This document shows positions 1 to 64,000 of a stretch of DNA of 64,000 bases, piece by piece; the stretch's first letter is position 1; each line of letters starts with the position of its first letter. A program made the translations under genes and the position numbers. Below the pieces are notes generated by a model, which ran no database searches, had not been told where the DNA came from, and saw only the letters and a list, made by a program, of their open reading frames with translations. This stretch comes from Lysobacter concretionis Ko07 = DSM 16239 (GTDB lineage: Bacteria > Pseudomonadota > Gammaproteobacteria > Xanthomonadales > Xanthomonadaceae): the NCBI RefSeq assembly GCF_000768345.1, contig NZ_AVPS01000006.1, positions 124,001 through 188,000 on the forward strand. The letters are read 5' to 3'.

Positions 1-1
1 G

Positions 2-148
2 CAGGCGTTCGAGATGGGCGACCCGCGCGCGGACCTGGCTCGGGTGATGGTCGCGATGCAGCAGTCATCGGTGGCCTTCAAGGCCACCGCCGAAGTGCGC
101 AACCGTCTGGTGCAGGCGTACCAGGACGTGATGAACATGCCGATATGA
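2..148 (+). CDS. fliE: Flagellar hook-basal body protein FliE (3' end)
   Basis: The window opens inside this gene; the last 48 residues are present in frame and end at the TGA at 146-148. The peptide (ADLARVMVAMQQSSVAFKA, then a stretch ending in QAYQDVMNMPI) is the conserved FliE C-terminus, which forms an alpha-helical hairpin like those of rod and hook proteins. FliE joins the MS-ring to the proximal rod, and fliE directly upstream of fliF is the standard order. Only the 3' end is visible, so length, start and promoter cannot be judged. Confidence 0.9.
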   Translation, partial: QAFEMGDPRADLARVMVAMQQSSVAFKATAEVRNRLVQAYQDVMNMPI

Positions 149-248
149 CGGCGCCGATCGCCTTGGCCGGGCGACAGGCCCGCACGCTTTCGCCACATGG
201 CCTCCGTAACCCGGCACGCCGCAGACCAGCATTCCCGAGAACGCACCG

Positions 249-1898
249 ATGAGCGCCATTCTTCCCAAGAACCCCCTGGCCGGCCTGCGCGAGATGGGGC
301 CATTGCAGGACATCCCGGTAGTGCGCCAGATGGGCACGTTCGCGCTGGTCGCGGCGGCGATCGCGATCGGGCTGTGGCTGTTCTTCTGGACCCAGCGCCC
401 GGACTACGTGCCGGTGTTCGCCGGACTGGACGCGAAATCCACCAGCGAGGCGTCCGACCTGCTGCGCACTGCACGCATCCCGTTCCGCGTCGATCCGGTC
501 AGCGGCGCGCTGGCGGTGCCGACCGACCAGAGCGGGCAGGCGAAGCTGGCCCTTGCCTCCGCCGGGTTGCCGGCGGGCAACGGCGGCGGCTTCGAATCGC
601 TGCAGGGCGACCAGGGCTTCGGCACCAGCCAGTTCGTGGAGAACGCGCGTTACCAGCACGCGCTGGAGACCGAGCTGGCCCGCACCATCGCCAACCTGCG
701 GCCGGTGCTGGAAGCGCGCGTGCACCTGGCGATCCCCAAGCCCAGCGCCTTCACCCGCCAGAAGGAGCCGGCCAGCGCGTCGGTGGTGCTGCACCTGCGC
801 AACGGCAGCGTGCTGGAGACCGGCCAGGTCAACGCGATCGTGCACCTGGTGTCCAACAGCATCCCGCAGTTGCCGCTGGAGAGCATCACCGTGGTCGACC
901 AGTTCGGCCGCATGCTGTCGGAGACCGATCCGGACAGCGATGCGGCGATCGGCGCCAAGCGTTTCGAGCAGCAGCGCCGCCAGGAAGCGGTCTACGTGCA
1001 GCGCATCCAGGAACTGCTGGCGCCGATGACCGGCCCCGGCCGGGTCAGCACCCAGGTCAGCGTGGACATGGACTTCGCCCAGACCGAGCAGGCGCGCGAG
1101 GTCTACGGGCCGGACCCGGCGATCGTCCGCAGCGAACAGATTTCCGAATCCGGCAACCTCGCCGCCGCGCAGCCGCCGCAAGGCGTACCCGGCAGCGCCA
1201 GCAACACGCCCGATGCAGCAGCAGCGGCCACGGCGGCGGCCGACCCGGCACCGGCACCCGCCGCGCCGCAGAACAGCAACGGCGCGCGCACCGCGGTGCG
1301 CAACTACGAGATCGACCGCACCCTGACCCACACCCGGCAAGCGCCCGGCCGGATCACCCGGGTCACGGCGGCGGTGCTGGTGGACAACATTCCCGGCCCG
1401 CCGGGCCAGGATGGCAAGGCGGTCACCCGCGCCCTCACTGCGGCCGAGCTGGGCCGCATCGAATCGCTGGTGCAGCAGGCCGTCGGTTTCGATGCGCAGC
1501 GTGGCGACATGGTCACCGTGGTGAACGCACCCTTCGCCCGCGACCTGGTGGACGAACCGGCCGGCACGCCGCTGTGGGAAAACCCGCGCGCCAAGGAACT
1601 GCTGCGCATCGCCCTGGGCGGTCTGGCGGTGCTGGCGTTGATCTTCACCGTGCTGCGGCCCGCCCTGCGCCAGCTGATGGGGCCGGTCAAGCCGCGCACC
1701 GCGGTGGCGACGCTGATCGAGGAGGACGAGGTGCCGGTCACGCTGTCCGCCCCCGCCGCCCCGGTCCGCCTGGGCAACGACGCCAGGGAAGCACCGATGG
1801 ACTTCGACGAAAAACTGCAGGTGGCACGTACGGCGGTCAGCAACGACCCCAAGCGGGTCGCCAACGTGATCCGCAACTGGGTGGAAGTCGATGGCTGA
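249..1898 (+). CDS. fliF: Flagellar MS-ring protein FliF
   Basis: 549 residues, normal for FliF, which forms the inner-membrane MS-ring that carries rotor and export gate. A first membrane helix lies at about residues 35-52 (VAAAIAIGLWLFFW) and a second near 455-475 (GLAVLALIFTVL). Between them are the ring-building motif domains (for example RVHLAIPKPSAF) and a Pro/Ala-rich periplasmic linker at about 310-350. The cytoplasmic C-terminus (EKLQVARTAVSNDPKRVANV) is the FliG-binding segment. The ATG lies 100 bp after fliE with GAGAA a short distance upstream. The end overlaps the fliG start by 8 bp, implying coupled translation. Confidence 0.97.
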   Translation: MSAILPKNPLAGLREMGPLQDIPVVRQMGTFALVAAAIAIGLWLFFWTQRPDYVPVFAGLDAKSTSEASDLLRTARIPFRVDPVSGALAVPTDQSGQAKLALASAGLPAGNGGGFESLQGDQGFGTSQFVENARYQHALETELARTIANLRPVLEARVHLAIPKPSAFTRQKEPASASVVLHLRNGSVLETGQVNAIVHLVSNSIPQLPLESITVVDQFGRMLSETDPDSDAAIGAKRFEQQRRQEAVYVQRIQELLAPMTGPGRVSTQVSVDMDFAQTEQAREVYGPDPAIVRSEQISESGNLAAAQPPQGVPGSASNTPDAAAAATAAADPAPAPAAPQNSNGARTAVRNYEIDRTLTHTRQAPGRITRVTAAVLVDNIPGPPGQDGKAVTRALTAAELGRIESLVQQAVGFDAQRGDMVTVVNAPFARDLVDEPAGTPLWENPRAKELLRIALGGLAVLALIFTVLRPALRQLMGPVKPRTAVATLIEEDEVPVTLSAPAAPVRLGNDAREAPMDFDEKLQVARTAVSNDPKRVANVIRNWVEVDG

Positions 1899-2898
1899 GC
1901 CGAAGGAACCGCTGACCGGCGTGCAGCGCGCCGCCGTGGTGCTGCTGTCGCTGGGCGAAACGCAGGCCGCCGAGGTGCTCAAGCACATGGGCGCGAAGGA
2001 AGTGCAGAAGCTCGGCATGGCGATGGCGTCCGTGGGCGGCGTCTCGCGCGCGACCGTCGGCCTGGTGTTCGACGATTTCGTGGAGACCCTGGCCCAGCCC
2101 AGCGCGCTGGGCGCCGGCGCGGACGAATACATCCGCGCGGTGCTCAACCAGGCGCTCGGCGAGGAACGCGCCGGCAGCCTGATCGACCGCATCCTGGCCG
2201 GCCGCAACACCTCCGGCCTGGACACCCTGAAATGGATGGAGCCGCGGGCGATCTCCGAGCTGGTGCGCAACGAGCACCCGCAGATCATCGCGATCGTGAT
2301 GGCCCACCTGGACGAGGACCAGGCCGCCGAAGTGCTCAAGTGCCTGTCCGAGCGCGTGCGCGCCGACGTGCTGCTGCGCATCGCCACCCTCGACGGCATC
2401 CCGCCCAATGCGCTCAACGAACTCAACGACGTGATGGCGCGCCAGTTCGCCGGCAGCCAGAACCTCAAGTCCTCCACCGTCGGCGGCGTGCGGGTGGCGG
2501 CCAACATCCTGAACTTCATGGACACCGGCCAGGACGAGACGATCCTGGAGAACATCCGCCAGATCGACGAGCCGCTCAGCGCGCAGATCCGCGACCTGAT
2601 GTTCGTGTTCGACAACCTGGTCGAACTGGACGACCGCGCGATCCAGACCGTGCTGCGCGAGGTCTCCACCGACAAGCTGGCGCTGGCCCTGCGCGGCGCC
2701 GACCAGAAGGTCCGCGCCAAGATCACCGGCAACATGTCCCAGCGCGCGGCCGAGATCCTGATCGAGGACATGGAGGCACGCGGCCCGGTGCGCCTGGCCG
2801 AAGTCGAGGCGGCGCAGAAGGAGATCCTCGCCGAGGTCCGCAAGATGGCCGACAACGGCGTCATCCAGCTGTCCGCCAAAAGTGAGGCCTTCGTTTGA
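1891..2898 (+). CDS. fliG: Flagellar motor switch protein FliG
   Basis: 335 residues, the usual FliG length. FliG is the rotor protein on the cytoplasmic face of the MS-ring; its C-terminal domain meets the stator and drives torque, and its middle domain binds FliM. The conserved EHPQ motif (NEHPQIIAIVMAHL, about residues 125-140) of the middle domain is clear. The C-terminal domain carries the charged torque helix (FVFDNLVELDDRAIQTVLRE), with arginines, aspartates and glutamates in expected places. It overlaps fliF by 8 bp and fliH by 4 bp (TTG start inside the fliG stop), as in a tightly packed operon. Confidence 0.97.
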   Translation: MAEPKEPLTGVQRAAVVLLSLGETQAAEVLKHMGAKEVQKLGMAMASVGGVSRATVGLVFDDFVETLAQPSALGAGADEYIRAVLNQALGEERAGSLIDRILAGRNTSGLDTLKWMEPRAISELVRNEHPQIIAIVMAHLDEDQAAEVLKCLSERVRADVLLRIATLDGIPPNALNELNDVMARQFAGSQNLKSSTVGGVRVAANILNFMDTGQDETILENIRQIDEPLSAQIRDLMFVFDNLVELDDRAIQTVLREVSTDKLALALRGADQKVRAKITGNMSQRAAEILIEDMEARGPVRLAEVEAAQKEILAEVRKMADNGVIQLSAKSEAFV

Positions 2899-3569
2899 TC
2901 GCCATGACCGACACCGACAGCGCGCGGGCGATCCGCTGGCTGGCACCCGACCTGGACCCGGCCACGGCCCCGCCGGTGGCCGCGACGCAGGCGGAATCCA
3001 ACCCCATGCTGCCCAGCGTCGAGGAGTTGCAGGCACTGGAGCGGGCCGCGCGCGAGGAAGGCTACGCCAACGGTCACGCCGCCGGCCACGCCGAAGGGCT
3101 GGCCAGCGGGCAATCCGAGGTGCGCCGCATGGTCGCGCAGATGGAAGGCATCCTGGACGGCTTTACCCGTCCACTGGCGCGGCTGGACAACGAAGTCGCC
3201 GATGCGCTGGGCGAGCTGGCGGTGCGCATCGCCGGCAACCTGCTCGGACGCACCTACCAGGCCGACCCGACCCTGCTGGCCGACCTGGTGCGCGAGGCGC
3301 TCGACGCCGTCGGCGCCAGTTCGCGCGAGATCGAACTGCGCCTGCATCCCGACGACCTGGGCGTGCTGGCGCCGCACCTGATGGGGCTGAGCGGCGTGCG
3401 CCTGAGCGAGGACAGCGGCCTGGCCCGCGGCGAACTGCGGCTGCACAGCGAGAGCGTGCGCATCGACGGCACCCTCGCCGCGCGCCTGCAGGCTTGCCTG
3501 GATGCGGCCATGGACGCGGACGCGAGCGCCGATACGAACACCGATGCGAACCTGGAGATCACCCCATGA
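2895..3569 (+). CDS. fliH: Flagellar export stator protein FliH
   Basis: 224 residues. FliH dimers hold the FliI ATPase at the export gate and regulate it. Position between fliG and fliI and sequence both fit: a variable acidic N-terminus, a glycine-rich repeat (YANGHAAGHAEGLASG, about residues 56-71, the GxxxG-like helical segment typical of FliH), then a C-terminal domain with LAVRIAGNLLGR. The TTG start at 2895 has GAGG 7 nt upstream and overlaps the fliG stop; an ATG at 2904 (MTDTDSARA) is the alternative. The gene ends in an ATGA overlap with fliI. Confidence 0.9.
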   Translation: MIAMTDTDSARAIRWLAPDLDPATAPPVAATQAESNPMLPSVEELQALERAAREEGYANGHAAGHAEGLASGQSEVRRMVAQMEGILDGFTRPLARLDNEVADALGELAVRIAGNLLGRTYQADPTLLADLVREALDAVGASSREIELRLHPDDLGVLAPHLMGLSGVRLSEDSGLARGELRLHSESVRIDGTLAARLQACLDAAMDADASADTNTDANLEITP

Positions 3570-4996
3570 GCCGCATCGCCGCCGACCAGTGGGAAGCCAT
3601 GCGCAACCTGCGCCTTTCCGCCCGGCTGGCCACCATCAACCCGCAGCCGCCGTCACTGGGTCTGGCCCGCGAAGGCGTGTTGCGGCGCGCGGTCGGCCTG
3701 ACCCTGGAGGCCTCCGGCTGCAGCGCACCCTTGGGTTCGCGCTGCCGGGTGGAAACCTCCGGCGGCCGCTGGGTCGATGCCGAAGTGGTCGGTTTCTCCG
3801 GCGACCGCACCTTCCTGATGCCCACCGCCGACCTCGCCGGTCTGCTGCCCAACGCACGCGTGGTGACCACCCGCCAGCGCGGCGAAGTGGCGGTCGGCGA
3901 CGGCCTGCTCGGGCGGGTGATCGACAGCGACGGCGTGCCGCTGGACGGCCGCGGCCCGCTGCGCCCGGAAAGCTGGGTCGGACTCGGTGGCCAGATCATC
4001 AACCCGCTGACGCGCGAGCCGATCACCCGCTCGCTGGATGTCGGCGTGCGCGCGATCAACGCCCTGCTGCCAATCGGCCGCGGCCAGCGCATCGGCCTGT
4101 TCGCCGGCTCCGGCGTCGGCAAGTCGACCCTGCTGGGCATGATGACCCGCTACACCGCCGCCGACGTCATCGTGGTCGGTTTGGTCGGCGAGCGCGGACG
4201 CGAAGTGCGCGACTTCGTCGAGGCCACCCTCGGCGAGGAAGGCATGCGCCGCGCCGTGGTGGTGGCGGCCCCGGCCGACCGGCCGCCGCTGGCGCGCCTG
4301 CACGGCGCGCTGCGGGCGACGGCCATCGCCGAGTGGTATCGCGACCAGGGCCTGCACGTGCTGCTGCTGATGGATTCGCTGACCCGCTTCGCCCAGGCCC
4401 AGCGCGAGATCGGCCTGTCGGTGGGCGAGCCGCCGACCACCCGCGGCTACCCGCCGTCGGTGTTCGCCAAGCTGCCGCAACTGGTGGAGCGCGCGGGCAA
4501 CGGCGCCGACGGCCGCGGCTCGATCACCGCGTTCTACACCGTGCTGACCGAGGGCGACGACCAGCAGGAGCCGATCGCCGACGCCGCCCGCGCGATCCTC
4601 GACGGCCACATCGTGCTGACCCGCCGCATCGCCGACGCCGGCCAGTACCCGGCCATCGACGTGGAGGTTTCGGTCAGCCGGGTGATGCAGGACATCACCG
4701 ACGCGCCATGGCGCGAGCGCATCCGCAAGCTGCGCCGGCTGCTGGCCGCGTACTCGGCCCAGCGCGACCTGATCGCGATCGGTGCCTACCAGCGCGGCAG
4801 CGATCCGGCGGTCGACGAGGCCGTCGCCCGCTGGCCCGCGATCCAGGCCTTCCTCGGCCAGGACGTCAGCGAGGCGGCCGATGTCGAAGCCAGCCGCGCC
4901 GCCCTCGCCCGGCTGCTCGACGACACCCCAGACAACACACCCGACAACACCGCCGGCACCCGGCAACCCGCAACCCCCACTGCGCAGGAGACGTGA
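3566..4996 (+). CDS. fliI: Flagellum-specific export ATPase FliI
   Basis: 476 residues. FliI is the F1-beta-like hexameric ATPase of the flagellar type III export apparatus, which unloads chaperone-bound substrates. The Walker A motif GLFAGSGVGKSTLL is at about residues 172-185, followed by VGLVGERGREVRDFVE and the Walker B strand VLLLMDSLTRFAQAQRE. The ATG at 3566 overlaps the fliH stop by 4 bp; the open frame continues far upstream but only as antisense-like shadow. The C-terminal tail is low complexity (repeated DNTPDNT), likely dispensable. fliJ follows after 5 bp. Confidence 0.97.
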   Translation: MSRIAADQWEAMRNLRLSARLATINPQPPSLGLAREGVLRRAVGLTLEASGCSAPLGSRCRVETSGGRWVDAEVVGFSGDRTFLMPTADLAGLLPNARVVTTRQRGEVAVGDGLLGRVIDSDGVPLDGRGPLRPESWVGLGGQIINPLTREPITRSLDVGVRAINALLPIGRGQRIGLFAGSGVGKSTLLGMMTRYTAADVIVVGLVGERGREVRDFVEATLGEEGMRRAVVVAAPADRPPLARLHGALRATAIAEWYRDQGLHVLLLMDSLTRFAQAQREIGLSVGEPPTTRGYPPSVFAKLPQLVERAGNGADGRGSITAFYTVLTEGDDQQEPIADAARAILDGHIVLTRRIADAGQYPAIDVEVSVSRVMQDITDAPWRERIRKLRRLLAAYSAQRDLIAIGAYQRGSDPAVDEAVARWPAIQAFLGQDVSEAADVEASRAALARLLDDTPDNTPDNTAGTRQPATPTAQET

Positions 4997-5001
4997 CCGA
5001 C

Positions 5002-5457
5002 ATGCGATCGCAACGACTGGATCCACTGTTGAAAGTGAAACAACGCCACCAGGACGACGTCGCCCGCGAAGTCGCCGAGCGCGACCGCGCGGTGGCCGAG
5101 CAGGAGGCGCGGCTGGAGGCGCTGCGACGGTACGCGCTGGAATACGCCGCGCCGGGGAGTTCCAACCTCACCAGCCCGGCGTTGCTGGCCAACCGGCTGG
5201 CGTTCCGCGAGCGCCTGGACGTCGCCATCGCCCAGCAGAGCCGCGTGGTCACCGACACCCGCCAGCAGAGCGATGTCGAACGCACCCGCCTGTTGCTGGC
5301 CAGCCGCGAAACCCACGTGCTGGAGAAACTGTCGGCCAGCTACCGCGCCGAGGAATCGCGCGTGGACGAGCAACGCAGCCAGCGCGAAATGGACGACCTG
5401 GGCGCACGCCGGGCATTGAACGGAGCCCAGACCCGCGATCCGGAGCCGGCGACGTGA
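5002..5457 (+). CDS. fliJ: Flagellar export protein FliJ
   Basis: 151 residues, predicted almost wholly coiled coil with heptad-like charged repeats (LLKVKQRHQDDVAREVAERD at the N-terminus; SRETHVLEKLSASYRAEES in the second half). FliJ is the gamma-subunit-like stalk of the FliI ring and an escort for export chaperones. Identification rests on position, length and coiled-coil character since FliJ is poorly conserved. The ATG at 5002 is preceded by an in-frame GTG at 4993 that overlaps the fliI stop; either could be used. The stop overlaps the fliK start by one base. Confidence 0.88.
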   Translation: MRSQRLDPLLKVKQRHQDDVAREVAERDRAVAEQEARLEALRRYALEYAAPGSSNLTSPALLANRLAFRERLDVAIAQQSRVVTDTRQQSDVERTRLLLASRETHVLEKLSASYRAEESRVDEQRSQREMDDLGARRALNGAQTRDPEPAT

Positions 5458-6566
5458 TGGCTTCCGGTCTCGGCAGCGGCGCGGTGGCGAGCCCCGGCAT
5501 CGCGCCCGCGTCGTCACCGCAGGTCACCGCTCCAGCAGGCAACGGACGCGGCGGCGGCCGTCAACAGGACACGTTTGCCGGTCTGCTGGCCGGTGTCGCG
5601 CCGACCGCCGACACCGCAGCGGCGACCGCGCCGGCCAGCACGCCGGTGCTTGCCAGCGACACGTCGCCGGAAGAAGCCGTCCTCGACGATGCCCTTCCGG
5701 AGCAGATCCTGAACCTGATCGGCGGCGCCTGGCCGTCACCGGCTCCGCCGCCCGTCGCCGACGCTCTACCGCCGGGCGGGATAGCCGGCGATCCGTTGAC
5801 GGATGGCGAGCCCCCGACACCCCTCCTGCCGATCAACGGAGCCATCGCCGATGGTGCCGGCGCGGCAACCACCGGACCGGTTGCCGGTCAGGCGGGCAGC
5901 GTACCGGCTCCCGTCACCGCGACGACCGGCCCGGCGTTGCCGTTGGCCCAGGCCGGCGCCATCGACAGTGCCGATGCATCGGGCGAGCTTGCCCGGGCCA
6001 TCGCCCAGACCATCGATACCGATGCCGCGGCCAAGCCGTCGGCCAGCGCCACGGAAAGTGCGGACCCCACCGAGTTCATCCTGCCCGGCCAGCAGGCCAC
6101 GGCCGGCAGCCCGGCGCGCAGCGTCGCGCCGGTACTGACCAGCGCCCCCGTCGCGATGCCGGCCGAGCCGGACGCCGGCTTCGACGACAGCTTCGGCGCG
6201 CGCATCGGCTGGATGGCCGAACAGCGCATCGGTCATGCGCAGATCCGCGTCAGCCCGGACCACGTCGGCCCGATCGACGTCCGCCTGCAACTGGACGGCT
6301 CCCGCGTCAGCGCCGAGTTCGTCTCCGCCAACGTCGATGTCCGCCAGGCCCTGGAAGCCAGCGTCGGCCGCCTGCGCGACCTGCTCGACCAGCAAGGCCT
6401 GCAACTGGCCCACACCGATATCGGCAGCGGCCAATCGGGCACCTCCGGCGAGCGCGCCGCGAGCGGCAGCACGGATGCACCGGGATCCGGTGACGGCGGC
6501 GGCATCAGCGACAACCTGCCGGCACCGGCCCTGATGCGCCGTGGGCTGCTGGACGAATACGCCTGA
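5457..6566 (+). CDS. fliK: Flagellar hook-length control protein FliK
   Basis: 369 residues. FliK measures hook length and flips export specificity. The first ~240 residues are low-complexity Ala/Pro/Thr/Gly, as expected for the secreted ruler part. The conserved C-terminal hook-length domain is at about residues 255-325 (IGHAQIRVSPDHVGPIDVRL, then VRQALEASVGRLRDLLDQQG), the region that contacts FlhB. The ATG at 5457 shares its A with the fliJ stop. A run of six T follows the stop (near 6569) but has no convincing stem, so I do not call a terminator. Confidence 0.92.
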   Translation: MASGLGSGAVASPGIAPASSPQVTAPAGNGRGGGRQQDTFAGLLAGVAPTADTAAATAPASTPVLASDTSPEEAVLDDALPEQILNLIGGAWPSPAPPPVADALPPGGIAGDPLTDGEPPTPLLPINGAIADGAGAATTGPVAGQAGSVPAPVTATTGPALPLAQAGAIDSADASGELARAIAQTIDTDAAAKPSASATESADPTEFILPGQQATAGSPARSVAPVLTSAPVAMPAEPDAGFDDSFGARIGWMAEQRIGHAQIRVSPDHVGPIDVRLQLDGSRVSAEFVSANVDVRQALEASVGRLRDLLDQQGLQLAHTDIGSGQSGTSGERAASGSTDAPGSGDGGGISDNLPAPALMRRGLLDEYA

Positions 6567-6621
6567 CTATTTTTTCACCACGGGCATTCCCTCCGGTCGT
6601 CCGCCTGGACTTCCTGCGGTC

Positions 6622-6908
6622 GTAGGACGGCTTCAACCGCGAAGCCCCGACTGGCGGACACGATGCACCGGTCGCGACTCACGTCGCTCCTGCAGACAAT
6701 CGGAGTAGGAGCGACGTGAGTCGCGACCTGTACATCCTCTCCCGCGATTGAGTTGCCTTGGACGGGGCGGTGGCGTCATCGGCACCGCTTTTCGTCCACC
6801 CAGGTGGACGCACCCGGCAAATGTGGTCTCTGCGCGTTCGCGACTCACGTCGCTCCTGCAGACAACCGGAGTAGGAGTGGCGGAAGCATGCCTCCGCCGG
6901 TGAGTCGC
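6622..6908. repeat. Cluster of GTAG-headed REP palindromes
   Basis: Five short palindromes. Unit a, 6622-6651, has stem GGCTTC/GAAGCC. Units b (6671-6693, inverted) and c (6705-6727) are a head-to-head pair sharing GTAGGAGCGACGTGAGTCGC with stem GCGAC/GTCGC. Unit d (6838-6859) is another inverted copy of the same type. Unit e (6871-6908) is a different type with stem GGCGGA/TCCGCC and a GTGAGTCGC tail. Copies of the b/c type recur at 38569, 38684, 55492 and 55543; the e type recurs inverted at 61773. The GTAG head plus imperfect stem is the hallmark of REP elements mobilised by RAYT transposases in this family. Confidence 0.85.
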
Positions 6909-7064
6909 TCCCCCCTGAACCCGGCCACATTCACGTTGGATGGCGACGACGCCACCCAACGATGGATATTGCCCTGCGGGTTGCCTCCCCGGCCTCGTCA
7001 AATCAATGGCACCGGCGTCATCCGGCACGGCGTCAATTCCCCGTCGCAGGCGGGCATTCTTCCT

Positions 7065-7081
7065 GCGGCACGCCCCTTGCA
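7065..7081 (+). promoter_or_regulatory. Sigma-54 (RpoN) promoter of the fliL operon
   Basis: The string CGGCACGCCCCTTGCA matches the -24/-12 consensus TGGCACG-N4-TTGCW at all but the first base. GG at 7067-7068 and GC at 7079-7080 are separated by exactly 10 bp, as sigma-54 requires. The predicted transcript starts about 25 nt before the fliL GTG. RpoN control of mid-class flagellar operons by a FleQ-type activator is established in polar-flagellate gammaproteobacteria; the activator is not in this window. Confidence 0.75.
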
Positions 7082-7116
7082 CTGTTCCGGCAATCCTTGC
7101 CTGCCGGAGTTTTCGA

Positions 7117-7596
7117 GTGCCTCCCAAGTCCCCACCCCCGTCCAGAAAGATGCCCTGGATCATTGTCACCGTGCTGATCGTGGCCCTGGCCGCGGGTGGT
7201 GGCTGGCTGTGGTATTCCAAGGCAGCCGCGGCCGAAGCGGCGGAACAGGCCGAGAACTCGCCCACCGCGGCGCGCAAGCCGGCGATCTACTTCGCGCTGG
7301 AGCCGTCCTTCGTAGTCAACCTGATCGACGCCGACTCGGTGCGCTACCTGCAGGCCGACGTGCAGTTGATGACCCGCGACGACGCCACCGCCAAGGCGCT
7401 GGAACTGCATGCGCCGGCAGTGCGCAACCGCCTGCTGCTGCTGTTCGGCCAGCACTCGGCCAGCCAGTTGGCGCTGCGCAGCGCCAAGGAGCGCCTGCAG
7501 GACAAGTCGCGCGATGAAGTGAACGCCTTGCTGAAGTCCGAAGGGGCCGCGAACAAGGTCGATGCCGTCTATTTCACCAGCTTCGTGACCCAGTAG
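7117..7596 (+). CDS. fliL: Flagellar basal body-associated protein FliL
   Basis: 159 residues. FliL is a single-span inner-membrane protein that surrounds and supports the stators. A short proline-rich cytoplasmic N-terminus is followed by one membrane helix (WIIVTVLIVALAAGGGWLW, about residues 14-32) and the periplasmic FliL domain (YFALEPSFVVNL, YLQADVQLMTRD), ending with the typical VDAVYFTSFVTQ. I chose the GTG at 7117 because GGAG lies 7 nt upstream; longer in-frame extensions run back through the promoter. It is first gene of the fliLMNOPQR-flhBA unit. Confidence 0.93.
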   Translation: MPPKSPPPSRKMPWIIVTVLIVALAAGGGWLWYSKAAAAEAAEQAENSPTAARKPAIYFALEPSFVVNLIDADSVRYLQADVQLMTRDDATAKALELHAPAVRNRLLLLFGQHSASQLALRSAKERLQDKSRDEVNALLKSEGAANKVDAVYFTSFVTQ

Positions 7597-7607
7597 GGAC
7601 GCCGGCG

Positions 7608-8612
7608 ATGAGCATGGACCTGCTTTCCCAGGACGAGATCGATGCCCTGCTGCATGGCGTCGACAGCGGCGCGGTCGATGTCGAGGAGGCCCCGCCGGCC
7701 CCCGACGAGGCGCGCAGCTACGACTTCGCCAGCCAGGACCGCATCGTCCGCGGCCGCCTGCCGACGCTGGAGATGATCAACGAGCGGTTCGCCCGCACCT
7801 GGCGGATCGGCCTGTTCAACCTGCTGCGCCGCTCGGCCGACCTGTCGGTGCGCGGCGTCGACCTGATGCGCTTCGGCGAGTACATGCACTCGCTGCAGGT
7901 GCCCAACAACCTGAACATGGTGAAGATGAAGCCGCTGCGTGGCACCGCGCTGGTGGTGTACGAACCGCGGCTGGTGTTCACCGTGGTCGACAACTTCTTC
8001 GGCGGCAACGGCAAGTACCACACCCGCATCGAGGGCCGCGAGTTCACCCCGACCGAGATGCGCGTCATCCAGCTGCTGCTCAAGCAGACCTTCGCCGACC
8101 TGGTCGAGGCCTGGGCGCCGGTGATGCCGGTGGAGTTCGAGTACCTCAACTCCGAGGTCAACCCGCACTTCGCCAACATCATCAGTCCGCGCGAGTACAT
8201 CGTGGTCAGCCGCTTCCATGTCGAGCTGGAAGGCGGCGGCGGCGAATTCCACGTGTCCATTCCGTACTCGATGCTCGAACCGATCCGCGAGCAACTCGAT
8301 GCCGGCGTGCAGAGCGACCGGGTCGAGCGCGACGAGAGCTGGACCCGCGCGATGCGCGAGCAGCTGCAGGACGCGCAGGTCGAACTGAGCAGTTCGCTGG
8401 CGCAGCGCCAGATCACCCTGCGCCAGTTGAGCCAGCTCAAGGTCGGCGACGTGATCCCGATCGACCTGCCCGACACGGTGACTCTGAAGGTCGAGCAGAC
8501 GCCGCTGTTTTCCGGCGAGTTCGGCACCCACAACGGCCGCAACGCGATCAAGGTCACCACCGTGCACGCCGCACGCACCCTTCCCACTTTCGAAAGCCTG
8601 ACAACGTCATGA
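7608..8612 (+). CDS. fliM: Flagellar motor switch protein FliM
   Basis: 334 residues, full length. FliM forms the C-ring wall and binds phospho-CheY. The extreme N-terminus LLSQDEIDALLHGV is the CheY-P docking peptide. The middle CheC-like domain contains GGNGKYHTRIEGREFTPTE, and the C-terminal SpoA domain (LSQLKVGDVIPIDLPDTVTL) pairs with FliN. The start follows fliL by 11 bp and the end overlaps fliN by 4 bp. Confidence 0.97.
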   Translation: MSMDLLSQDEIDALLHGVDSGAVDVEEAPPAPDEARSYDFASQDRIVRGRLPTLEMINERFARTWRIGLFNLLRRSADLSVRGVDLMRFGEYMHSLQVPNNLNMVKMKPLRGTALVVYEPRLVFTVVDNFFGGNGKYHTRIEGREFTPTEMRVIQLLLKQTFADLVEAWAPVMPVEFEYLNSEVNPHFANIISPREYIVVSRFHVELEGGGGEFHVSIPYSMLEPIREQLDAGVQSDRVERDESWTRAMREQLQDAQVELSSSLAQRQITLRQLSQLKVGDVIPIDLPDTVTLKVEQTPLFSGEFGTHNGRNAIKVTTVHAARTLPTFESLTTS

Positions 8613-8959
8613 ACCCAACCGACACTGCCACCCTCGAAAACGACACCCCACGCGCCGCATTCGACACCCTGACCGCCGATACCGACGGACACGGGACCGA
8701 CCTCAACCTGGACGTGATCCTGGATGTCTCGGTATCGCTGTCGCTGGAAGTCGGCCGCACGCGGATTCCGATCCGCAATCTGTTGCAGCTCAACCAGGGT
8801 TCGGTGGTCGAGCTGGAACGCGGCGCCGGCGAACCGCTGGACGTGTTCGTCAACGGCACCCTGATCGCCCAGGGCGAGGTCGTGGTGGTCAACGACCGTT
8901 TCGGCGTGCGCCTGACCGACGTGGTCAGCCCGGCCGAACGCATCAAGCGGCTGCGATGA
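8609..8959 (+). CDS. fliN: Flagellar motor switch protein FliN
   Basis: 116 residues. FliN forms the base of the C-ring through its SpoA domain, and links to FliH. The domain occupies about residues 30-110 (VSLSLEVGRTRIPIRNLL, LNQGSVVELERGAGEPLDVF, and GEVVVVNDRFGVRLTDVVS), all canonical. The first 30 residues are a Thr/Asp-rich tail. ATGA overlaps join it to fliM upstream and fliO downstream. Confidence 0.96.
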   Translation: MNPTDTATLENDTPRAAFDTLTADTDGHGTDLNLDVILDVSVSLSLEVGRTRIPIRNLLQLNQGSVVELERGAGEPLDVFVNGTLIAQGEVVVVNDRFGVRLTDVVSPAERIKRLR

Positions 8960-9807
8960 GCGAGGCGCCCGACATCGTGGATGCCGCTGTGGCCACGTCC
9001 ATGGATTCCCGCCTGCGCGGCAATGACGGTGCGGGCAATGCAGCCGGCGTCGCGGTCGTGCCGCCATCGAGCGATGCGGCAATGGAAGCCACGGCGCTGG
9101 GTTCCCGCTTTCGCGGGAATGACGGGGATGTGGGCAGTGCGGCCAGCACTGCGGTTGCGGCACCGTCGGGCGACGTCGCGACGGAAGCCACGTCCATGGG
9201 TTCCCGCCTGCGCGGGAACGACGGCGGTGTGGAAGATGCCGACGTTTCCAGCCGTCATCCCCGCGCAGGCGGGGGGACGTTGGCACCTGCCACTGCGCCA
9301 AATGCGACCACGACCGACACCGCAATCGACACCGACGCCGCCACGGCGGAATCCGCCGATGCCTTTTCGCAGGTCACCGTCAGCGTCGACAGCACCGCCG
9401 AGTTTGTCGCGATATCGCTGGCACGCGCGGGCACCGCTTCGGTAACCCAAGTACCTGCGCCAGTATTCGCGCCACCCGCCAGCGGTGCGGGCGCGATCGG
9501 CGGCGGCGTCATGGCGTTGCTGCTGGTGGTCGGCCTGATCCTCGCGCTGGCGTGGCTGGCCAGGCGCATGCCCGGCGTGGGTGCCGTCACCGCCGGCAAT
9601 CCGGCGTTGCGGGTGGTGGGTTCGCTGGCACTGGGGCCGCGCGAGCGCGTGGTGGTGGTCGAGGTCGGCCACACCCAGCTGCTGCTCAGCGTCGGCGCCG
9701 GCGGCACCCGCGCCCTGCACACCCTGGCCGAGCCGCTGCCGGCCACCGATGCCACCCCCTCACCTTTCGCGAGCCTGCTCGCGCAACACTTCGGAAAGAA
9801 GTCGTGA
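8956..9807 (+). CDS. fliO: Flagellar export protein FliO with repeat-expanded N-terminus
   Basis: 283 residues, about twice the usual FliO. FliO is a small bitopic protein that helps assemble the FliP ring. The genuine FliO part begins near residue 178: membrane helix GGGVMALLLVVGLILALAWL, then ARRMPGV and the SpoA-like tail LALGPRERVVVVEVGHTQLL. The first ~110 residues are not FliO-like. They encode three in-frame copies of a dispersed palindromic repeat, each reading S-R-L/F-R-G-N-D-G, plus one inverted copy. The ATG at 8956 overlaps the fliN stop (ATGA), so it is probably the true start and the repeats are translated. The stop overlaps the fliP GTG. Confidence 0.88.
   Translation: MSEAPDIVDAAVATSMDSRLRGNDGAGNAAGVAVVPPSSDAAMEATALGSRFRGNDGDVGSAASTAVAAPSGDVATEATSMGSRLRGNDGGVEDADVSSRHPRAGGGTLAPATAPNATTTDTAIDTDAATAESADAFSQVTVSVDSTAEFVAISLARAGTASVTQVPAPVFAPPASGAGAIGGGVMALLLVVGLILALAWLARRMPGVGAVTAGNPALRVVGSLALGPRERVVVVEVGHTQLLLSVGAGGTRALHTLAEPLPATDATPSPFASLLAQHFGKKS
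9001..9274 (+). repeat. REP-type repeat array inside fliO
   Basis: Three direct palindromes of the form TTCCCGC-CTGC-GCGGGAA-YGACGG centre near 9012, 9110 and 9212; an inverted one (CGTCATCCCCGCGCAGG) is at 9253-9274. Copies 2 and 3 sit in larger homologous units of about 90 bp (from about 9050 and 9150), giving peptides VVPPSSDAAMEATALGSRFR and VAAPSGDVATEATSMGSRLR. A decayed intergenic copy lies at 59403-59433. All direct copies keep the fliO frame. Confidence 0.85.
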
Positions 9808-10619
9808 ACCGTACTGTCTCCCGCAGCCGGAACCCTTGGGCGCTGCGCGTTCTGGCCGCCCTGCTGCTGGCCGCCATCGTACTGATGCTGGCCCCCGACG
9901 CCATGGCGCAGACCGTGCCGGCACCCGCCACGCCGTCGGCAGCTCCCGCGCTGCCCAACCTCAACGTCGGCAACATCGGCGGCGAGCCGGTCAGCATGCC
10001 GCTGCAGGTGCTGCTGCTGATGACCGGCATCACCCTGCTGCCGGCGGCGCTGCTCGGGCTGACCGCGTTCACCCGCATCATCATCGTGCTGGGGCTGCTG
10101 CGGCAGGCGCTGGGCACCGGGCAGACGCCGGGCAACCAGGTGTTGCTGGCGCTGGCGCTGTTTTTGACTGCGATGATCATGATGCCGGTGTTCGACCAGG
10201 CCTGGGCCGCGGGCATCTCGCCCTACCTCAACGACCAGATGGACTTCCGCAGTGCGTGGACCGCCTCGATCGAGCCGTTCCGCGGCTTCATGCTGGCGCA
10301 GGTGCGCGAGAACGACCTGATGACCTTCGCCGGGCTGTCCAACAGTGGTCCGTATGCGACCGCGGCGGACGTGCCGTTCGGCGTGCTGGCGGCGTCGTTC
10401 CTGACCAGCGAGCTGAAGACCGCGTTCGAGATCGCATTCCTGGTCTACATCCCGTTCGTGATCATCGATCTGGTGGTCGCCAGCGTGCTGATGTCGATGG
10501 GCATGATGATGCTGTCGCCGATGCTGATCTCCGCGCCGTTCAAGATCCTGCTGTTCGTGCTGGTGGACGGCTGGATCCTCGTGGTCGGCTCGCTCGCCGC
10601 CAGCTTCAACGGGGTATGA
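9804..10619 (+). CDS. fliP: Flagellar export gate protein FliP
   Basis: 271 residues. FliP is the main pore subunit of the export gate (FliP5-FliQ4-FliR1). A cleavable signal peptide (RVLAALLLAAIVLMLAP, cleavage after AMA near residue 34) is typical of FliP. Four membrane helices follow, including LLLMTGITLLPAALLGLTAF, IIIVLGLLRQALGTGQTPGN and the C-terminal MGMMMLSPMLISAPFKILLF. The GTG at 9804 overlaps the fliO stop and has GGAAAG upstream. fliQ follows after 4 bp. Confidence 0.96.
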   Translation: MNRTVSRSRNPWALRVLAALLLAAIVLMLAPDAMAQTVPAPATPSAAPALPNLNVGNIGGEPVSMPLQVLLLMTGITLLPAALLGLTAFTRIIIVLGLLRQALGTGQTPGNQVLLALALFLTAMIMMPVFDQAWAAGISPYLNDQMDFRSAWTASIEPFRGFMLAQVRENDLMTFAGLSNSGPYATAADVPFGVLAASFLTSELKTAFEIAFLVYIPFVIIDLVVASVLMSMGMMMLSPMLISAPFKILLFVLVDGWILVVGSLAASFNGV

Positions 10620-10623
10620 GGCG

Positions 10624-10893
10624 ATGACCCCGGAAACCGCCATCACCGAGATCGGCCGCGGCCTGCAGATGGCGCTGATGATGGGCGCGCCGCCGCTGCT
10701 GGCGGTGCTGGTGGTCGGCGTGGTCGTGGGCATCCTGCAGGCGGCCACCCAGATCAACGAGCAGACCATCGCGTTCGTGATGAAGGCCATCGCGCTGGCC
10801 ACCACGCTGGCGCTGACCGGGCACTTCCTGCTGGGCAAGATGGTCGCCTTCACGACCGACCTGTTCCAGCGCATCCCGCACCTGATCGGCTAG
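10624..10893 (+). CDS. fliQ: Flagellar export gate protein FliQ
   Basis: 89 residues, exact family length, with two membrane helices (LMMGAPPLLAVLVVGVVVGI and AIALATTLALTGHFLLGKM) and the conserved linker ILQAATQINEQTIAF between them. FliQ packs around FliP/FliR in the gate. It starts 4 bp after fliP and is followed by a 46-bp spacer before fliR. Confidence 0.97.
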   Translation: MTPETAITEIGRGLQMALMMGAPPLLAVLVVGVVVGILQAATQINEQTIAFVMKAIALATTLALTGHFLLGKMVAFTTDLFQRIPHLIG

Positions 10894-10939
10894 CACCCAT
10901 GTCGCTTTCGGGCATGCCGCTCAACGGCATGGCGGACTG

Positions 10940-11728
10940 ATGGACCCGGTCACCGCCACCACCGTCGACGGGCTCAACCTGTTCGGCATGCTCGGCCAGG
11001 TGCTGTGGTACCTGCTGCGCATCGGCGCGGCGCTGCAGGCGATGCCGATGATCGGCGGCCGTGGCATGCCGGTGCGGGCGCGCATGATCATCGCCATCGC
11101 GCTGTCGGCCACGATGTCCACCGTGCTGCCGGCCGCACCGACCGCGGCGGTGGATGCGGCGACGGTGCTCACGGTGCTGCGCGAGATGGCGGTGGGCATT
11201 TCGATCGGGCTGGTATTGCGGCTCGCGTTCGAGGCCGGCCAGCTGGCCGGCGAGCTGATCAGCCAGGGCATGGCGCTGTCGTTCGCGACCCTGGCCGACC
11301 CGCTCAGCGGCGCGTCATCGACCGTGCTGTCGCAGTGGTTCTTCCTGATCTTCGGCCTGCTGTTCTTCACCCTCGACGGCCACCTCGCGCTGGTGGGCCT
11401 GCTGGCCGACAGCTACCAGGCGCTGCCGATCGGCGCGCCGCTGGTGGACATGGACGGGTTCCTCGCCGCGCTGCCGACGTTCTTCGCCAGTTGCCTGCGC
11501 GCGGGTCTGTTGCTGGCGCTGCCGGTGATGATGGCGCTGCTCGCCTCCAACCTCGCCTTCGGCGTGCTGTCGCGCGCGGCGGCGGCGTTGAATCCGATCG
11601 CGATCGGCCTGCCGGTCGCGCTGCTGGTCGGCATGACCCTGATGACACTGCTGGCACGGGAACTGCAGGAGCCGGTGCAGCGACTGTTCGAGGATGCCTT
11701 CCTCGCGGCGCGCGCGCTGACCGGCTGA
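10940..11728 (+). CDS. fliR: Flagellar export gate protein FliR
   Basis: 262 residues with about six membrane helices (for example ARMIIAIALSATMSTVLP, FLIFGLLFFTLDGHLALVGL, LPVMMALLASNLAFGVLSRA). FliR is the single-copy subunit that completes the export gate and contacts FlhB. The conserved segments VGISIGLVLRLAFEAGQLAG and LNPIAIGLPVALLVGM are present. Position between fliQ and flhB is canonical. Confidence 0.96.
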   Translation: MDPVTATTVDGLNLFGMLGQVLWYLLRIGAALQAMPMIGGRGMPVRARMIIAIALSATMSTVLPAAPTAAVDAATVLTVLREMAVGISIGLVLRLAFEAGQLAGELISQGMALSFATLADPLSGASSTVLSQWFFLIFGLLFFTLDGHLALVGLLADSYQALPIGAPLVDMDGFLAALPTFFASCLRAGLLLALPVMMALLASNLAFGVLSRAAAALNPIAIGLPVALLVGMTLMTLLARELQEPVQRLFEDAFLAARALTG

Positions 11729-11792
11729 GCAAGCACCCCGGACAGCGCGCCCACCCGGCGGACCCTGCGGCCGCCAGCCACGGAAGCGAGCG

Positions 11793-12956
11793 ATGTCCGG
11801 CGACCAGGAAGACCGCACCGAACAACCGACCGAGAAACGCAAGCGCGAAGCCCGCGAAAAGGGTGACGTCCCGCGCTCGCGCGAACTGGCCAATGTCTCG
11901 ATCCTGGGTGCGACTGCGGTCGCGGTGATGGTGCTGGCGCCGGGCATCGGGGTGGATGCCCAGACCTGGCTCGGCGGTGCGCTCACGGTGGACCCGGCGA
12001 TCCTCGGCAAGCCCGACCGGCTGATCACCCACGCGGTGCTGCTGGTCATCAGCCTGGTGCTGTCGATCCTGCCGATCCTGGCGGCGTCGCTGGCCGCCTG
12101 CCTGATCGCACCGGCGCTGATGAGCGGCATCCGCTTTTCCGGCAAGTCGTTGAAGTTCGACGTCAAACGCCTCAACCCCGCCGCCGGGCTCAAGCGCATC
12201 TACGGCAAGGAAGGCTTCGCCGAACTGCTGCGCTCGCTGATGCGCGTGGTGCTGGTGGTCGGCACCGGCGCGCTGGTCATCACCGGCGCGATCGACGAGA
12301 TCCTGGCGATGCCGCGGATGGCGCTGGACGTCGCCATCGGCACCGGCCTGCACACCGCGATGACCGCCCTGCTGGCGATGGCCGGCTCGCTGGCGCTGAT
12401 CGCCGCCATCGACGTGCCCTGGCAGCGCTACCAGCACAACGCCAAGTTGAAGATGACCAAGCAGGAAATCCGCGACGAGATGAAGCAGACCGAGGGCAAC
12501 CCGGAGATCAAGGCCCGCGTGCGCCAAGTCGCCCGCCAGTTGTCGCAGCGGCAGACGATGGAGGCGGTGCCGACCGCCGACGTGATCGTGATGAACCCGA
12601 CCCACTACGCGGTCGCGCTGAAGTACGACGCCGACAAGATGCGCGCGCCGCGGGTGGTCGCCAAGGGCGTGGACGAGACCGCGCTGATGATCCGCGACGT
12701 GGGTGAAAAGCACCGCATCAGCGTGATCGAGGCACCGCCGCTGGCACGCGCCTTGTATAGGCAGGCACAGGTTGATCAGGAGATCCCCGTGAAGCTCTAC
12801 GCCGCCGTCGCCCAGGTCCTGTCCTACGTCTACCAGCTCAAGCGCTGGCACCCGGCGCATGGGCCCGCGCCGTCACTGGAACTGCCGGATGTCGGCCCCG
12901 ATGGCGCGGTCGATCCCCAGCCCGTGAATGGCGCTGACGGAATCCCGGCACCGTGA
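11793..12956 (+). CDS. flhB: Flagellar export switch protein FlhB
   Basis: 387 residues. FlhB controls the change from hook to filament export through self-cleavage. The N-terminal EDRTEQPTEKRKREAREKG motif, four membrane helices (about residues 35-210) and the cytoplasmic autocleavage site NPTH (Asn268-Pro269) in VIVMNPTHYAVALKYDAD are all present. The family motif GVDETALMIRD follows. The extreme C-terminus is a Pro/Asp-rich tail. The stop overlaps the flhA GTG by 3 bp. Confidence 0.97.
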   Translation: MSGDQEDRTEQPTEKRKREAREKGDVPRSRELANVSILGATAVAVMVLAPGIGVDAQTWLGGALTVDPAILGKPDRLITHAVLLVISLVLSILPILAASLAACLIAPALMSGIRFSGKSLKFDVKRLNPAAGLKRIYGKEGFAELLRSLMRVVLVVGTGALVITGAIDEILAMPRMALDVAIGTGLHTAMTALLAMAGSLALIAAIDVPWQRYQHNAKLKMTKQEIRDEMKQTEGNPEIKARVRQVARQLSQRQTMEAVPTADVIVMNPTHYAVALKYDADKMRAPRVVAKGVDETALMIRDVGEKHRISVIEAPPLARALYRQAQVDQEIPVKLYAAVAQVLSYVYQLKRWHPAHGPAPSLELPDVGPDGAVDPQPVNGADGIPAP

Positions 12957-15040
12957 GTGCCCAGCCCGCTCCGATGAACTTCGGCGGCATCGCCCGCTCG
13001 CTGCGCAACGGCGCCGCCGCCCCGGTGGTGGTGCTGGCGATGCTGGCGATGGTGGTGGTGCCGCTGTCGCCGCTGGTGCTGGATGCGCTGTTCACGATCA
13101 ACATCGCGCTGTCGCTGGTCGTGCTGCTGGCGGTGGTGTACGTCAAGCGGCCGCTGGAATTCTCGGTGTTCCCGTCGGTGCTGCTGATGGTCACCCTGCT
13201 GCGGCTGGCGCTGAACGTCGCCTCGACCCGGGTGGTGCTGCTGCACGGCCACGAAGGCCCCGGCGCGGCCGGCCACGTGATCGAGTCGTTCGGCAACTTC
13301 GTGATCGGCGGCAGCTACGCCGTCGGCATCATCGTTTTCGCGATCCTGACGATCGTCAACTTCATCGTGGTGACCAAGGGCTCCGGACGCATCGCAGAGG
13401 TCTCGGCACGTTTCATCCTGGACGCGATGCCCGGCAAGCAGATGGCGATCGACGCCGACCTCAACGCCGGCCTGCTGAGCCGCGAGGACGCCAAGGCGCG
13501 CCGCCAGGAAGTCGCCGAGGAAGCCGACTTCTACGGCTCGATGGACGGCGCCAGCAAGTTCGTGCGCGGCGATGCGATCGCCGGCCTGCTGATCCTGGTC
13601 ATCAACCTGGTCGGCGGCATCCTGATCGGGGTGCTCGCGCACGACATGCCGTTCTCCAGCGCGGCCGAGGTGTACGCGCTGCTGACCATCGGCGACGGCC
13701 TGGTCGCGCAGCTGCCGGCGCTGCTGGTGTCCACCGCGGTGGCGATGCTGGTCACCCGCGCGACGCGCGAGCAGGACATGGGGCCGGCGATCTCCAAGCA
13801 GGTGTTCGGGCAGAAGCGCGCACTGATCGTGGCCGCCCTGCTGCTGGGGCTGATCGGCGTGGTGCCGGGGATGCCGAACCTGCCGTTCCTGGTGCTGTCG
13901 GCGACGATCGGCTATGCCGCCTGGCAGTTGCACAAGCGCGAGGCGAGCGCCGCGACGGAGACCGAAGATGCCGATCCCGTCACCGGCCTGGGCAGCGCCA
14001 ACCAGGCCATGGCCGAGCTGAGCTGGGACGAAGTGCGTCCGGTGGAACCGCTCGGGCTGGAGGTCGGCTACAAGCTGATCGCGCTGGTCGACAAGACCCA
14101 GGGCGGCGAGCTGCTGGCGCGGCTCAAGGGCATCCGCCGCAAGCTGACCCAGGATCTGGGTTTCCTGATTCCGGCCGTGCACGTGCGCGACAACCTGGAA
14201 CTCGCGCCGGGCCAGTACCGGATCCTCGTGCACGGCGTGCCGATGGCGACCGGCGAGCTGCATCCCGACCGCGATCTGGCGCTGGATCCGGGCCAGGTGT
14301 TCGGCACGCTGGACGGCATTCCCGGCAAGGACCCGGCGTTCGGGCTGGATGCGGTGTGGATCCCGCCCAGCCAGCGCGCGCATGCCGAATCGCTGGGCTA
14401 CACGGTGGTGGATGCCTCCACCGTGGTCGCCACCCATCTTTCCCACGTGGTGCGCGAGCGCGCGTCCGAGCTGCTCGGCCACGACGAGGTGCAGCAGCTG
14501 CTGGCCAGCGTCGGCAAGGCGACACCGAAGCTCGTCGAGGATTTGACACCCAAGCTGCTGCCGCTGTCGGTGGTGGTGCGGGTGCTGCAATCGCTGCTCA
14601 TCGAGAAGGTGCCGCTGCGGCAGATGCGCCAGATCGTCGAAGCGCTGCTGGAGCACGGCGCACACACCCAGGACCCGGCCGCGTTGACCGCTGCGGTGCG
14701 AACCGCGCTGGGCCGTTTCATCGTGCAGGAGCTCAACGGACTCAAGCCCGAACTGCCCGTCTACACCCTGGCGCCGGCTCTGGAACGGGTATTGCAGGAG
14801 TCGGTCAACGGCGCAGGTGCCGCGTTGGAACCCGGATTGGCTGAGCGGCTGCACCAGAACCTCAGCGATTGCGTGACCCAGCAGGAAGGACGCGGTGAAC
14901 CCGCCGTCCTGCTGGTGCCCGGCGGGATCCGCGCGACCATCGCGCGCCTGGTGCGCCACAGCGTGCCGGCCCTGTCGGTACTGGCCTACACCGAAGTGCC
15001 GGAAGACAAGCGTTTGCGGTTGGTCGGCTCGATCGGTTGA
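12953..15040 (+). CDS. flhA: Flagellar export gate protein FlhA
   Basis: 695 residues, full length. FlhA forms the nonameric export ring whose cytoplasmic domain docks chaperone-substrate complexes. Eight membrane helices occupy the first ~325 residues, with the FHIPEP-family signature RLALNVASTRVVLLHGHEG and the cytoplasmic loop FILDAMPGKQMAIDADLNAG. The soluble domain starts near residue 360 (GYKLIALVDKTQGGELLARL). The GTG start overlaps the flhB stop. It ends a continuous coupled run from fliM; a 68-bp gap precedes flhF. Confidence 0.97.
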   Translation: MSAQPAPMNFGGIARSLRNGAAAPVVVLAMLAMVVVPLSPLVLDALFTINIALSLVVLLAVVYVKRPLEFSVFPSVLLMVTLLRLALNVASTRVVLLHGHEGPGAAGHVIESFGNFVIGGSYAVGIIVFAILTIVNFIVVTKGSGRIAEVSARFILDAMPGKQMAIDADLNAGLLSREDAKARRQEVAEEADFYGSMDGASKFVRGDAIAGLLILVINLVGGILIGVLAHDMPFSSAAEVYALLTIGDGLVAQLPALLVSTAVAMLVTRATREQDMGPAISKQVFGQKRALIVAALLLGLIGVVPGMPNLPFLVLSATIGYAAWQLHKREASAATETEDADPVTGLGSANQAMAELSWDEVRPVEPLGLEVGYKLIALVDKTQGGELLARLKGIRRKLTQDLGFLIPAVHVRDNLELAPGQYRILVHGVPMATGELHPDRDLALDPGQVFGTLDGIPGKDPAFGLDAVWIPPSQRAHAESLGYTVVDASTVVATHLSHVVRERASELLGHDEVQQLLASVGKATPKLVEDLTPKLLPLSVVVRVLQSLLIEKVPLRQMRQIVEALLEHGAHTQDPAALTAAVRTALGRFIVQELNGLKPELPVYTLAPALERVLQESVNGAGAALEPGLAERLHQNLSDCVTQQEGRGEPAVLLVPGGIRATIARLVRHSVPALSVLAYTEVPEDKRLRLVGSIG

Positions 15041-15108
15041 TCGGTCCGGGTACGGAATAACCGGCAGTAACGGGCAACAACGGAAACCCCCAGCAGGGAA
15101 ACATCGTC

Positions 15109-16878
15109 ATGAGAATCAAGCGTTTCATCGCCACCGACATGCGCAGCGCCCTGGGCATGGTCCGCGAGGAGCAGGGCCCGGACGCGGTGATCCTGTCCAG
15201 CCGCACGACCGCCGACGGCATTGAAGTGGTGGCCGCGACGGATTACGACGAGGCGCTGGTGCACCAGGCCCTGCGCGCGGCCGCCCCCAGGCCGCCGTCG
15301 GAGGCAGCGGATGCGCCTGCTGCGCCGGATGCCGACGGTTTCAGGGCAACGCTCCATGACGCCCCCACCGCGCTTGCGACACCCGCACCGGCCACTGCGC
15401 CACGCGACAGTTTCGCCAGCCGCGCGCGCGCCGTGTTCCGCATCGGCGATGCGCCGGCATCGACCAAAAGCGCCAAACCGCTCACCGAGCCGACGCTGGC
15501 CGAACTGACCGGCGGATTCCCGCTGGCCGCGGCCACAACCGTGTCGGCTTCCGCACCCCGTTCCGATTCGCCAGCCCCGTCCCATTTCGAGGCCATGATG
15601 GCCACCCTGTCCGGCCCGTCCGTTGGCACGCCTGCCAGCGAAGCGGTCACGGGCCTGGTGGCGCCGTCCTGGGCCCAGCCCGCGCCGGCCAGCCCCGGCA
15701 TCCCCGCGCCCGGCGAGCCTGCTGCGTCCGCGCCGGTCGCCGCCGCACCGGCAGCGCCCCATACGACCACATCGGTTTCCACCGCACCCGCTCCCGCGTC
15801 GGATCTGCAAGCCGATCCGGATCCGGCGATGGCTGCACCGGCTGTGCCAGTCGCGCCTGCCGTGACCGCGGCCGTTGCAGTTGCCCCTGCAGTCACCGAA
15901 ACCCAAACCGGGTCCGCCCCGCCGTCGCCCACCGAAACCACCGTCCCCCTGCTGCAGGTCGTCGCCGAACCCGATCCGGGCATCTCCGCCATGCGCGAGG
16001 AGTTGACCTCGATGCGGCGGATGATCGAGCGCGAGATGGGCCAGTTCACCGCCGAGCGCCTGCGCGGCTCGCCCGGTCGCGCGGCGGCCTACGACATGCT
16101 GCTGGGCTACGGCTGCGACGAATCGCTGGCGCAGTCGGTGGTCGCCAAGCTCAACCCGGCGCTGCCGCCCGACAAGGTCCGCGCACCGACGCTGGCCGAG
16201 CTGGCGCGGATGCTGACGATCATGCGCAGCGAGCCGATCGACGACGGCGGCGTGATCGCCCTGATCGGCCCGACCGGTGCCGGCAAGACCACCACCGTGG
16301 CCAAGCTGGCCGCGCGCTTCGCCGCCCGCCACCGGGCCCGCGACGTCGCCATGGTCACCACCGACAGCGAGCGCGTCGGCGCGATCGAACAATTGCACGC
16401 GCACGGTCGCCGCCTCGGCATCACCGTATGCGAGGCCCACGGCGCAGAGAGCCTGGCGCAGACCCTGGAACAGCTGCAGGACTACCCGCTGGTGCTGGTG
16501 GATACCGCCGGCTACGGCGCCCGCGACCGCGCCCTGCTCGGCCAGATCACCTGGCTGCGCGCGACCCGTCAGCTGCGCAGCCTGCTGGTGCTGCCCGCCA
16601 ACGCCCACCCGCACGACCTCAACGAGCTCGTCCGCCGTTACCGGATGGCCAGCCCCGAGGGCGTGGTGCTGACCAAGACGGACGAGACCGGCCGCCTCGG
16701 CGCGGCCCTGTCGGTGGCGGTCCGCAACGGCCTGAGCCTGGCCTACACCGCCCACGGCCAGCAGGTTCCCAGCGATCTGGAAGCGGCGGACGGATCGAAC
16801 CTGGTGTTGCAGCTGGAGAAACTGCGACGTGCGGCCGATAACCCCTTTGTCACCGAGGACCACCATGCCATCGCCTGA
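15109..16878 (+). CDS. flhF: Polar flagellar GTPase FlhF
   Basis: 589 residues. FlhF is an SRP-type GTPase that marks the pole for flagellar assembly. The N-terminal B domain (MRIKRFIATDMRSALGMVRE) is followed by an unusually long Ala/Pro/Thr linker (about residues 60-285). The NG domain follows: G1 GPTGAGKTTTVAKLAARF near residue 385, TTDSERVGAIEQL, G3 LVDTAGYGARD and G4 TKTDETGRLG. The extra ~100 linker residues account for its size compared with typical FlhF. Its end overlaps flhG. Confidence 0.95.
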   Translation: MRIKRFIATDMRSALGMVREEQGPDAVILSSRTTADGIEVVAATDYDEALVHQALRAAAPRPPSEAADAPAAPDADGFRATLHDAPTALATPAPATAPRDSFASRARAVFRIGDAPASTKSAKPLTEPTLAELTGGFPLAAATTVSASAPRSDSPAPSHFEAMMATLSGPSVGTPASEAVTGLVAPSWAQPAPASPGIPAPGEPAASAPVAAAPAAPHTTTSVSTAPAPASDLQADPDPAMAAPAVPVAPAVTAAVAVAPAVTETQTGSAPPSPTETTVPLLQVVAEPDPGISAMREELTSMRRMIEREMGQFTAERLRGSPGRAAAYDMLLGYGCDESLAQSVVAKLNPALPPDKVRAPTLAELARMLTIMRSEPIDDGGVIALIGPTGAGKTTTVAKLAARFAARHRARDVAMVTTDSERVGAIEQLHAHGRRLGITVCEAHGAESLAQTLEQLQDYPLVLVDTAGYGARDRALLGQITWLRATRQLRSLLVLPANAHPHDLNELVRRYRMASPEGVVLTKTDETGRLGAALSVAVRNGLSLAYTAHGQQVPSDLEAADGSNLVLQLEKLRRAADNPFVTEDHHAIA

Positions 16879-17749
16879 CTTCCAATCCGCATCGCCGACC
16901 CCGGCGCAGCCCGTTGCCGCAGCGCCGGTGGCGCCCGTGCGCGTCATTGCCGTTGCCAGCGGAAAGGGCGGCGTGGGCAAGACCAGTGTGTCGGTCAATC
17001 TGGCGATGGCGATGGTCAACGCCGGCCAGCGCACCCTGCTGCTGGACACCGACCTGGGCCTGGCCAACGTCGACGTGATGCTGGGCCTGTCGCCACGCTT
17101 CACCCTGGCCGACGTGTTCGCCGGCCGCTGCGAGCTGCGCGACACCCTGCTGGAAGGCCCCGGCGGGCTGTGGGTGGTGCCCGCCGCCTCCGGCAAGCGC
17201 CACATGACCGAACTGCTGCCGCAACAGCACGTCGGTCTGGTGCATGCCTTCAGCCAGCTGGACCTGCCGATCGACACGATGGTGGTCGACAACGCGGCCG
17301 GCATCGCCGATGGCGTACTGACCTTCTGCCAGGCCGCCCAGGACGTGATCGTGGTGGTCTGCGACGAGCCCGCCTCGGTCACCGACGCTTACGCGCTGAT
17401 CAAGGTGCTCAACCGCGACCGCGGCGTCAGCCGCGTCCAGGTGCTCGCCAACCAGGTGCAGAACGCCGCCGAAGGCCGGCAGCTGTTCGGCAAGCTGGAG
17501 CGGGTCGCCTCGCGTTTCCTCGACGTCACCCTGAACTACCTGGGTGCAATCCCGCGCGACGAGTGGCTGCGCCGGGCGATCCAGCGCCAGGAATCGGTGA
17601 TCGAGGCATTTCCCTCCAGCCCGTCGGCGATCGCGTTCCGCGACATCGCCCGCCGGGCCGGCCAGTGGCAGTCGCCGCTGGGCCCGAGCGGACACGTGGA
17701 GTTCTACATGGAACGCCTGATCACGCCCGCCAGGAGTGCCGTCGCATGA
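16865..17749 (+). CDS. flhG: Flagellar number regulator FlhG (FleN)
   Basis: 294 residues. FlhG/FleN is a MinD-like ATPase that limits flagellar number, antagonising FlhF and the master regulator. The deviant Walker A motif SGKGGVGKTSVSVNLAMAM is at about residues 36-54, with LLLDTDLGLANVDVMLGL and VVDNAAGIADGV following. The C-terminal region is membrane-targeting-like. I chose the ATG at 16865 inside the flhF end; an in-frame GTG at 16829 would add 12 residues. It ends in an ATGA overlap with fliA. Confidence 0.95.
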   Translation: MPSPDFQSASPTPAQPVAAAPVAPVRVIAVASGKGGVGKTSVSVNLAMAMVNAGQRTLLLDTDLGLANVDVMLGLSPRFTLADVFAGRCELRDTLLEGPGGLWVVPAASGKRHMTELLPQQHVGLVHAFSQLDLPIDTMVVDNAAGIADGVLTFCQAAQDVIVVVCDEPASVTDAYALIKVLNRDRGVSRVQVLANQVQNAAEGRQLFGKLERVASRFLDVTLNYLGAIPRDEWLRRAIQRQESVIEAFPSSPSAIAFRDIARRAGQWQSPLGPSGHVEFYMERLITPARSAVA

Positions 17750-18492
17750 GCCACGCCGCCGCTGCCTACCGTGCCTCGATGCCGCGCCACGACGCCGCCG
17801 ACGTGGTCGAACGCCACGGCGAGCTGGTCCGCCGCATCGCCCACCACCTCGCCGCGCGCCTGCCGTCCAGCGTCGAGGTCGACGACCTGATCCAGGCCGG
17901 CATGCTCGGCCTGCTGGACGCCGCCCGCAATTTCCAGGACGACCTGGGCGCGGCGTTCGAGACCTATGCCTCGATCCGCATCCGCGGCTCGATGATCGAT
18001 GAGATCCGCCGTGGCGATTGGGTGCCACGCTCGGTCCACCGCCGCTACCGCGACGTGGTCGCCGCAACCCGCCGGATCGAGCAGGCCACCGGCCGCCCGG
18101 CCACCGCGCAGGAAGTCGCCGCCGAGCTGGAGATCAGCCTCGACGAGTACTACCGCATGCTGGAGGAAGCCTCGCGCGGCCAGCTGATCAGCCTGGACGC
18201 GCACACCGAGGAGCACGACGGCGAACCGCGCGTCGCCGCTGGCGACGCCACCCCGGCCAGTGCGTTCGACTACAGCGAGTTCCGCGAATCGCTGGGCAGC
18301 GCGATCGGCGAGCTGCCCGAACGCGAACAACTCGTGCTGTCGCTGTACTACGAGCAGGAACTGAACATGCGCGAGATCGGTGCGGTGATGTCGATCAGCG
18401 AATCGCGCGTGTGCCAGATCCACGGCCAGTCGATGCTGCGCCTGCGCGCCCGCCTGGGCGAATGGCGCGACACCGCACTGGACGCCGACTGA
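17746..18492 (+). CDS. fliA: Flagellar sigma factor FliA (sigma-28)
   Basis: 248 residues. FliA directs late flagellar and chemotaxis transcription. Region 2 (VEVDDLIQAGMLGLLDAARN, AAFETYASIRIRGSMIDEIR), region 3 (GRPATAQEVAAELEISLDEY) and region 4 (LPEREQLVLSLYYEQELNMR, then ISESRVCQIHGQSM) are complete. The start overlaps the flhG stop. Four sites in this window match its promoter consensus (24885, 29146, 32079 and 37198), so its targets include the second chemotaxis block and the receptors. The anti-sigma factor FlgM is not here. Confidence 0.97.
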   Translation: MSHAAAAYRASMPRHDAADVVERHGELVRRIAHHLAARLPSSVEVDDLIQAGMLGLLDAARNFQDDLGAAFETYASIRIRGSMIDEIRRGDWVPRSVHRRYRDVVAATRRIEQATGRPATAQEVAAELEISLDEYYRMLEEASRGQLISLDAHTEEHDGEPRVAAGDATPASAFDYSEFRESLGSAIGELPEREQLVLSLYYEQELNMREIGAVMSISESRVCQIHGQSMLRLRARLGEWRDTALDAD

Positions 18493-18562
18493 GCACCGCC
18501 GACCCCACTTATCAGCACCACCGCGGTGAAAGCCCGCCCTCCACGACTACCAACGAGCATCC

Positions 18563-18955
18563 ATGGACAAGAACATCCGCATCCTGATCGTCGACGACTT
18601 CTCCACGATGCGCCGCATCGTCAAGAACCTGCTCAACGACCTGGGCTTCCACAACACCACCGAAGCCGACGACGGCACCACCGCGCTGGTGGAGTTGAAC
18701 AAGGCCAGCTTCGACCTGGTGATCACCGACTGGAACATGCCCGGCATGCCCGGCATCGACCTGCTGCGGGCGATCCGCGCCAACCCGGCATTGGCCAGCA
18801 TTCCGGTGCTGATGGTGACCGCGGAAGCCAAGCGCGAACAGATCATCGAGGCCGCCCAGGCCGGCGTGAACGGGTATGTGATCAAGCCGTTCACCGCCGC
18901 GACGCTGGGCGACAAGCTGGGCAAGGTGTTCGAGCGCATCGGAGCCGGTGCGTGA
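18563..18955 (+). CDS. cheY: Chemotaxis response regulator CheY
   Basis: 130 residues, one receiver domain. Acid pocket Asp11-Asp12, phospho-acceptor Asp56 ([14 protein letters not shown]), the Thr in LMVTAEA and Lys in VIKPFTAA are all present, so it should switch normally. The partner phosphatase gene cheZ overlaps its stop (GTGA), a pairing specific to the rotor-binding CheY of this type of cluster. It lies 70 bp after fliA; no sigma-28 promoter was recognised in that gap. Confidence 0.96.
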
Positions 18956-19557
18956 CCAGCCACGACCGCCAGGCCATCAGCCAGCGCCTGCACGCCGCGT
19001 TGTGGGCGCTGGAGAACGACGACCACGCCGGCTGGCGCGCCAACGTCGACGCCCTGATCGAATGGCGCACCCAGCCCTTCGTGCAGGGGTTGGCCAGGCT
19101 GGCCCGCGAGCTGGAGCAGGCGCTCGGCGACACCGCCGGCAGCCCGGCCAACGCCGCCTCCCTGCCGGATGCCTGTGCCCGGCTGGAGCACGTGGTCACC
19201 CTGACCGAGCAGGCCAGCATGCGTTCGCTGGACCTGGTCGACGAATGCGGAAAACTGCTGCGCCAATTGCCGGTCCCCAACGATGCGGCCGAAGCCGAGG
19301 CGATCGCGGGCATCCGCTCGCGGCTGTCCGAGCTGACCGCGGCGCAGGGCTACCAGGACCTCACCGGGCAGATCATCCTGCGCGTGGTCGCGCTGGTGCG
19401 CGCCGTGCACATCGGCCTGGGCGAGGTGACCGGCGAGGCCGACCGTCCGCTGCAGTTGTCCAACAACCGCGGCCACGGCCCGGCGGTGGGCGGACTGGAT
19501 CCGGCACCGGTCAGCCAGGACGACGCCAACTCGCTGTTGTCGTCGCTGGGCCTGTAG
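18952..19557 (+). CDS. cheZ: CheY-P phosphatase CheZ
   Basis: 201 residues. CheZ dephosphorylates CheY-P. The catalytic glutamine region [13 protein letters not shown] is intact at about residues 135-147 and the C-terminal CheY-binding tail [13 protein letters not shown] resembles the E. coli DDLLDSLGF tail. The rest is long amphipathic helix, as expected for the four-helix-bundle dimer. GTG start overlaps the cheY stop. cheA follows after 4 bp. Confidence 0.95.
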
Positions 19558-19561
19558 ACCC

Positions 19562-21397
19562 GTGGACGTCGCCTCCGACATCTGCGCGGACTTCCTGATC
19601 GAGGCGCGCGAGATCGTGGACCAGCTCGGCGAGCAGATGGTCGCGCTGGAGTACGCGCCGACCGACCGCGAATGCCTGAACTCGGTGTTCCGCGGTTTCC
19701 ACACCATCAAGGGCGGCGCGGGCTTCCTGGACTTTCCGGCGATGGTGACGATCTGCCATGCCGTGGAAGACCGCTTCGACCTCGCCCGCAACGGCGCGAT
19801 GCCGATGGATGCCCTGGCATTCGACGGCGCGCAGCAGGCCCTCGACCTGCTGGTCGACATGCTCGATTGCATCGCCGCCGGCGAGCCGATGCCTGATCCG
19901 CCACAGGCGCTCATCGACAGCATGCGCGTGGATGCCCCTGCTCCCCGCGGCGCTGCACCGGTGGTCGCGGCCACGGCGGAAAGCGACGACCTCGACGACC
20001 TGGATTTCGAAGCCCTGCTCGACAGCCTGCACGGCAGTGGCGGCATCCCCGGCAACATCCCTGCCACCGACGCCGGTGCTGCACCGGCACCGGCTGCGGC
20101 TCCCGCGCCCGTACCGGCGCCGGTCGCCGCGACCCCCGTGCCTGCACCGGCACCGCCGCCGCGCAAGCCCGCCGCCGCCCCACATCCCGAAGAGCCCACG
20201 GTGCGCGTCGACGTGCGCCGGCTCGACGCGATGGTCAATCTAGTCGGGGAACTCGTGCTCGCCCGCAACCGGCTCAAGACCCTGCGCCCGCGCCTGCACG
20301 ACGAGGAACTCGATCGCGCCGTCGGTGCGCTGGACGGCGCCACCTCGCGCCTGCAGTCGGCGGTGATGATGGCGCGCATGCAGCCGGTCGGCCGCGTGTT
20401 CGCGCGCTTCCCCAAACTCGCCCGCGACGTCGCCCGGCAATTGAAAAAGAACGTCGAGCTGGACGTGGTCGGCGCGGAGACCGAACTGGACCGCAACCTG
20501 GTCGAGGCCCTGGCCGATCCGCTGGTGCACCTGGTGCGCAACGCGATCGACCACGGCATCGAGTCACCCGAGGTGCGGCGCAACACCGGCAAGCCCGAGC
20601 AGGGCCATGTCCGCCTGTCCGCGCAGCAGGAAGGCGACCACGTGGTCATCGAGGTGCGCGACGACGGCGCCGGCATCGATCCCGACCGCATCCGCGACAT
20701 CGCCGTGCGCAAGGGCCTCATCGACGCCGATGCGGCCGCGCGGCTGCCGTCGGACGAGTGCCTGCAACTGCTTTTCCTGCCCGGCTTCTCCACCCGTGCC
20801 GAGGTCAGCGACCTGTCCGGACGCGGGGTCGGCATGGACGTGGTGCAGTCGCGCATCCGCGAGCTGTCCGGCCAGGTGCAGATCCAGTCCGAACCCGGCC
20901 ACGGCTCGCGCTTCGTGATCCGGGTGCCGCTGACCCTGGCGATCCTGCCGACCCTGCTGGTGGAGATCGACGAGGACGTCTACGCCCTGCCGCTGGTGCG
21001 CGTGGTGGAGGTGCTGGCGCACCTCCCCGGCGTGCCGATGTCGATCGACGGCCAGGATGTGATCGACCTGCGCCGGCAGCCGGTGCCGCTGCTGGACCTG
21101 CGCGACTGGCTGGGGCTCGGGTCGGGAGTCGGTTCGGATCCCGGGTCGCCCTCCATCGGCGAGCGCACCGTGGTCGTGCTGCAGGCCGGCGAACAGCGTT
21201 TCTGCCTGGCGGTGGACCGCGTGCGCGGTCGCGAGGAAGTGGTGATCAAGGCGCTGCCGCGCACCCTGCGCGGACTGCCCGGTTATGCCGGCGCCAGCCT
21301 CATCGGCGACGGACGCATGTCGTTGATCCTGGACGTGGACGCGCTGTACCGCACCGGCGTGCGCGGGTCGGGCCGGCTCAAGCAATCCCAGTCGTGA
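19562..21397 (+). CDS. cheA: Chemotaxis histidine kinase CheA (first)
   Basis: 611 residues. The P1 domain carries phospho-accepting His47 (FHTIKGGAGFLDF). Then comes an Ala/Pro linker (about residues 155-205) instead of a recognisable CheY-binding P2 domain, the P3 dimer helices (RLDAMVNLVGELVLARNRL) and the P4 kinase domain with N box (LVRNAIDHGIESPE), G1 (DDGAGIDPDR) and G2 (GRGVGMDVVQSR). The P5 CheW-like domain is C-terminal. GTG start, 4 bp after cheZ. Absence of P2 makes it shorter than CheA of enteric bacteria. motC follows after 15 bp. Confidence 0.95.
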   Translation: MDVASDICADFLIEAREIVDQLGEQMVALEYAPTDRECLNSVFRGFHTIKGGAGFLDFPAMVTICHAVEDRFDLARNGAMPMDALAFDGAQQALDLLVDMLDCIAAGEPMPDPPQALIDSMRVDAPAPRGAAPVVAATAESDDLDDLDFEALLDSLHGSGGIPGNIPATDAGAAPAPAAAPAPVPAPVAATPVPAPAPPPRKPAAAPHPEEPTVRVDVRRLDAMVNLVGELVLARNRLKTLRPRLHDEELDRAVGALDGATSRLQSAVMMARMQPVGRVFARFPKLARDVARQLKKNVELDVVGAETELDRNLVEALADPLVHLVRNAIDHGIESPEVRRNTGKPEQGHVRLSAQQEGDHVVIEVRDDGAGIDPDRIRDIAVRKGLIDADAAARLPSDECLQLLFLPGFSTRAEVSDLSGRGVGMDVVQSRIRELSGQVQIQSEPGHGSRFVIRVPLTLAILPTLLVEIDEDVYALPLVRVVEVLAHLPGVPMSIDGQDVIDLRRQPVPLLDLRDWLGLGSGVGSDPGSPSIGERTVVVLQAGEQRFCLAVDRVRGREEVVIKALPRTLRGLPGYAGASLIGDGRMSLILDVDALYRTGVRGSGRLKQSQS

Positions 21398-21412
21398 CCG
21401 TTAACTGAAGCC

Positions 21413-22153
21413 ATGGACAGACTCAGCCTCATCGGCACCGTACTCGCGCTGATCGCCCTGGTCGGCGGCAGCATATTGAAAGGCGCCGGCCTGGCCGGGC
21501 TGTGGTCGCCGGCCGCGTTCGTGGTGGTGATCGTCGGCACGCTGGCCGCGATCCTGGTGCAGACGCCGATGGACACGTTCATGCGGGCGATGAAGATCGT
21601 GCGCTGGGTATTCCGCCCGCCCTCGCACGACCGCCCGGCCCTGATCGCCAAGATCGTCGAATGGAGCACCATCGCGCGCCGCCAGGGACTGCTCGGGCTG
21701 GAGCCGGAAGTCGCCGTGCAGGACGACGCCTTTGTGCGCAAGGGCCTGCAGATGGTGGTGGACGGCGTGGAGCCCGAATCCATCCGCCAGATGCTGGAGA
21801 TCGAACTGCACGGCCAGTCGCAGCGCGATCTCGCCGCGGCCAAGGTGTTCGAGGGCATGGGCATCTACGCGCCGACCCTGGGCATCGTCGGCGCGGTGCT
21901 TGGACTCATCGCGGTGATGAAGAACCTGGCCGACCCGAGCAAGCTCGGCTCCGGCATCGCCGCGGCGTTCACCGCCACCATCTACGGCATCGGCACCGCC
22001 AACCTGGCGCTGCTGCCGGCGGCCGCCAAATTGAAGGGCCTGATCAACCACCAGGCCGAGGAACGCGAGATGGTGATCGAAGGCCTGATCGCAATTGCCC
22101 AGGGCGAGAACCCGCGCAACATCGAAACCCGCCTGAACGGTTTCGTGCACTGA
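21413..22153 (+). CDS. motC: Flagellar stator protein MotC (MotA family)
   Basis: 246 residues, four membrane helices: two near the N-terminus (LIGTVLALIALVGGSILKGA, AAFVVVIVGTLAAILVQTP) and two after the cytoplasmic loop (YAPTLGIVGAVLGLIAVM, TATIYGIGTANLALLPAA). The loop has the charged residues that meet FliG. The location after cheA and the pairing with a MotD-like gene mark it as MotC, the second stator set of Pseudomonas-type bacteria, rather than MotA. motD begins 1 bp after its stop. Confidence 0.93.
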   Translation: MDRLSLIGTVLALIALVGGSILKGAGLAGLWSPAAFVVVIVGTLAAILVQTPMDTFMRAMKIVRWVFRPPSHDRPALIAKIVEWSTIARRQGLLGLEPEVAVQDDAFVRKGLQMVVDGVEPESIRQMLEIELHGQSQRDLAAAKVFEGMGIYAPTLGIVGAVLGLIAVMKNLADPSKLGSGIAAAFTATIYGIGTANLALLPAAAKLKGLINHQAEEREMVIEGLIAIAQGENPRNIETRLNGFVH

Positions 22154-22154
22154 C

Positions 22155-23177
22155 ATGGCCCGGCGCGTGCAGCATGAGGAGCATCAGAACCATGAGGCGT
22201 GGGCGATCCCCTATGCCGATCTGATGACCCTGCTGCTGGCGTTCTTCGTGGTGATGTACGCGATCTCCTCGCTCAACGAGGGCAAGTACCGGGTGCTGGC
22301 CGACTCGCTGTCTTCCGCATTCGGTGGTCCGCCGCGCACGGTCAGCCCGATCCAGGTGGGCAAGACCCAGCTGCGCGGCTCGGCCTTCGACCGCCCCTCG
22401 ATCCAGACCGCCGCCTCCAAGGCCGGCCCGGCGGCGGCCACGCCGATCAATTCACCGCGCATGCTGCAGGTGCTGGACATGCCGACCTTCGGCCACCAGC
22501 AGCGCAGCGCGCAGGCCGATGCGGCGGCTGCGGCGGCGGCTTCCGCGACCGCCGCGACCATCGAGCTCGAAAGCCGCCGGCAGGGCGAGCTGCACCAGCT
22601 CGGGCAACGCATCCAGGAAGCCCTGGTCGAGCTGGTGCGCGAGAAGCTGGTGACCGTGCGGCGCGGGCCGGCGTTCCTCGAAGTCGAGATCCAGAGCGAC
22701 ATCCTGTTCGCCAGCGGCGTGGCCCAGCCGAGCCCGCTGGCGGTGGACACGGTCCGCAAGCTGGCCAACATCCTGCGCGACGAGCCCAACGCGGTGCGCG
22801 TGGAGGGCTACACCGACAACATGCCGATCGCCACCGCGCGGTTCCCCTCCAACTGGGAGCTGTCCGCGGCGCGCGCCGGCAGCGTGGTGCACGAGATGAT
22901 CGCCTCCGGCGTGCACGCCGCGCGCCTGGCCATCGTCGGCTACGGCGAGTACCAGCCGGTCGGCGACAACCGTACCGTCGAAGGACGCAATGCCAACCGT
23001 CGCGTGCTGCTGGTGATCCTGGCCTCGCCGCAGGGGCCGGATGCGATCACCGCGCCACTGCCGCCGGCGGTGACCGCGACGCAGGAGCCACCCGCTGGCG
23101 CGGTCGCACTGGTTCCCCTTCTGCCCATGAAGACAACGACGCCCGAGCGTCCCACCACGAACTCCGGAGCCGGCTGA
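22155..23177 (+). CDS. motD: Flagellar stator protein MotD (MotB family)
   Basis: 340 residues. One membrane helix (LMTLLLAFFVVMYAISSL) follows the cytoplasmic start, with the proton-channel aspartate at Asp22 in IPYADLMTLL. A C-terminal OmpA-like peptidoglycan-binding domain (about residues 175-285: LFASGVAQPSPLAVDTVRKL, VEGYTDNMPIATARFPSNWE, GRNANRRVLLVI) anchors the stator. An Ala-rich stretch lies near residue 120. It forms a unit with motC and precedes parC by 1 bp. Confidence 0.94.
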   Translation: MARRVQHEEHQNHEAWAIPYADLMTLLLAFFVVMYAISSLNEGKYRVLADSLSSAFGGPPRTVSPIQVGKTQLRGSAFDRPSIQTAASKAGPAAATPINSPRMLQVLDMPTFGHQQRSAQADAAAAAAASATAATIELESRRQGELHQLGQRIQEALVELVREKLVTVRRGPAFLEVEIQSDILFASGVAQPSPLAVDTVRKLANILRDEPNAVRVEGYTDNMPIATARFPSNWELSAARAGSVVHEMIASGVHAARLAIVGYGEYQPVGDNRTVEGRNANRRVLLVILASPQGPDAITAPLPPAVTATQEPPAGAVALVPLLPMKTTTPERPTTNSGAG

Positions 23178-23178
23178 C

Positions 23179-23949
23179 ATGCAGACCTGGGCCATAGCCA
23201 ACCAGAAAGGCGGCGTGGGCAAGACCACCACCTCGCTGTGCCTGGCGCGCGGACTGGCCACGATGGGGCACCGCGTGCTGCTCATCGACCTGGACCCGCA
23301 CGCCTCGCTGACGCGTGCCTTCGGCGTGCCCGCCGATCCGCCGCCGGCGGGCACCCACGACGTGTTCTCCAACTTCAGCGTGGAGCTGTCGACCCTCTCG
23401 CGCCGCACCGGGATCGACGGCCTGTTGCTGGTGGCCGCGCAACCCGCGCTGGCAACGCTGGAACGCCGCGGCGCGACCCAGCCCGGGCTGGGCCTGTCGC
23501 TGGGCCGCGCGCTGCACGCCGCGCGTGGCGGCTACGACTACGCCCTGCTCGACTGCCCGCCCACGCTCGGCCTGCTGATGGTCAATGCGCTGGCCGCGGC
23601 CGACCGGCTGATCGTCCCCACCCAGACCGACCCGCTGGCCATGCACGGGCTGACCGACATGCTGCGCACTGCGGACATGGTCGAGCGCTCGCGCCGGCGG
23701 CCGTTGCCGCGGCATATCCTGCCGACCCTCTACGACCGCCGGACCCGCGCCGGGGTGCTGGTGCTGGAGCAGCTGCACGACCGCTATGAAGGTCTGGTCT
23801 GGCCCAAGGCGGTGCCGATGGATACACGCCTGCGCGACGCCATGGCATTGACCACCGGGACCGCTCCCACCGGCCGCGGCGCGGACGCCTACCGCTCCGC
23901 CCTCAACTGGCTGCTCGCCGCCCTGCCGGCGCAGCAGAAAGCGGCATGA
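23179..23949 (+). CDS. parC: ParA-like ATPase, ParC type (polar chemotaxis array)
   Basis: 256 residues, Soj/MinD family ATPase: deviant Walker A NQKGGVGKTTTSLCLARGL (residues 8-26), switch I-like IDLDPHASLTRAFG and DCPPTLGLLMVNALAAADRL. There is no ParB or plasmid context. In Vibrio and Pseudomonas the ParA homologue directly downstream of motCD and upstream of a CheW-domain gene (ParC-ParP) recruits chemotaxis arrays to the pole; the order here is identical, hence the call. The stop overlaps the next gene by 4 bp. Confidence 0.87.
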   Translation: MQTWAIANQKGGVGKTTTSLCLARGLATMGHRVLLIDLDPHASLTRAFGVPADPPPAGTHDVFSNFSVELSTLSRRTGIDGLLLVAAQPALATLERRGATQPGLGLSLGRALHAARGGYDYALLDCPPTLGLLMVNALAAADRLIVPTQTDPLAMHGLTDMLRTADMVERSRRRPLPRHILPTLYDRRTRAGVLVLEQLHDRYEGLVWPKAVPMDTRLRDAMALTTGTAPTGRGADAYRSALNWLLAALPAQQKAA

Positions 23950-24782
23950 GCGCGCAGATGGTCGACGCCTACCTGGACGAGCTGCTGGCTCCGCTGGAGG
24001 AGGACGCCCGGGTTCAAGTCGAATCCGGCAGCGCCTACGAAAACCAGGCGGCGAACGAGGCCGAAAACCCGGCCGGGCCTCAAGCCGGACTCCAGGCCGC
24101 CGCTCAGGCCGTCGCCCGGGTTGAAGCCGATTTCGAGGCCGACTTTGCGGCGGAAGCGGCGGCATTTGCCGAAGCGGCGTCCGTTGCCGAGGCAGCCACC
24201 GCGCCGGCACCTGTCCCTCGGCCCGAACCGCACATCGCCGAGCCCGTGCAGCCCCCGACGCCACCGGTACCCGGGCAGGAAATCGACCCCCAACCCCTGC
24301 CACGCCAACTCCCGGCAGCGACACCCTTGGCGAACCAGCACGCGCAGGCACCCGCGCGGACGCCCCACAACACGTCCGGCAACCGCTGGCTGCGCGCCGC
24401 GCTGGGCGACGACCGCTATGCATTCGAGCTGCTGCGCGTGCAGGAGGTGGTGCGCATGAGCCCGATCATCGCCCTGCGCGGCACCAGCCACGCGATGCTG
24501 GGCGTGATGAACCTGCGCGGACGGATCGTCCCGGTGTTCGACCTCGCACGCTGGCTGGGCACCGGCCGGGTCGATCCCGACGAGCACGCCCGCATCATCG
24601 TGGTGGAGCGCGACGACGAGCTGATCGGCGTGCTGGTTTCCGCGGTGGATGACGTGGTGACCCTGTCGCGCGAGCACATCGAACCGCCGCTGCCGGGTAC
24701 CGACCCGGGCGGCGTGGTCGGCGTGGCCCGCGTCGGCCGGCTGCCCACGGTGCTGCTGGACGCCAATGCGCTGTTCCAATGA
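23946..24782 (+). CDS. parP: ParP-like CheW-domain protein
   Basis: 278 residues. The N-terminal ~135 are acidic and Ala/Glu/Pro rich with no domain I recognise. The C-terminal ~145 residues form a CheW-like fold (RWLRAALGDDRYAFELLRVQ, GVMNLRGRIVPVFDLARWLG, VVERDDELIGVLVSAVDDVV). In ParP proteins this C-terminal domain binds both CheA and receptors while the N-terminus binds ParC. ATGA overlap with parC supports joint action. A plain CheW with an extended tail is the alternative reading. Confidence 0.82.
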   Translation: MSAQMVDAYLDELLAPLEEDARVQVESGSAYENQAANEAENPAGPQAGLQAAAQAVARVEADFEADFAAEAAAFAEAASVAEAATAPAPVPRPEPHIAEPVQPPTPPVPGQEIDPQPLPRQLPAATPLANQHAQAPARTPHNTSGNRWLRAALGDDRYAFELLRVQEVVRMSPIIALRGTSHAMLGVMNLRGRIVPVFDLARWLGTGRVDPDEHARIIVVERDDELIGVLVSAVDDVVTLSREHIEPPLPGTDPGGVVGVARVGRLPTVLLDANALFQ

Positions 24783-24884
24783 CTGGGCGGATGAGTCTGC
24801 CGAAATGAGCCTGTTGCATGGGTTTGCCGGATGCGCCGGTTCCGCCGTGATTGGGACGTGCCGACAACGCCGGGTTCCGTCCGC

Positions 24885-24911
24885 TCAAGTTTCCGCATGC
24901 CCGGCCGTTGA
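24885..24911 (+). promoter_or_regulatory. Sigma-28 (FliA) promoter of the second chemotaxis block
   Basis: TCAAGTTT at 24885-24892, an 11-bp spacer, then GCCGTTGA at 24904-24911 match the FliA consensus TAAAGTTT-N11-GCCGATAA closely. It lies 30 bp before the STAS gene in the 159-bp gap after parP, so it should drive STAS-cheY2-cheA2-cheW separately from the upstream genes. Confidence 0.8.
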
Positions 24912-24941
24912 ACCTTTCGACCGCACCGGCTGCCCATCCCC

Positions 24942-25259
24942 ATGAATGAACTTTCGCTACAGCCCGACCTGGGCATCGAACATGTTGCCGAGCTGCGCGC
25001 CGCACTGGCGCCGCACTTTGACGATGCCGGCCCGATCGCCCTTGCCGGCGATCGTGTCGAACGTGTCCACACCGCCGGGCTGCAGCTGCTGCACGCCTTC
25101 ATCCGCGACCGCGCCAGCGCCGGACGCGCCACCACCATCACCCTTGCCTCCCCGGCCCTGGTCGATGCCGCCCGCGTACTCGCGCTGGCCGCCAGCCTGG
25201 GACTGGGGTCGCAGGCCGACCGGCCCGACGGCCCTGAACACAACGGAGACCCCGCATGA
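24942..25259 (+). CDS. STAS-domain protein
   Basis: 105 residues with a STAS fold of the SpoIIAA type: beta strands around LALAGDRVERVHTAGLQLLH and helix FIRDRASAG. The position of the conserved Ser in anti-sigma antagonists is Thr here (HTAGLQLL), so phosphorylation is possible but unproven. Such proteins often precede a CheY-CheA pair in Xanthomonadaceae and their role there is not known to me. ATGA overlap with the next gene implies joint translation. Confidence 0.8.
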   Translation: MNELSLQPDLGIEHVAELRAALAPHFDDAGPIALAGDRVERVHTAGLQLLHAFIRDRASAGRATTITLASPALVDAARVLALAASLGLGSQADRPDGPEHNGDPA

Positions 25260-25621
25260 GTGCCCAGCTGTTGATCGTCGACGATTCCACCTCCATGCGG
25301 CAGATGGTCGCCTTCGCGTTGTCGTCGGGCGGCTACACCGTGCGCGAGGCGGAAGACGGCCAGGCCGCGCTGGACATCGCCAAGACCACCCGCTTCGACG
25401 CCGTGGTGACCGACGTCAACATGCCGCGCATGGACGGGATCGAGCTGATCCGCCACCTGCGCCAGCTGCCCGACTACAAGTTCACCCCGCTGCTGATGCT
25501 GACCACCGAGTCGGGCGGCGACAAGAAGCAGGAAGGCCGCGCCGCCGGCGCCACCGGGTGGCTGGTCAAGCCCTTCGATCCCGAGCAGCTGCTCGCCACG
25601 GTCCGCAAGGTTCTCGCCTGA
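25256..25621 (+). CDS. Single-domain response regulator, CheY-like (second)
   Basis: 121 residues, one receiver domain with Asp9-Asp10, phospho-acceptor Asp53 (AVVTDVNMPRMDG), Thr in LMLTTESGG and Lys in LVKPFDPEQL. It lacks an output domain. It precedes cheA2 by 4 bp and is its likely phosphorylation target; it may act as a phosphate sink or signal to a non-motor target. The first cheY has cheZ beside it; this one does not. Confidence 0.93.
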   Translation: MSAQLLIVDDSTSMRQMVAFALSSGGYTVREAEDGQAALDIAKTTRFDAVVTDVNMPRMDGIELIRHLRQLPDYKFTPLLMLTTESGGDKKQEGRAAGATGWLVKPFDPEQLLATVRKVLA

Positions 25622-25625
25622 CACC

Positions 25626-27653
25626 ATGGACATCACCCAGTTCCACGCCGCGTTCTTCGAGGAAAGCCGTGAAGGCCTGCAAGCCATGGAAGCCGGCCTG
25701 CTGCGCCTTGAGACCGACATGGAGCCGGGCACGGCACCGGGCACCGTCGCCGGCGACACCATCAACGTCATCTTCCGCGCCGCCCACTCGATCAAGGGCG
25801 GAGCGGCCACGTTCGGCTTCCGCGACGTCACCGACCTGACCCACCTGCTGGAAACGTTGCTGGACGAAGCGCGCGCCGGTCGCCGCTGCCTCGACCCCGT
25901 CGCCATCGATGCACTGCTGGACTCGGTCGATGTGCTGCGCGGCTTGCTGGCCGTGGCCGAGCACGGCGGCCAGAGCGACCAGCAGGCCATGCGCCGCGCG
26001 CGTGCCGGGCTGGACCGCCTGCTGGCGGCGGAAGCCGGCGATGCGCTGGGCGCTGCCGGAGATCCCGACGGCGCCGGCGACCCCGAACACTGGCGCATCG
26101 GCTTCCGCCCGGAAACCTCGTTGTTCATGACCGGCAACGACCCGCTGCGGATCCTGCGCGAACTCGGCAGCCACGGCGCACTGACCGCGACCTGCCTGGA
26201 CGACCGCCTGCCGGCGTTCGACGTGCTCGATCCGTTCGAGGCGCACCTGGCCTGGGACCTGATGCTGCCCGGCACCGTGCCGCGCGCCGCCATCGACGAG
26301 GCGTTCGCGTGGGTCGAGGACCAGTGCGAGCTGTCGATCGAAGCCGTCGCCCCGGCGTTGTCGAACACGGCGTCGTCGGTCCCGATGCCGTCCATCGACA
26401 CTGCCGCGCTATCGTCCGATGGCGACGCCACCGTCACCGCCACCGGGTCGAATGCCGCCCGCACCGCCAATGCCGATGCCGACACCTCCATCCGCGTCGC
26501 CGTGGCCAAGGTCGATGCGCTGATCAACCTGGTCGGCGAACTGGTCATCACCCAGGCGATGCTGCGCCAGCGTTCCGAACACCTCGACCCGGTCGCCAAC
26601 GAAACCCTTCTGACCGGCCTGGGCCAGCTCGACCGCAATACCCGCGACCTGCAGGAGGCGGTGCTGAGCGTGCGGATGCTGCCGGTGGAATTCGCCTTCA
26701 GCCGCTTCCCGCGCATGGTCCGCGACCTCGCCTCGCGGCTCGACAAGAAGGTCCGCCTGCGCACCTTCGGCGAGGCCACCGAGCTGGACAAGGGCATGAT
26801 CGAGAAGATCGTCGACCCGCTGGTGCACCTGATGCGCAACGCGATCGACCACGGCCTGGAGTCCGCCGACGAGCGCCGCGCCGCCAACAAGGACGAGACC
26901 GGCACCATCACCATGAACGCCTCCCACCAGGGCGGCCACATCATGATCGAGGTCAGCGACGACGGCCGCGGCATGGACCGCGAGCGCATCCTGCAGAAGG
27001 CGGTCGAACGCAACCTGCCGCTGCCGGAAAACCCCACCGACGCGCAGGTCTGGGACCTGGTGTTCCACCCCGGCTTCTCCACCGCCGATGCCCTGTCCGA
27101 CCTGTCGGGCCGCGGCGTCGGCATGGACGTCGTCAAGAGCAACATCCTCGCGCTGGGTGGCCAGGTCGAAGTACGCAGCGAGAGGCACGTCGGCACCACC
27201 GTGTCGATCCGCCTGCCGTTGACGCTCGCGATCCTGGACGGCATGTCGGTGGCGGTCGGCGACGAGGTGTTCATCCTGCCGCTCAACACCGTGATCGAGT
27301 CGTTGCAGCCCCAGCCGCACGAGGTACGCACGATTGCCGGCGACACCCGCGTGCTGCACGTGCGCGAGGACTACCTGCCGCTGATCAACCTGCGCCAGCA
27401 GTACCGCCTGCCCGCGGCCGACGGGGCCGCTGCCGCGCCGATCGCGGTGGTGGTGGAAAGCGGTGGCCGCCGCCTGGCGCTGGAAGTCGACGAACTGCTC
27501 GGCCAGCAGCAGGTGGTGGTGAAGAACCTGGAAGCCAACTACCGCCGGATCCCGGGCATCTCCGGCGCGACCATCCTGGGCGACGGCCGCGTCGCGCTGA
27601 TCATCGACGCCGGCGGCATCGTGACCGCCACTCCATTGCCTGCAGCCGCCTGA
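25626..27653 (+). CDS. cheA: Chemotaxis histidine kinase CheA (second)
   Basis: 675 residues. P1 has phospho-acceptor His54 (AAHSIKGGAATFGF). Unlike the first CheA, a P2-like domain is recognisable (HWRIGFRPETSLFMTGNDPL, about residues 155-245). P3 (VAVAKVDALINLVGELVITQ), P4 with N box (LMRNAIDHGLESADERR), G1 (VSDDGRGMDRERI) and G2 (SGRGVGMDVVKSN), and P5 are complete. Together with cheW, two receptors, cheR, cheD and cheB it makes a full second signalling set. Confidence 0.95.
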   Translation: MDITQFHAAFFEESREGLQAMEAGLLRLETDMEPGTAPGTVAGDTINVIFRAAHSIKGGAATFGFRDVTDLTHLLETLLDEARAGRRCLDPVAIDALLDSVDVLRGLLAVAEHGGQSDQQAMRRARAGLDRLLAAEAGDALGAAGDPDGAGDPEHWRIGFRPETSLFMTGNDPLRILRELGSHGALTATCLDDRLPAFDVLDPFEAHLAWDLMLPGTVPRAAIDEAFAWVEDQCELSIEAVAPALSNTASSVPMPSIDTAALSSDGDATVTATGSNAARTANADADTSIRVAVAKVDALINLVGELVITQAMLRQRSEHLDPVANETLLTGLGQLDRNTRDLQEAVLSVRMLPVEFAFSRFPRMVRDLASRLDKKVRLRTFGEATELDKGMIEKIVDPLVHLMRNAIDHGLESADERRAANKDETGTITMNASHQGGHIMIEVSDDGRGMDRERILQKAVERNLPLPENPTDAQVWDLVFHPGFSTADALSDLSGRGVGMDVVKSNILALGGQVEVRSERHVGTTVSIRLPLTLAILDGMSVAVGDEVFILPLNTVIESLQPQPHEVRTIAGDTRVLHVREDYLPLINLRQQYRLPAADGAAAAPIAVVVESGGRRLALEVDELLGQQQVVVKNLEANYRRIPGISGATILGDGRVALIIDAGGIVTATPLPAAA

Positions 27654-27706
27654 CCCTCTCCACCCCACGCATTGCCACCGCCACGGATGCACCAAGGACA
27701 CCTCCC

Positions 27707-28243
27707 ATGACCAACCCCAACCGCTCCCTTCTCGCCCCGCGCGCCGCCCACGCCCAGACGGGCCTGGATGCCGACGCCGACAACAGCGAATTCCTCACCT
27801 TCGCCCTGGGCGAAGAGGAGTACGGGGTGGACATCCTCAAGGTGCAGGAAATCCGCGGCTACGACGCCGTCACCCGTCTGCCCGATGCGCCCGACTACAT
27901 CAAGGGCGTGATCAACCTGCGCGGCACGATCGTGCCGGTGATCGACATGCGCCTGAAGTTCCGCCTCGCCACCGCCGACTACACCGCGGTGACGGTGATG
28001 ATCGTGCTGAACGTCTCCGACCGCATCGTCGGCATCGTGGTGGACAGCGTCTCGGACGTGATCCGCCTGGGCGGCGACCAGATCCGCCCGGTACCCGAGC
28101 TGGGGGCGACCATCGATCGCCAGTTCCTGACCGGCATCGGCACGCTCGACGAACGCATGCTGATCCTGCTGGATATCGAGCGCCTGATGACCAGCACCGA
28201 GATGGGCCTGGTGGCCGCCGAGGCCGCGGCGGTACTGCAGTAA
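27707..28243 (+). CDS. cheW: Chemotaxis coupling protein CheW
   Basis: 178 residues. CheW links receptors to CheA. After a ~25-residue tail comes the CheW fold: EFLTFALGEEEYGVDILKVQ, GVINLRGTIVPVIDMRLKF and GIVVDSVSDVIRLGGDQI. The conserved Arg in NLRG is present. It ends the STAS-cheY2-cheA2-cheW unit; a strong terminator lies 48 bp after the stop. The ATG at 27707 is preceded by AAGGA with suitable spacing; upstream frame is shadow. Confidence 0.95.
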   Translation: MTNPNRSLLAPRAAHAQTGLDADADNSEFLTFALGEEEYGVDILKVQEIRGYDAVTRLPDAPDYIKGVINLRGTIVPVIDMRLKFRLATADYTAVTVMIVLNVSDRIVGIVVDSVSDVIRLGGDQIRPVPELGATIDRQFLTGIGTLDERMLILLDIERLMTSTEMGLVAAEAAAVLQ

Positions 28244-28260
28244 CCGTCTGCTTGGGCCGT

Positions 28261-28320
28261 CTCCTGCACGCGTCACTTGCAGGAGACAACAAAAAACGCG
28301 CCCATCCGGCGCGTTTTTTT
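28261..28320 (+). terminator. Rho-independent terminator after cheW
   Basis: A first hairpin CTCCTGCA/TGCAGGAG (28261-28285) is followed by ACGCGCC-CATCC-GGCGCGT (28296-28314) with A6 before and T7 after. The symmetrical A and T runs would let it work in both directions. Confidence 0.9.
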
Positions 28321-28366
28321 AGGTTCTTCACGGATTGCCGGGAACAGGCAAAAGAGCGGTGGCGTG

Positions 28367-28460
28367 CGGGTATCCCTGCCCTTGGTGGCGAATGTCCCCC
28401 GGCGACGGCCTGCGGCCATCGCCTCCTCCTTGATTTCGCCCCCAAGGGCAGGGACACCCG
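28367..28460 (-). repeat. Nested hairpin element, copy 1
   Basis: Outer arms of 26 nt (28367-28392 with 28435-28460, 24 of 26 Watson-Crick pairs). Inside is a 10-bp stem (28401-28410 with 28414-28423) closed by a 3-nt loop. Read on the - strand, the linkers between outer and inner stems are TCAAGGAGGA and GGGGGACAT. These linkers recur in copy 2, whereas outer arm sequences differ entirely. Confidence 0.8.
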
Positions 28461-28538
28461 GCGAGTGAAAGGGTGCGGTGGTCCGGGGGCATAACGTCGG
28501 GATTTCATGACTCCCGTTACACGTCCCCACAGGCCCAG

Positions 28539-28645
28539 CCCCGTCGCGGCCGGCAGGCCTTTGCAGGGAAGTCAAGGCGGAGGCCTCCGTCGGCGGACGG
28601 AGGCCGGGGGACATGAGCTGCGAAGGCCTGCCGGCCGCGACGGGG
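28539..28645 (+). repeat. Nested hairpin element, copy 2
   Basis: Outer arms of 28 nt (28539-28566 with 28618-28645), complementary at 27 positions with one T opposite G. The inner stem is a perfect 10-bp helix (28582-28591 with 28596-28605) with loop GGCG. Linkers are TCAAGGCGGA on the 5' side and GGGGGACAT on the 3' side, matching copy 1 read on the opposite strand. Confidence 0.8.
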
Positions 28646-28692
28646 TGCCCCAGGCCACGCAGAAGTCAAAGCGAAGCAGCGGACACTGGATT

Positions 28693-29007
28693 TCAGAGGT
28701 TGAAGTCCAGGCGCACCTTGCCGCGACCACCGCCCGGCTCGAACGTCCACTGCTTCACCGCGCTCACCGCGGCCGACTCGAACGTGCGCGACGGACGCGC
28801 ATTGACGACCGAAACGCTCTCGACCTTGCCGTCGGCGCCCACGGTGAATTCCACTTCGACGAATCCCTCGGTCCGGTTGCGGGCGGCGTCGGCCGGATAG
28901 GTCGGCTCCACGCGCTTGACCGGCTTGAGGGCCTGGGCGTTGGCCTGGGCGGGGAATGCGAACGCCAGCGCGAGCGCGGCAATGGCAAGGGTCTGGTAAC
29001 GGGACAT
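28693..29007 (-). CDS. Small secreted TonB C-terminal domain protein
   Basis: 104 residues. A signal peptide ([19 protein letters not shown]) precedes a TonB C-terminal-like domain ([40 protein letters not shown], then [17 protein letters not shown]). There is no membrane anchor or proline-rich spacer, so it is a free periplasmic TonB-box-type domain and unlikely to transmit proton-motive force itself. The ATG at 29007 has AGGAG 6 nt upstream. The leader contains a run of eight C. Function unknown. Confidence 0.8.
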
Positions 29008-29145
29008 GGAGGACTCCTGATAGTGGGGGGGGATGTGCCGGACAGCGGTGGACAGAACCGGACGGGAGCAAACGCTCCCGCTGCCACCCACACATCGGCC
29101 GACCCCGGAATTTCTTTAGCGCCGCAGGCAATCGTCGGGAATCGC

Positions 29146-29172
29146 TAAAGTTTCCGTTCATCCCGCCGTTGT
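29146..29172 (+). promoter_or_regulatory. Sigma-28 (FliA) promoter of the first receptor gene
   Basis: TAAAGTTT at 29146-29153, 11-bp spacer, GCCGTTGT at 29165-29172: an almost perfect FliA promoter, 41 bp before the receptor start at 29214. Confidence 0.85.
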
Positions 29173-29213
29173 CCCGGAGGTCGATCAAAACGATTCACTA
29201 TCCGAGGTCTCCG

Positions 29214-31916
29214 ATGTCCAATCGCCACTCCCCCACCTTGCTGGACCGTGCCTTGGCCCCAGCCATGCAGCTCATGGCGCGCCTGCGCTTCGGCCACAAG
29301 GCGTTGGTCATCGGCGCCGCGTTCATGCTGACCTGCGGCCTGCTGGCCGGCATCCTGGTCGTGCGCACCAACATCGACATCAGGGAAGTCAGACAACAGC
29401 GCACGGCGGTCGAAGGCCTGTCGCACCTGCAACGCTCGATGCTGGCGATGCAATCCCATCGCCAGATGGCGACCCGGGTCTCGGCCAAGCAGGACGTCCC
29501 CGCGCAGGAAATCGCCGGCGCCGCATCCACTGCCGCCACCGAACTGGAAGCTGCCGCACGCTGGGCCGGCCAGACCCTGAAGGATGCCGACGTCCGTACC
29601 GCCTTCAAGCAGGCGCAGGACGGATGGGCCAGCGTCAGCAGCGGCGACGCCGGCGCCGACGTGACCGAATCCACGATCCAGCAGGTGCGCGGACTGATGG
29701 GGCTGGTGGCGGAACGCACCGGCCTGTCGCACTCGCAGGAGCCGACCGTGCTGTACATGGGCCGCGCCGCCAGCGAGTGGTTGCCGACGCTGGCCGAATA
29801 CACCTCCCAGCAGGGCGAGGTCGGCCTGCGGGTGCTTGGCGAAGGTGCGATCTGGGTCGACGACCGCACCGGCCTGGCCGTGTCGCGCACGATGCAGGAC
29901 TTCCTGCGCAGCCGGATCGAACTGGAGCTGACCAACGCCGAGCAGCGCATGCCGTCGCTGGCCACCACCGCCGGCAAGCCGATCCGCAACGCGCTGGAAG
30001 CGATGGGCAAGCAGAACGAAGCCATCGCCACCCACATCCTGGACGCCGACACCCCGGAACTGCCGGTGGAAACGATGGCCGCGCGCGAACAGGCGACCCA
30101 GTTGGCGATGGCCGCCGCGATGCTCGGATCGATCAAGTCGCTGGACGCCGCGGCGGCCGCCCAGATCTCGCGCATGACAACCTCGGCCAACTTCACCTGG
30201 CTGGTCGTGGCGCTGATGCTGCTGGTCGCCGGCTATCTGTTCCTGGGCTTCAGCCGCAGCACGCGCGAGTCGCTGCGCAAGATCCAGCAGGCCACCGAGT
30301 CCATCGCCGCCGGCGAGTTTCCGCAGACCGTCCGCGTCGACAGCCGGGACGAACTGCGCGACATCGCCCGCAGCCTGGACCGCGCAGTCACCAGCCTGCG
30401 CACGTTCGCCGGCGCGCAGCGCGACGTCTACGAGGCCCACCAGGCCGGCAACATCGATGAGCGCCTGGACGCCGCGACATTCCCGGGCGCGTTCGGCGAG
30501 ATGGCCGAGGAGATCAACACCCTGGTCGCCTCGCACATCGACCTGACCCGCAAGACCATCGAGATGGTCGGTGCGTACGCGCACGGCGACCTGTCGGGCG
30601 ACATCGAGCGTTTCCCCGGCACCAAGGCGGAAGTCACTGCCGCGGTGGACGCGGTCAAGGCCAACACCCAATCGGTCACCGCCGAGATCAAGATGCTGGT
30701 GGACGCCGCCGTGGCCGGCGATTTCAGCCAGCGCGGCGACGCCGAGCGGTTCCAGTTCGTCTACCGCGACATGATCCTGGGCCTCAACGAACTGATGGCC
30801 AGCGCCGACCGCGGCCTCGGCGAAGTCGGCAACCTGTTGGCCGAGATGGCGCAGGGCGACCTGACCCACTTCGCGGATACCAGCCTGCCGGGCCAGTTCG
30901 GCCGCCTGGCGAACGACGCCAACGACACAGTGCGTCAGCTGTCGGAGATCGTCGGCCAGATCCGCCAGGGCAGCGACGCGATCAGCGCCGCCGCCAGCGA
31001 AATTGCCGCCGGCAACAACGACCTCTCGCGCCGTACCGAGCAGCAGGCCGCCTCGCTGGAGGAAACCGCCTCTTCGATGGAAGAGCTCACCTCCACCGTG
31101 CGCCAGAACGCCGACAACGCCCGCCAGGCCAACCAGCTGGCGATCGGTGCGGCCGAAGTCGCCGAGGTCGGGGGCGAGGTCGTCGGCCGGGTCGTGGACA
31201 CCATGACCGGCATCAACGAGTCCTCGCGCAAGATCGTCGAGATCATCAGCGTCATCGACGGCATCGCATTCCAGACCAACATCCTCGCCCTCAACGCCGC
31301 GGTCGAAGCCGCCCGCGCCGGCGAGCAGGGCCGCGGCTTCGCCGTGGTCGCCTCCGAGGTGCGCTCGCTCGCGCAGCGCTCGGCCGCCGCAGCCAAGGAG
31401 ATCAAGACCCTGATCGACGACTCCGTCAGCAAGGTCGAAAACGGCAGCGCATTGGTCGGCCAGGCCGGCAAGACCATGGGCGAAATCGTGACCAGCGTGA
31501 AGCGCGTCACCGACATCATTGCCGACATCTCCGCCGCCTCGCAGGAGCAGAGCAGCGGTATCGAGCAGGTCAGCCACGTCATCACCCACATGGACGAAGG
31601 CACCCAGCAGAACGCCGCGCTGGTGGAGGAAGCCACCGCTGCCGCCCGCTCGCTGGAGCAGCAGTCCGAGCAGCTGGTGCAGACCGTCGCCGCGTTCCGG
31701 CTGGAGGCCGACGCCGCTCAGGCGCAGGCCCGCGCGCACACCGGCGCCATCAACCGCGTCAGCGGGCTGGCCGGCGCTGCCGCGAATACTCCGGTCAACG
31801 CGGCGGCCAACACATCCACCAGAACCAGCCAGCCGGCCACCGCGGCCACGCCTCCCCGCGCGGTGCGGGCCGCTCCCAAGGCGGTCGCCAACGACCAGCA
31901 CTGGCAGGAGTTCTAA
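29214..31916 (+). CDS. Methyl-accepting chemotaxis protein with CheR-docking tail
   Basis: 900 residues. Membrane helices at about 30-50 and 327-348 frame a periplasmic, largely helical sensor of ~275 residues of unknown ligand. A HAMP domain and two further HAMP-like segments follow, then the cytoplasmic signalling hairpin with tip [20 protein letters not shown] near residue 685. Methylation-type helices ([20 protein letters not shown]) are present. The C-terminus is Ala/Thr-rich and ends in HWQEF, which fits the xWxxF pentapeptide that tethers CheR and CheB; cheR and cheB lie downstream. The ATG at 29214 has GAGG 6 nt upstream. Confidence 0.95.
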
Positions 31917-32078
31917 CCCGGGCCCCGACGGATCCGCGGCTCCCCGCCCGACAATCCACATGGAAGCGATGCCCTGGCGGGCGTCGCTTCCTTCATCGCC
32001 CTGCCGACTTCGACACGCTCTCCCTGGTAACGGGAGGGCGCGCGGTGCGCGGTGCGCCGCACGCCCCACGCTCCGCGC

Positions 32079-32105
32079 TCAAGACATCCGCCGCCCGGCC
32101 GATAT
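32079..32105 (+). promoter_or_regulatory. Probable sigma-28 promoter of the PAS receptor gene
   Basis: TCAAGACA at 32079-32086, 11-bp spacer, GCCGATAT at 32098-32105. The -10 half is excellent and the -35 half weaker than in the other three sites. It sits 85 bp before the ATG in the 274-bp gap after the first receptor; nothing else was recognised in that gap. Confidence 0.6.
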
Positions 32106-32190
32106 CCGGGGTGCCTGCGCACGTTCCACCGCCGGCCCCCCACCGCTCCATGCCGACGACAGACGCGGTTCCCAGGCCGCGGAGTACCCC

Positions 32191-34539
32191 ATGCGAAACA
32201 ACCTCCCCATCACCGGTATCGAGATCGAACTCGACGACGATGCCACGCTGGTTTCCTACACCGACCCCGCTGGCACCATCCTGAAGGTGAATCGCGAACT
32301 CATCCGGGTGAGTGGATTCAGCGAAGCCGAACTCGTCGGCCAGCCGCACAACATCCTGCGTCACCCGCACATGCCCAGCGCGGTATTTGCCGACCTGTGG
32401 CAGACCCTCCGTGCCGGCCGGCCGTGGGTGGGCGTGATCAAGAACCGGAGCAGATGCGGCGACCATTACTGGGTGCAGGCGCATGTCGCCCCGGTCCACG
32501 AGCATGGCCGGATCACCGGCTACATGTCGGTCCGTCGCAAGGCCAGTCCCGCGGCCGTGGCGGCTGTCCAGCACCTTTATGCAGCGCTCCGTGAAGGCCG
32601 GCCGCAGGGCCTGCGCATCCGGGCCGGGGCGGTCGGCAGGCGCGACTGGCTGCGCGATCTCAATCCCCTGTGGCGGTTGTCGCTGCGCCAACGGCTGATG
32701 CTGGCGGCTGTCGGCGTCGGCGCGCTCGGAATGGGTCTGGCGACCATGGCGGCCTCCGGCATCGAGCCCCGCCTGATCTACGCCATCGCCGCGCTCAGCG
32801 GGTGTTTCGGCCTGTACAGCGCGTGGTGGCTGTCGCGCGACATCGTGGACCGGCTGGAGCAGGCGACGAGCCATTTCCGGCGCATCGGCGAAGGCGACTA
32901 CACCGAGGTCATTGCGATCGCGCGCAACGACGAGATCGGCCGGGTGATGCAGGGCATCAAGTCGATGCAGATCCGCCTGGGCTTCGAGGTCCAGGAGCAG
33001 CAGCGCAATCACCGCGCGAGCACGCGCATCCGCAACGCACTGGATTTTGCCCACACCAATATCCTGGTCGCCAACCAGGACCTGGCCATCGTCTATGCCA
33101 ACAGCGGCATCCGGACGTTGATGGGCGCTGCCGCCGACAGTCTCCGAGACACCGTTCCGGGATTCGACATCGAACGCCTGATGGGCAGCGACATCACGCC
33201 ATTGCTGCAGGATCCTGCGCAGCCACGGGAACAACTGCTGCAACTCGACGACGCCTCGACCCGACGGCTGCACCTGGGCGCACGCACGGTGGACGTGATC
33301 GTCACGCCGGTGCGCGATGCCGGCGGCACCCAGATCGGTCTGGTCAGCGAGTGGCAGGACCGCACCACCGAGCTGGCCATGGAGGACGAGGTCACGCAGG
33401 TGCTGGAGGCCGCCGCCGACGGCGACTTCAGCCGCCGCATCCGCACCGACGACAAGCAGGGTTTCCTGCTGCTGCTGGCCGAAAGCATCGACCGGCTGCT
33501 GGCGTCGACCAGCGCCAGCCTCGATGCGATGCAGTCGGTGCTGCATGCACTGGCGCAGGGCGACCTGAGCCGCCGCATCGATGCCGACCTGCGCGGCGTG
33601 TTCGGTGACATGAAGGCCAGCACCAACCGCACCGTCGACCAGATCGCCGCGACCGTCGGTGCGATCCAGACCGGCGCCCACGCCATCGATGCCGCCGCGT
33701 CGCAGATCGCCGTCGGCAACCAGGAACTGTCGCAGCGCACCGAGCAGCAAGCCGCGTCGCTGGAGGAAACCGCCTCCTCGATGGAGGAGCTCACCTCCAC
33801 CGTGCACCAGAACGCCGACAACGCGCGCCAGGCCAACCGGCTGACCATCAGCGCGGCCGAGGTGGCCAGCCAGGGCGGCGAAGTCGTCGGCCAGGTGGTC
33901 CACACCATGAGCGGGATCAGCGAGTCCTCGCGCAGGATCGTCGACATCATCGGCGTCATCGACGGCATCGCGTTCCAGACCAACATCCTCGCCCTCAATG
34001 CTGCGGTGGAAGCCGCGCGCGCCGGCGAGCAGGGCCGCGGGTTCGCGGTGGTCGCCTCCGAGGTGCGCTCGCTCGCGCAACGCTCCGCCACCGCCGCCCG
34101 GGAGATCAAGACCCTGATCGACGATTCGGTCGAGCAGGTCGGCATCGGCAGCCAGCTGGTCGAGCAGGCGGGCCGGACCATGCAGGACATCGTCAGCAGC
34201 GTGAAGCAGGTGGCCGGCCTGGTCGCCGACATCAGCCAGGCATCGCAGGAGCAGTCCGCCGGGATCGACCTGATCAACCAGATGATCACGCAGGTGGACG
34301 AAGGCACCCAGCAGAACGCCGCGCTGGTCGAGGAAGCCGCCGCCTCGGCGCGCAGCCTGGAACAGCAGTCCGGACACCTGGTGCAGACCGCGGCGGCATT
34401 CCGCCTCGGCAATGAAGACACCCGACCCGCGACACCCGCGCTGAGCGCCGAATACCCGAAGGCCGGGACACACCGCTCATCAGGCGTCACGGCAGCCGTG
34501 GCAGGGCCAGTCACCAGACGGATGCCCCGACATGCATGA
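32191..34539 (+). CDS. PAS-domain chemoreceptor (Aer-like) with second PAS
   Basis: 782 residues. N-terminal cytosolic PAS domain of the Aer type (about 1-115: [52 protein letters not shown]), probably an FAD-based redox sensor. Two close membrane helices (about 165-215) with almost no periplasmic loop come next, then HAMP ([20 protein letters not shown]), a second PAS-like domain (about 280-390), further HAMP-like repeat and the signalling hairpin with tip [20 protein letters not shown] near 590. There is no CheR pentapeptide. GGAG lies 6 nt before the ATG. The end overlaps cheR by 8 bp. Confidence 0.93.
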
Positions 34540-35416
34540 GACCGTTGCGACTGCGCCCCGTGACCCGGCGACGGCGCGGGAGTTCGTCTTCGACGAGCGC
34601 GACTTCCGTCGCGTGGCCCGGTTGATCCACGTCCGAGCGGGAATCGCCCTCAGCCCACACAAGCGGGACATGGTGTACAGCCGCCTGGCCCGGCGCGTGC
34701 GCGCGACCGGCATGGAGCGCTTCGACGAATACCTGGATGCCCTGGAGCGCGACGACGGTCCGGAATGGGAGCACTTCACCAACGCGTTGACGACCAACCT
34801 CACGTCGTTCTTCCGCGAGTCGCACCATTTCGACATCCTGTCCGAGCACCTGCTCGCCGCCCACGCGACGCGCACCGACCGCCGCGCGCCACTGACGATC
34901 TGGTGCTGCGCCGCGTCCACCGGCGAGGAGCCCTACTCCATCGCCATCGCGGCCTGCGAGGCGTTCGCCACCCTCGCCCCGCCGGTGCGTATCCTGGCGA
35001 CCGACATCGATACCAGCGTGCTGGAGACCGCCGCCCTGGGGCGGTATTCGCTCGACCGCATCGACGCGCTGTCACCGCAGCGGCGGCAGGCCTACTTCCA
35101 GGCCGGCAGCGGTCCCAACGCGGGTCTGTGCCGGGTACGCCCGGAGCTGCAATCGCTGGTGAGCTTCCGCCCGCTCAACCTGCTGGATGAAAGCTACCGC
35201 CTGCGCGGCGGGTTCTCGGCGGTGTTCTGCCGCAACGTGATGATCTATTTCGACAAGCCCACCCAGTACCTGGTGCTGTCGCGGATCGCGCCGTTGCTGG
35301 CGCCGGGCGGGCTGCTGTTCGCCGGCCACTCCGAAAGCTTCACCCACGCGCTCGACGTGGTCACCCCGTGCGGACGCACCACCTACCGGGCCACCGGAAC
35401 CGCGACTTCGCCATGA
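34532..35416 (+). CDS. cheR: Chemotaxis protein methyltransferase CheR
   Basis: 294 residues. CheR methylates receptor glutamates with S-adenosylmethionine. The N-terminal helical domain ([20 protein letters not shown]) and conserved [16 protein letters not shown] are followed by the SAM-binding motif [20 protein letters not shown] and [18 protein letters not shown]. The beta-subdomain that grips the receptor pentapeptide is present in the C-terminal half. The start lies within the end of the PAS receptor gene; ATGA overlap with cheD. Confidence 0.96.
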
Positions 35417-36057
35417 GAAGCCGCCATTCCGGCAGTGCCGCTGTTGCCGATCCGGCCCGGGTCACCGAGCCCGGCCACTATTACGACAAGGCCCTGCAGA
35501 CCCACGCGGTGCGGCTGATGCCGGCCGAATACCGGGTCAGCAGCGAGCCGCTGGCACTGGTCACCCTGCTGGGGTCGTGCGTGGCGGCCTGCCTGTACGA
35601 CCCGCTGGTCGGCGTCGGCGGCATGAACCACTTCATGCTGCCCGGCGCGGCCGGCAACACCCGCAACGACCTCGCCGATGGCGACATGAGCGCCCGCTAT
35701 GGCGCGCACGCGATGGAGCTGGTGATCAACGATCTGCTCAAGCGCGGCGCCAGCCGGTCGCGGCTGCTGGCCAAGGTGTTCGGCGGCGGCAACGTGCTCA
35801 GCGGCTTCCAGAACGACCCCATCGGCACCCGCAACGCGCGCTTCGTGCTGCAGTACCTGGTGGCCGAGCGCATCCCGGTGGTCGCGCAGGACCTGGGCGA
35901 CACCCAGCCGCGCAAGGTGTGCTTCTTCGTCCAGACCGGCCGCACCCTGGTGCGCCGCCTGCCATCCACCCGCGACGACGACATCGTCCGCGCCGAGCGC
36001 GCCTACTACGGCGACCTCAACCGCGCGCCGGTCGCCGGCAGCGTCGAGCTGTTCTGA
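35413..36057 (+). CDS. cheD: Chemoreceptor glutamine deamidase CheD
   Basis: 214 residues. CheD deamidates receptor glutamines. The catalytic cysteine motif VTLLGSCVAACLYDP, the histidine in GGMNHFMLPG and the KVFGGGNVLSGF segment are present. It extends some 40 residues beyond the core and ends in GSVELF, a hexapeptide shared with the MCP-like protein at 37257. ATG at 35413 overlaps the cheR stop; its own stop overlaps the cheB ATG by one base. Confidence 0.94.
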   Translation: MRSRHSGSAAVADPARVTEPGHYYDKALQTHAVRLMPAEYRVSSEPLALVTLLGSCVAACLYDPLVGVGGMNHFMLPGAAGNTRNDLADGDMSARYGAHAMELVINDLLKRGASRSRLLAKVFGGGNVLSGFQNDPIGTRNARFVLQYLVAERIPVVAQDLGDTQPRKVCFFVQTGRTLVRRLPSTRDDDIVRAERAYYGDLNRAPVAGSVELF

Positions 36058-37130
36058 TGACCCCCCTTCGCACCGCCCCCAAACCAGCGACGGACGGAAG
36101 ACGCGTCCGGGTGCTGGTGATCGACGACTCCGCGCTGATGCGCCGGCTGATGAGCGACCTGCTGTCGGTCGACCCGCTGATCGAGGTGGTCGGCACGGCG
36201 GCCGATCCGTTCATCGCCCGCACCAAGATCAAGCGCCTGTCCCCCGACGTGCTCACCCTGGACGTCGAGATGCCGCGCATGGACGGACTGAGCTTCCTGG
36301 GCAACCTGATGCGCCTGCGGCCGATGCCGGTGGTGATGGTGTCCACGCTGACCGCAAAAGGCGCGGCTGTGACCCTGGACGCGCTGGCCGCCGGCGCGGT
36401 GGACTGCATCGCCAAACCGCAGGCCGATCTCGGCGGCGGGCTGTCGGCGTACGGCGAACAGCTGCGGGCGAAGGTCCGCCAGGCCGCGAACACCCGTGCC
36501 GTCAGCCGCGCCACGGCGCCCAACCGACCTGTGCCCGCTACCGCCTACCGGCACCCGAACCTGCATGTCATCGCCATCGGCGCCTCCACCGGCGGCACCA
36601 ACGCGATCCTCGATGTGCTGTCGGCGCTGCCCGCGGACACGCCGCCGATCGTGATCGCGCAGCACATCCCGGGCGCCTTCAGCGCGGCGTTTGCCGAGCG
36701 CCTCAACCAGCACAGCGCGATGACGGTGGTGCACGCCGGGCCGAGCCAGCCGCTGCTGCGGGGGCATGCCTACGTCGCTCCGGGCGGGTTCCATCTGCGC
36801 GTGTATCGACGCGGCACCGCCTGGCACTGCGGTACCAGCGACGACGAGCCGGTCAACGGCCACCGCCCCAGTGTCGACGTGCTGTTCGAGTCGGTCGCCC
36901 AGCACGTCGGCTCCGGCGCCGGTGCCGCCCTGCTGACCGGCATGGGCAGCGATGGCGCACGCGGGTTGCTGGCGTTGCGCAATGCGGGCGCCTACACACT
37001 GGCCCAGGACCAGCCCAGCAGCATCGTCTGGGGCATGCCCGGGGCCGCGGTCGCGCTGGGCGCGGCGCAGCAGGTCGCGCCGCTGAACCAGGTCGCGACC
37101 CGCCTGCTGGGCCGGGGCGAAGTGCGTTGA
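36057..37130 (+). CDS. cheB: Protein-glutamate methylesterase CheB
   Basis: 357 residues. The receiver domain has Asp23-Asp24 and phospho-acceptor Asp69 (VLTLDVEMPRMDG). After a linker at about 140-165 the methylesterase domain carries the catalytic serine in AIGASTGGTNAI, the histidine in VIAQHIPGAFSAAF and the aspartate in TGMGSDGARGLLAL. It removes methyl groups added by CheR and provides adaptation. It is last of the tightly overlapping cheR-cheD-cheB run. Confidence 0.96.
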   Translation: MTPLRTAPKPATDGRRVRVLVIDDSALMRRLMSDLLSVDPLIEVVGTAADPFIARTKIKRLSPDVLTLDVEMPRMDGLSFLGNLMRLRPMPVVMVSTLTAKGAAVTLDALAAGAVDCIAKPQADLGGGLSAYGEQLRAKVRQAANTRAVSRATAPNRPVPATAYRHPNLHVIAIGASTGGTNAILDVLSALPADTPPIVIAQHIPGAFSAAFAERLNQHSAMTVVHAGPSQPLLRGHAYVAPGGFHLRVYRRGTAWHCGTSDDEPVNGHRPSVDVLFESVAQHVGSGAGAALLTGMGSDGARGLLALRNAGAYTLAQDQPSSIVWGMPGAAVALGAAQQVAPLNQVATRLLGRGEVR

Positions 37131-37197
37131 CCGGCTTGCCAGCTCCGCACGACGCGCCGCGCAACTGCCCGGCAAGCCCAATGCAGCGGCTCCCTCC

Positions 37198-37224
37198 TAA
37201 AGCCCGCCGCCTCCCGGCCGTTAT
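37198..37224 (+). promoter_or_regulatory. Sigma-28 (FliA) promoter of the short MCP-like gene
   Basis: TAAAGCCC at 37198-37205, 11-bp spacer, GCCGTTAT at 37217-37224. The expected start point is near 37231, so the leader would be only about 25 nt before the ATG at 37257. Confidence 0.75.
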
Positions 37225-37256
37225 CTGATATTGACCGCCCCCCAATGAGAGCAGCA

Positions 37257-38417
37257 ATGGACTCCCGTGTAGTCATTCGACTGGCCGCGCCGCTGGCACT
37301 GACCCTTCTTCTGTTGTGTGCCCAACTGTTCGACTGGCCGACGGCCGCGCGACTGGGCATCACCGTCGCCACCGCGGCGGCCTGGCTGGTGTTCGCCTGG
37401 GTGCAGAACCAGGGCACCCCGTCGGTGGTGATGCGCGAGCAGACCCGCGTGCTGGAGGACCTGCGCAACTTCATCAGTGCCGAAGTCAGCGGTTCGCGCA
37501 CCGAGATCGAACGCACCCGCGAGCTGATCCGCGAGTCGGTGGGCAAGCTGGGCGGCAGCTTCGAGGCCGTCAACCGCAAGTCGCGCCAGCAGAGCGAGAT
37601 CGTCACCCGCATCATCGACCGCACCGGCGAGGAAGGCGGCATGGACGTGCACCAGTTCGCCCTGCAGGCCAGCCAGAAGATGGAGCAGCTGGTCGAGGCG
37701 TTGGAAGAGGTCAGCGGCCAGAGCAGCAACACCGTCACCCATATCGACGCGATGGCCGAGCACCTGGACGGCATCTTCGCCCTGCTGGAAGACGTCAAGT
37801 CGATCGCCGACCAGACCAACCTGCTCGCGCTCAACGCCGCAATCGAAGCGGCGCGTGCGGGCGAGGCCGGACGCGGGTTCGCCGTGGTCGCCGACGAGGT
37901 CCGCAACCTGTCGGAGCGCTCCACCACGTTCAACGAGCAGATCCGCAAGCTGGCCCACAGCTCCAAGGATGCGATCGCCAAGGTCCGCGACACCGTCAGC
38001 CGGATGGCCTCGCGTGATCTGGACCGCTCGCGCGGCGCGCGTGCCGAAGCGGCCGGCATGCTGGAACGCGTGGACGGCATGAACCGCGGCCTCGGCAACG
38101 GCATGCGCGAAATCGCCGAATGCGGCCAGGCCATCGACAGCTCGGTAGCCGAGGCGGTGCGTTCGCTGCAGTTCGAGGACATCGCCACCCAGGCCCTGGG
38201 CGCGGCAACCCTCCACCTGGAGCGCCTGAACGACATCAACCGCGAGGCCGCCACGCTGCAGGAGCTGCTCCACCGCCGCCACAGCGACAGCGACGTCCAG
38301 CTCGCCCTCAAGCAGCTGATGCAGCGCGTCGGCCAGATGCGCGGCGAATGGGAGCGCCCGCCGCACAAGCCGGTGATGCAGCAGTCCATGGATGCCGGCA
38401 GCGTCGAGTTGTTCTGA
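37257..38417 (+). CDS. Short MCP-like chemotaxis protein
   Basis: 386 residues from this start. Two adjoining membrane helices near the N-terminus ([18 protein letters not shown] and [17 protein letters not shown]) leave almost no periplasmic part. The receptor signalling hairpin follows, with a shortened tip region [20 protein letters not shown] near residue 185. There is no HAMP domain and no sensor domain. The C-terminus is helical, ending in GSVELF as in CheD. GAGAG lies 5 nt before the ATG at 37257; an ATG at 37245 would leave no ribosome site. It may sense internal signals or serve as an array or adaptation scaffold. Confidence 0.88.
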
Positions 38418-38463
38418 GGCGAGCTGTTCTGAGTCGAGCTGCTCCGAGGCGAGCTGACCTGAG
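38404..38463 (+). repeat. Four tandem 15-bp repeats overlapping a gene end
   Basis: Units 38404-38418, 38419-38433, 38434-38448 and 38449-38463 follow the pattern (T/G)CGAGYTG-(T/C/A)-(T/C)CYGAG. Unit 1 encodes the VELF-stop end of the MCP-like gene; units 2-4 lie after the stop and keep most of it, diverging at 1-4 positions. Confidence 0.85.
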
Positions 38464-38506
38464 CCACGTTGGACAACCAGACCAGCGTCGTCGATCCATG
38501 AAACAA

Positions 38507-38545
38507 AGCGGGCCCATGCAGCAGTGCATGGACCCGCTTTTTTTC
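38507..38545 (+). terminator. Rho-independent terminator after the MCP-like gene
   Basis: AAGCGGGCCCATGCA (38507-38521) pairs with TGCATGGACCCGCTT with one mismatch across a short loop, followed by a run of T. It closes the receptor/cheRDB region. Confidence 0.9.
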
Positions 38546-38568
38546 GTCCGACTGGATTCCCTTCCGTT

Positions 38569-38705
38569 GTAGGAGCGACGTGAGTCGCGACCTGTACATC
38601 AATTCCGGGCCCGTGTGCGATCACGGCTGTCGTAGCAACGGGATGCGGGTGGAGCCACGACGTCAGCGTGTATCCCTGCGCGTTCGCGACTGACGTCGCT
38701 CCTAC
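38569..38705. repeat. REP pair between MCP-like gene and methyltransferase gene
   Basis: GTAG-headed REP at 38569-38591 (+) and its inverted partner at 38684-38705, about 115 bp centre to centre. In the 345-bp gap 38418-38762 these, the tandem repeats and the terminator account for all signal; the rest (38600-38680) is degenerate REP-like sequence. Confidence 0.8.
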
Positions 38706-38762
38706 GAAAAGCCGGTCATCGTGTCGTGGCAGTCACGACGGCGACTCGCCGGGACGCCAGAC

Positions 38763-39716
38763 TTACCGCCGATGCCGCCACGCGGCCAGCAATACCGCGG
38801 TCGCGGCGGCAACGTTGAGGCTTTCCACCGCACCGCTGCCGGGGATCGACAGGCGCAGGTCACAGGCGCTGGCGAACTGGCGGTCCATGCCTTCGCTTTC
38901 CGCGCCAAGCACAAACACCAGTCGCCCGGGCAACGCCGTCGCGAACAGATCGTCTCCGCCTTCGACCACGGTCGCGGCGAGGGCGAAGCCGGCGTCGTGC
39001 AGCTGCGCGAGCGCATCGGCGCTGTCCGGCAGACGCACCATCGTCACCGCTTCCGCGCCGCCTTCGGCCACGCGGGCGGCGGCACCGGACAGCGCCAACG
39101 GCGAGTCGGCCGGCAGCAACACCGCGGCTGCGCCAAAGTGCGCGGCCGAGCGCAGGATCGCGCCGAGGTTGTGCGGGTTGCCCACGCCATCGAGCCAGAT
39201 CACGCACTGCGGACCGGTCGGCACGTCGCGCAACCAGTCCGACAAAGGCATCGGCTCGACACGCAGCACATCGGCGACCACGCCTTCGTGGTGCGAGCTG
39301 GCCGCCAGCTTGCGCAGGTCATCCTCCTCCACCACCCGATAGCCGACGCGCTGGGCGGCGCACCACTTCAACAGGGGCTGCAGCTGCGGGATCCTGGCCT
39401 CGGCCAGATAGACCTTGCGGATCGCCTCGGGCCGCTGTGCGAACACCGCGCTGACCGCGTTGAAGCCGTACAGACGCAGCTCGCGGCCCTGCTTGTCGGA
39501 CGCGTGCTTGTCGAACACGCGAGGGGGCGATGCCGGGGACGGCTCCGTCGACCGGTCTGCTTCGCGTGATGGCCGGTCACCGCGGGCTGCCCACGGCGAG
39601 CCTGTCTGCGGTGCACGCGGTGACGCGGGGCGCGCATCATCACGGCTGCCGCCGCGACCGTCGCCCTTGTTGCCACCGTCGCGGCCACCCCCGCGCTTCC
39701 AGGGATCAGCGGACAT
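38763..39716 (-). CDS. SpoU/TrmH-family RNA 2'-O-methyltransferase
   Basis: 317 residues. The first ~75 are disordered and Gly/Arg/Pro-rich, probably RNA-binding. The SpoU substrate-binding domain follows (LRLYGFNAVSAVFAQRPEAI) and then the knotted SPOUT catalytic domain with its motifs CVIWLDGVGNPHNLGAILRS, LVFVLGAESEGMDR and LRLSIPGSGAVESLNVAAAT. The family methylates ribose in rRNA or tRNA (RlmB, TrmH); which position cannot be told. The start at 39716 (ATG 39722 possible) lies within the end of the symporter gene, so the two may be co-transcribed. Confidence 0.88.
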   Translation of the reverse strand: MSADPWKRGGGRDGGNKGDGRGGSRDDARPASPRAPQTGSPWAARGDRPSREADRSTEPSPASPPRVFDKHASDKQGRELRLYGFNAVSAVFAQRPEAIRKVYLAEARIPQLQPLLKWCAAQRVGYRVVEEDDLRKLAASSHHEGVVADVLRVEPMPLSDWLRDVPTGPQCVIWLDGVGNPHNLGAILRSAAHFGAAAVLLPADSPLALSGAAARVAEGGAEAVTMVRLPDSADALAQLHDAGFALAATVVEGGDDLFATALPGRLVFVLGAESEGMDRQFASACDLRLSIPGSGAVESLNVAAATAVLLAAWRHRR

Positions 39717-41286
39717 CGGCATCAGCCAACAACGGTGCGGGCATCACGTCAGCCGCGGCAGCGCGTTCACGCACGGCATGGCTCGCCACCCGCTCTTCCC
39801 AGAATCCGGCGTTGCGGATGCCCAGCGACAAAGGATCGAAAACCGGATCCAGTCCCAGCTTCCGCTGCCGCTCGTAATCGCGCAGCGCCAGCATCGCCGG
39901 CTTTTGCACGACCAGGATCGCGACGACGTTGAGCCACGCCATCAGCCCCACGCCGATGTCGCCCAGCGCCCAGGCCATGTGGGCGTTGTGGTACGCACCG
40001 AAGACCACCATCCCGATGATGCCCAGCCGCAGCAGCAGCGTCGCCAGCGGGTGGGTGCGGCGGGTGCCGGCGATGTAGGTCAGGTTGGTTTCGGCCATGT
40101 AGTAATAGGCCATGATCGTGGTGAAGGCGAAGAAGAACAGCGCCAGCGCGACGAAGCCCGCGCCCCAGCCCGGCAACACCGATTCCACCGCCGCCTGGGT
40201 GTACTGCGCGCCCTCGGAGGGCCGCAATCCGGGCACGCCGGTGTACATCGCCTCCAGCGTTTCCCCGCCGGCGTCCTTGACCACGCGGAAGGTGTTGTAC
40301 ATGCCCGTGGACAGCACCAGGAACGCGGTGGAGGTGCACACCAGCATGGTGTCGAAGTAGATCGCGAACGCCTGCACGTAGCCCTGCTTGGCCGGGTGCG
40401 AGACCTCGGCCGCGGCCGCCGCGTGCGGGCCGGTGCCCTGGCCGGCCTCGTTGGCGTAGATGCCGCGCTTCACGCCCCAGGCGATGGCCTGGCCGATGAT
40501 CGCGCCGAACGCGGCATGCGCGCCGAACGCGCTGGAGAAGATGTCGGCGAACATCGTCGGCACTTTTTCGGCGTTGAGGATCATCACCATCACCGCCATC
40601 AGGATGAAGGCCAGTGCCATGAACGGCACCACGATCTCGGCGAAGGTGGCGATGCGCCGGATCCCGCCGAAGATGATCACCGCCAGCAGCACGCCGACAC
40701 CGAGCCCGATCCACAGCTTCACCATCCCGGCCCCGCCGAACGGCACGCAGGCGTCACCGCCGTTGCACAGCACATTGCTGGCGCTGTCGGCGATCGCGTT
40801 GGCCTGCACGCCCGGCAGCAACAGGCCGGTGGCCACAATGGTGGCGACCGCGAATGCGGTGGCGTACCACTTCAGGCCCATCGCCTTTTCGATGTAGTAG
40901 GCCGGACCGCCGCGGTAGCGACCCTCGGCATCCTTGGTCTTGTAGATCTGCGCCAGGGTGGACTCGACGTACGAGGTCGATGCGCCGAGGAAGCCCATCA
41001 CCCACATCCAGAAGATCGCGCCCGGCCCGCCGTAGGCGATCGCGGTGGCGACGCCGGCGATGTTGCCGATGCCCATGCGCCCGGCCATCGAAATCGCCAG
41101 CGCCTGGAACGAGGACACGCCGGCCTCGGACTTCTGCCCGCTGACCGTGAGCCGGCACATCTCGGCGAAGCCGCGTATCTGCATGAAGCGCGTGCGCAGG
41201 CTGAACCACAGGCCCGCGGCCAGGCACATGAAGATCAGCGCGTTGCTCCAGATGACCCCATTGATTGCGTTGACGACTGCTTCCAC
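39706..41286 (-). CDS. AGCS-family alanine/glycine:cation symporter
   Basis: About 526 residues, ten or more membrane helices. The amino acid:cation (Na+/H+) symporter signature is clear: ALAISMAGRMGIGNIAGVAT, YVESTLAQIYKTKDAEGRYR, and the region GVKRGIYANEAGQGTGPHAA. The GTG at 41286 starts VEAVVNAINGVIWSNALIFM in the usual place after a GGGGAA-like site; a GTG at 41334 would add 16 non-conserved residues. The C-terminal tail of ~50 residues is cytoplasmic and Ala-rich. It overlaps the downstream methyltransferase start. Confidence 0.92.
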   Translation of the reverse strand: MEAVVNAINGVIWSNALIFMCLAAGLWFSLRTRFMQIRGFAEMCRLTVSGQKSEAGVSSFQALAISMAGRMGIGNIAGVATAIAYGGPGAIFWMWVMGFLGASTSYVESTLAQIYKTKDAEGRYRGGPAYYIEKAMGLKWYATAFAVATIVATGLLLPGVQANAIADSASNVLCNGGDACVPFGGAGMVKLWIGLGVGVLLAVIIFGGIRRIATFAEIVVPFMALAFILMAVMVMILNAEKVPTMFADIFSSAFGAHAAFGAIIGQAIAWGVKRGIYANEAGQGTGPHAAAAAEVSHPAKQGYVQAFAIYFDTMLVCTSTAFLVLSTGMYNTFRVVKDAGGETLEAMYTGVPGLRPSEGAQYTQAAVESVLPGWGAGFVALALFFFAFTTIMAYYYMAETNLTYIAGTRRTHPLATLLLRLGIIGMVVFGAYHNAHMAWALGDIGVGLMAWLNVVAILVVQKPAMLALRDYERQRKLGLDPVFDPLSLGIRNAGFWEERVASHAVRERAAAADVMPAPLLADADVR

Positions 41287-41357
41287 GAATTTCCCCGGTT
41301 TGGCCGGCCAGATGACCGGCGACAAGAGTGGCACCTTAACCGCATTGGGCCGTCACG

Positions 41358-41382
41358 AAAAACCCCGGTCCGAAGACCGGGG
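41358..41382 (-). terminator. Rho-independent terminator of the RND operon
   Basis: Read on the - strand, CCCCGGTC-TTCG-GACCGGGG is followed by TTTTT: an 8-bp GC stem with a stable UUCG loop, 20 bp after the permease stop at 41403. It separates the efflux operon from the symporter gene. Confidence 0.92.
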
Positions 41383-41402
41383 CAGAAGGGGTTGCCGGTG
41401 GC

Positions 41403-44400
41403 TCAGGCGTGGCCGCCGACCTCCGGGGTTTCCGCCGCCAGCGTGTCCAGCTCGTTGGACAGCGCCTGCGGCGAGCGGGTGTATTTCGCCAGCAGCACGT
41501 AGAACGCCGGCACCACGAACAACGACAGCAGGGTCGACAGCGACACGCCGAAGATGATCACCACGCCGATCGTCGCCCGGCTGGCCGAACCCGGGCCGCC
41601 GGCCGCGACCAGCGGCACCGCACCGACCGCGGTGGAGATCGAGGTCATCAGGATCGGCCGCAACCGCACCCCGGCCGATTCGATGATCGCCTCCTGGATG
41701 CTGCGGCCCGAATCGCGCAACTGGTTGGCGAACTCGACGATCAGGATGCCGTTCTTCGCCGCCAGTCCCACCAGCATCACGATGCCGATCTGACTGAACA
41801 GGTTCAGCGTGCCGCCGGTCACCGCCAGCCCGACCAGCGCGCCCAGCACCGCCAGCGGCACCGTCAGCATGATCACGAACGGATGGATGAAACTCTCGAA
41901 CTGGGCCGCCAGCACCAGGTACACCACCAGCAGGGCCAGGGTGAAGGTCAGCAGCACCGCGCTGCCGGCTTTCTGGAACTCGCGCGACTCGCCCTTCCAG
42001 TCGACCTGGGCGTACTCGGGCAGCTCGGCCGCGACCGTGGCGTTCAGGAACGCCAGCGCCTCGCCCATCGTGTAGCCCGGCGCCAGGCCGGCGGTGATGG
42101 TGATCGCGCGCATGCGGTTGAACCGGTTCAGGCTGCCGGCCTCGGCCAGCTCGCTCAGGGTGACCAGGTTGGACAGCGGGATCAGTTCGCCGCCATTGCC
42201 GCGCACCTGGATCGCGGTCAGGTCGGCCGGCGAGGCGCGACCGGCGCGGCCGGCCTGCACCAGCACGTCGTATTCCTCGCCTTCCTGGACGAACGTGGTG
42301 ACCCTGCGACCACCCATCATCGTCTCCAGCGCGTGGCCGATCTCGGTCACGCTCACGCCCAGGTCGGCCGCGCGCTGGCGGTCGATCTCGACCCGCATCT
42401 GCGGCCGGGTTTCCTTGTAGTCCGAGTCCACCGAGAACAGCCCGGGGTTGGCTTCCATCTTCTCCATCAGGGTGTCGCGCCATTGCGCGATCTCGGCATA
42501 TTCCGGGCCGCCCAGCACGATCTGGATCGGCTGCCCGCGGCTGCCGACCAGGCCGCCGCCGACGCGCGGCTGCGCCTGCACGCCGGTCAGTTTGCTGAAG
42601 TCGGCGCGCAGCGAATCGGCGACCTCGGCGGTGCTCATGTCGCGCTGGTTCCAGTCCTGCAGGAACACGATCACGTTGCCGGTATGCATCTCCTCGCTCG
42701 CCCCCCAGCCGCCCGGCGCACGCGAGTTGTAGCGGCGGATCGCCCGGTCCTCGCCGGTGTGTCCGGCCATGATCTGCTCGACCTGCTGGATCTGCGCGAC
42801 CGTGTAGTCGAAGCCGGCGCCCTCCGGACCGACGACCGACACGAAGAACGAGCCGCGGTCCTCGGCCGGCGCCAGTTCGGACGGCACGTAGCGGATCAGG
42901 CCGTAACTCAGCGCCAGCGCGCCCAGCATCAAGCCGGCCACCAGCCATGGCTTGCCCAGGTGACGCCCCAGCCACGCCTGATAACTGCCGCTGAGCTGGG
43001 CCAGCTTGCCGCTGATCCAGCGATGGACCCGGTTGGAGCGCTCCTCGCCCCGCGGCCGCACCAGCTTGGAGGACATCATCGGCGTCAGGGTCAGGGCGAC
43101 GAACGCCGACAGCGCCACCGCACCGGCCAGCGCCACCGACAGCTCGCGGAACAGCCGCCCGGTGTTGCCCTCCATGAACCCGACCGGCAGGAACACCGCC
43201 ACCAGCACCGTGGTGGTCGCGATCACCGCGAAGGCAACCTGTTTGGTGCCGCGCGCGGCGGCGACCAGTGGCGGTTCGCCGAGGTCGGCACGACGCTGGA
43301 TGTTCTCCAGCACCACGATCGCGTCATCGACCACCAGGCCGATCGACAGCACCAGTGCCAGCAGGGTCAACAGGTTGATCGAGTAGCCGAACAGGTACAG
43401 CGGGATGAACGCGGCGATCAGGCACACCGGCACCGTCACCGCCGGGATCAGCGCGGCGCGGAAGCTGCCCAGGAACAGCCAGATCACCAGCAGCACCAGC
43501 ACCATTGCCTCGGCCAGCGTCCAGTACACACGCTTGATGGATTCGTCGATGAACACGGTCGCGTCGTAGGCGACGAAGATGCTCATCCCTTCCGGCAGCG
43601 TCTTCTGGATCTCCACCGCCTCGGCCTTGGCCGCGCGGGTCACGTCCAGCGCGTTGGCGGTGGAGGTCTTGATGATGCCCAGCCCGACGTTCGGCTCGCC
43701 GTTGCTCTTGTAATAGGCGCGGCGCTCCGCCGATGCGAGCTCGACCTGGGCGACATCGCCCATGCGCACCACATAGCCGTCGGCACCCTGCTTGATCCGG
43801 ATCTGGGCGAAGTCCTCGGGCTTTTCGTACTGGCGTGCCACGCGCAGGGTGAAGTCCCGGTTCTCCGACTCGATCCGGCCGGCCGGCAGTTCCACGTTCT
43901 CGGCCCGCAGCGCGCTCTCGATGTCGCGCGCGGTGATGTCGCGCGCTGCCATCGCCGCGCTGTCCAGCCAGATCCGCATCGCGTAACGCTGCTGCCCGCC
44001 GATCCGCACCTGGGCGACCCCGTCAAGGCTCGACAGGCGGTCGGCGATGTAGCGGTCGGCGTAATCCGACAGCTGCAGTGCGTCCATCGTGGGAGAGCTC
44101 ATGTTGAGCCAGATGATGGTGTCCGAATCGCTGTCGGCCTTGCGCACCTGGGGCGGATCGGCCTCATCGGGCAGGCGGCTGGCGACGCCGCTGATGGCAT
44201 CGCGCACGTCGTTCGCGGCCGCCTCGATGTCGCGCTCCAGGGTGAACTCCAGGGTGACCCCGGAGCGCCCGTTGATGCTGCGCGACTGGATCATCTCCAC
44301 GCCTTCGATGCCCGACAGCGCATCCTCCAGCACCTGGGTGATCCGGGTCTCGACCACCGCCGCGGACGCGCCGGGATAACTGACATCCACCGATACGATC

Positions 44401-44528
44401 GGCGGGTCGATCGCCGGCAGCTCGCGCAGGGTCAGGCGCGAGAACGCCATCACGCCCAGCACCATCAACAGCAGGCTGATGACGGTGGCGAACACCGGCC
44501 GGCGGATGGAAAGATCGGAGAGATTCAT
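41403..44528 (-). CDS. RND efflux permease (HAE1 / AcrB family)
   Basis: 1041 residues, full length. N-terminal helix SIRRPVFATVISLLLMVLGV and two periplasmic porter domains, then the helical core with the proton-relay aspartates in LVLSIGLVVDDAIVVLENIQ. GLAAKNGILIVEFANQLRDS and LRPILMTSISTAVGAVPLVA match the second half. Sequence style (LRELPAIDPPIVSVDVSYPG) is closer to the MdtBC/MexF-like drug pumps than to heavy-metal pumps; substrate unknown. Its start overlaps the adaptor stop by 4 bp. No outer-membrane channel gene or regulator is adjacent. Confidence 0.95.
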   Translation of the reverse strand: MNLSDLSIRRPVFATVISLLLMVLGVMAFSRLTLRELPAIDPPIVSVDVSYPGASAAVVETRITQVLEDALSGIEGVEMIQSRSINGRSGVTLEFTLERDIEAAANDVRDAISGVASRLPDEADPPQVRKADSDSDTIIWLNMSSPTMDALQLSDYADRYIADRLSSLDGVAQVRIGGQQRYAMRIWLDSAAMAARDITARDIESALRAENVELPAGRIESENRDFTLRVARQYEKPEDFAQIRIKQGADGYVVRMGDVAQVELASAERRAYYKSNGEPNVGLGIIKTSTANALDVTRAAKAEAVEIQKTLPEGMSIFVAYDATVFIDESIKRVYWTLAEAMVLVLLVIWLFLGSFRAALIPAVTVPVCLIAAFIPLYLFGYSINLLTLLALVLSIGLVVDDAIVVLENIQRRADLGEPPLVAAARGTKQVAFAVIATTTVLVAVFLPVGFMEGNTGRLFRELSVALAGAVALSAFVALTLTPMMSSKLVRPRGEERSNRVHRWISGKLAQLSGSYQAWLGRHLGKPWLVAGLMLGALALSYGLIRYVPSELAPAEDRGSFFVSVVGPEGAGFDYTVAQIQQVEQIMAGHTGEDRAIRRYNSRAPGGWGASEEMHTGNVIVFLQDWNQRDMSTAEVADSLRADFSKLTGVQAQPRVGGGLVGSRGQPIQIVLGGPEYAEIAQWRDTLMEKMEANPGLFSVDSDYKETRPQMRVEIDRQRAADLGVSVTEIGHALETMMGGRRVTTFVQEGEEYDVLVQAGRAGRASPADLTAIQVRGNGGELIPLSNLVTLSELAEAGSLNRFNRMRAITITAGLAPGYTMGEALAFLNATVAAELPEYAQVDWKGESREFQKAGSAVLLTFTLALLVVYLVLAAQFESFIHPFVIMLTVPLAVLGALVGLAVTGGTLNLFSQIGIVMLVGLAAKNGILIVEFANQLRDSGRSIQEAIIESAGVRLRPILMTSISTAVGAVPLVAAGGPGSASRATIGVVIIFGVSLSTLLSLFVVPAFYVLLAKYTRSPQALSNELDTLAAETPEVGGHA

Positions 44529-45664
44529 GAGCCTTCGGCTGCCGTCTTGCGCTCGGCGTCTTCCGTGCCCGCCGCATCCTTTCCGGGCACCTCGCCGGCC
44601 GGTGCCGTTGCGTCAGCCGGCGTCGCCGCCGCATCTGCGGCGGTGATCTTCGAGCCGACCCGCAGCTTGCCGGTGCCGTCGACCACGATCTCGTCGCCGG
44701 CCTGCAACCCGCTGGTCACCTCCGCCAGGCCATCTGCACGGCTGCCGACCGTCACGTCGGCGCGTTCCACGGTCCGGTCCGGCCGCACCCGGTAAAGGTA
44801 GGAACTGCTGCCCACCTGCACGATGGCGATCTCGGGCACCAGCAGCGCCTCGCGCGCAGGCCGTACCAGGGTGACCTGCATCAGCATGCCCGGACGCAGG
44901 CGGCGGTCCTCGTTGGGGAAATCACCGCGCACCACCACCGCGCGTGTGGCCGGATCGATCCGCGAATCGACCATCGCGACGCTGCCGGTGAACTCCTGTC
45001 CGGGCCACGACGCACTGGTCGCGCGCAGCACCTGGCCAACGCCCAGATGCGCCAATGCCGATTCCGGCACGGGGAAATCGACGTACACGCGGCTGGTGTC
45101 GTCCAGGTTCGCGATCGGCGTTCCCGGCGTCACCAGCGCGCCCGGACTGACCTGGCGCACACCCAGCACGCCGGAAAACGGCGCCCGGATCACCCGATCC
45201 GACAACTGCGCGCGGATCTGCTCGACCCGCGCGGCCGAGGCATCGCGCACGGCGCGCTGGGTATCGACGGCGGATCGGGCGACCAGCTGCTGTTCACCCA
45301 GCTGCGCGAGCCGCCGGTACAACCGGTCCGCCTCGCTCGCACTGGCCTGCGCTTCGGCCAGGTTGGACTGCTGCTGCCGGTCGCTCAGGGTCACCAGCGG
45401 TGCGCCGGCCTTGACCAGGTCGCCACTGTCGAAATGCACGTCCTGCACGGTTTCGCTGACCTTGGCGGTGAGCGTCACCGACTCGCGCGCCTTGACCGTG
45501 CCCAGCGCCTGGACGGTGTCGTTCCAGGCCTGCATCCGCACCTGGTGGGTGGTTACCGGGATCGCACCCGCCATGGTGGGCGCCGGCGCGTCCTTGCCGC
45601 AGGCCACCAGTAAAAATGCAGATAAAAGGGCGCAGGCCGCGCGTCGTCCGGTCTGGATTCGCAT
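44525..45664 (-). CDS. RND efflux periplasmic adaptor (membrane fusion lipoprotein)
   Basis: 379 residues. Signal peptide with lipobox LLVACG (lipidation Cys near residue 21), then lipoyl/hairpin and beta-barrel domains of the MFP family: VTLTAKVSETVQDVHFDSGD, FSGVLGVRQVSPGALVTPGT and LRPGMLMQVTLVRPAREALL. A Thr/Ala-rich tail closes it. Start chosen at 45664 (MRIQTGRR), with GAGA 5 nt upstream; a TTG at 45679 is the alternative. It couples the permease to an outer-membrane channel encoded elsewhere. Confidence 0.93.
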   Translation of the reverse strand: MRIQTGRRAACALLSAFLLVACGKDAPAPTMAGAIPVTTHQVRMQAWNDTVQALGTVKARESVTLTAKVSETVQDVHFDSGDLVKAGAPLVTLSDRQQQSNLAEAQASASEADRLYRRLAQLGEQQLVARSAVDTQRAVRDASAARVEQIRAQLSDRVIRAPFSGVLGVRQVSPGALVTPGTPIANLDDTSRVYVDFPVPESALAHLGVGQVLRATSASWPGQEFTGSVAMVDSRIDPATRAVVVRGDFPNEDRRLRPGMLMQVTLVRPAREALLVPEIAIVQVGSSSYLYRVRPDRTVERADVTVGSRADGLAEVTSGLQAGDEIVVDGTGKLRVGSKITAADAAATPADATAPAGEVPGKDAAGTEDAERKTAAEGS

Positions 45665-45945
45665 GCTTTCTCGGGTCAATCAGAAGTGTGGGGATACAGC
45701 CAAGGAAAAATGAACAGCTGGAAACCGGTATCGCACGTCCTCAAGACGGACAGCCCGATGAGTCTAGTCGTCGCTGGCAACGTCCGCGTGGGCCATAGGT
45801 TGACCCCGGGTCGGACTGAGGACAGACCCGGCAAAGTGGTGCAACCCAGCGTTTCACTGGCTCACTGTGTCTTTACCGGGGTATGGCGCAGGCTTGCGGA
45901 CGACCCGACGACCGCGGGCTCTCCATGGATGAAGGAACCTCCCAG

Positions 45946-46899
45946 ATGATCCACGACAGCATTCTCGACACCATCGGCCACACCCCCGTGGTACGCCTGA
46001 ACCGGATGACACCCGCCGGCGTCACCCTCTATGCCAAGGCCGAATCATTCAACCCCGGCGGCTCGGTCAAGGACCGGCTGGCGCTGGCGGTCATCCTGGA
46101 CGCCGAGGCGCGCGGCCTGCTCAAGCCCGGCGACACCGTCATCGAAGCGACCTCGGGCAACACCGGCGTGGCCCTGGCAATGGTCTGTGCCGCGCGCGGC
46201 TACAAGTTCGTCGCGGTGATGACCGAGACGTTCTCGATCGAGCGCCGTAAATTGATGCGCGCCTACGGGGCCAAGGTCATCCTCACCGCGGCCGCCGAAC
46301 GCGGCACCGGCATGGTGCTCAAGGCCGAAGCGCTGGCGAAGCAGCACGGCTGGTTCCTCGCCCGCCAGTTCGCCAACCCGGCCAATCCCGCCTATCACCG
46401 CCAGACCACGGCGGCGGAAATCCTGCGGGACTTCGCCGGCCGCCGGCTCGACTGTTTCGTCAGCGGCTGGGGCACCGGCGGCACCCTGACCGGCGTCGGT
46501 GAGGTGCTCAAGGTCGCCCGTCCCGAAGTCCGCATCGTCGCCTGTGAGCCGGCCGGCGCGGCCCTGTTGGCCGGCCAGGAATGGCACCCGCACAAGATCC
46601 AGGGCTGGACCCCGGATTTCCTGCCCGAAGTGCTCAACCGCGACATCGCCGACGCGATCCTGCCGGTCGACGACGTACTGGCCCGCGACACCGCGCTCCG
46701 CCTGGCCCGCGAGGAAGGCATCTTCGTTGGTATCTCCGCCGGCGCCACCGTCGCCGCCGCACTGGAGGTGGCGAAATCCGCTGCTGAAGGCACGGTGATC
46801 CTGGCGATGCTGCCCGACACCGGCGAGCGCTACCTCAGCACCTTCCTGCTGGAAGGCGTCAACGAAGGTTCCGATGACGAGTGGCTGGCGGGCCTGTAG
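45946..46899 (+). CDS. cysK: Cysteine synthase (O-acetylserine sulfhydrylase)
   Basis: 317 residues. PLP enzyme that makes cysteine from O-acetylserine and sulfide. The PLP lysine lies in ESFNPGGSVKDRLALAVI (about residue 41), the substrate loop TSGNTGVALAMVCAARGYKF follows, and the phosphate-binding GWGTGGTLTGVGEVLK and the ISAGATVAAALEVA loop are intact. ATG 45946 (MIHDSILDTIGHTP) has AAGGAA 9 nt upstream and gives the family's usual N-terminus; ATG 45925 would add seven residues. It stands alone, divergent from the efflux operon with a 281-bp gap in which I identified no regulatory site. Confidence 0.93.
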   Translation: MIHDSILDTIGHTPVVRLNRMTPAGVTLYAKAESFNPGGSVKDRLALAVILDAEARGLLKPGDTVIEATSGNTGVALAMVCAARGYKFVAVMTETFSIERRKLMRAYGAKVILTAAAERGTGMVLKAEALAKQHGWFLARQFANPANPAYHRQTTAAEILRDFAGRRLDCFVSGWGTGGTLTGVGEVLKVARPEVRIVACEPAGAALLAGQEWHPHKIQGWTPDFLPEVLNRDIADAILPVDDVLARDTALRLAREEGIFVGISAGATVAAALEVAKSAAEGTVILAMLPDTGERYLSTFLLEGVNEGSDDEWLAGL

Positions 46900-46901
46900 T
46901 T

Positions 46902-47041
46902 GTAGCCGGGTGGTGCATTGCGCCTTCGGCTTGATGCACCCTACGCCCGTCACCCGTAGGGCGTATTAGGCCGGCAGGCCGTAATACGCCGGTGCCGGCA
47001 GGCCGTAATACGCCGATGCCGTAGGCTGCAATACGCCGGGC
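46902..47041 (+). repeat. REP-like hairpins followed by 24-bp tandem arms
   Basis: Hairpin A (46902-46944) pairs GGGTGGTGCAT with ATGCACCC around inner GCC-TTC-GGC. Hairpin B (46956-46990), headed GTAGGGCGTATTA, pairs with TAATACGCC around GGCC-GGCA-GGCC. The 3' half of B is then repeated in tandem: 24-bp units at 46970-46993, 46994-47017 and 47018-47041, the last one diverged. Confidence 0.8.
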
Positions 47042-47062
47042 ACCACACCCACCGAACACAAT

Positions 47063-47093
47063 GCAGAACGCCGGCACGAGGCCGGCGTTCTGC
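47063..47093 (-). terminator. Probable terminator downstream of the aldolase gene
   Basis: A perfect 13-bp inverted repeat (GCAGAACGCCGGC with its complement) around a 5-nt loop, 38 bp beyond the aldolase stop. The tail in the - direction is T-rich (ATTGTGTT) but has no pure T run. It also faces cysK, so it may insulate both genes. Confidence 0.65.
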
Positions 47094-47131
47094 GCTGTTC
47101 CACCATCGACTGGAATTCGGTCGACCCGGTA

Positions 47132-48136
47132 TCAGCCCTTCCACTCGCCCAGCGCGGCCAGGCCGTTGGCGCGGGCGCGCTCGAACACCATCGCCTGCGC
47201 CGGGCCGATGTTGCCGGCGATGTCCTTCGACCAGATCTGCAGCGCCGCCGACTGCATCGCGCGGCCGTAGGAGAACGACAGCGGCCAGGGGTTCGGGCCC
47301 GCGAGGTTCATGGCGTTGAGATGCGCGGTGGCGTCCGCGTCGGACTGGCCACCGGACAGGAACACGATGCCCGGCAGGGTGGCCGGCACGGTCGACTTCA
47401 GGCAGCGCAGGGTCTCGGCGGCGACTTCCTCGATCGACGCCTTGTCGCTGCAGGTCGAACCCGGCAGCACCATCGACGCCTTCAGGATCGTGCCCTCCAG
47501 CATCACGTTGTGCTCGTACAGCGAGCCGAACAACGAACGCAGGGTGACTTCGGTGACGTCGTAGCAGGTGTCGATGTCGTGGCTGCCGTCCATGATCACT
47601 TCCGGCTCGACCATCGGCACCAGGCCCTGCTCCTGGCACAGTGCGGCGTAGCGCGCGAGCGCGTGCGAGTTGGCCTCGATGCAGGTGCCCGACGGGATGT
47701 CATCGCCGATGTTGATCACCGCGCGCCACTTGGCGAAGCGGGCGCCGAGCTTGTAGTACTCCTCCAGCCGCGCACGCAGGCCGTCCAGGCCTTCGGTCAC
47801 CACTTCGCCCGGGAAGCCGGCCAGCGCGTGGGTGCCCTTGTCGACCTTGATGCCCGGGATGATGCCGTTGTCCATCATCACCTTCGCGAACGGCACGCCG
47901 TCCCTGGTGGACTGGCGCAGGGTCTCGTCGAACAGGATCGCGCCGGAGATGTGCTGGCTCAGGTTCGGCGTGGTCAGCAGCATCTCGCGGTAGGCGCGGC
48001 GGTTCTCTTCCGTGCACTCGACGCCGACGCTGTCGAAACGCTTCTTGATGGTGCCGGTGGATTCGTCGATCGCGATGATGCCCTTGCCCGGGGCGACCAT
48101 TGCCTGGGCGATTTCAGCAAGCTGTTCGATGCTCAT
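47132..48136 (-). CDS. Fructose-bisphosphate aldolase, class I
   Basis: 334 residues. Cleaves fructose 1,6-bisphosphate to triose phosphates through a Schiff base. Family marks are GKGIIAIDESTGTIKKRFDS near the N-terminus, FAKWRAVINIGDDIPS, and the active lysine in VMLEGTILKASMVLPG. This is the animal/plant-type class I enzyme, common in Xanthomonadaceae in place of the zinc class II enzyme. It is transcribed in the same direction as pyk, gph and pgk upstream. Confidence 0.93.
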   Translation of the reverse strand: MSIEQLAEIAQAMVAPGKGIIAIDESTGTIKKRFDSVGVECTEENRRAYREMLLTTPNLSQHISGAILFDETLRQSTRDGVPFAKVMMDNGIIPGIKVDKGTHALAGFPGEVVTEGLDGLRARLEEYYKLGARFAKWRAVINIGDDIPSGTCIEANSHALARYAALCQEQGLVPMVEPEVIMDGSHDIDTCYDVTEVTLRSLFGSLYEHNVMLEGTILKASMVLPGSTCSDKASIEEVAAETLRCLKSTVPATLPGIVFLSGGQSDADATAHLNAMNLAGPNPWPLSFSYGRAMQSAALQIWSKDIAGNIGPAQAMVFERARANGLAALGEWKG

Positions 48137-48226
48137 GGAGTTCCTGCAGGAAGTGGCGGAGTCAGCCCGTGAGTATAGCGGCCCACCGGAGCAAAGGCCA
48201 TTGCGAAACAGTGGCTTACGGGCACA

Positions 48227-49693
48227 TCACAGCTCGCCCAGTCCCTCGGTGCTGCCCTCCTCGCCCACCAGCAGCAGGCGCAGGGTGTTGGTCGCGCCGC
48301 GGTGCTCCATGTGGTCGCCGCTGGTGAAGATCACCCGCTCCCCCACGGCCAGCTGGTCGGCCTGGAAGAGTTGCCGGATCGCACTGCGCACGGCGTCGCG
48401 CGTGGCCAGGCCGCGGCTGTCGAAATCCAGCGGGATCACGCTGCGCATCAACGCCATCTTGCGCCGGGTGCCGGGGTGACGGGACAGGCCGAAGATCGGC
48501 ACCGGCGCGCGGAACCGCGACAGGAAGCCGGCCGTGCCGCCCGACTCGGTCATCGCCACGATCGCGCGCACCCCGATGTGCTCGGACACGAACATCGCCG
48601 CCATCGCGATCGCCTGGTCGGCGCGCTGCAGGTTGCGCGGAGCGGCCTCGAAATCGGTGTCGTGGTCGAACTGGCGCTCCGCGCCCAGGCAGATGCGCAC
48701 CAGCGCCTCGACCGACTTGACCGGATAGCGGCCGGCGGCGGATTCGGCCGACAGCATCACCGCATCGGTGCCGTCGATCACCGCATTGGCGACATCGAGC
48801 ACCTCGGCGCGGGTCGGGATCGGGCTTTCGACCATCGACTGCAGCATCTGGGTGGCGGTGATGACCACCCGGTGGCGGGCCAGCGACTCGCGGATGATCT
48901 TCTTCTGCAGGCCCGGCAGCTCGGCATCACCGATCTCCACCCCCAGATCACCGCGCGCCACCATCACCACGTCGCTGGCGTCGATGATCTCGCCCAGGTT
49001 CTCGATCGCTTCGGCACGCTCGATCTTCGATACCAGCGCGGCATCGCTGCCCGCCGCGCGCGCGATCCGGCGGGCATCGTGCATGTCGGCGGCGGTACGG
49101 CAGAACGACACGGCGATGAAGTCGACCCCGATCTGCGCGGCCACCTGGATCAACGCCTCGTCGTGTTCGGTCAGCGCACCCAGCGACAGGCCGCCGCCCT
49201 GCTTGTTCAAACCCTTGCGGTCCGACAGGACGCCGTCGTTGAGCACGCGGGTGACGATGCGCTGGCCGTCCACCGCTTCCACGCGCAGCTGCATCATGCC
49301 GTCGTCGAGCAGCAGCACATCCCCTGCAACAACATCGCCGGGCAGGCCGAGGTAGCTGACGCCGACCTCGATTTGCGTGCCCGGCGGGGCATCGGCGCGG
49401 GCCAGCAGGTCGAAGCGGTCGCCGGCGCTGAGGTGCACCTTGCCTTCGGCGAAGCGGTCGATGCGGATCTTCGGCCCCGGCAGGTCGGCCAGGATGCCGA
49501 TCTCACGCCCGACCTTGTGCGCGGCCGCGCGCACCGCCTCGGCGCGTGCGACATGCGACGCCGGATCGCCGTGGGAGAAGTTCAATCGCACCACGTCGAC
49601 ACCGGCGGCGATGATCGCCTCCAGCACGCCGGGCGCATCGGTCGCCGGGCCGAGGGTGGCAAGGATCTTGGTACGTCGCAGCAGCGCGGCCAT
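48227..49693 (-). CDS. pyk: Pyruvate kinase
   Basis: 488 residues. Converts phosphoenolpyruvate and ADP to pyruvate and ATP. Start region RRTKILATLGPATDAPGVLE, substrate motifs VVRLNFSHGDPASHVARAEA and DFIAVSFCRTAADMHDARRI, the active-site lysine in ALVSKIERAEAIEN, metal ligands in VMVARGDLGVEIG and the helix TDAVMLSAESAAGRYPVKSV are all complete. The C-terminal allosteric domain is present. It lies 90 bp upstream of the aldolase gene. Confidence 0.96.
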   Translation of the reverse strand: MAALLRRTKILATLGPATDAPGVLEAIIAAGVDVVRLNFSHGDPASHVARAEAVRAAAHKVGREIGILADLPGPKIRIDRFAEGKVHLSAGDRFDLLARADAPPGTQIEVGVSYLGLPGDVVAGDVLLLDDGMMQLRVEAVDGQRIVTRVLNDGVLSDRKGLNKQGGGLSLGALTEHDEALIQVAAQIGVDFIAVSFCRTAADMHDARRIARAAGSDAALVSKIERAEAIENLGEIIDASDVVMVARGDLGVEIGDAELPGLQKKIIRESLARHRVVITATQMLQSMVESPIPTRAEVLDVANAVIDGTDAVMLSAESAAGRYPVKSVEALVRICLGAERQFDHDTDFEAAPRNLQRADQAIAMAAMFVSEHIGVRAIVAMTESGGTAGFLSRFRAPVPIFGLSRHPGTRRKMALMRSVIPLDFDSRGLATRDAVRSAIRQLFQADQLAVGERVIFTSGDHMEHRGATNTLRLLLVGEEGSTEGLGEL

Positions 49694-49827
49694 CGGGAAA
49701 CTTCCATGCAGGGATCGATCGGATCACGCTAGCACGAGTTCCGGGCCCTCCTGCCCGATGAAACTCCCGGCAGACGGCAGCCGCGGCAACTCCGGAATGG
49801 ATCGGCCAACCGGTCCCGCGGAACGGT

Positions 49828-50469
49828 TCAACCGGCCAGCAGGCCAGCCAATTGCGCCGGCTCGGCTGCCAGGGTCTGCGCACCGGCGGCGCGCAGTTCC
49901 GCTTCCCCGCCGAAGCCCCACAGAACGCCGACGTTGCGCATGCCGTGATGGCGCGCGCCTTCGATGTCCATGCGGCGGTCGCCGATCATCCAGCACTGCG
50001 CCGGGTCCAGCTGCAGCCGATCCAGCGCCTCGGCGATCAGCTCGGGCTTGTCGCTGAGGCGGCCGTCGACGGTCGCGCCGATCACGTCGTCGAAGCGATG
50101 GCCGAACGGCAGGTGGTCGACGATCTTGCGCGCGTGCGGCTCGTTCTTCGCGGTCACCACGGCAAGGCGGTGGCCGGCGGCGTGCAGCGACTCGATGACC
50201 GCGCCGATCCCGGCATAGAGCTCGTGCTCGGCCCAACCGTGGGTCTCGAAGCGCACGCGGTAGTGTTCCACCGCACGCTCGACATCGGCCGGGTCATCGA
50301 ACAACGGCCCGAAGCTGGTACGCAGCGAAGGTCCGATCCAGCGTCGCAACTCCGACTGCGGGGGCACCGCCACGTCCATCTGCGTCAGGGCGTGCGCCAC
50401 ACAGCGGGTGATGCCGACCGCCGAGTCGATCAGCGTGCCGTCCATGTCGAAGAACAGGGTGGGTTTCAT
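49828..50469 (-). CDS. gph: HAD phosphatase, phosphoglycolate phosphatase-like
   Basis: 213 residues. HAD motif I FFDMDGTLIDSAVGI (nucleophile Asp8, acid Asp10), motif II VVTAKNEPHA, motif III lysine in GRLSDKPELIAEAL and motif IV MIGDRRMDIEGARHHG are all there, with a helical cap between I and II. The likely substrate is 2-phosphoglycolate, but other small sugar phosphates are possible. It starts 6 bp after the pgk stop, implying co-transcription with glycolytic genes. Confidence 0.85.
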   Translation of the reverse strand: MKPTLFFDMDGTLIDSAVGITRCVAHALTQMDVAVPPQSELRRWIGPSLRTSFGPLFDDPADVERAVEHYRVRFETHGWAEHELYAGIGAVIESLHAAGHRLAVVTAKNEPHARKIVDHLPFGHRFDDVIGATVDGRLSDKPELIAEALDRLQLDPAQCWMIGDRRMDIEGARHHGMRNVGVLWGFGGEAELRAAGAQTLAAEPAQLAGLLAG

Positions 50470-50475
50470 CGACGC

Positions 50476-51651
50476 TCAGCCGCGCGCCTTCAGGGCCGTC
50501 ACCGCCGGCAGCTCCTTGCCTTCCAGGAACTCCAGGAACGCGCCGCCGCCAGTGGAGATGTAACTCACCCGGTCGGCGATGCCGTACTTGTCGACCGCCG
50601 CCAGAGTGTCGCCGCCACCGGCGATCGAGAACGCGTTGCTGTCGGCGATGGCGCGGGCCAATGCCTCGGTGCCCTTGCCGAACGCATCGAACTCGAACAC
50701 CCCGACCGGGCCGTTCCAGACCACCGTCCCGGCACTCTTGATCATTGCCGCGTAGCGCGCCGCGGTGTCCGGGCCGATGTCGAGGATCATGTCGTCCGCG
50801 CCGACCGCATCGACCGCCTTCACCGTGGCCGGCGCATCGGCCGCGAACGCGGGTGCGACCACCACGTCGGTCGGCACCGGGATGTCGGCGCCGCGCGCTT
50901 TCGCGTCGCTCATGATCTGCTTCGCGGTGTCGACCAGGTCCATTTCCACCAGCGACTTGCCCACCCCATGCCCCATCGCGGCGATGAAGGTGTTGGCGAT
51001 GCCACCGCCGACGATCAACTGGTCGACCTTGCCCACCAGCGAGGACAGCAGCTCCAGCTTGGTGCTGACCTTGGAGCCGGCGACGATCGCCAGCAGCGGC
51101 CGCGCCGGCTGGTCGAGTGCCTTGCCAAGCGCATCCAACTCCGCCATCAACAACGGGCCACCGGCCGCGACCGGCGCGTGCCGGATGACGCCATGGGTGG
51201 AGGCCTGCGCACGGTGTGAGGTGCCGAACGCGTCCATCACGAACACATCGCACAGCGCGGCATAACGCTTCGACAAAGCCTCGTCATCGGCCTTCTCGCC
51301 GACGTTCATGCGGCAGTTTTCCAGCAGCACCAGCTGGCCGGGAGCGACCTCGACACCGTCGACCCAGTCCTTGACCAGCGGCACGTCGATGCCGAGCAGC
51401 TCCGACAGCCGCGCTGCCACCGGTGCCAGCGAGTCGGCTTCGCTCCAGTTGCCTTCGGTCGGCCGACCGCGGTGCGACATCACCATCACCGCCGCGCCCT
51501 TTTCCAGCGCCAGCTTCAGGGTCGGCAGCGCCGCCGTGATGCGCTGCTCGGAGGTGATCCGGCCCTCGGCGTCGATCGGCACGTTCAGATCCTCGCGGAT
51601 CAGCACGCGTTTGCCGGCTAGGTCGAGGTCGGTCATGCGGAGAATGGTCAT
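50476..51651 (-). CDS. pgk: Phosphoglycerate kinase
   Basis: 391 residues. Catalyses the reversible transfer of phosphate from 1,3-bisphosphoglycerate to ADP. N-terminal [35 protein letters not shown] and hinge/nucleotide motifs [35 protein letters not shown] and [20 protein letters not shown] are intact. The ATG at 51651 ([14 protein letters not shown]) is preceded by GGAAA; the frame stays open for a further 500 bp upstream but only through repeat DNA. A repeat hairpin (51816-51884) lies upstream in the orientation of this gene. Confidence 0.96.
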
Positions 51652-51815
51652 GGGCGTTTCCGTGATGGCGATAAGAGCCGGGCGATCGCCAGGCTCGGGC
51701 CGGCCATTGTCCCGTCCGGGGAGGAGTCGGGCAAACCTTGCACGGTTGACTGAGGTGCAGGCCCGGAAAGGCGTGGCAAGCCATTGGCCAAAAAAATCCC
51801 GGACAGCGGACGAGC

Positions 51816-51884
51816 GCGCGCACGGGGCATCGCCGCAAGTCGCTCCACGATATTCGCTTGGTTTCGCCGATACCCCGCACACGC
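51816..51884 (-). repeat. Conserved-loop hairpin repeat, copy 3 (upstream of pgk)
   Basis: On the - strand, arms of 17 nt (51868-51884 and 51816-51832) pair completely if four G.T pairs are allowed. The core between them reads CAAGCGAATATCGTGGAG and CGACTTG. Arms are unrelated in sequence to copies 1 and 2, the core is nearly the same. Confidence 0.75.
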
Positions 51885-52023
51885 CTGCACACTGACGATG
51901 CGGTTGATGGAGCAAAGCGGGAAGCCATCGGGCTGGCGGACATCTCGACCCGAAACCGACCGTCCGATACAGGCCAAAGCGGACGCAACCAAAAGGCCAA
52001 ACGAGCGCCGGCGTACTCGGGTA

Positions 52024-52092
52024 GCGCCTGTCGGGTGGCTTGGACACCAGGCGAATTTCGTGGAGCGACTGGCCAAGCTGCCCGGCAGGCGC
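52024..52092 (+). repeat. Conserved-loop hairpin repeat, copy 1
   Basis: Arms 52024-52043 and 52073-52092 form a 20-bp stem with 17 Watson-Crick and three G.T pairs. The core is CCAGGCGAATTTCGTGGAG-CGACTGG. The 3' flank CGAATCTCTCCCG (52098-52110) is also shared with copy 2. Confidence 0.8.
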
Positions 52093-52208
52093 GCTCACGA
52101 ATCTCTCCCGCCGCGGCTCACTCCATGGCCAACAAGCGATCCCACCGCAGATCACATGCCGAGCAACCATCGCAGCCGGAAGAAAAACAGGCGCCGATCC
52201 ACTGCCAC

Positions 52209-52277
52209 GCGCCTGTCGGGTGGCTGGGACATCAGGCGAATTTCGTGGAGCGACTGGCCAAGCTGTCCGGCAGGCGC
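52209..52277 (+). repeat. Conserved-loop hairpin repeat, copy 2
   Basis: Arms 52209-52228 and 52258-52277 pair at 19 of 20 positions (four as G.T). The core is identical to copy 1, and the copy lies 185 bp further on in direct orientation with the same 3' flank CGAATCTCTCCCG. Confidence 0.8.
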
Positions 52278-52355
52278 AATCGCGAATCTCTCCCGTCGCC
52301 GCCCTTCATTGCAACAACATTCCGACCCGACCCGGCTATTTCACGTCGCGGCAAC

Positions 52356-52402
52356 TACCCACATATTGTGTTGACTAACCAACAAAACACGATATGTTGT
52401 GC
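52356..52402 (+). promoter_or_regulatory. Two NrdR-like boxes overlapping the nrdAB promoter
   Basis: Box 2, ACACGATATGTTGTGC (52387-52402), fits the 16-bp NrdR palindrome ACACWATATATWGTGT at nearly all key positions. Box 1, TACCCACATATTGTGT (52356-52371), keeps the right half. Starts are 31 bp apart, three helical turns, the spacing typical of NrdR pairs. A -35 TTGACT (52371-52376) and -10 TATGTT (52393-52398) with a 16-bp spacer lie within, so NrdR binding would block RNA polymerase. The nrdR gene is not in the window. Confidence 0.75.
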
Positions 52403-52403
52403 C

Positions 52404-52590
52404 CGTCGGTGCCGATCCTCGCGGTCGGCTGAAAAGGGAAGCCGGTGTGAATCCGGCGCTGCCCCGCAGCGGTAAATGGAAACGAACGCCGTCTTGGCAC
52501 TGGGGCAACACGCCCTGGGAAGCGACGGCCAGTAGGAAAGTCAGGCGCTGCCTGCCACGTCCAGAGCCCGAAGACCTGCCGACAACCGCG
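52404..52590 (+). ncRNA. Cobalamin (AdoCbl) riboswitch upstream of nrdA
   Basis: The conserved core is plain: GGGAAGCCGGTGTGAATCCG and CGCTGCCCCGCAGCGGTAA in the first half and the B12 box AGCCCGAAGACCTGCC near 52565-52580. A stable hairpin ACCGCGCG/CGCGCGGT (52585-52608) adjoins the aptamer and may serve as expression platform; no T run follows, so control of translation or Rho-dependent termination is more likely than an intrinsic terminator. It governs a B12-independent class I reductase, which makes sense if the genome also encodes a B12-dependent class II enzyme. Confidence 0.92.
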
Positions 52591-52857
52591 CGATGCACAC
52601 CGCGCGGTGACCGGCCAGGGAGTCTTCGGGGGAAGACGGTCGGTGTCGCAGCACCCTGCCTCGCGGCGGGGTGACAGGGCGTCCACCGACGCCAGCCGAC
52701 ACCTTCCGCTTCAGACCCGGAAACTCCACCGCCCGCGGGGGCGTGGCCGTGCCGTCGGCACCGCGTTCTTTGCGCGTGTCGGTGGCGCGACACGCCTCCG
52801 TGCGTCGTCCTTCGAGGGAAGGCCGACGACCCGTGCGCCCTGCACCGGAGCCCACCC

Positions 52858-55428
52858 ATGACCGTCCTCCACGCCGAGACAGACCTCGCACCACCCGGCA
52901 TCGCCGCCACCCACTCGGCCGAAGTGGTTCCCACCATCCCCGGCCACGCCCGCGAATCTGCCGATTCCGTCAGCACCGAAGCGACCGTGACCGATGCGAC
53001 CGGGAATACCGCATCCACCGCAACTGCGCCATCGGGCGACAACGACCAGCCCGGCTTCACCCTCACTCCGCCCGCCGCCGCCCTGAGCATGCGGGTGACC
53101 AAGCGCAACGGCAGCCGCGAGCCGGTCGACCTCAACAAGATCGTGCGTGCGATCACCCGCTGCAGCGACGACCTGTACGCGGTCGACCCGATGCGCGTCG
53201 CCACCCGTACGATCTCCGGCCTGTACGACGGCGCGACCACGTCCGAGTTGGACGAGCTGTCGATCCGCACCGCCGCCCTGCTGACCGCCGAGGAGCCCGA
53301 ATACGGCCGCCTTGCCGCGCGCCTGCTCGCCGGCGTGATCGAGAAGGAAGTCGCGTCCATCAACATCAACGCGTTCTCGCAATCGGTGCAGCGCGGCTTC
53401 GACCTGGGCCTGATCAACGAACGCCTGCTGGGCTTCGTGCAGGCCAACGCGCGCAAGCTCAACGACGCGATCGACCACACCCTCAACACCCGTTTCGACT
53501 ACTTCGGCCTGCGCACGGTGTACGACCGCTACCTGTTGCGCCACCCGACCGCGCGCACGGTGATCGAGACGCCGCAGCAGTTCTTCCTGCGCATCGCCTG
53601 CGCGTTGTCGGAGGACGTCAATGATGCGCTCGCGCTGTACCGGCGCATGGCTCAGCTGGACTACCTGCCCAGCTCGCCGACGCTGTTCAACGCCGGCACC
53701 ACCCACGAGCAGTTGTCGAGCTGCTTCCTGCTCGACTCGCCCGAGGACTCGCTGGAGGCGATCTACCAGCGCTACATGGACGTCGCCAAGCTGAGCAAGT
53801 TCAGCGGCGGCATCGGGCTTTCCTGGAGCCGGGTGCGCTCGCGCGGCTCGCTGATCCGCTCCACCAACGGGCTGAGCAACGGCATCGTGCCGTGGCTGAA
53901 GACGCTGGATGCCTCGGTCGCGGCGGTGAACCAGGGCGGCAAGCGCAAGGGCGCGGCCTGCGTGTACCTGGAGCCGTGGCACGCCGATGTGGAGGAGTTC
54001 CTGGAGCTGCGCGACAACACCGGCGAGGACGCCCGCCGCACCCACAACCTCAACCTCGCCAACTGGATCCCCGACGAGTTCATGCGCCGGGTGGAAGCCG
54101 ACGCGATGTGGTCGCTGTTTGATCCGGCGGTGCTGGCCCGCAACGGCACGCAGCTGACCGACCTGTTCGGCGAGGCGTTCGACCGCGCGTACCACGCCGC
54201 CGAAGCCGCCGGCCTGGCGACCCGACAGGTCAAGGCGCGCGAGCTGTACGGACGGATGATCCGCACCCTCGCCCAGACCGGCAACGGCTGGATGAACTTC
54301 AAGGACAAGTCCAACCGCGCCTGCAACCAGACCCTGCGCGAAGGCAACGTGGTGCACCTGTCGAACCTGTGCACGGAGATCCTGGAAGTGACCTCGCAGG
54401 AGGAGACCGCAGTCTGCAACCTGGGCTCGATCAACCTCGCCCACCACGTCGAGGGCAGCGGCATCGGCGATGTTGCCCGGTTCGATTTCGACAAACTGGC
54501 CGAGACCGTGCGCCTGGCGGTGCGCCAGCTGGACCGCGTGATCGACCTGAATTTCTACCCGATCGACACCGCGCGCCGGGGGAACCTCAAATGGCGGCCG
54601 GTCGGTCTGGGCGCGATGGGCCTGCAGGACGTGTTCTTCAAACTGCGGCTGCCGTTCGACTCCGGGCCAGCGCGCGAGCTGTCCCGGCGGATCGCCGAGG
54701 AGATCTACTTTCACGCCCTGTCCGCCTCCTGCGAGCTGGCCATCGAGCAGGGTCGGCATCCCGCGTTCGGCGATACCCGCGCCTCGCAGGGCGAACTGCA
54801 GTTCGAGGCATGGGACGTGACCCCGACCGACCTCGCCCGCTGGGACGCACTGCGCTCGCGCATCCGCGAAAACGGCCTGCGCAACTCGCTGCTGATCGCG
54901 ATCGCCCCGACCGCCACCATCGCCTCAATCGCCGGCTGCTACGAATGCATCGAGCCGCAGGTGTCCAACCTGTTCAAGCGAGAAACGCTGTCGGGCGATT
55001 TCCTGGTGGTCAACAAGTACCTGGTCGAGGAGCTCAAGACGCTCGGGCTGTGGACGCCGGACCTGCGCGACGCGGTGAAACTGGCCGACGGCTCGATCCA
55101 GGGTATCGGCCAGATTCCCGAAGCGCTGCGGCAGGTCTACCGCACCGCCTGGGAGTTGCCGATGCGCTCGCTGATCGACATGGCCGCCGACCGCGGTGCC
55201 TTCATCGACCAGAGCCAGTCGCTGAACCTGTTCATCGAGAACCCGAGCATCGGCCCGCTGTCGTCGATGTACATGTACGCGTGGAAGCGGGGCTTGAAGA
55301 CGACTTACTACCTGCGCTCGCGGCCGGCGACGAGGATTGCCAAATCGACCGTCAGCGCGCCGGTGCCCAACGCCGAAGCGATCGCCTGCTCGCTGGAGAA
55401 TCCGGAGAGCTGCGAAGCCTGCCAGTAG
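52858..55428 (+). CDS. nrdA: Ribonucleotide reductase class I, alpha subunit
   Basis: 856 residues. Reduces ribonucleotides to deoxyribonucleotides with NrdB. After an unusual Ala/Thr-rich extension of ~75 residues comes the ATP-cone (MRVTKRNGSREPVDLNKIVR) and the catalytic barrel: SSCFLLDSPEDSLEAI (active cysteine), FSGGIGLSWSRVRSRGS, then AVCNLGSINLAHHV (second cysteine) and IAPTATIASIAGCYECIEPQ. The C-terminal redox pair is in ESCEACQ. GGAG lies 6 nt before the ATG. Followed by nrdB after 163 bp that contain a REP pair. Expression should respond to NrdR and cobalamin. Confidence 0.96.
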   Translation: MTVLHAETDLAPPGIAATHSAEVVPTIPGHARESADSVSTEATVTDATGNTASTATAPSGDNDQPGFTLTPPAAALSMRVTKRNGSREPVDLNKIVRAITRCSDDLYAVDPMRVATRTISGLYDGATTSELDELSIRTAALLTAEEPEYGRLAARLLAGVIEKEVASININAFSQSVQRGFDLGLINERLLGFVQANARKLNDAIDHTLNTRFDYFGLRTVYDRYLLRHPTARTVIETPQQFFLRIACALSEDVNDALALYRRMAQLDYLPSSPTLFNAGTTHEQLSSCFLLDSPEDSLEAIYQRYMDVAKLSKFSGGIGLSWSRVRSRGSLIRSTNGLSNGIVPWLKTLDASVAAVNQGGKRKGAACVYLEPWHADVEEFLELRDNTGEDARRTHNLNLANWIPDEFMRRVEADAMWSLFDPAVLARNGTQLTDLFGEAFDRAYHAAEAAGLATRQVKARELYGRMIRTLAQTGNGWMNFKDKSNRACNQTLREGNVVHLSNLCTEILEVTSQEETAVCNLGSINLAHHVEGSGIGDVARFDFDKLAETVRLAVRQLDRVIDLNFYPIDTARRGNLKWRPVGLGAMGLQDVFFKLRLPFDSGPARELSRRIAEEIYFHALSASCELAIEQGRHPAFGDTRASQGELQFEAWDVTPTDLARWDALRSRIRENGLRNSLLIAIAPTATIASIAGCYECIEPQVSNLFKRETLSGDFLVVNKYLVEELKTLGLWTPDLRDAVKLADGSIQGIGQIPEALRQVYRTAWELPMRSLIDMAADRGAFIDQSQSLNLFIENPSIGPLSSMYMYAWKRGLKTTYYLRSRPATRIAKSTVSAPVPNAEAIACSLENPESCEACQ

Positions 55429-55491
55429 GCGGTACCGCCACACCATATCCGGCGACCTCCCCATCTATCCCGTCGCCGACTTCCCTCCGTT

Positions 55492-55564
55492 GTAGGAGCG
55501 ACGTAAGTCGCGATTTCCACAGCCCGGCGATCGTCGAGGCATTCGCGACTTACGTCGCTCCTAC
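55492..55564. repeat. REP pair between nrdA and nrdB
   Basis: GTAGGAGCGACGTAAGTCGC (55492 on, +) and its inverted copy ending CTCCTAC (55543-55564) face each other 51 bp apart. Together they can fold into one larger hairpin in the nrdAB transcript; the second ends 27 bp before the nrdB ATG. Confidence 0.85.
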
Positions 55565-55591
55565 GACAGCCCCCGCTTCCAAGGATCCACC

Positions 55592-56602
55592 ATGACCACC
55601 CCACGCCTGCTCGACCCCGGCTTCGACCTCACCCTGCGCCCGATGCGCTACCCGCGTTTCTACGAGATGTACCGCGACGCGATCCGCAACACCTGGACGG
55701 TCGAGGAGGTCGACTTCTCGCTCGACGTCAACGACCTGCGCGGCAAGCTCGGCCCGGCCGAGCGTCATCTGGTCGAGCGGCTGGTCGCATTTTTCGCCAC
55801 CGGCGATTCGATCGTCGCCAACAACCTGGTGCTGAACCTCTACCAGCACATCAACGCACCCGAAGCGCGCATGTACCTGTCGCGGCAGCTGTACGAGGAG
55901 GCGCTGCACGTGCAGTTCTACCTGACCCTGCTGGACACCTACCTGCCCGACGACAAGGCACGCACCGAGGCGTTCGCGGCGGTCGAGAACATCCCGTCGA
56001 TCCGTGCCAAGGCGGAGTTCTGCTTCAAGTGGATCGACTCGATCCAGGACCTCAAGCGCATCGAGACCCGCGCGCACCGCCGCCAGTTCCTGCTCAACCT
56101 GATCTGCTTCGCCGCCTGCATCGAAGGCCTGTTCTTCTTCGGCGCGTTTGCCTACGTCTACTACCTGCGCTCGCGCGGACTGCTGCACGGTCTGGCCTCG
56201 GGCACCAACTGGGTGTTCCGCGATGAGAGCTGCCACATGGCGTTCGCGTTCGAGGTGATCCGCACCGCGCGCGAGGAGGAGCCGGAGCTGTTCGACGCGT
56301 CGATGCAGCGCGATGTCATCCAGATGCTGACCGAGGCGGTCGAGTGCGAAATGCTGTTCGCCCAGGACACCTTGTCGGGCGGCGTGGTCGGCCTGTCGCT
56401 GAAGGACATGCGCCAGTACCTGGAATATTGCGCCGACCAGCGGCTCGGCCAGCTCGGCATGCCAAAGCACTTCGGGGCAAGCAATCCGTTCGGTTTCATG
56501 GACCTGCAGGACGTGCAGGAAGTGACCAACTTCTTCGAGCGCCGCGTGTCCGCTTACCAGGTCGGCGTGCAGGGCGAGGTCGCGTTCGACGCCGCGTTCT
56601 GA
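55592..56602 (+). CDS. nrdB: Ribonucleotide reductase class I, beta subunit
   Basis: 336 residues. Houses the di-iron tyrosyl radical. Metal ligand motifs are in AEFCFKWIDSIQ, EEALHVQFYLTLLD and ESCHMAFAFEVI, and the radical-tyrosine region in FFFGAFAYVYYLRSRGLLHG. The C-terminal tail that docks NrdA is GVQGEVAFDAAF. Length and motifs suggest the class Ia-like group with glutamate/aspartate ligands. The ATG at 55592 has AAGGATCC just upstream. The 264 bp after the stop hold only a small palindrome (CCGCAT/ATGCGG at 56658-56671) and no gene. Confidence 0.95.
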   Translation: MTTPRLLDPGFDLTLRPMRYPRFYEMYRDAIRNTWTVEEVDFSLDVNDLRGKLGPAERHLVERLVAFFATGDSIVANNLVLNLYQHINAPEARMYLSRQLYEEALHVQFYLTLLDTYLPDDKARTEAFAAVENIPSIRAKAEFCFKWIDSIQDLKRIETRAHRRQFLLNLICFAACIEGLFFFGAFAYVYYLRSRGLLHGLASGTNWVFRDESCHMAFAFEVIRTAREEEPELFDASMQRDVIQMLTEAVECEMLFAQDTLSGGVVGLSLKDMRQYLEYCADQRLGQLGMPKHFGASNPFGFMDLQDVQEVTNFFERRVSAYQVGVQGEVAFDAAF

Positions 56603-56866
56603 CGCGAGACCGCTCGCAGCGGAATGTGCTCTCCCGCATGGGGCGATGATCCGATTTCCGCATAGATGCGGTTCCAGCAGGTGGCAGGAGGCCGCCGCTC
56701 CGGCAGGATGACCGGAGGCAACGACGACAGGGCCGTTGTCGACGCAGCGGATGGATGCCGCGCGGGCACTGCAACGCCAACCCGGCGGCAAGGACGCCGC
56801 CACCTTCCCTTACGCCTCCCGGCGCTGCGACCCCTCGCCAGCGTCGGTGGCAGGAGTCCGACCCCG

Positions 56867-57298
56867 ATGACCGCCACCCGCACGACCCTGCCCAGCACCG
56901 AGGCGCGCATGACCGAGATCGTGTTCCCCGACCACACCAACCACCTGGGCACGCTGTTCGGTGGCCAGGCGCTGGCGTGGATGGACAAGGCCGCGTTCAT
57001 CGCCGCTTCGCGCTATGCACGCTGCACCGTGGTGACCGCGCGCTCGGAGCAGATCGACTTCCACACCGCGGTCAACCAGGGCGCGCTGGTGCAACTGGTC
57101 GCGCGGGTGGTGGCGACCGGGCGCACCTCGTTGCAGGTGGAAGTGGAGATGCACAGCGAGGACCTGCATTCCGGCCAGGCGCTGCTGGCCACGCGCGGCC
57201 GGTTCACGATGGTCGCGCTGGACGACCGGGGCCGGCCGACGCCGGTCCCCCCGATGCGGGTGTCGAGCGCAAGCACTGAGGATGCGCAAGGCGCATAG
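56867..57298 (+). CDS. Acyl-CoA thioesterase (hotdog fold)
   Basis: 143 residues. Single hotdog domain of the YciA/acyl-CoA hydrolase type: EIVFPDHTNHLGTLFGGQAL holds the conserved Asn and Gly-rich helix start, DKAAFIAASRYAR the central helix and the ARSEQIDFHTAVNQGALVQL strand the catalytic-side residues. It hydrolyses acyl-CoA thioesters; preferred chain length unknown. ATG at 56867 with AGGAG 10 nt upstream. No operon partners; the stop is followed by a REP-like array. Confidence 0.9.
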   Translation: MTATRTTLPSTEARMTEIVFPDHTNHLGTLFGGQALAWMDKAAFIAASRYARCTVVTARSEQIDFHTAVNQGALVQLVARVVATGRTSLQVEVEMHSEDLHSGQALLATRGRFTMVALDDRGRPTPVPPMRVSSASTEDAQGA

Positions 57299-57331
57299 AG
57301 CGCACGTGGGGGTGCAGGACGCGCAGGGCGC

Positions 57332-57410
57332 GTAGGGCGCATTAGCCAAAGGCGTAATGCGCCGCACCAAAGGCGAAATGCGCCGAACCAAAGGCGCGCC
57401 GCCCGGCCTC
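57332..57410 (+). repeat. REP-like hairpin followed by 21-bp tandem arms
   Basis: Hairpin GTAGGGCGCATTAGCC-AAA-GGCGTAATGCGCC (57332-57363) is followed by tandem 21-bp units based on its 3' half at 57348-57368 and 57369-57389 and a partial third from 57390. A single inverted relative of the hairpin lies at 57877-57904. Confidence 0.8.
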
Positions 57411-57420
57411 GATCCCCCAC

Positions 57421-57855
57421 TCAATAAAACATCAGCTTCGCAAGCACCACTATGCCGGCCATCAGCGCCAGGATGATCTGGTGGGTATGGCGGACGCTGC
57501 AGGGATCCAGGCCGCCGCGCGCGCTGGCCAGCACCGTGCGCGCGAACACCGCCAGCACCATGAAGGCCAGCGTCACCTTGGCCAGCAGCATCCAGCCGAA
57601 ACGCGAGCCGACGCAGGCGAATCCGTCACAGCGGATGTCGAACAAGGCGAATCCGCTCAGGAACAGCAGGCCGACCACCCACGGCATGAACCGTCGTGCG
57701 CGCGCCATCACGGCCTGCTCGATGCGACGCATCAGCGCCGGTTCGAACTGACCGTGCAGCGACTCCAGCACCAGCACCTCGAAGGCGACCGCGCCGATGA
57801 AGACGATCGCGCACGACAGGTGCAACAGCAGGATCAGGGGGTACCAGCTGGCCAT
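57421..57855 (-). CDS. Small four-helix membrane protein (CopD-like)
   Basis: 144 residues, about four membrane helices: YPLILLLHLSCAIVFIGAVA, FMPWVVGLLFLSGFALFDI, LLAKVTLAFMVLAVFARTVL and IILALMAGIVVLAKLMF. Histidines His12 and the HTH near residue 123 in the helices could bind haem or copper, as in CopD-like and related families. Two cysteines lie in a loop (RCDGFACVG). Precise role unknown. It is transcribed in the same direction as the globin and azurin genes. Confidence 0.75.
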   Translation of the reverse strand: MASWYPLILLLHLSCAIVFIGAVAFEVLVLESLHGQFEPALMRRIEQAVMARARRFMPWVVGLLFLSGFALFDIRCDGFACVGSRFGWMLLAKVTLAFMVLAVFARTVLASARGGLDPCSVRHTHQIILALMAGIVVLAKLMFY

Positions 57856-57876
57856 GAACGCTCCTGTATGTCGGGT

Positions 57877-57904
57877 TGGTGCGGCGCATTGCCCATGCGC
57901 CCTA
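57877..57904 (-). repeat. Single REP-like hairpin, inverted
   Basis: GGCGCAT-TGCCC-ATGCGCC followed by CTAC, the reverse form of the GTAGGGCGCAT hairpin at 57332. Confidence 0.7.
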
Positions 57905-57944
57905 CGCCTCTATGCGGGTCGATGTTTGCTGCGGCAGGTTGATT

Positions 57945-58349
57945 TCAACCGCCGACGATCGGCAGTCCCAGCGAGCGACCGCCATCGTTCAGCCCCAGCC
58001 CGTAACGCAGGCTGCGACCTATGCGCTCGGCGTACTCGTGCACCAGCGCGGCGTGTTCGGCGTCGAGGACTTCATCTGCGGTCTCCCGCCAGAGCGCCAG
58101 CCACTCGTCGAAATGCCCGGCGTGGATATTGTGGCCGCGGTGTTTCGCCATCGGATTACCGCGATAGCTGCGCGTGCCCAGCGCGACCGACGACCAGAAC
58201 GAGGTCAGCAGCGCCTTGTGTTCCGGCCAGTCGTGCACGGCGGCATTGAATACCGGCCCGAGGGTCGGATGAACCTGGATCTTGTCGTAGAAACGGTCGA
58301 CCAGGGCCGCCAGTTGCGCCTCGGTGAGTTCGGTGGAGTCGCGTGTCAT
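57945..58349 (-). CDS. Group III truncated hemoglobin
   Basis: 134 residues. Truncated globin fold of the TrHb3/CtrHb type: LVDRFYDKIQVHPTLGPVFN, W in HDWPEHKALLTSFWSSVALG and proximal-histidine region in NIHAGHFDEWLALWRETADE. The family binds haem and often handles NO or O2 under low oxygen. ATG at 58349; a longer frame runs back into the azurin gene on the wrong frame and is rejected. It lies 83 bp from azurin, separated by a terminator. Confidence 0.9.
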   Translation of the reverse strand: MTRDSTELTEAQLAALVDRFYDKIQVHPTLGPVFNAAVHDWPEHKALLTSFWSSVALGTRSYRGNPMAKHRGHNIHAGHFDEWLALWRETADEVLDAEHAALVHEYAERIGRSLRYGLGLNDGGRSLGLPIVGG

Positions 58350-58387
58350 GAGGCACCGGCAAAAATCGCGACGACGAATCGCGAAAA

Positions 58388-58419
58388 CGGAAAAGGGGCG
58401 ACCGCAGTGGTCGCCCCTT
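58388..58419 (-). terminator. Rho-independent terminator of azurin
   Basis: On the - strand AAGGGGCGACC-ACTGC-GGTCGCCCCTT is followed by TTCCGTTTT. An 11-bp stem just after the azurin stop. Confidence 0.88.
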
Positions 58420-58432
58420 CCCAGATGGTGAC

Positions 58433-58891
58433 TTACTTGGACAGAGTCAAGCTGCCCTTCATGATCCCGGCATGGCCGGGGAACGAGCAGAAGTAGGTGT
58501 AGTCTTCGCCCGCCTTCAGCTTCGCGACCGGAATGGTGACGGTGGTCGACTCGCCACCGCCGATCAGCTTGCTCGCCGCGATCACCCGCGGATCGCCGGC
58601 CTTGACGTAGTTGGCGTCCGCACCGGCCTTCATGCCGTCGGCGTTGATGCCGGCGACATCGGCGGTCTTGCCGAGCACGAAGTTGTGCCCCATCACCGTC
58701 TTGGGCAGCTGCCCGACATGCTTCAGGGTGACCTTGAACTCCTTGCACGAGGCCGGCACCTGCAGGCTCTTGGTGGTGAACTGCATCGCGTCGTTGCTGT
58801 CGACGGTGGCCGCGCAATTGGCTGCCATCGCGGGGAGGGCGAACATGCCGGCAACGCCGAGCAGGGCTACTGCGGACAACTTGCGGATCAT
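58433..58891 (-). CDS. azu: Azurin (periplasmic blue copper protein)
   Basis: 152 residues with signal peptide (LSAVALLGVAGMFALPAMAA, cleavage near residue 23). Type 1 copper ligands are visible: His in PKTVMGHNFVL, then Cys, His and Met in YFCSFPGHAGIMKGSLTL. The disulfide cysteines (NCAATV, ASCKEF) are present. Azurin shuttles electrons in the periplasm. A run of nine C lies in the leader, 20 nt before the ATG, with GGAGTC downstream of it; transcription is divergent from the ferredoxin gene. Confidence 0.96.
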   Translation of the reverse strand: MIRKLSAVALLGVAGMFALPAMAANCAATVDSNDAMQFTTKSLQVPASCKEFKVTLKHVGQLPKTVMGHNFVLGKTADVAGINADGMKAGADANYVKAGDPRVIAASKLIGGGESTTVTIPVAKLKAGEDYTYFCSFPGHAGIMKGSLTLSK

Positions 58892-59033
58892 CTTTCTGAC
58901 TCCATGTAGTGGGGGGGGGTGTTGGCGCTATTGTCCCGGCGCGCCGACCAGACCGCCTTGATCCATGTCAGGGCCGCGACAAATCAATACGCGAGAGAAT
59001 GGCAATGCTGGAACCTGTCAAGGTGGACCTCCC

Positions 59034-59357
59034 ATGACCCACGTCGTCACCGAAAACTGTATCAACTGCAAACACACCGATTGCGTCGAGGTGTGTCCGG
59101 TCGACTGTTTCCACGAGGGCCCGAACTTCCTGGTGATTGATCCCGACGAATGCATCGACTGCACCCTGTGCGTGGACGAGTGCCCGGTCGGTGCGATCTA
59201 CCCGGAAGACGATGTCCCGGCGGGGCAGGAGAAGTTCCTCGCGATCAATGCCGAACTGGCGCCGTTGTGGCCGGTGATCGACCGCAAGATCCCGGCGCTG
59301 GAGGATGCGGCGAAATGGGACGGTGTGCCGGACAAGCTGCCGTTGCTGAAACGCTGA
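59034..59357 (+). CDS. fdxA: 7Fe ferredoxin FdxA
   Basis: 107 residues. Contains one [3Fe-4S] and one [4Fe-4S] cluster: [17 protein letters not shown] at residues 9-25 and [15 protein letters not shown] near 40-54. The C-terminal extension ([20 protein letters not shown]) is typical of the Azotobacter-type FdI/FdxA family. AAGGTGGA lies upstream of the ATG. It carries electrons for unidentified partners. Convergent with gap, sharing a two-way terminator. Confidence 0.96.
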
Positions 59358-59402
59358 AAACGCCCGGAACAGTTCGCTTTTGAAGGACGTCGTCAGCCAA
59401 GC

Positions 59403-59433
59403 CCACGGATCCCCGCCTTCGCGGAGATGACCG
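59403..59433 (+). repeat. Decayed copy of the fliO-type repeat
   Basis: GGATCCCCGCCTTCGCGGAG followed by ATGACCG resembles the palindromes inside fliO (TTCCCGC...GCGGGAATGACGG) with several changes. Intergenic, 45 bp after fdxA. Confidence 0.6.
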
Positions 59434-59465
59434 CAGCGGTCCAGGACGGCGTTACGGAATCCAAC

Positions 59466-59494
59466 AAAAAACCGGGCGATGAGGCCCGGTTTTT
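59466..59494. terminator. Bidirectional terminator between fdxA and gap
   Basis: A5-6 before and T5 after the stem AACCGGGC-GATGAG-GCCCGGTT (59470-59491); serves the - strand gap gene ending at 59512 and the + strand fdxA. Confidence 0.9.
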
Positions 59495-59511
59495 CGTGGA
59501 GGCAGTGGCGA

Positions 59512-60639
<1,128 letters not shown>

Positions 60640-60718
60640 TCAACGCCGCCGCACCCTTCATCGGGCAACGCCAGTTCACGCACGGTGGTAAGGGCCCTGC
60701 TCGGCTACCCTTGCCGGC

Positions 60719-61552
60719 ATGAATCGAACCCCTTGCAGCACTTTCCTGGCGCTCACGCTGGCCACCTGCGCACTGTTTGTGTCTTTCGACGCCCCGGCCT
60801 GGGGGCCGCGGGGTCATCAACTGGTCGCCTCGCTGGCCGACGACGCGCTGACGCCGCAGGCACGCGGCGAAGTCGAGCGCCTGCTCGCCGACGATCCGGG
60901 GCACGACCTGGCCGGCATCGCCAGCTGGGCGGACGAGCTGCGCGAGCACGACCCGGACCTGGGCAAGCGCAGCGCGCGCTGGCATTACGTCAACATCGCC
61001 GAGCACGATTGCCGTTACGACGCCGCCCGCGATTGCCCCGGTGGCGATTGCGTGGTCGAGGCCATCCGCGCCCAGACCGCGATCCTGGCCGATCGCACGC
61101 AGCCGCTGGAAGCACGGCGGCAGGCGCTGAAATTCGTCGTCCACTTCGTCGGCGACATCCACCAGCCCGCGCACGCCGGCTATGGCCACGACCGCGGCGG
61201 CAACCAATTCCAAATCAATCTGTACGGCAAGGGCAGCAACCTGCACCAGCTCTGGGACAGCGGACTGATCAACACCCGCGGACTGGACACCGCGCGTTAT
61301 CTGGAACGGCTGCGCAAGCTGCCGGAACCGGCGCTGTCCTCACCCCCGGGACTGCTGGCGCCGGTGGCCGACAGTGCCCACGAATGGGCCGAGCATTCCT
61401 GCACGATCGTGGTCCAGCCTGGCTTCTATCCGCCGCGCGCCAAGATCGACGGCGATTACGTGCAGGCTTGGCGACCGGTCGCCGAAACGCAGCTGCGCCT
61501 GGGCGGCGCCCACCTCGCGGCGGTGCTGAACCAAGCGCTTGGCGAGCCGTAG
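60719..61552 (+). CDS. Secreted S1/P1-type nuclease
   Basis: 277 residues. A signal peptide ends FDAPA, leaving Trp28 as mature N-terminus (WGPRGH), which is a zinc ligand in S1/P1 nucleases. Other ligands are seen in ASWADELREHDPDLG, RWHYVNI, VVHFVGDIHQPAHAGYGHDR and NLHQLWDSGLI. The family needs three zinc ions and digests single-stranded DNA and RNA. It is common in Xanthomonadaceae, presumably for nutrient scavenging. It stands alone; the following 292-bp gap holds only REP-like repeats. Confidence 0.9.
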   Translation: MNRTPCSTFLALTLATCALFVSFDAPAWGPRGHQLVASLADDALTPQARGEVERLLADDPGHDLAGIASWADELREHDPDLGKRSARWHYVNIAEHDCRYDAARDCPGGDCVVEAIRAQTAILADRTQPLEARRQALKFVVHFVGDIHQPAHAGYGHDRGGNQFQINLYGKGSNLHQLWDSGLINTRGLDTARYLERLRKLPEPALSSPPGLLAPVADSAHEWAEHSCTIVVQPGFYPPRAKIDGDYVQAWRPVAETQLRLGGAHLAAVLNQALGEP

Positions 61553-61637
61553 CCGGTGCGCGGTCACGGCTTTCTCAACTGCGTAATGCGGGCGTCACGG
61601 GTGGTGAAAGTCGCGCCGTTGGCGTAGTCCTGCGCGT

Positions 61638-61813
61638 TCGCGGCGGACACCGCTCCTACCAAGGAACAGACCGCGATGGCCAGGCTTTTGTCCGGCTGGC
61701 CTTCCTCCGGTCGTAGCGGCTGTATAGAGTGACGTGAGCCGCGAACGCTCTGATGTCGGGAATCGCCGTGCGGTCGCGACTCACCGGCGGCGGCATGCCT
61801 CCGCCACTCCGAC
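61638..61813. repeat. Degenerate REP hairpins after the nuclease gene
   Basis: An inverted GTAG-type unit at 61638-61659 (TCGCGGCGGACACCGCTCC then TAC), a broken unit around 61714-61745, and at 61773-61813 an inverted copy of the GGCGGA-type REP first seen at 6871. The remaining gap to 61844 shows no gene. Confidence 0.7.
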
Positions 61814-61844
61814 GCACGCGGGGGGCGTTCCGTCCATGCCGTGA

Positions 61845-62483
61845 TTATTCGGCGGCCGGCGCCGATTCAAGCACCTCGCGCACGCGCGACCCCAGGCTGC
61901 CAAGACCGGCCTCGCGTCCGAATGCGATGGCCTGGTCGGTCGTCATTCCGTCGTCCTTCGCCGCACCCAGCGCCAGCAAGGCGCCGACCCGGTTGCCCGA
62001 CGCGCAATGCACCAGCACCGGGCCGGGGGCCTGCTCGATCAGCTGCCGCAACTGTTCCGCGTTGGCCATGTTCACGTCGCCCGCGCCGGCGACCGGCAGA
62101 TGGTGGTAGACCAGTCCGGCGTCGGCGACCTCAGCGGCTTCGTTGCGTCCCTGCATCTCCCCTTCCGGACGCAGGTCGATCACCGTGGTGACGCCGTGCC
62201 GGGCGGCGGCTGTCCACGCCTCGGCGTCAGGCTGGCCGGCGGTGTAGAGACCCGCGCGCGGCTCACGCAGTCCGGGGATCGCCGACGCGAGTGTCGGCTC
62301 CGCTTCTTCGGCCATGGCCATGCCGACCGCCGTCCCGTCGACACCCGACGCAGACGCGGCGGCCGCAGCTCCGGCCACCGGGTCAGAGCCGGGCGATGCC
62401 GCATTACCGCAGCCGGCGAGCAACGCCAGGGCAAGGCCGGCGGCGAGACAGGCTGGCCCTGTGGGATGTACGTGACGTTTCAT
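61845..62483 (-). CDS. Lipoprotein with DSP/PTP-like phosphatase domain
   Basis: 212 residues. A lipoprotein signal (LAAGLALALLAGCG, lipidation Cys near 24) is followed by an Ala-rich spacer and a cysteine-phosphatase fold of the beta-lactamase-hydrolase-like (DUF442) type. The core includes GLYTAGQPDAEAW, GVTTVIDLRPEGE and the CX5R loop VHCASGNRVGALLAL. The loop has Cys and Arg in the right places, so it may be catalytic. Placement outside the cytoplasm is unusual for such enzymes; substrate unknown. ATG at 62483 (MKRHVHPTG) starts the signal peptide. Confidence 0.82.
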   Translation of the reverse strand: MKRHVHPTGPACLAAGLALALLAGCGNAASPGSDPVAGAAAAASASGVDGTAVGMAMAEEAEPTLASAIPGLREPRAGLYTAGQPDAEAWTAAARHGVTTVIDLRPEGEMQGRNEAAEVADAGLVYHHLPVAGAGDVNMANAEQLRQLIEQAPGPVLVHCASGNRVGALLALGAAKDDGMTTDQAIAFGREAGLGSLGSRVREVLESAPAAE

Positions 62484-62593
62484 GACGGGTTCCTCGCTGG
62501 ATCTGGCCGGTACGGACCGATGGGCTGGATGGCATCGCAGTAGCTGCATTCTCGCCTGCCGCGGCAACCGGCTGCGCCGCCGGGCATCGATGC

Positions 62594-63058
62594 TCAGCCC
62601 GGCAGGTGCTGGCGCGTCCAGCGCACGATATCAGCCGCGGCCATCGCGCCGGCCTGCCGCGCCCGTTCGCGACCGCCCTTGAACAACACCAGGGTGGGGA
62701 TGCTGCGGATCGCGTACTGCTGGCCCAGGGTGGGCTCGCTCTGGGTGTCGACCTTGGCCAGCCGCACCTGTGGTTCCAGTTCGGCGGCGGCACGCTCGAA
62801 CTGCGGCGCCATCATCTTGCACGGCCCGCACCACGGCGCCCAGAAGTCCACCAGCACGGGCAGGTCGCCACGATTGACGTGGGTCGCGAAGTGGTCGACC
62901 CCCAGCGCCACCGGCTTGCCGTTGAACAATCCCTGCCCGCAGCGCCCGCAGACCGGCGCTTCCGACAGGCGCGCCGCCGGCACCCGGTTGGGGGCGTGGC
63001 AATGCGGGCAGGCGACCAGCAGCGGGTCGGTCGCCGGGGTTCGTTCGGTTGTGCTCAT
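62594..63058 (-). CDS. trxC: Thioredoxin 2 (TrxC)
   Basis: 154 residues. An N-terminal zinc ribbon (VACPHCHAPNRV, then VCGRCGQGLFN) precedes a thioredoxin fold with active site FWAPWCGPCKMMAP and cis-proline in IRSIPTLVLFKGG. TrxC is the zinc-bearing cytosolic thioredoxin, induced in oxidative stress in E. coli. Its ATG overlaps the stop of the RND permease by 4 bp, an unexpected partner. Confidence 0.94.
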   Translation of the reverse strand: MSTTERTPATDPLLVACPHCHAPNRVPAARLSEAPVCGRCGQGLFNGKPVALGVDHFATHVNRGDLPVLVDFWAPWCGPCKMMAPQFERAAAELEPQVRLAKVDTQSEPTLGQQYAIRSIPTLVLFKGGRERARQAGAMAAADIVRWTRQHLPG

Positions 63059-63999
63059 GCCAGCTCCTCCGCCGACTCCGCCAAAGGCGGCCGGCTGCGA
63101 TGCATCAAGGTGTAATACAGCAATGGAATCACCACCAGGGTGAGGACGGTGCTGACAAGGATGCCGAAGATCAGCGACACCGCCAGTCCGTTGAAGATCG
63201 GGTCGTCGAGGATGAAGAACGCGCCCATCATCGCCGCCACGCCGGTCAACACGATCGGCTTGGCGCGCACCGCGCAGGCATCGACCACGGCCTGCTCGAG
63301 CGGGCGTCCAGCTGCCAGTGCGTGGTTGATGAAGTCCACCAGCAGGATGGAATTGCGCACGATGATGCCGGCCAGCGCGATCATGCCGATCATCGAGGTC
63401 GCGGTGAACTGCGCGCCCAGCAGCGCGTGGCCCGGCATCACCCCGATCACGGTCAGCGGGATCGGCGCCATGATCACCAGCGGCACCAGGTAGCTGCGGA
63501 ACTGGGCGACCACCAGCAGGTAGATCAGCACCATCCCGGCCGCGTAGGCGATGCCCATGTCGCGGAAGGTCTCGTAGGTGATCTGCCATTCGCCGTCCCA
63601 CTTGATCGCGAAATCGCTGGTATCGGGCGGTTGCGTGATGAAGGTCTGGGCGATGTGCCGGCCGTCCACCTCATCGCGCCCGAGCTGGCCGACCAGATCG
63701 AACATGCCGTACAGCGGGCTATCCAGCGCGCCGGCCTCGTCGCCGGTCACGTACACCACCGGCAGCAGATCCTTGTGGTGGATCGCGCCGTCCCAGTGGC
63801 CACGCTCGACGCTCACCAGCTCCGACAGCGGCACCAGCTGGCCTTGGCCGCCGCGCACCTGCAGCGCCAGCAGCCGGTCCATGCCGGCCTGCTCCGACGC
63901 CGGCAGGCGCAAGCGCACGGGGCGCGGGTACTTGGATGCGCCGTCATGCACATAGGTGGCATCGATACCGGACACCGCCGCCTGCAATGCCTCGGCAAT
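63055..63999 (-). CDS. RND efflux permease (C-terminal part, cut by window edge)
   Basis: 315 residues are visible, corresponding to the second periplasmic part and last membrane helices of a ~1000-residue RND permease. Motifs: AAGMVLIYLLVVAQFRSYLV, LAGIIVRNSILLVDFINHAL, VRAKPIVLTGVAAMMGAFFI and the last helix LTLVVIPLLYYTLMHR. The 5' part lies beyond the window. It is distinct from the permease at 41403 and, judged by sequence style, belongs to a family with cation or organic substrates that cannot be narrowed from this part. Confidence 0.9.
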   Translation of the reverse strand: MAEALQAAVSGIDATYVHDGASKYPRPVRLRLPASEQAGMDRLLALQVRGGQGQLVPLSELVSVERGHWDGAIHHKDLLPVVYVTGDEAGALDSPLYGMFDLVGQLGRDEVDGRHIAQTFITQPPDTSDFAIKWDGEWQITYETFRDMGIAYAAGMVLIYLLVVAQFRSYLVPLVIMAPIPLTVIGVMPGHALLGAQFTATSMIGMIALAGIIVRNSILLVDFINHALAAGRPLEQAVVDACAVRAKPIVLTGVAAMMGAFFILDDPIFNGLAVSLIFGILVSTVLTLVVIPLLYYTLMHRSRPPLAESAEELA

Positions 64000-64000
64000 C

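Follow-up and report, generated by a model that had tools for sequence, protein, structure and literature searches.

Between pgk and nrdA, in a 64,000-nt stretch of the Lysobacter concretionis genome (the window), lie three short palindromes that share a core sequence on stems that change from copy to copy, which raises the question of what kind of element keeps its loop constant on variable stems and on which strand it is selected. The initial annotation had seen two of the shared cores on the plus strand and one on the minus strand, and we find them at 51838-51857 (−), 52051-52070 (+), and 52236-52255 (+), with 0 chance matches to the core in shuffles.

Three hairpins between pgk and nrdA

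A hairpin model search (model R1) delimits each of the three hairpins to 71 nt (24 + 23 + 24 nt), the constant loop of 23 nt being placed by the core match and by reading the pairs. Copy 3 (51815-51885, −; 68.5 bits, E = 2.8e-13) has its loop at 51839-51861 (−) and its core aimed at the pgk start, with 17 Watson-Crick, 4 G.T, and 2 other among its 23 pairs. The core of copy 1 (52023-52093, +; 73.6 bits, E = 1.8e-14; loop at 52047-52069, +) is aimed at nrdA, and copy 2 (52208-52278, +; 61.7 bits) carries its loop at 52232-52254 (+); the stretches containing copies 1 and 2 form a 94-nt direct repeat (D1) that is 91% identical, 185 nt apart. Copies 1 and 3 face outward and represent pair types A and B, respectively, as assigned by eye, and the centre between them (51886-52022) is without unusual fold (row L023, z = 1.3).

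Pooling the three copies in core orientation, with 23 pairs each, we observe 53 Watson-Crick pairs, 11 G.T, 0 A.C, and 5 purine-purine mismatches; an earlier count of 12 non-Watson-Crick positions, 11 of them G.T, is therefore right for G.T and too low in total, which comes to 16. The arms of copy 3 had been described as unrelated to those of the other copies, which is overstated: copies 1 and 3 agree at 28 of 48 arm bases and are also recovered as inverted repeats of each other (71% across 73 nt), and are thus diverged rather than unrelated.

Copies 1 and 2 had also been seen to point towards the nrdAB promoter. The promoter-like sequence of nrdA, TTGACT-16-TATGTT (52371-52398, +; hexamers at 52371-52376 and 52393-52398), and the cobalamin riboswitch (RF00174; 52390-52597, +; 107.1 bits, E = 2.7e-27), a neighbour outside the hairpin element, both lie 3' of the hairpins, and a role in an nrdA leader is not supported. 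With the source genome labelled G000, its congeners G001 to G009, and a genome from another genus of the same family G059, the order from hairpins to promoter-like sequence is identical in G006 and G009. Within 52360-52597, before nrdA, palindromes lie over the promoter-like sequence and are followed by the riboswitch; we take these palindromes to resemble NrdR boxes. A GTAG-type palindrome pair lies between nrdA and nrdB (55489-55567), where the hairpin model gives a weak false match (27 bits). When window positions 51000-53200 and six loci were compared with Rfam, only the neighbouring cobalamin riboswitch scored above the gathering score, and matches to miRNA precursors and ar14 were weak and far below it.

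Family distribution, stem covariation, and strand asymmetry

The source genome (3.03 Mb) holds 34 cores with at most two mismatches, 31 of them exact, and 37 copies by the hairpin model. An exact-core scan of one genome per species across 84,980 species returned 82 stretches, and the 80 matches listed belong to Lysobacter, Halieaceae (Pseudohaliea, Halioglobus), Pandoraea, some gammaproteobacterial MAGs, and one Rhodobacteraceae MAG; the last is a chance match, with Watson-Crick pairing at just 7 of 23 pairs. With at most the best 150 candidates per genome scored, the model finds the family in 17 of 20 chosen genomes, at 3 to 76 copies per bearing genome: 76 in a Pseudohaliea genome, 48 in one Halioglobus MAG, 4 to 10 in each of the six bearers among nine congeners, and 7 in G059, with no match in G003, G004, and G005. 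In 369 genomes drawn from the gammaproteobacteria (best 13 candidates scored), matches occur in G000 and G264 only, indicating that the family is rare and patchy. A looser pattern matched 17 of these 369 genomes, and the 15 besides G000 and G264 had 1 or 2 matches each, below the reversed control, and were rejected. G264, a distant gammaproteobacterium, has 16 copies, nearly identical to one another, with a lengthened version of the loop, AAAGCGAGTTATCG(C/A)AGATTGT..GAGCGACT. Direct tandem copies 174 to 238 nt apart occur in the source genome (G000:C1:438-443 kb and C20:455 kb), which suggests local duplication.

Each copy in the family has a stem of 23 to 26 bp with a 23-nt motif at its apex, and in most copies this motif reads C(C/A)AAGCGAATWTCGTGGAGCGAC. 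Sixty chosen copies align gap-free (alignment A1); since they were picked by exact-core or near-exact searches, 19 core bases are invariant by construction, and the search with up to two mismatches (31/34 exact) and a search with two loop positions left open are the less biased measures of loop constancy. Pairing holds in 95.1% of the 1,440 cells of this alignment, and covariation scores 1.045, compared with 0.233 for column shuffles and 0.159 to 0.219 with the partner slid by 1 to 3; the slide control somewhat favours the true register, the hairpin having been read from the same sequences, but the gap is still nearly 5-fold. The number of pairs changed on both sides, in contrast, does not discriminate (24 versus 23.2 shuffled). 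Within the six groups, mean arm identity is 0.39 to 0.83; G000 compared with its congeners gives 0.58, and the remaining between-group comparisons give 0.25 to 0.46, with shuffled arms at 0.27. Taken together, the covariance-model search that the initial annotation had proposed yields many matches with compensatory stem changes.

The bias between G.T and A.C holds across the family. On the core strand we count 176 G.T versus 23 A.C over the six groups, all biased alike (55:5, 23:2, 50:11, 13:3, 18:1, and 17:1), which indicates selection on the folded form of one strand; since copies within a group are related, these counts are not independent. Relative to the subfamily consensus, 149 cells carry an alternative Watson-Crick pair, and single changes produced G.T in 90 cases (60 C to T and 30 A to G) and A.C in 16, with a further 36 pairs broken by transversion; since both routes to G.T are observed, C deamination alone is insufficient for the bias. 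The same counts bear on template-switch repair of quasi-palindromes, which could maintain a perfect-palindrome repeat whose folded strand is unselected. Such repair would yield matched arms without selection, and in one Halioglobus copy (L116, ~217-287) the arms can pair along 59 positions, 4 of them mismatched, and reach into the usual 5' flank; however, the repair account predicts G.T and A.C in equal number and leaves the loop unexplained. The strand bias refutes it as sole cause, and we consider this account highly improbable.

Folding with RNA parameters favours the core strand over its complement in copies 1, 2, and 3 (−51.8 versus −37.4, −38.9 versus −31.2, and −41.8 versus −25.8 kcal/mol), with z scores against shuffles of −6.0, −2.2, and −1.6, strong for copy 1 only. 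DNA parameters give the same asymmetry (−28.0 versus −22.2, −19.1 versus −14.1, and −22.5 versus −12.8). The proposal of selection on a folded RNA with a recognised loop thus stands as regards a strand-specific fold and a conserved loop, but the bias cannot serve as proof of RNA.

Several copies are orthologous between congeners by their flanking proteins, the purF copy also in G059. In 11 orthologous sets, drawn up by hand and leaving out members with too-distant stems or a doubtful partner (G000 and G059 at purF, G000 at rlmI, G002 at one locus, and G000 at xerC type B and pgk type B), 38 comparisons show 39 paired double changes, 42 paired single changes, and 18 breaks; changed sites number 21 of 874 in the loop and 139 of 1,748 in the arms. 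Five sets with the left-out, more diverged members added give 144 paired double changes, 35 paired single changes, and 25 breaks in 32 comparisons, and some of these added members may have been replaced instead of inherited. An A.C mismatch at xerC in G001 corresponds to A-T in its sister G008 and to G-C in G002 and G007, a stepwise compensatory change. That copies at fixed places change in a matched way suggests that they have a role once inserted. The outward pair at pgk-nrdA is present in G000, G006, and G009, and the hairpin model finds no match there in G001, G002, G005, and G008; the distance from the cobalamin riboswitch motif to the called pgk start is 139 to 200 nt in these four genomes, 479 nt in G009, and 785 nt in G000. 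By our own gene calls, the pgk-nrdA gene order differs in G003, G004, and G007.

Two loop positions change together. The search with both positions open found 78 copies in 8 of 11 genomes, of which 58 are A..T, 19 G..G, and 1 A..C, and the combinations A..G and G..T occur in none of the 78. All 26 copies in G001, G002, G007, and G008 are A..T and all 11 in G006 and G009 are G..G; G000 (31 A..T, 2 G..G, 1 A..C) and G059 (6 G..G, 1 A..T) are mixed. A pgk tree, which as a single gene is weak as a species tree, sets G003, G004, G005, G006, and G009 apart from the rest (97/96), so that a single switch could account for most of the loop-type distribution. The type A arms at pgk-nrdA differ between G000 and G009 at 4 of 46 bases, and the loop type differs as well. 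We read the linked switch as a putative reader and the loop changing together, direct contact between the two positions inside the loop being the alternative. In its fullest form this would be a new recognition system, in which one dedicated trans-acting factor reads the 23-nt loop of all the dispersed hairpins as RNA and co-evolves with it; such a system would explain a paired loop switch across most copies of a lineage in which a hairpin at a given place retains its own stem, and we regard it as rather unlikely.

Genomic placement and possible functions

Nearly all copies are intergenic: in 172 of 177, any overlap with a called gene is 30 nt or less (codon-based calls made within this analysis), the exceptions being four copies in G000 and one in a MAG, and the coding density of the window is 89%. 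The 153 copies with both neighbours lie between codirectional (55 and 32), convergent (46), and divergent (20) genes. The nearest gene boundary is 3' of the core in 121 copies (86 stops and 35 starts) and 5' of it in 32 (15 stops and 17 starts), and in G264 a stop codon lies 22 to 118 nt ahead of the core in 15 of 16 copies. Facing stop codons are no proof of function, since a hairpin at the 3' edge of the element together with promoter avoidance predicts the same.

Outward-facing pairs 107 to 337 nt apart occur in Halieaceae and Lysobacter; among the matches listed, Pandoraea has four such pairs 538 to 748 nt apart, and the Halieaceae partners are unlike each other by eye. A conserved hairpin at pair centres was looked for and not found, a strong case at L217 being the unrelated GTAG palindrome. 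In G000, stems recur among copies, as do, to a lesser degree, about 45 nt of 5' flank, and from such recurrence at unrelated places we infer dispersal; among the matches listed, the 5' flanks differ between clades by eye.

Two lineages carry further structures around the element. In Pandoraea, a second hairpin with a near-constant loop, CCAGCAGWTGCGNAGCACGTGGGG, and a changing stem lies 5' of the core in 12 of 14 aligned copies (loci L091, L093, L094, L114, L124, L126, L132, and L153), the two exceptions being one incomplete and one diverged sequence. In G264 (L197-L215), many gene ends consist of a stop, a C-rich stretch such as CCACCACCCACC, and then the element, with CCACC after 15 of 18 stops near an element versus 9 of 23 other stops; the C-rich stretch looks like a possible Rho-loading sequence. 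Six of seven inspected C-rich gene ends of G264 that are without the canonical core have a second hairpin aimed at that stop, with the loop CATAAAGCGAGCG(C/T)AGCGAGACAG; AAAGCGA and AGCGA(G)AC are common to both loops.

A loop that stays constant while its stem is free suggests a reader, and we tentatively favour a REP-like dispersed element that works as one folded strand, probably of RNA, whose loop would be read by a putative factor and whose most likely job is at transcript boundaries. The free-sequence stem of 23 to 26 bp would present the 23-nt apical motif to the trans-acting reader; the unit, often an outward-facing hairpin pair, would be placed in an intergenic gap, and after insertion selection would retain copies for fold and loop. 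The hairpin would bind, process, or stop RNA running outward toward the neighbouring gene. Several observations count against this reading. Among the 101 copies closest to a stop codon, 86 would appear in that gene's mRNA as the wrong strand, an excess that element geometry alone could explain. Only 2 of 150 copies are followed by a T-tract, DNA folding parameters reproduce the strand asymmetry, the count of pairs changed on both sides does not discriminate, and the lack of model matches in G003, G004, and G005 indicates that the element is dispensable.

We place this RNA boundary element ahead of a second reading, itself quite possible, in which the core strand folds as DNA. The hairpins would then be the termini or the cargo of a mobile element that is non-autonomous, cut as single-stranded DNA by a putative enzyme that recognises the loop, much as TnpA-REP and IntI recognise theirs. 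Mixed gene orientation and within-genome spread fit mobile DNA equally well, and the shared stems and flanks in G000, the 16 near-identical copies in G264, the presence of the element at pgk-nrdA in some congeners and its absence in others, and the asymmetry under DNA folding parameters all speak for it. The outward pairs, unlike by eye among the matches listed, also resemble REP heterodimers as the relevant parts of one source describe them (PMC3733652). No mover was found, however. Within the genus, 3 of 7 bearers lack Y1_Tnp (TnpA-REP), as do 6 of 11 others, including the 76-copy genome, and no core lies near any of the 11 Y1 loci examined; transposase presence does not track element presence, and a RAYT/Y1 transposase was therefore rejected as mover. 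Gene families recurring beside copies in at least two groups include no transposase by eye, xerC aside, and a gene common to copy neighbourhoods across genera was likewise rejected, the recurring families, xerC among them, looking like housekeeping genes by eye. Viral contigs contain no exact core, one hairpin searched against plasmids and phages gave no match at E = 0.001, and compensatory change at fixed places demands selection after insertion.

On another reading, every hairpin would form the 3' portion of a gene for a small RNA, transcribed from a dedicated promoter within the 5' extension, and the loop would serve as seed or protein site. The partly conserved 5' flank in G000 and the closeness of the hairpin's 3' side to the next gene, more often at stops than at starts, would fit. 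In contrast, no promoter was read by eye in the flanks, which vary between clades, and a T-tract after the hairpin (at least four T in 6 nt) is found in 2 of 150 copies, so that the copies do not qualify as intrinsic terminators; at least four A precede the 5' foot in 11 of 150. Small RNAs do not usually come in dozens of copies with a single loop, and we hold a small RNA gene to be improbable.

Matched substitutions at fixed places point to a host role, and the set-wise change of the loop points to a partner.

Comparison with known repeats and hairpins

The hairpin family matches none of the known kinds tested, and in the open PubMed Central literature we found no description of the core, the core string occurring only in unrelated papers. 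It is like REP, REPIN, and BIME in forming short intergenic palindromes, dozens per genome, in inverted and often unlike pairs with a strand-asymmetric hairpin, and unlike REP in its family stem of 23 to 26 bp, its constant 23-nt loop, and its lack of a constant tag and of any matching transposase found. REPs have stems of 5 to 13 bp, loops of 2 to 20 nt, and a GTAG or CGTC tag, as outlined in sections of PMC3733652. Among 171 copies, GTAG lies close to the 5' foot in 20 and CGTC in 5, and close to the 3' foot GTAG lies in 4 and CGTC in 17 (complements in 6 and 4). The source genome has a separate GTAG palindrome family with 151 pattern sites, and the pair between nrdA and nrdB shows this palindrome.

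An attC site is a folded single strand that is read by structure, with a largely free stem sequence; its boxes, GTTRRRY and RYYYAAC, are kept and its loop is variable. The family shares with attC the folded single strand with a free stem and differs in that the loop is constant here and the boxes are constant there; both attC box motifs occur in 2 of 171 copies. The IRE, the histone stem-loop, and boxB are protein-read RNA hairpins with a constant loop and a free stem, and the family resembles them in this respect. In contrast, these hairpins sit in fixed parts of RNAs, whereas the family is dispersed as a repeat with no fixed gene orientation.

NEMIS is a structured intergenic repeat, and the family is like ERIC, NEMIS, and other structured repeats in being intergenic, palindromic, and possibly transcribed; to our knowledge, a constant loop on changing stems is not known in ERIC, NEMIS, and similar repeats. 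Those traits of ERIC and other structured repeats appear in portions of PMC2267715. Intergenic repeats are usually dismissed as REP-like with conserved stems, and this family reverses the rule, with a fixed loop and a free but paired stem on one strand; it may prove to be a new system of RNA and protein, or else a new one in which single-stranded DNA moves.
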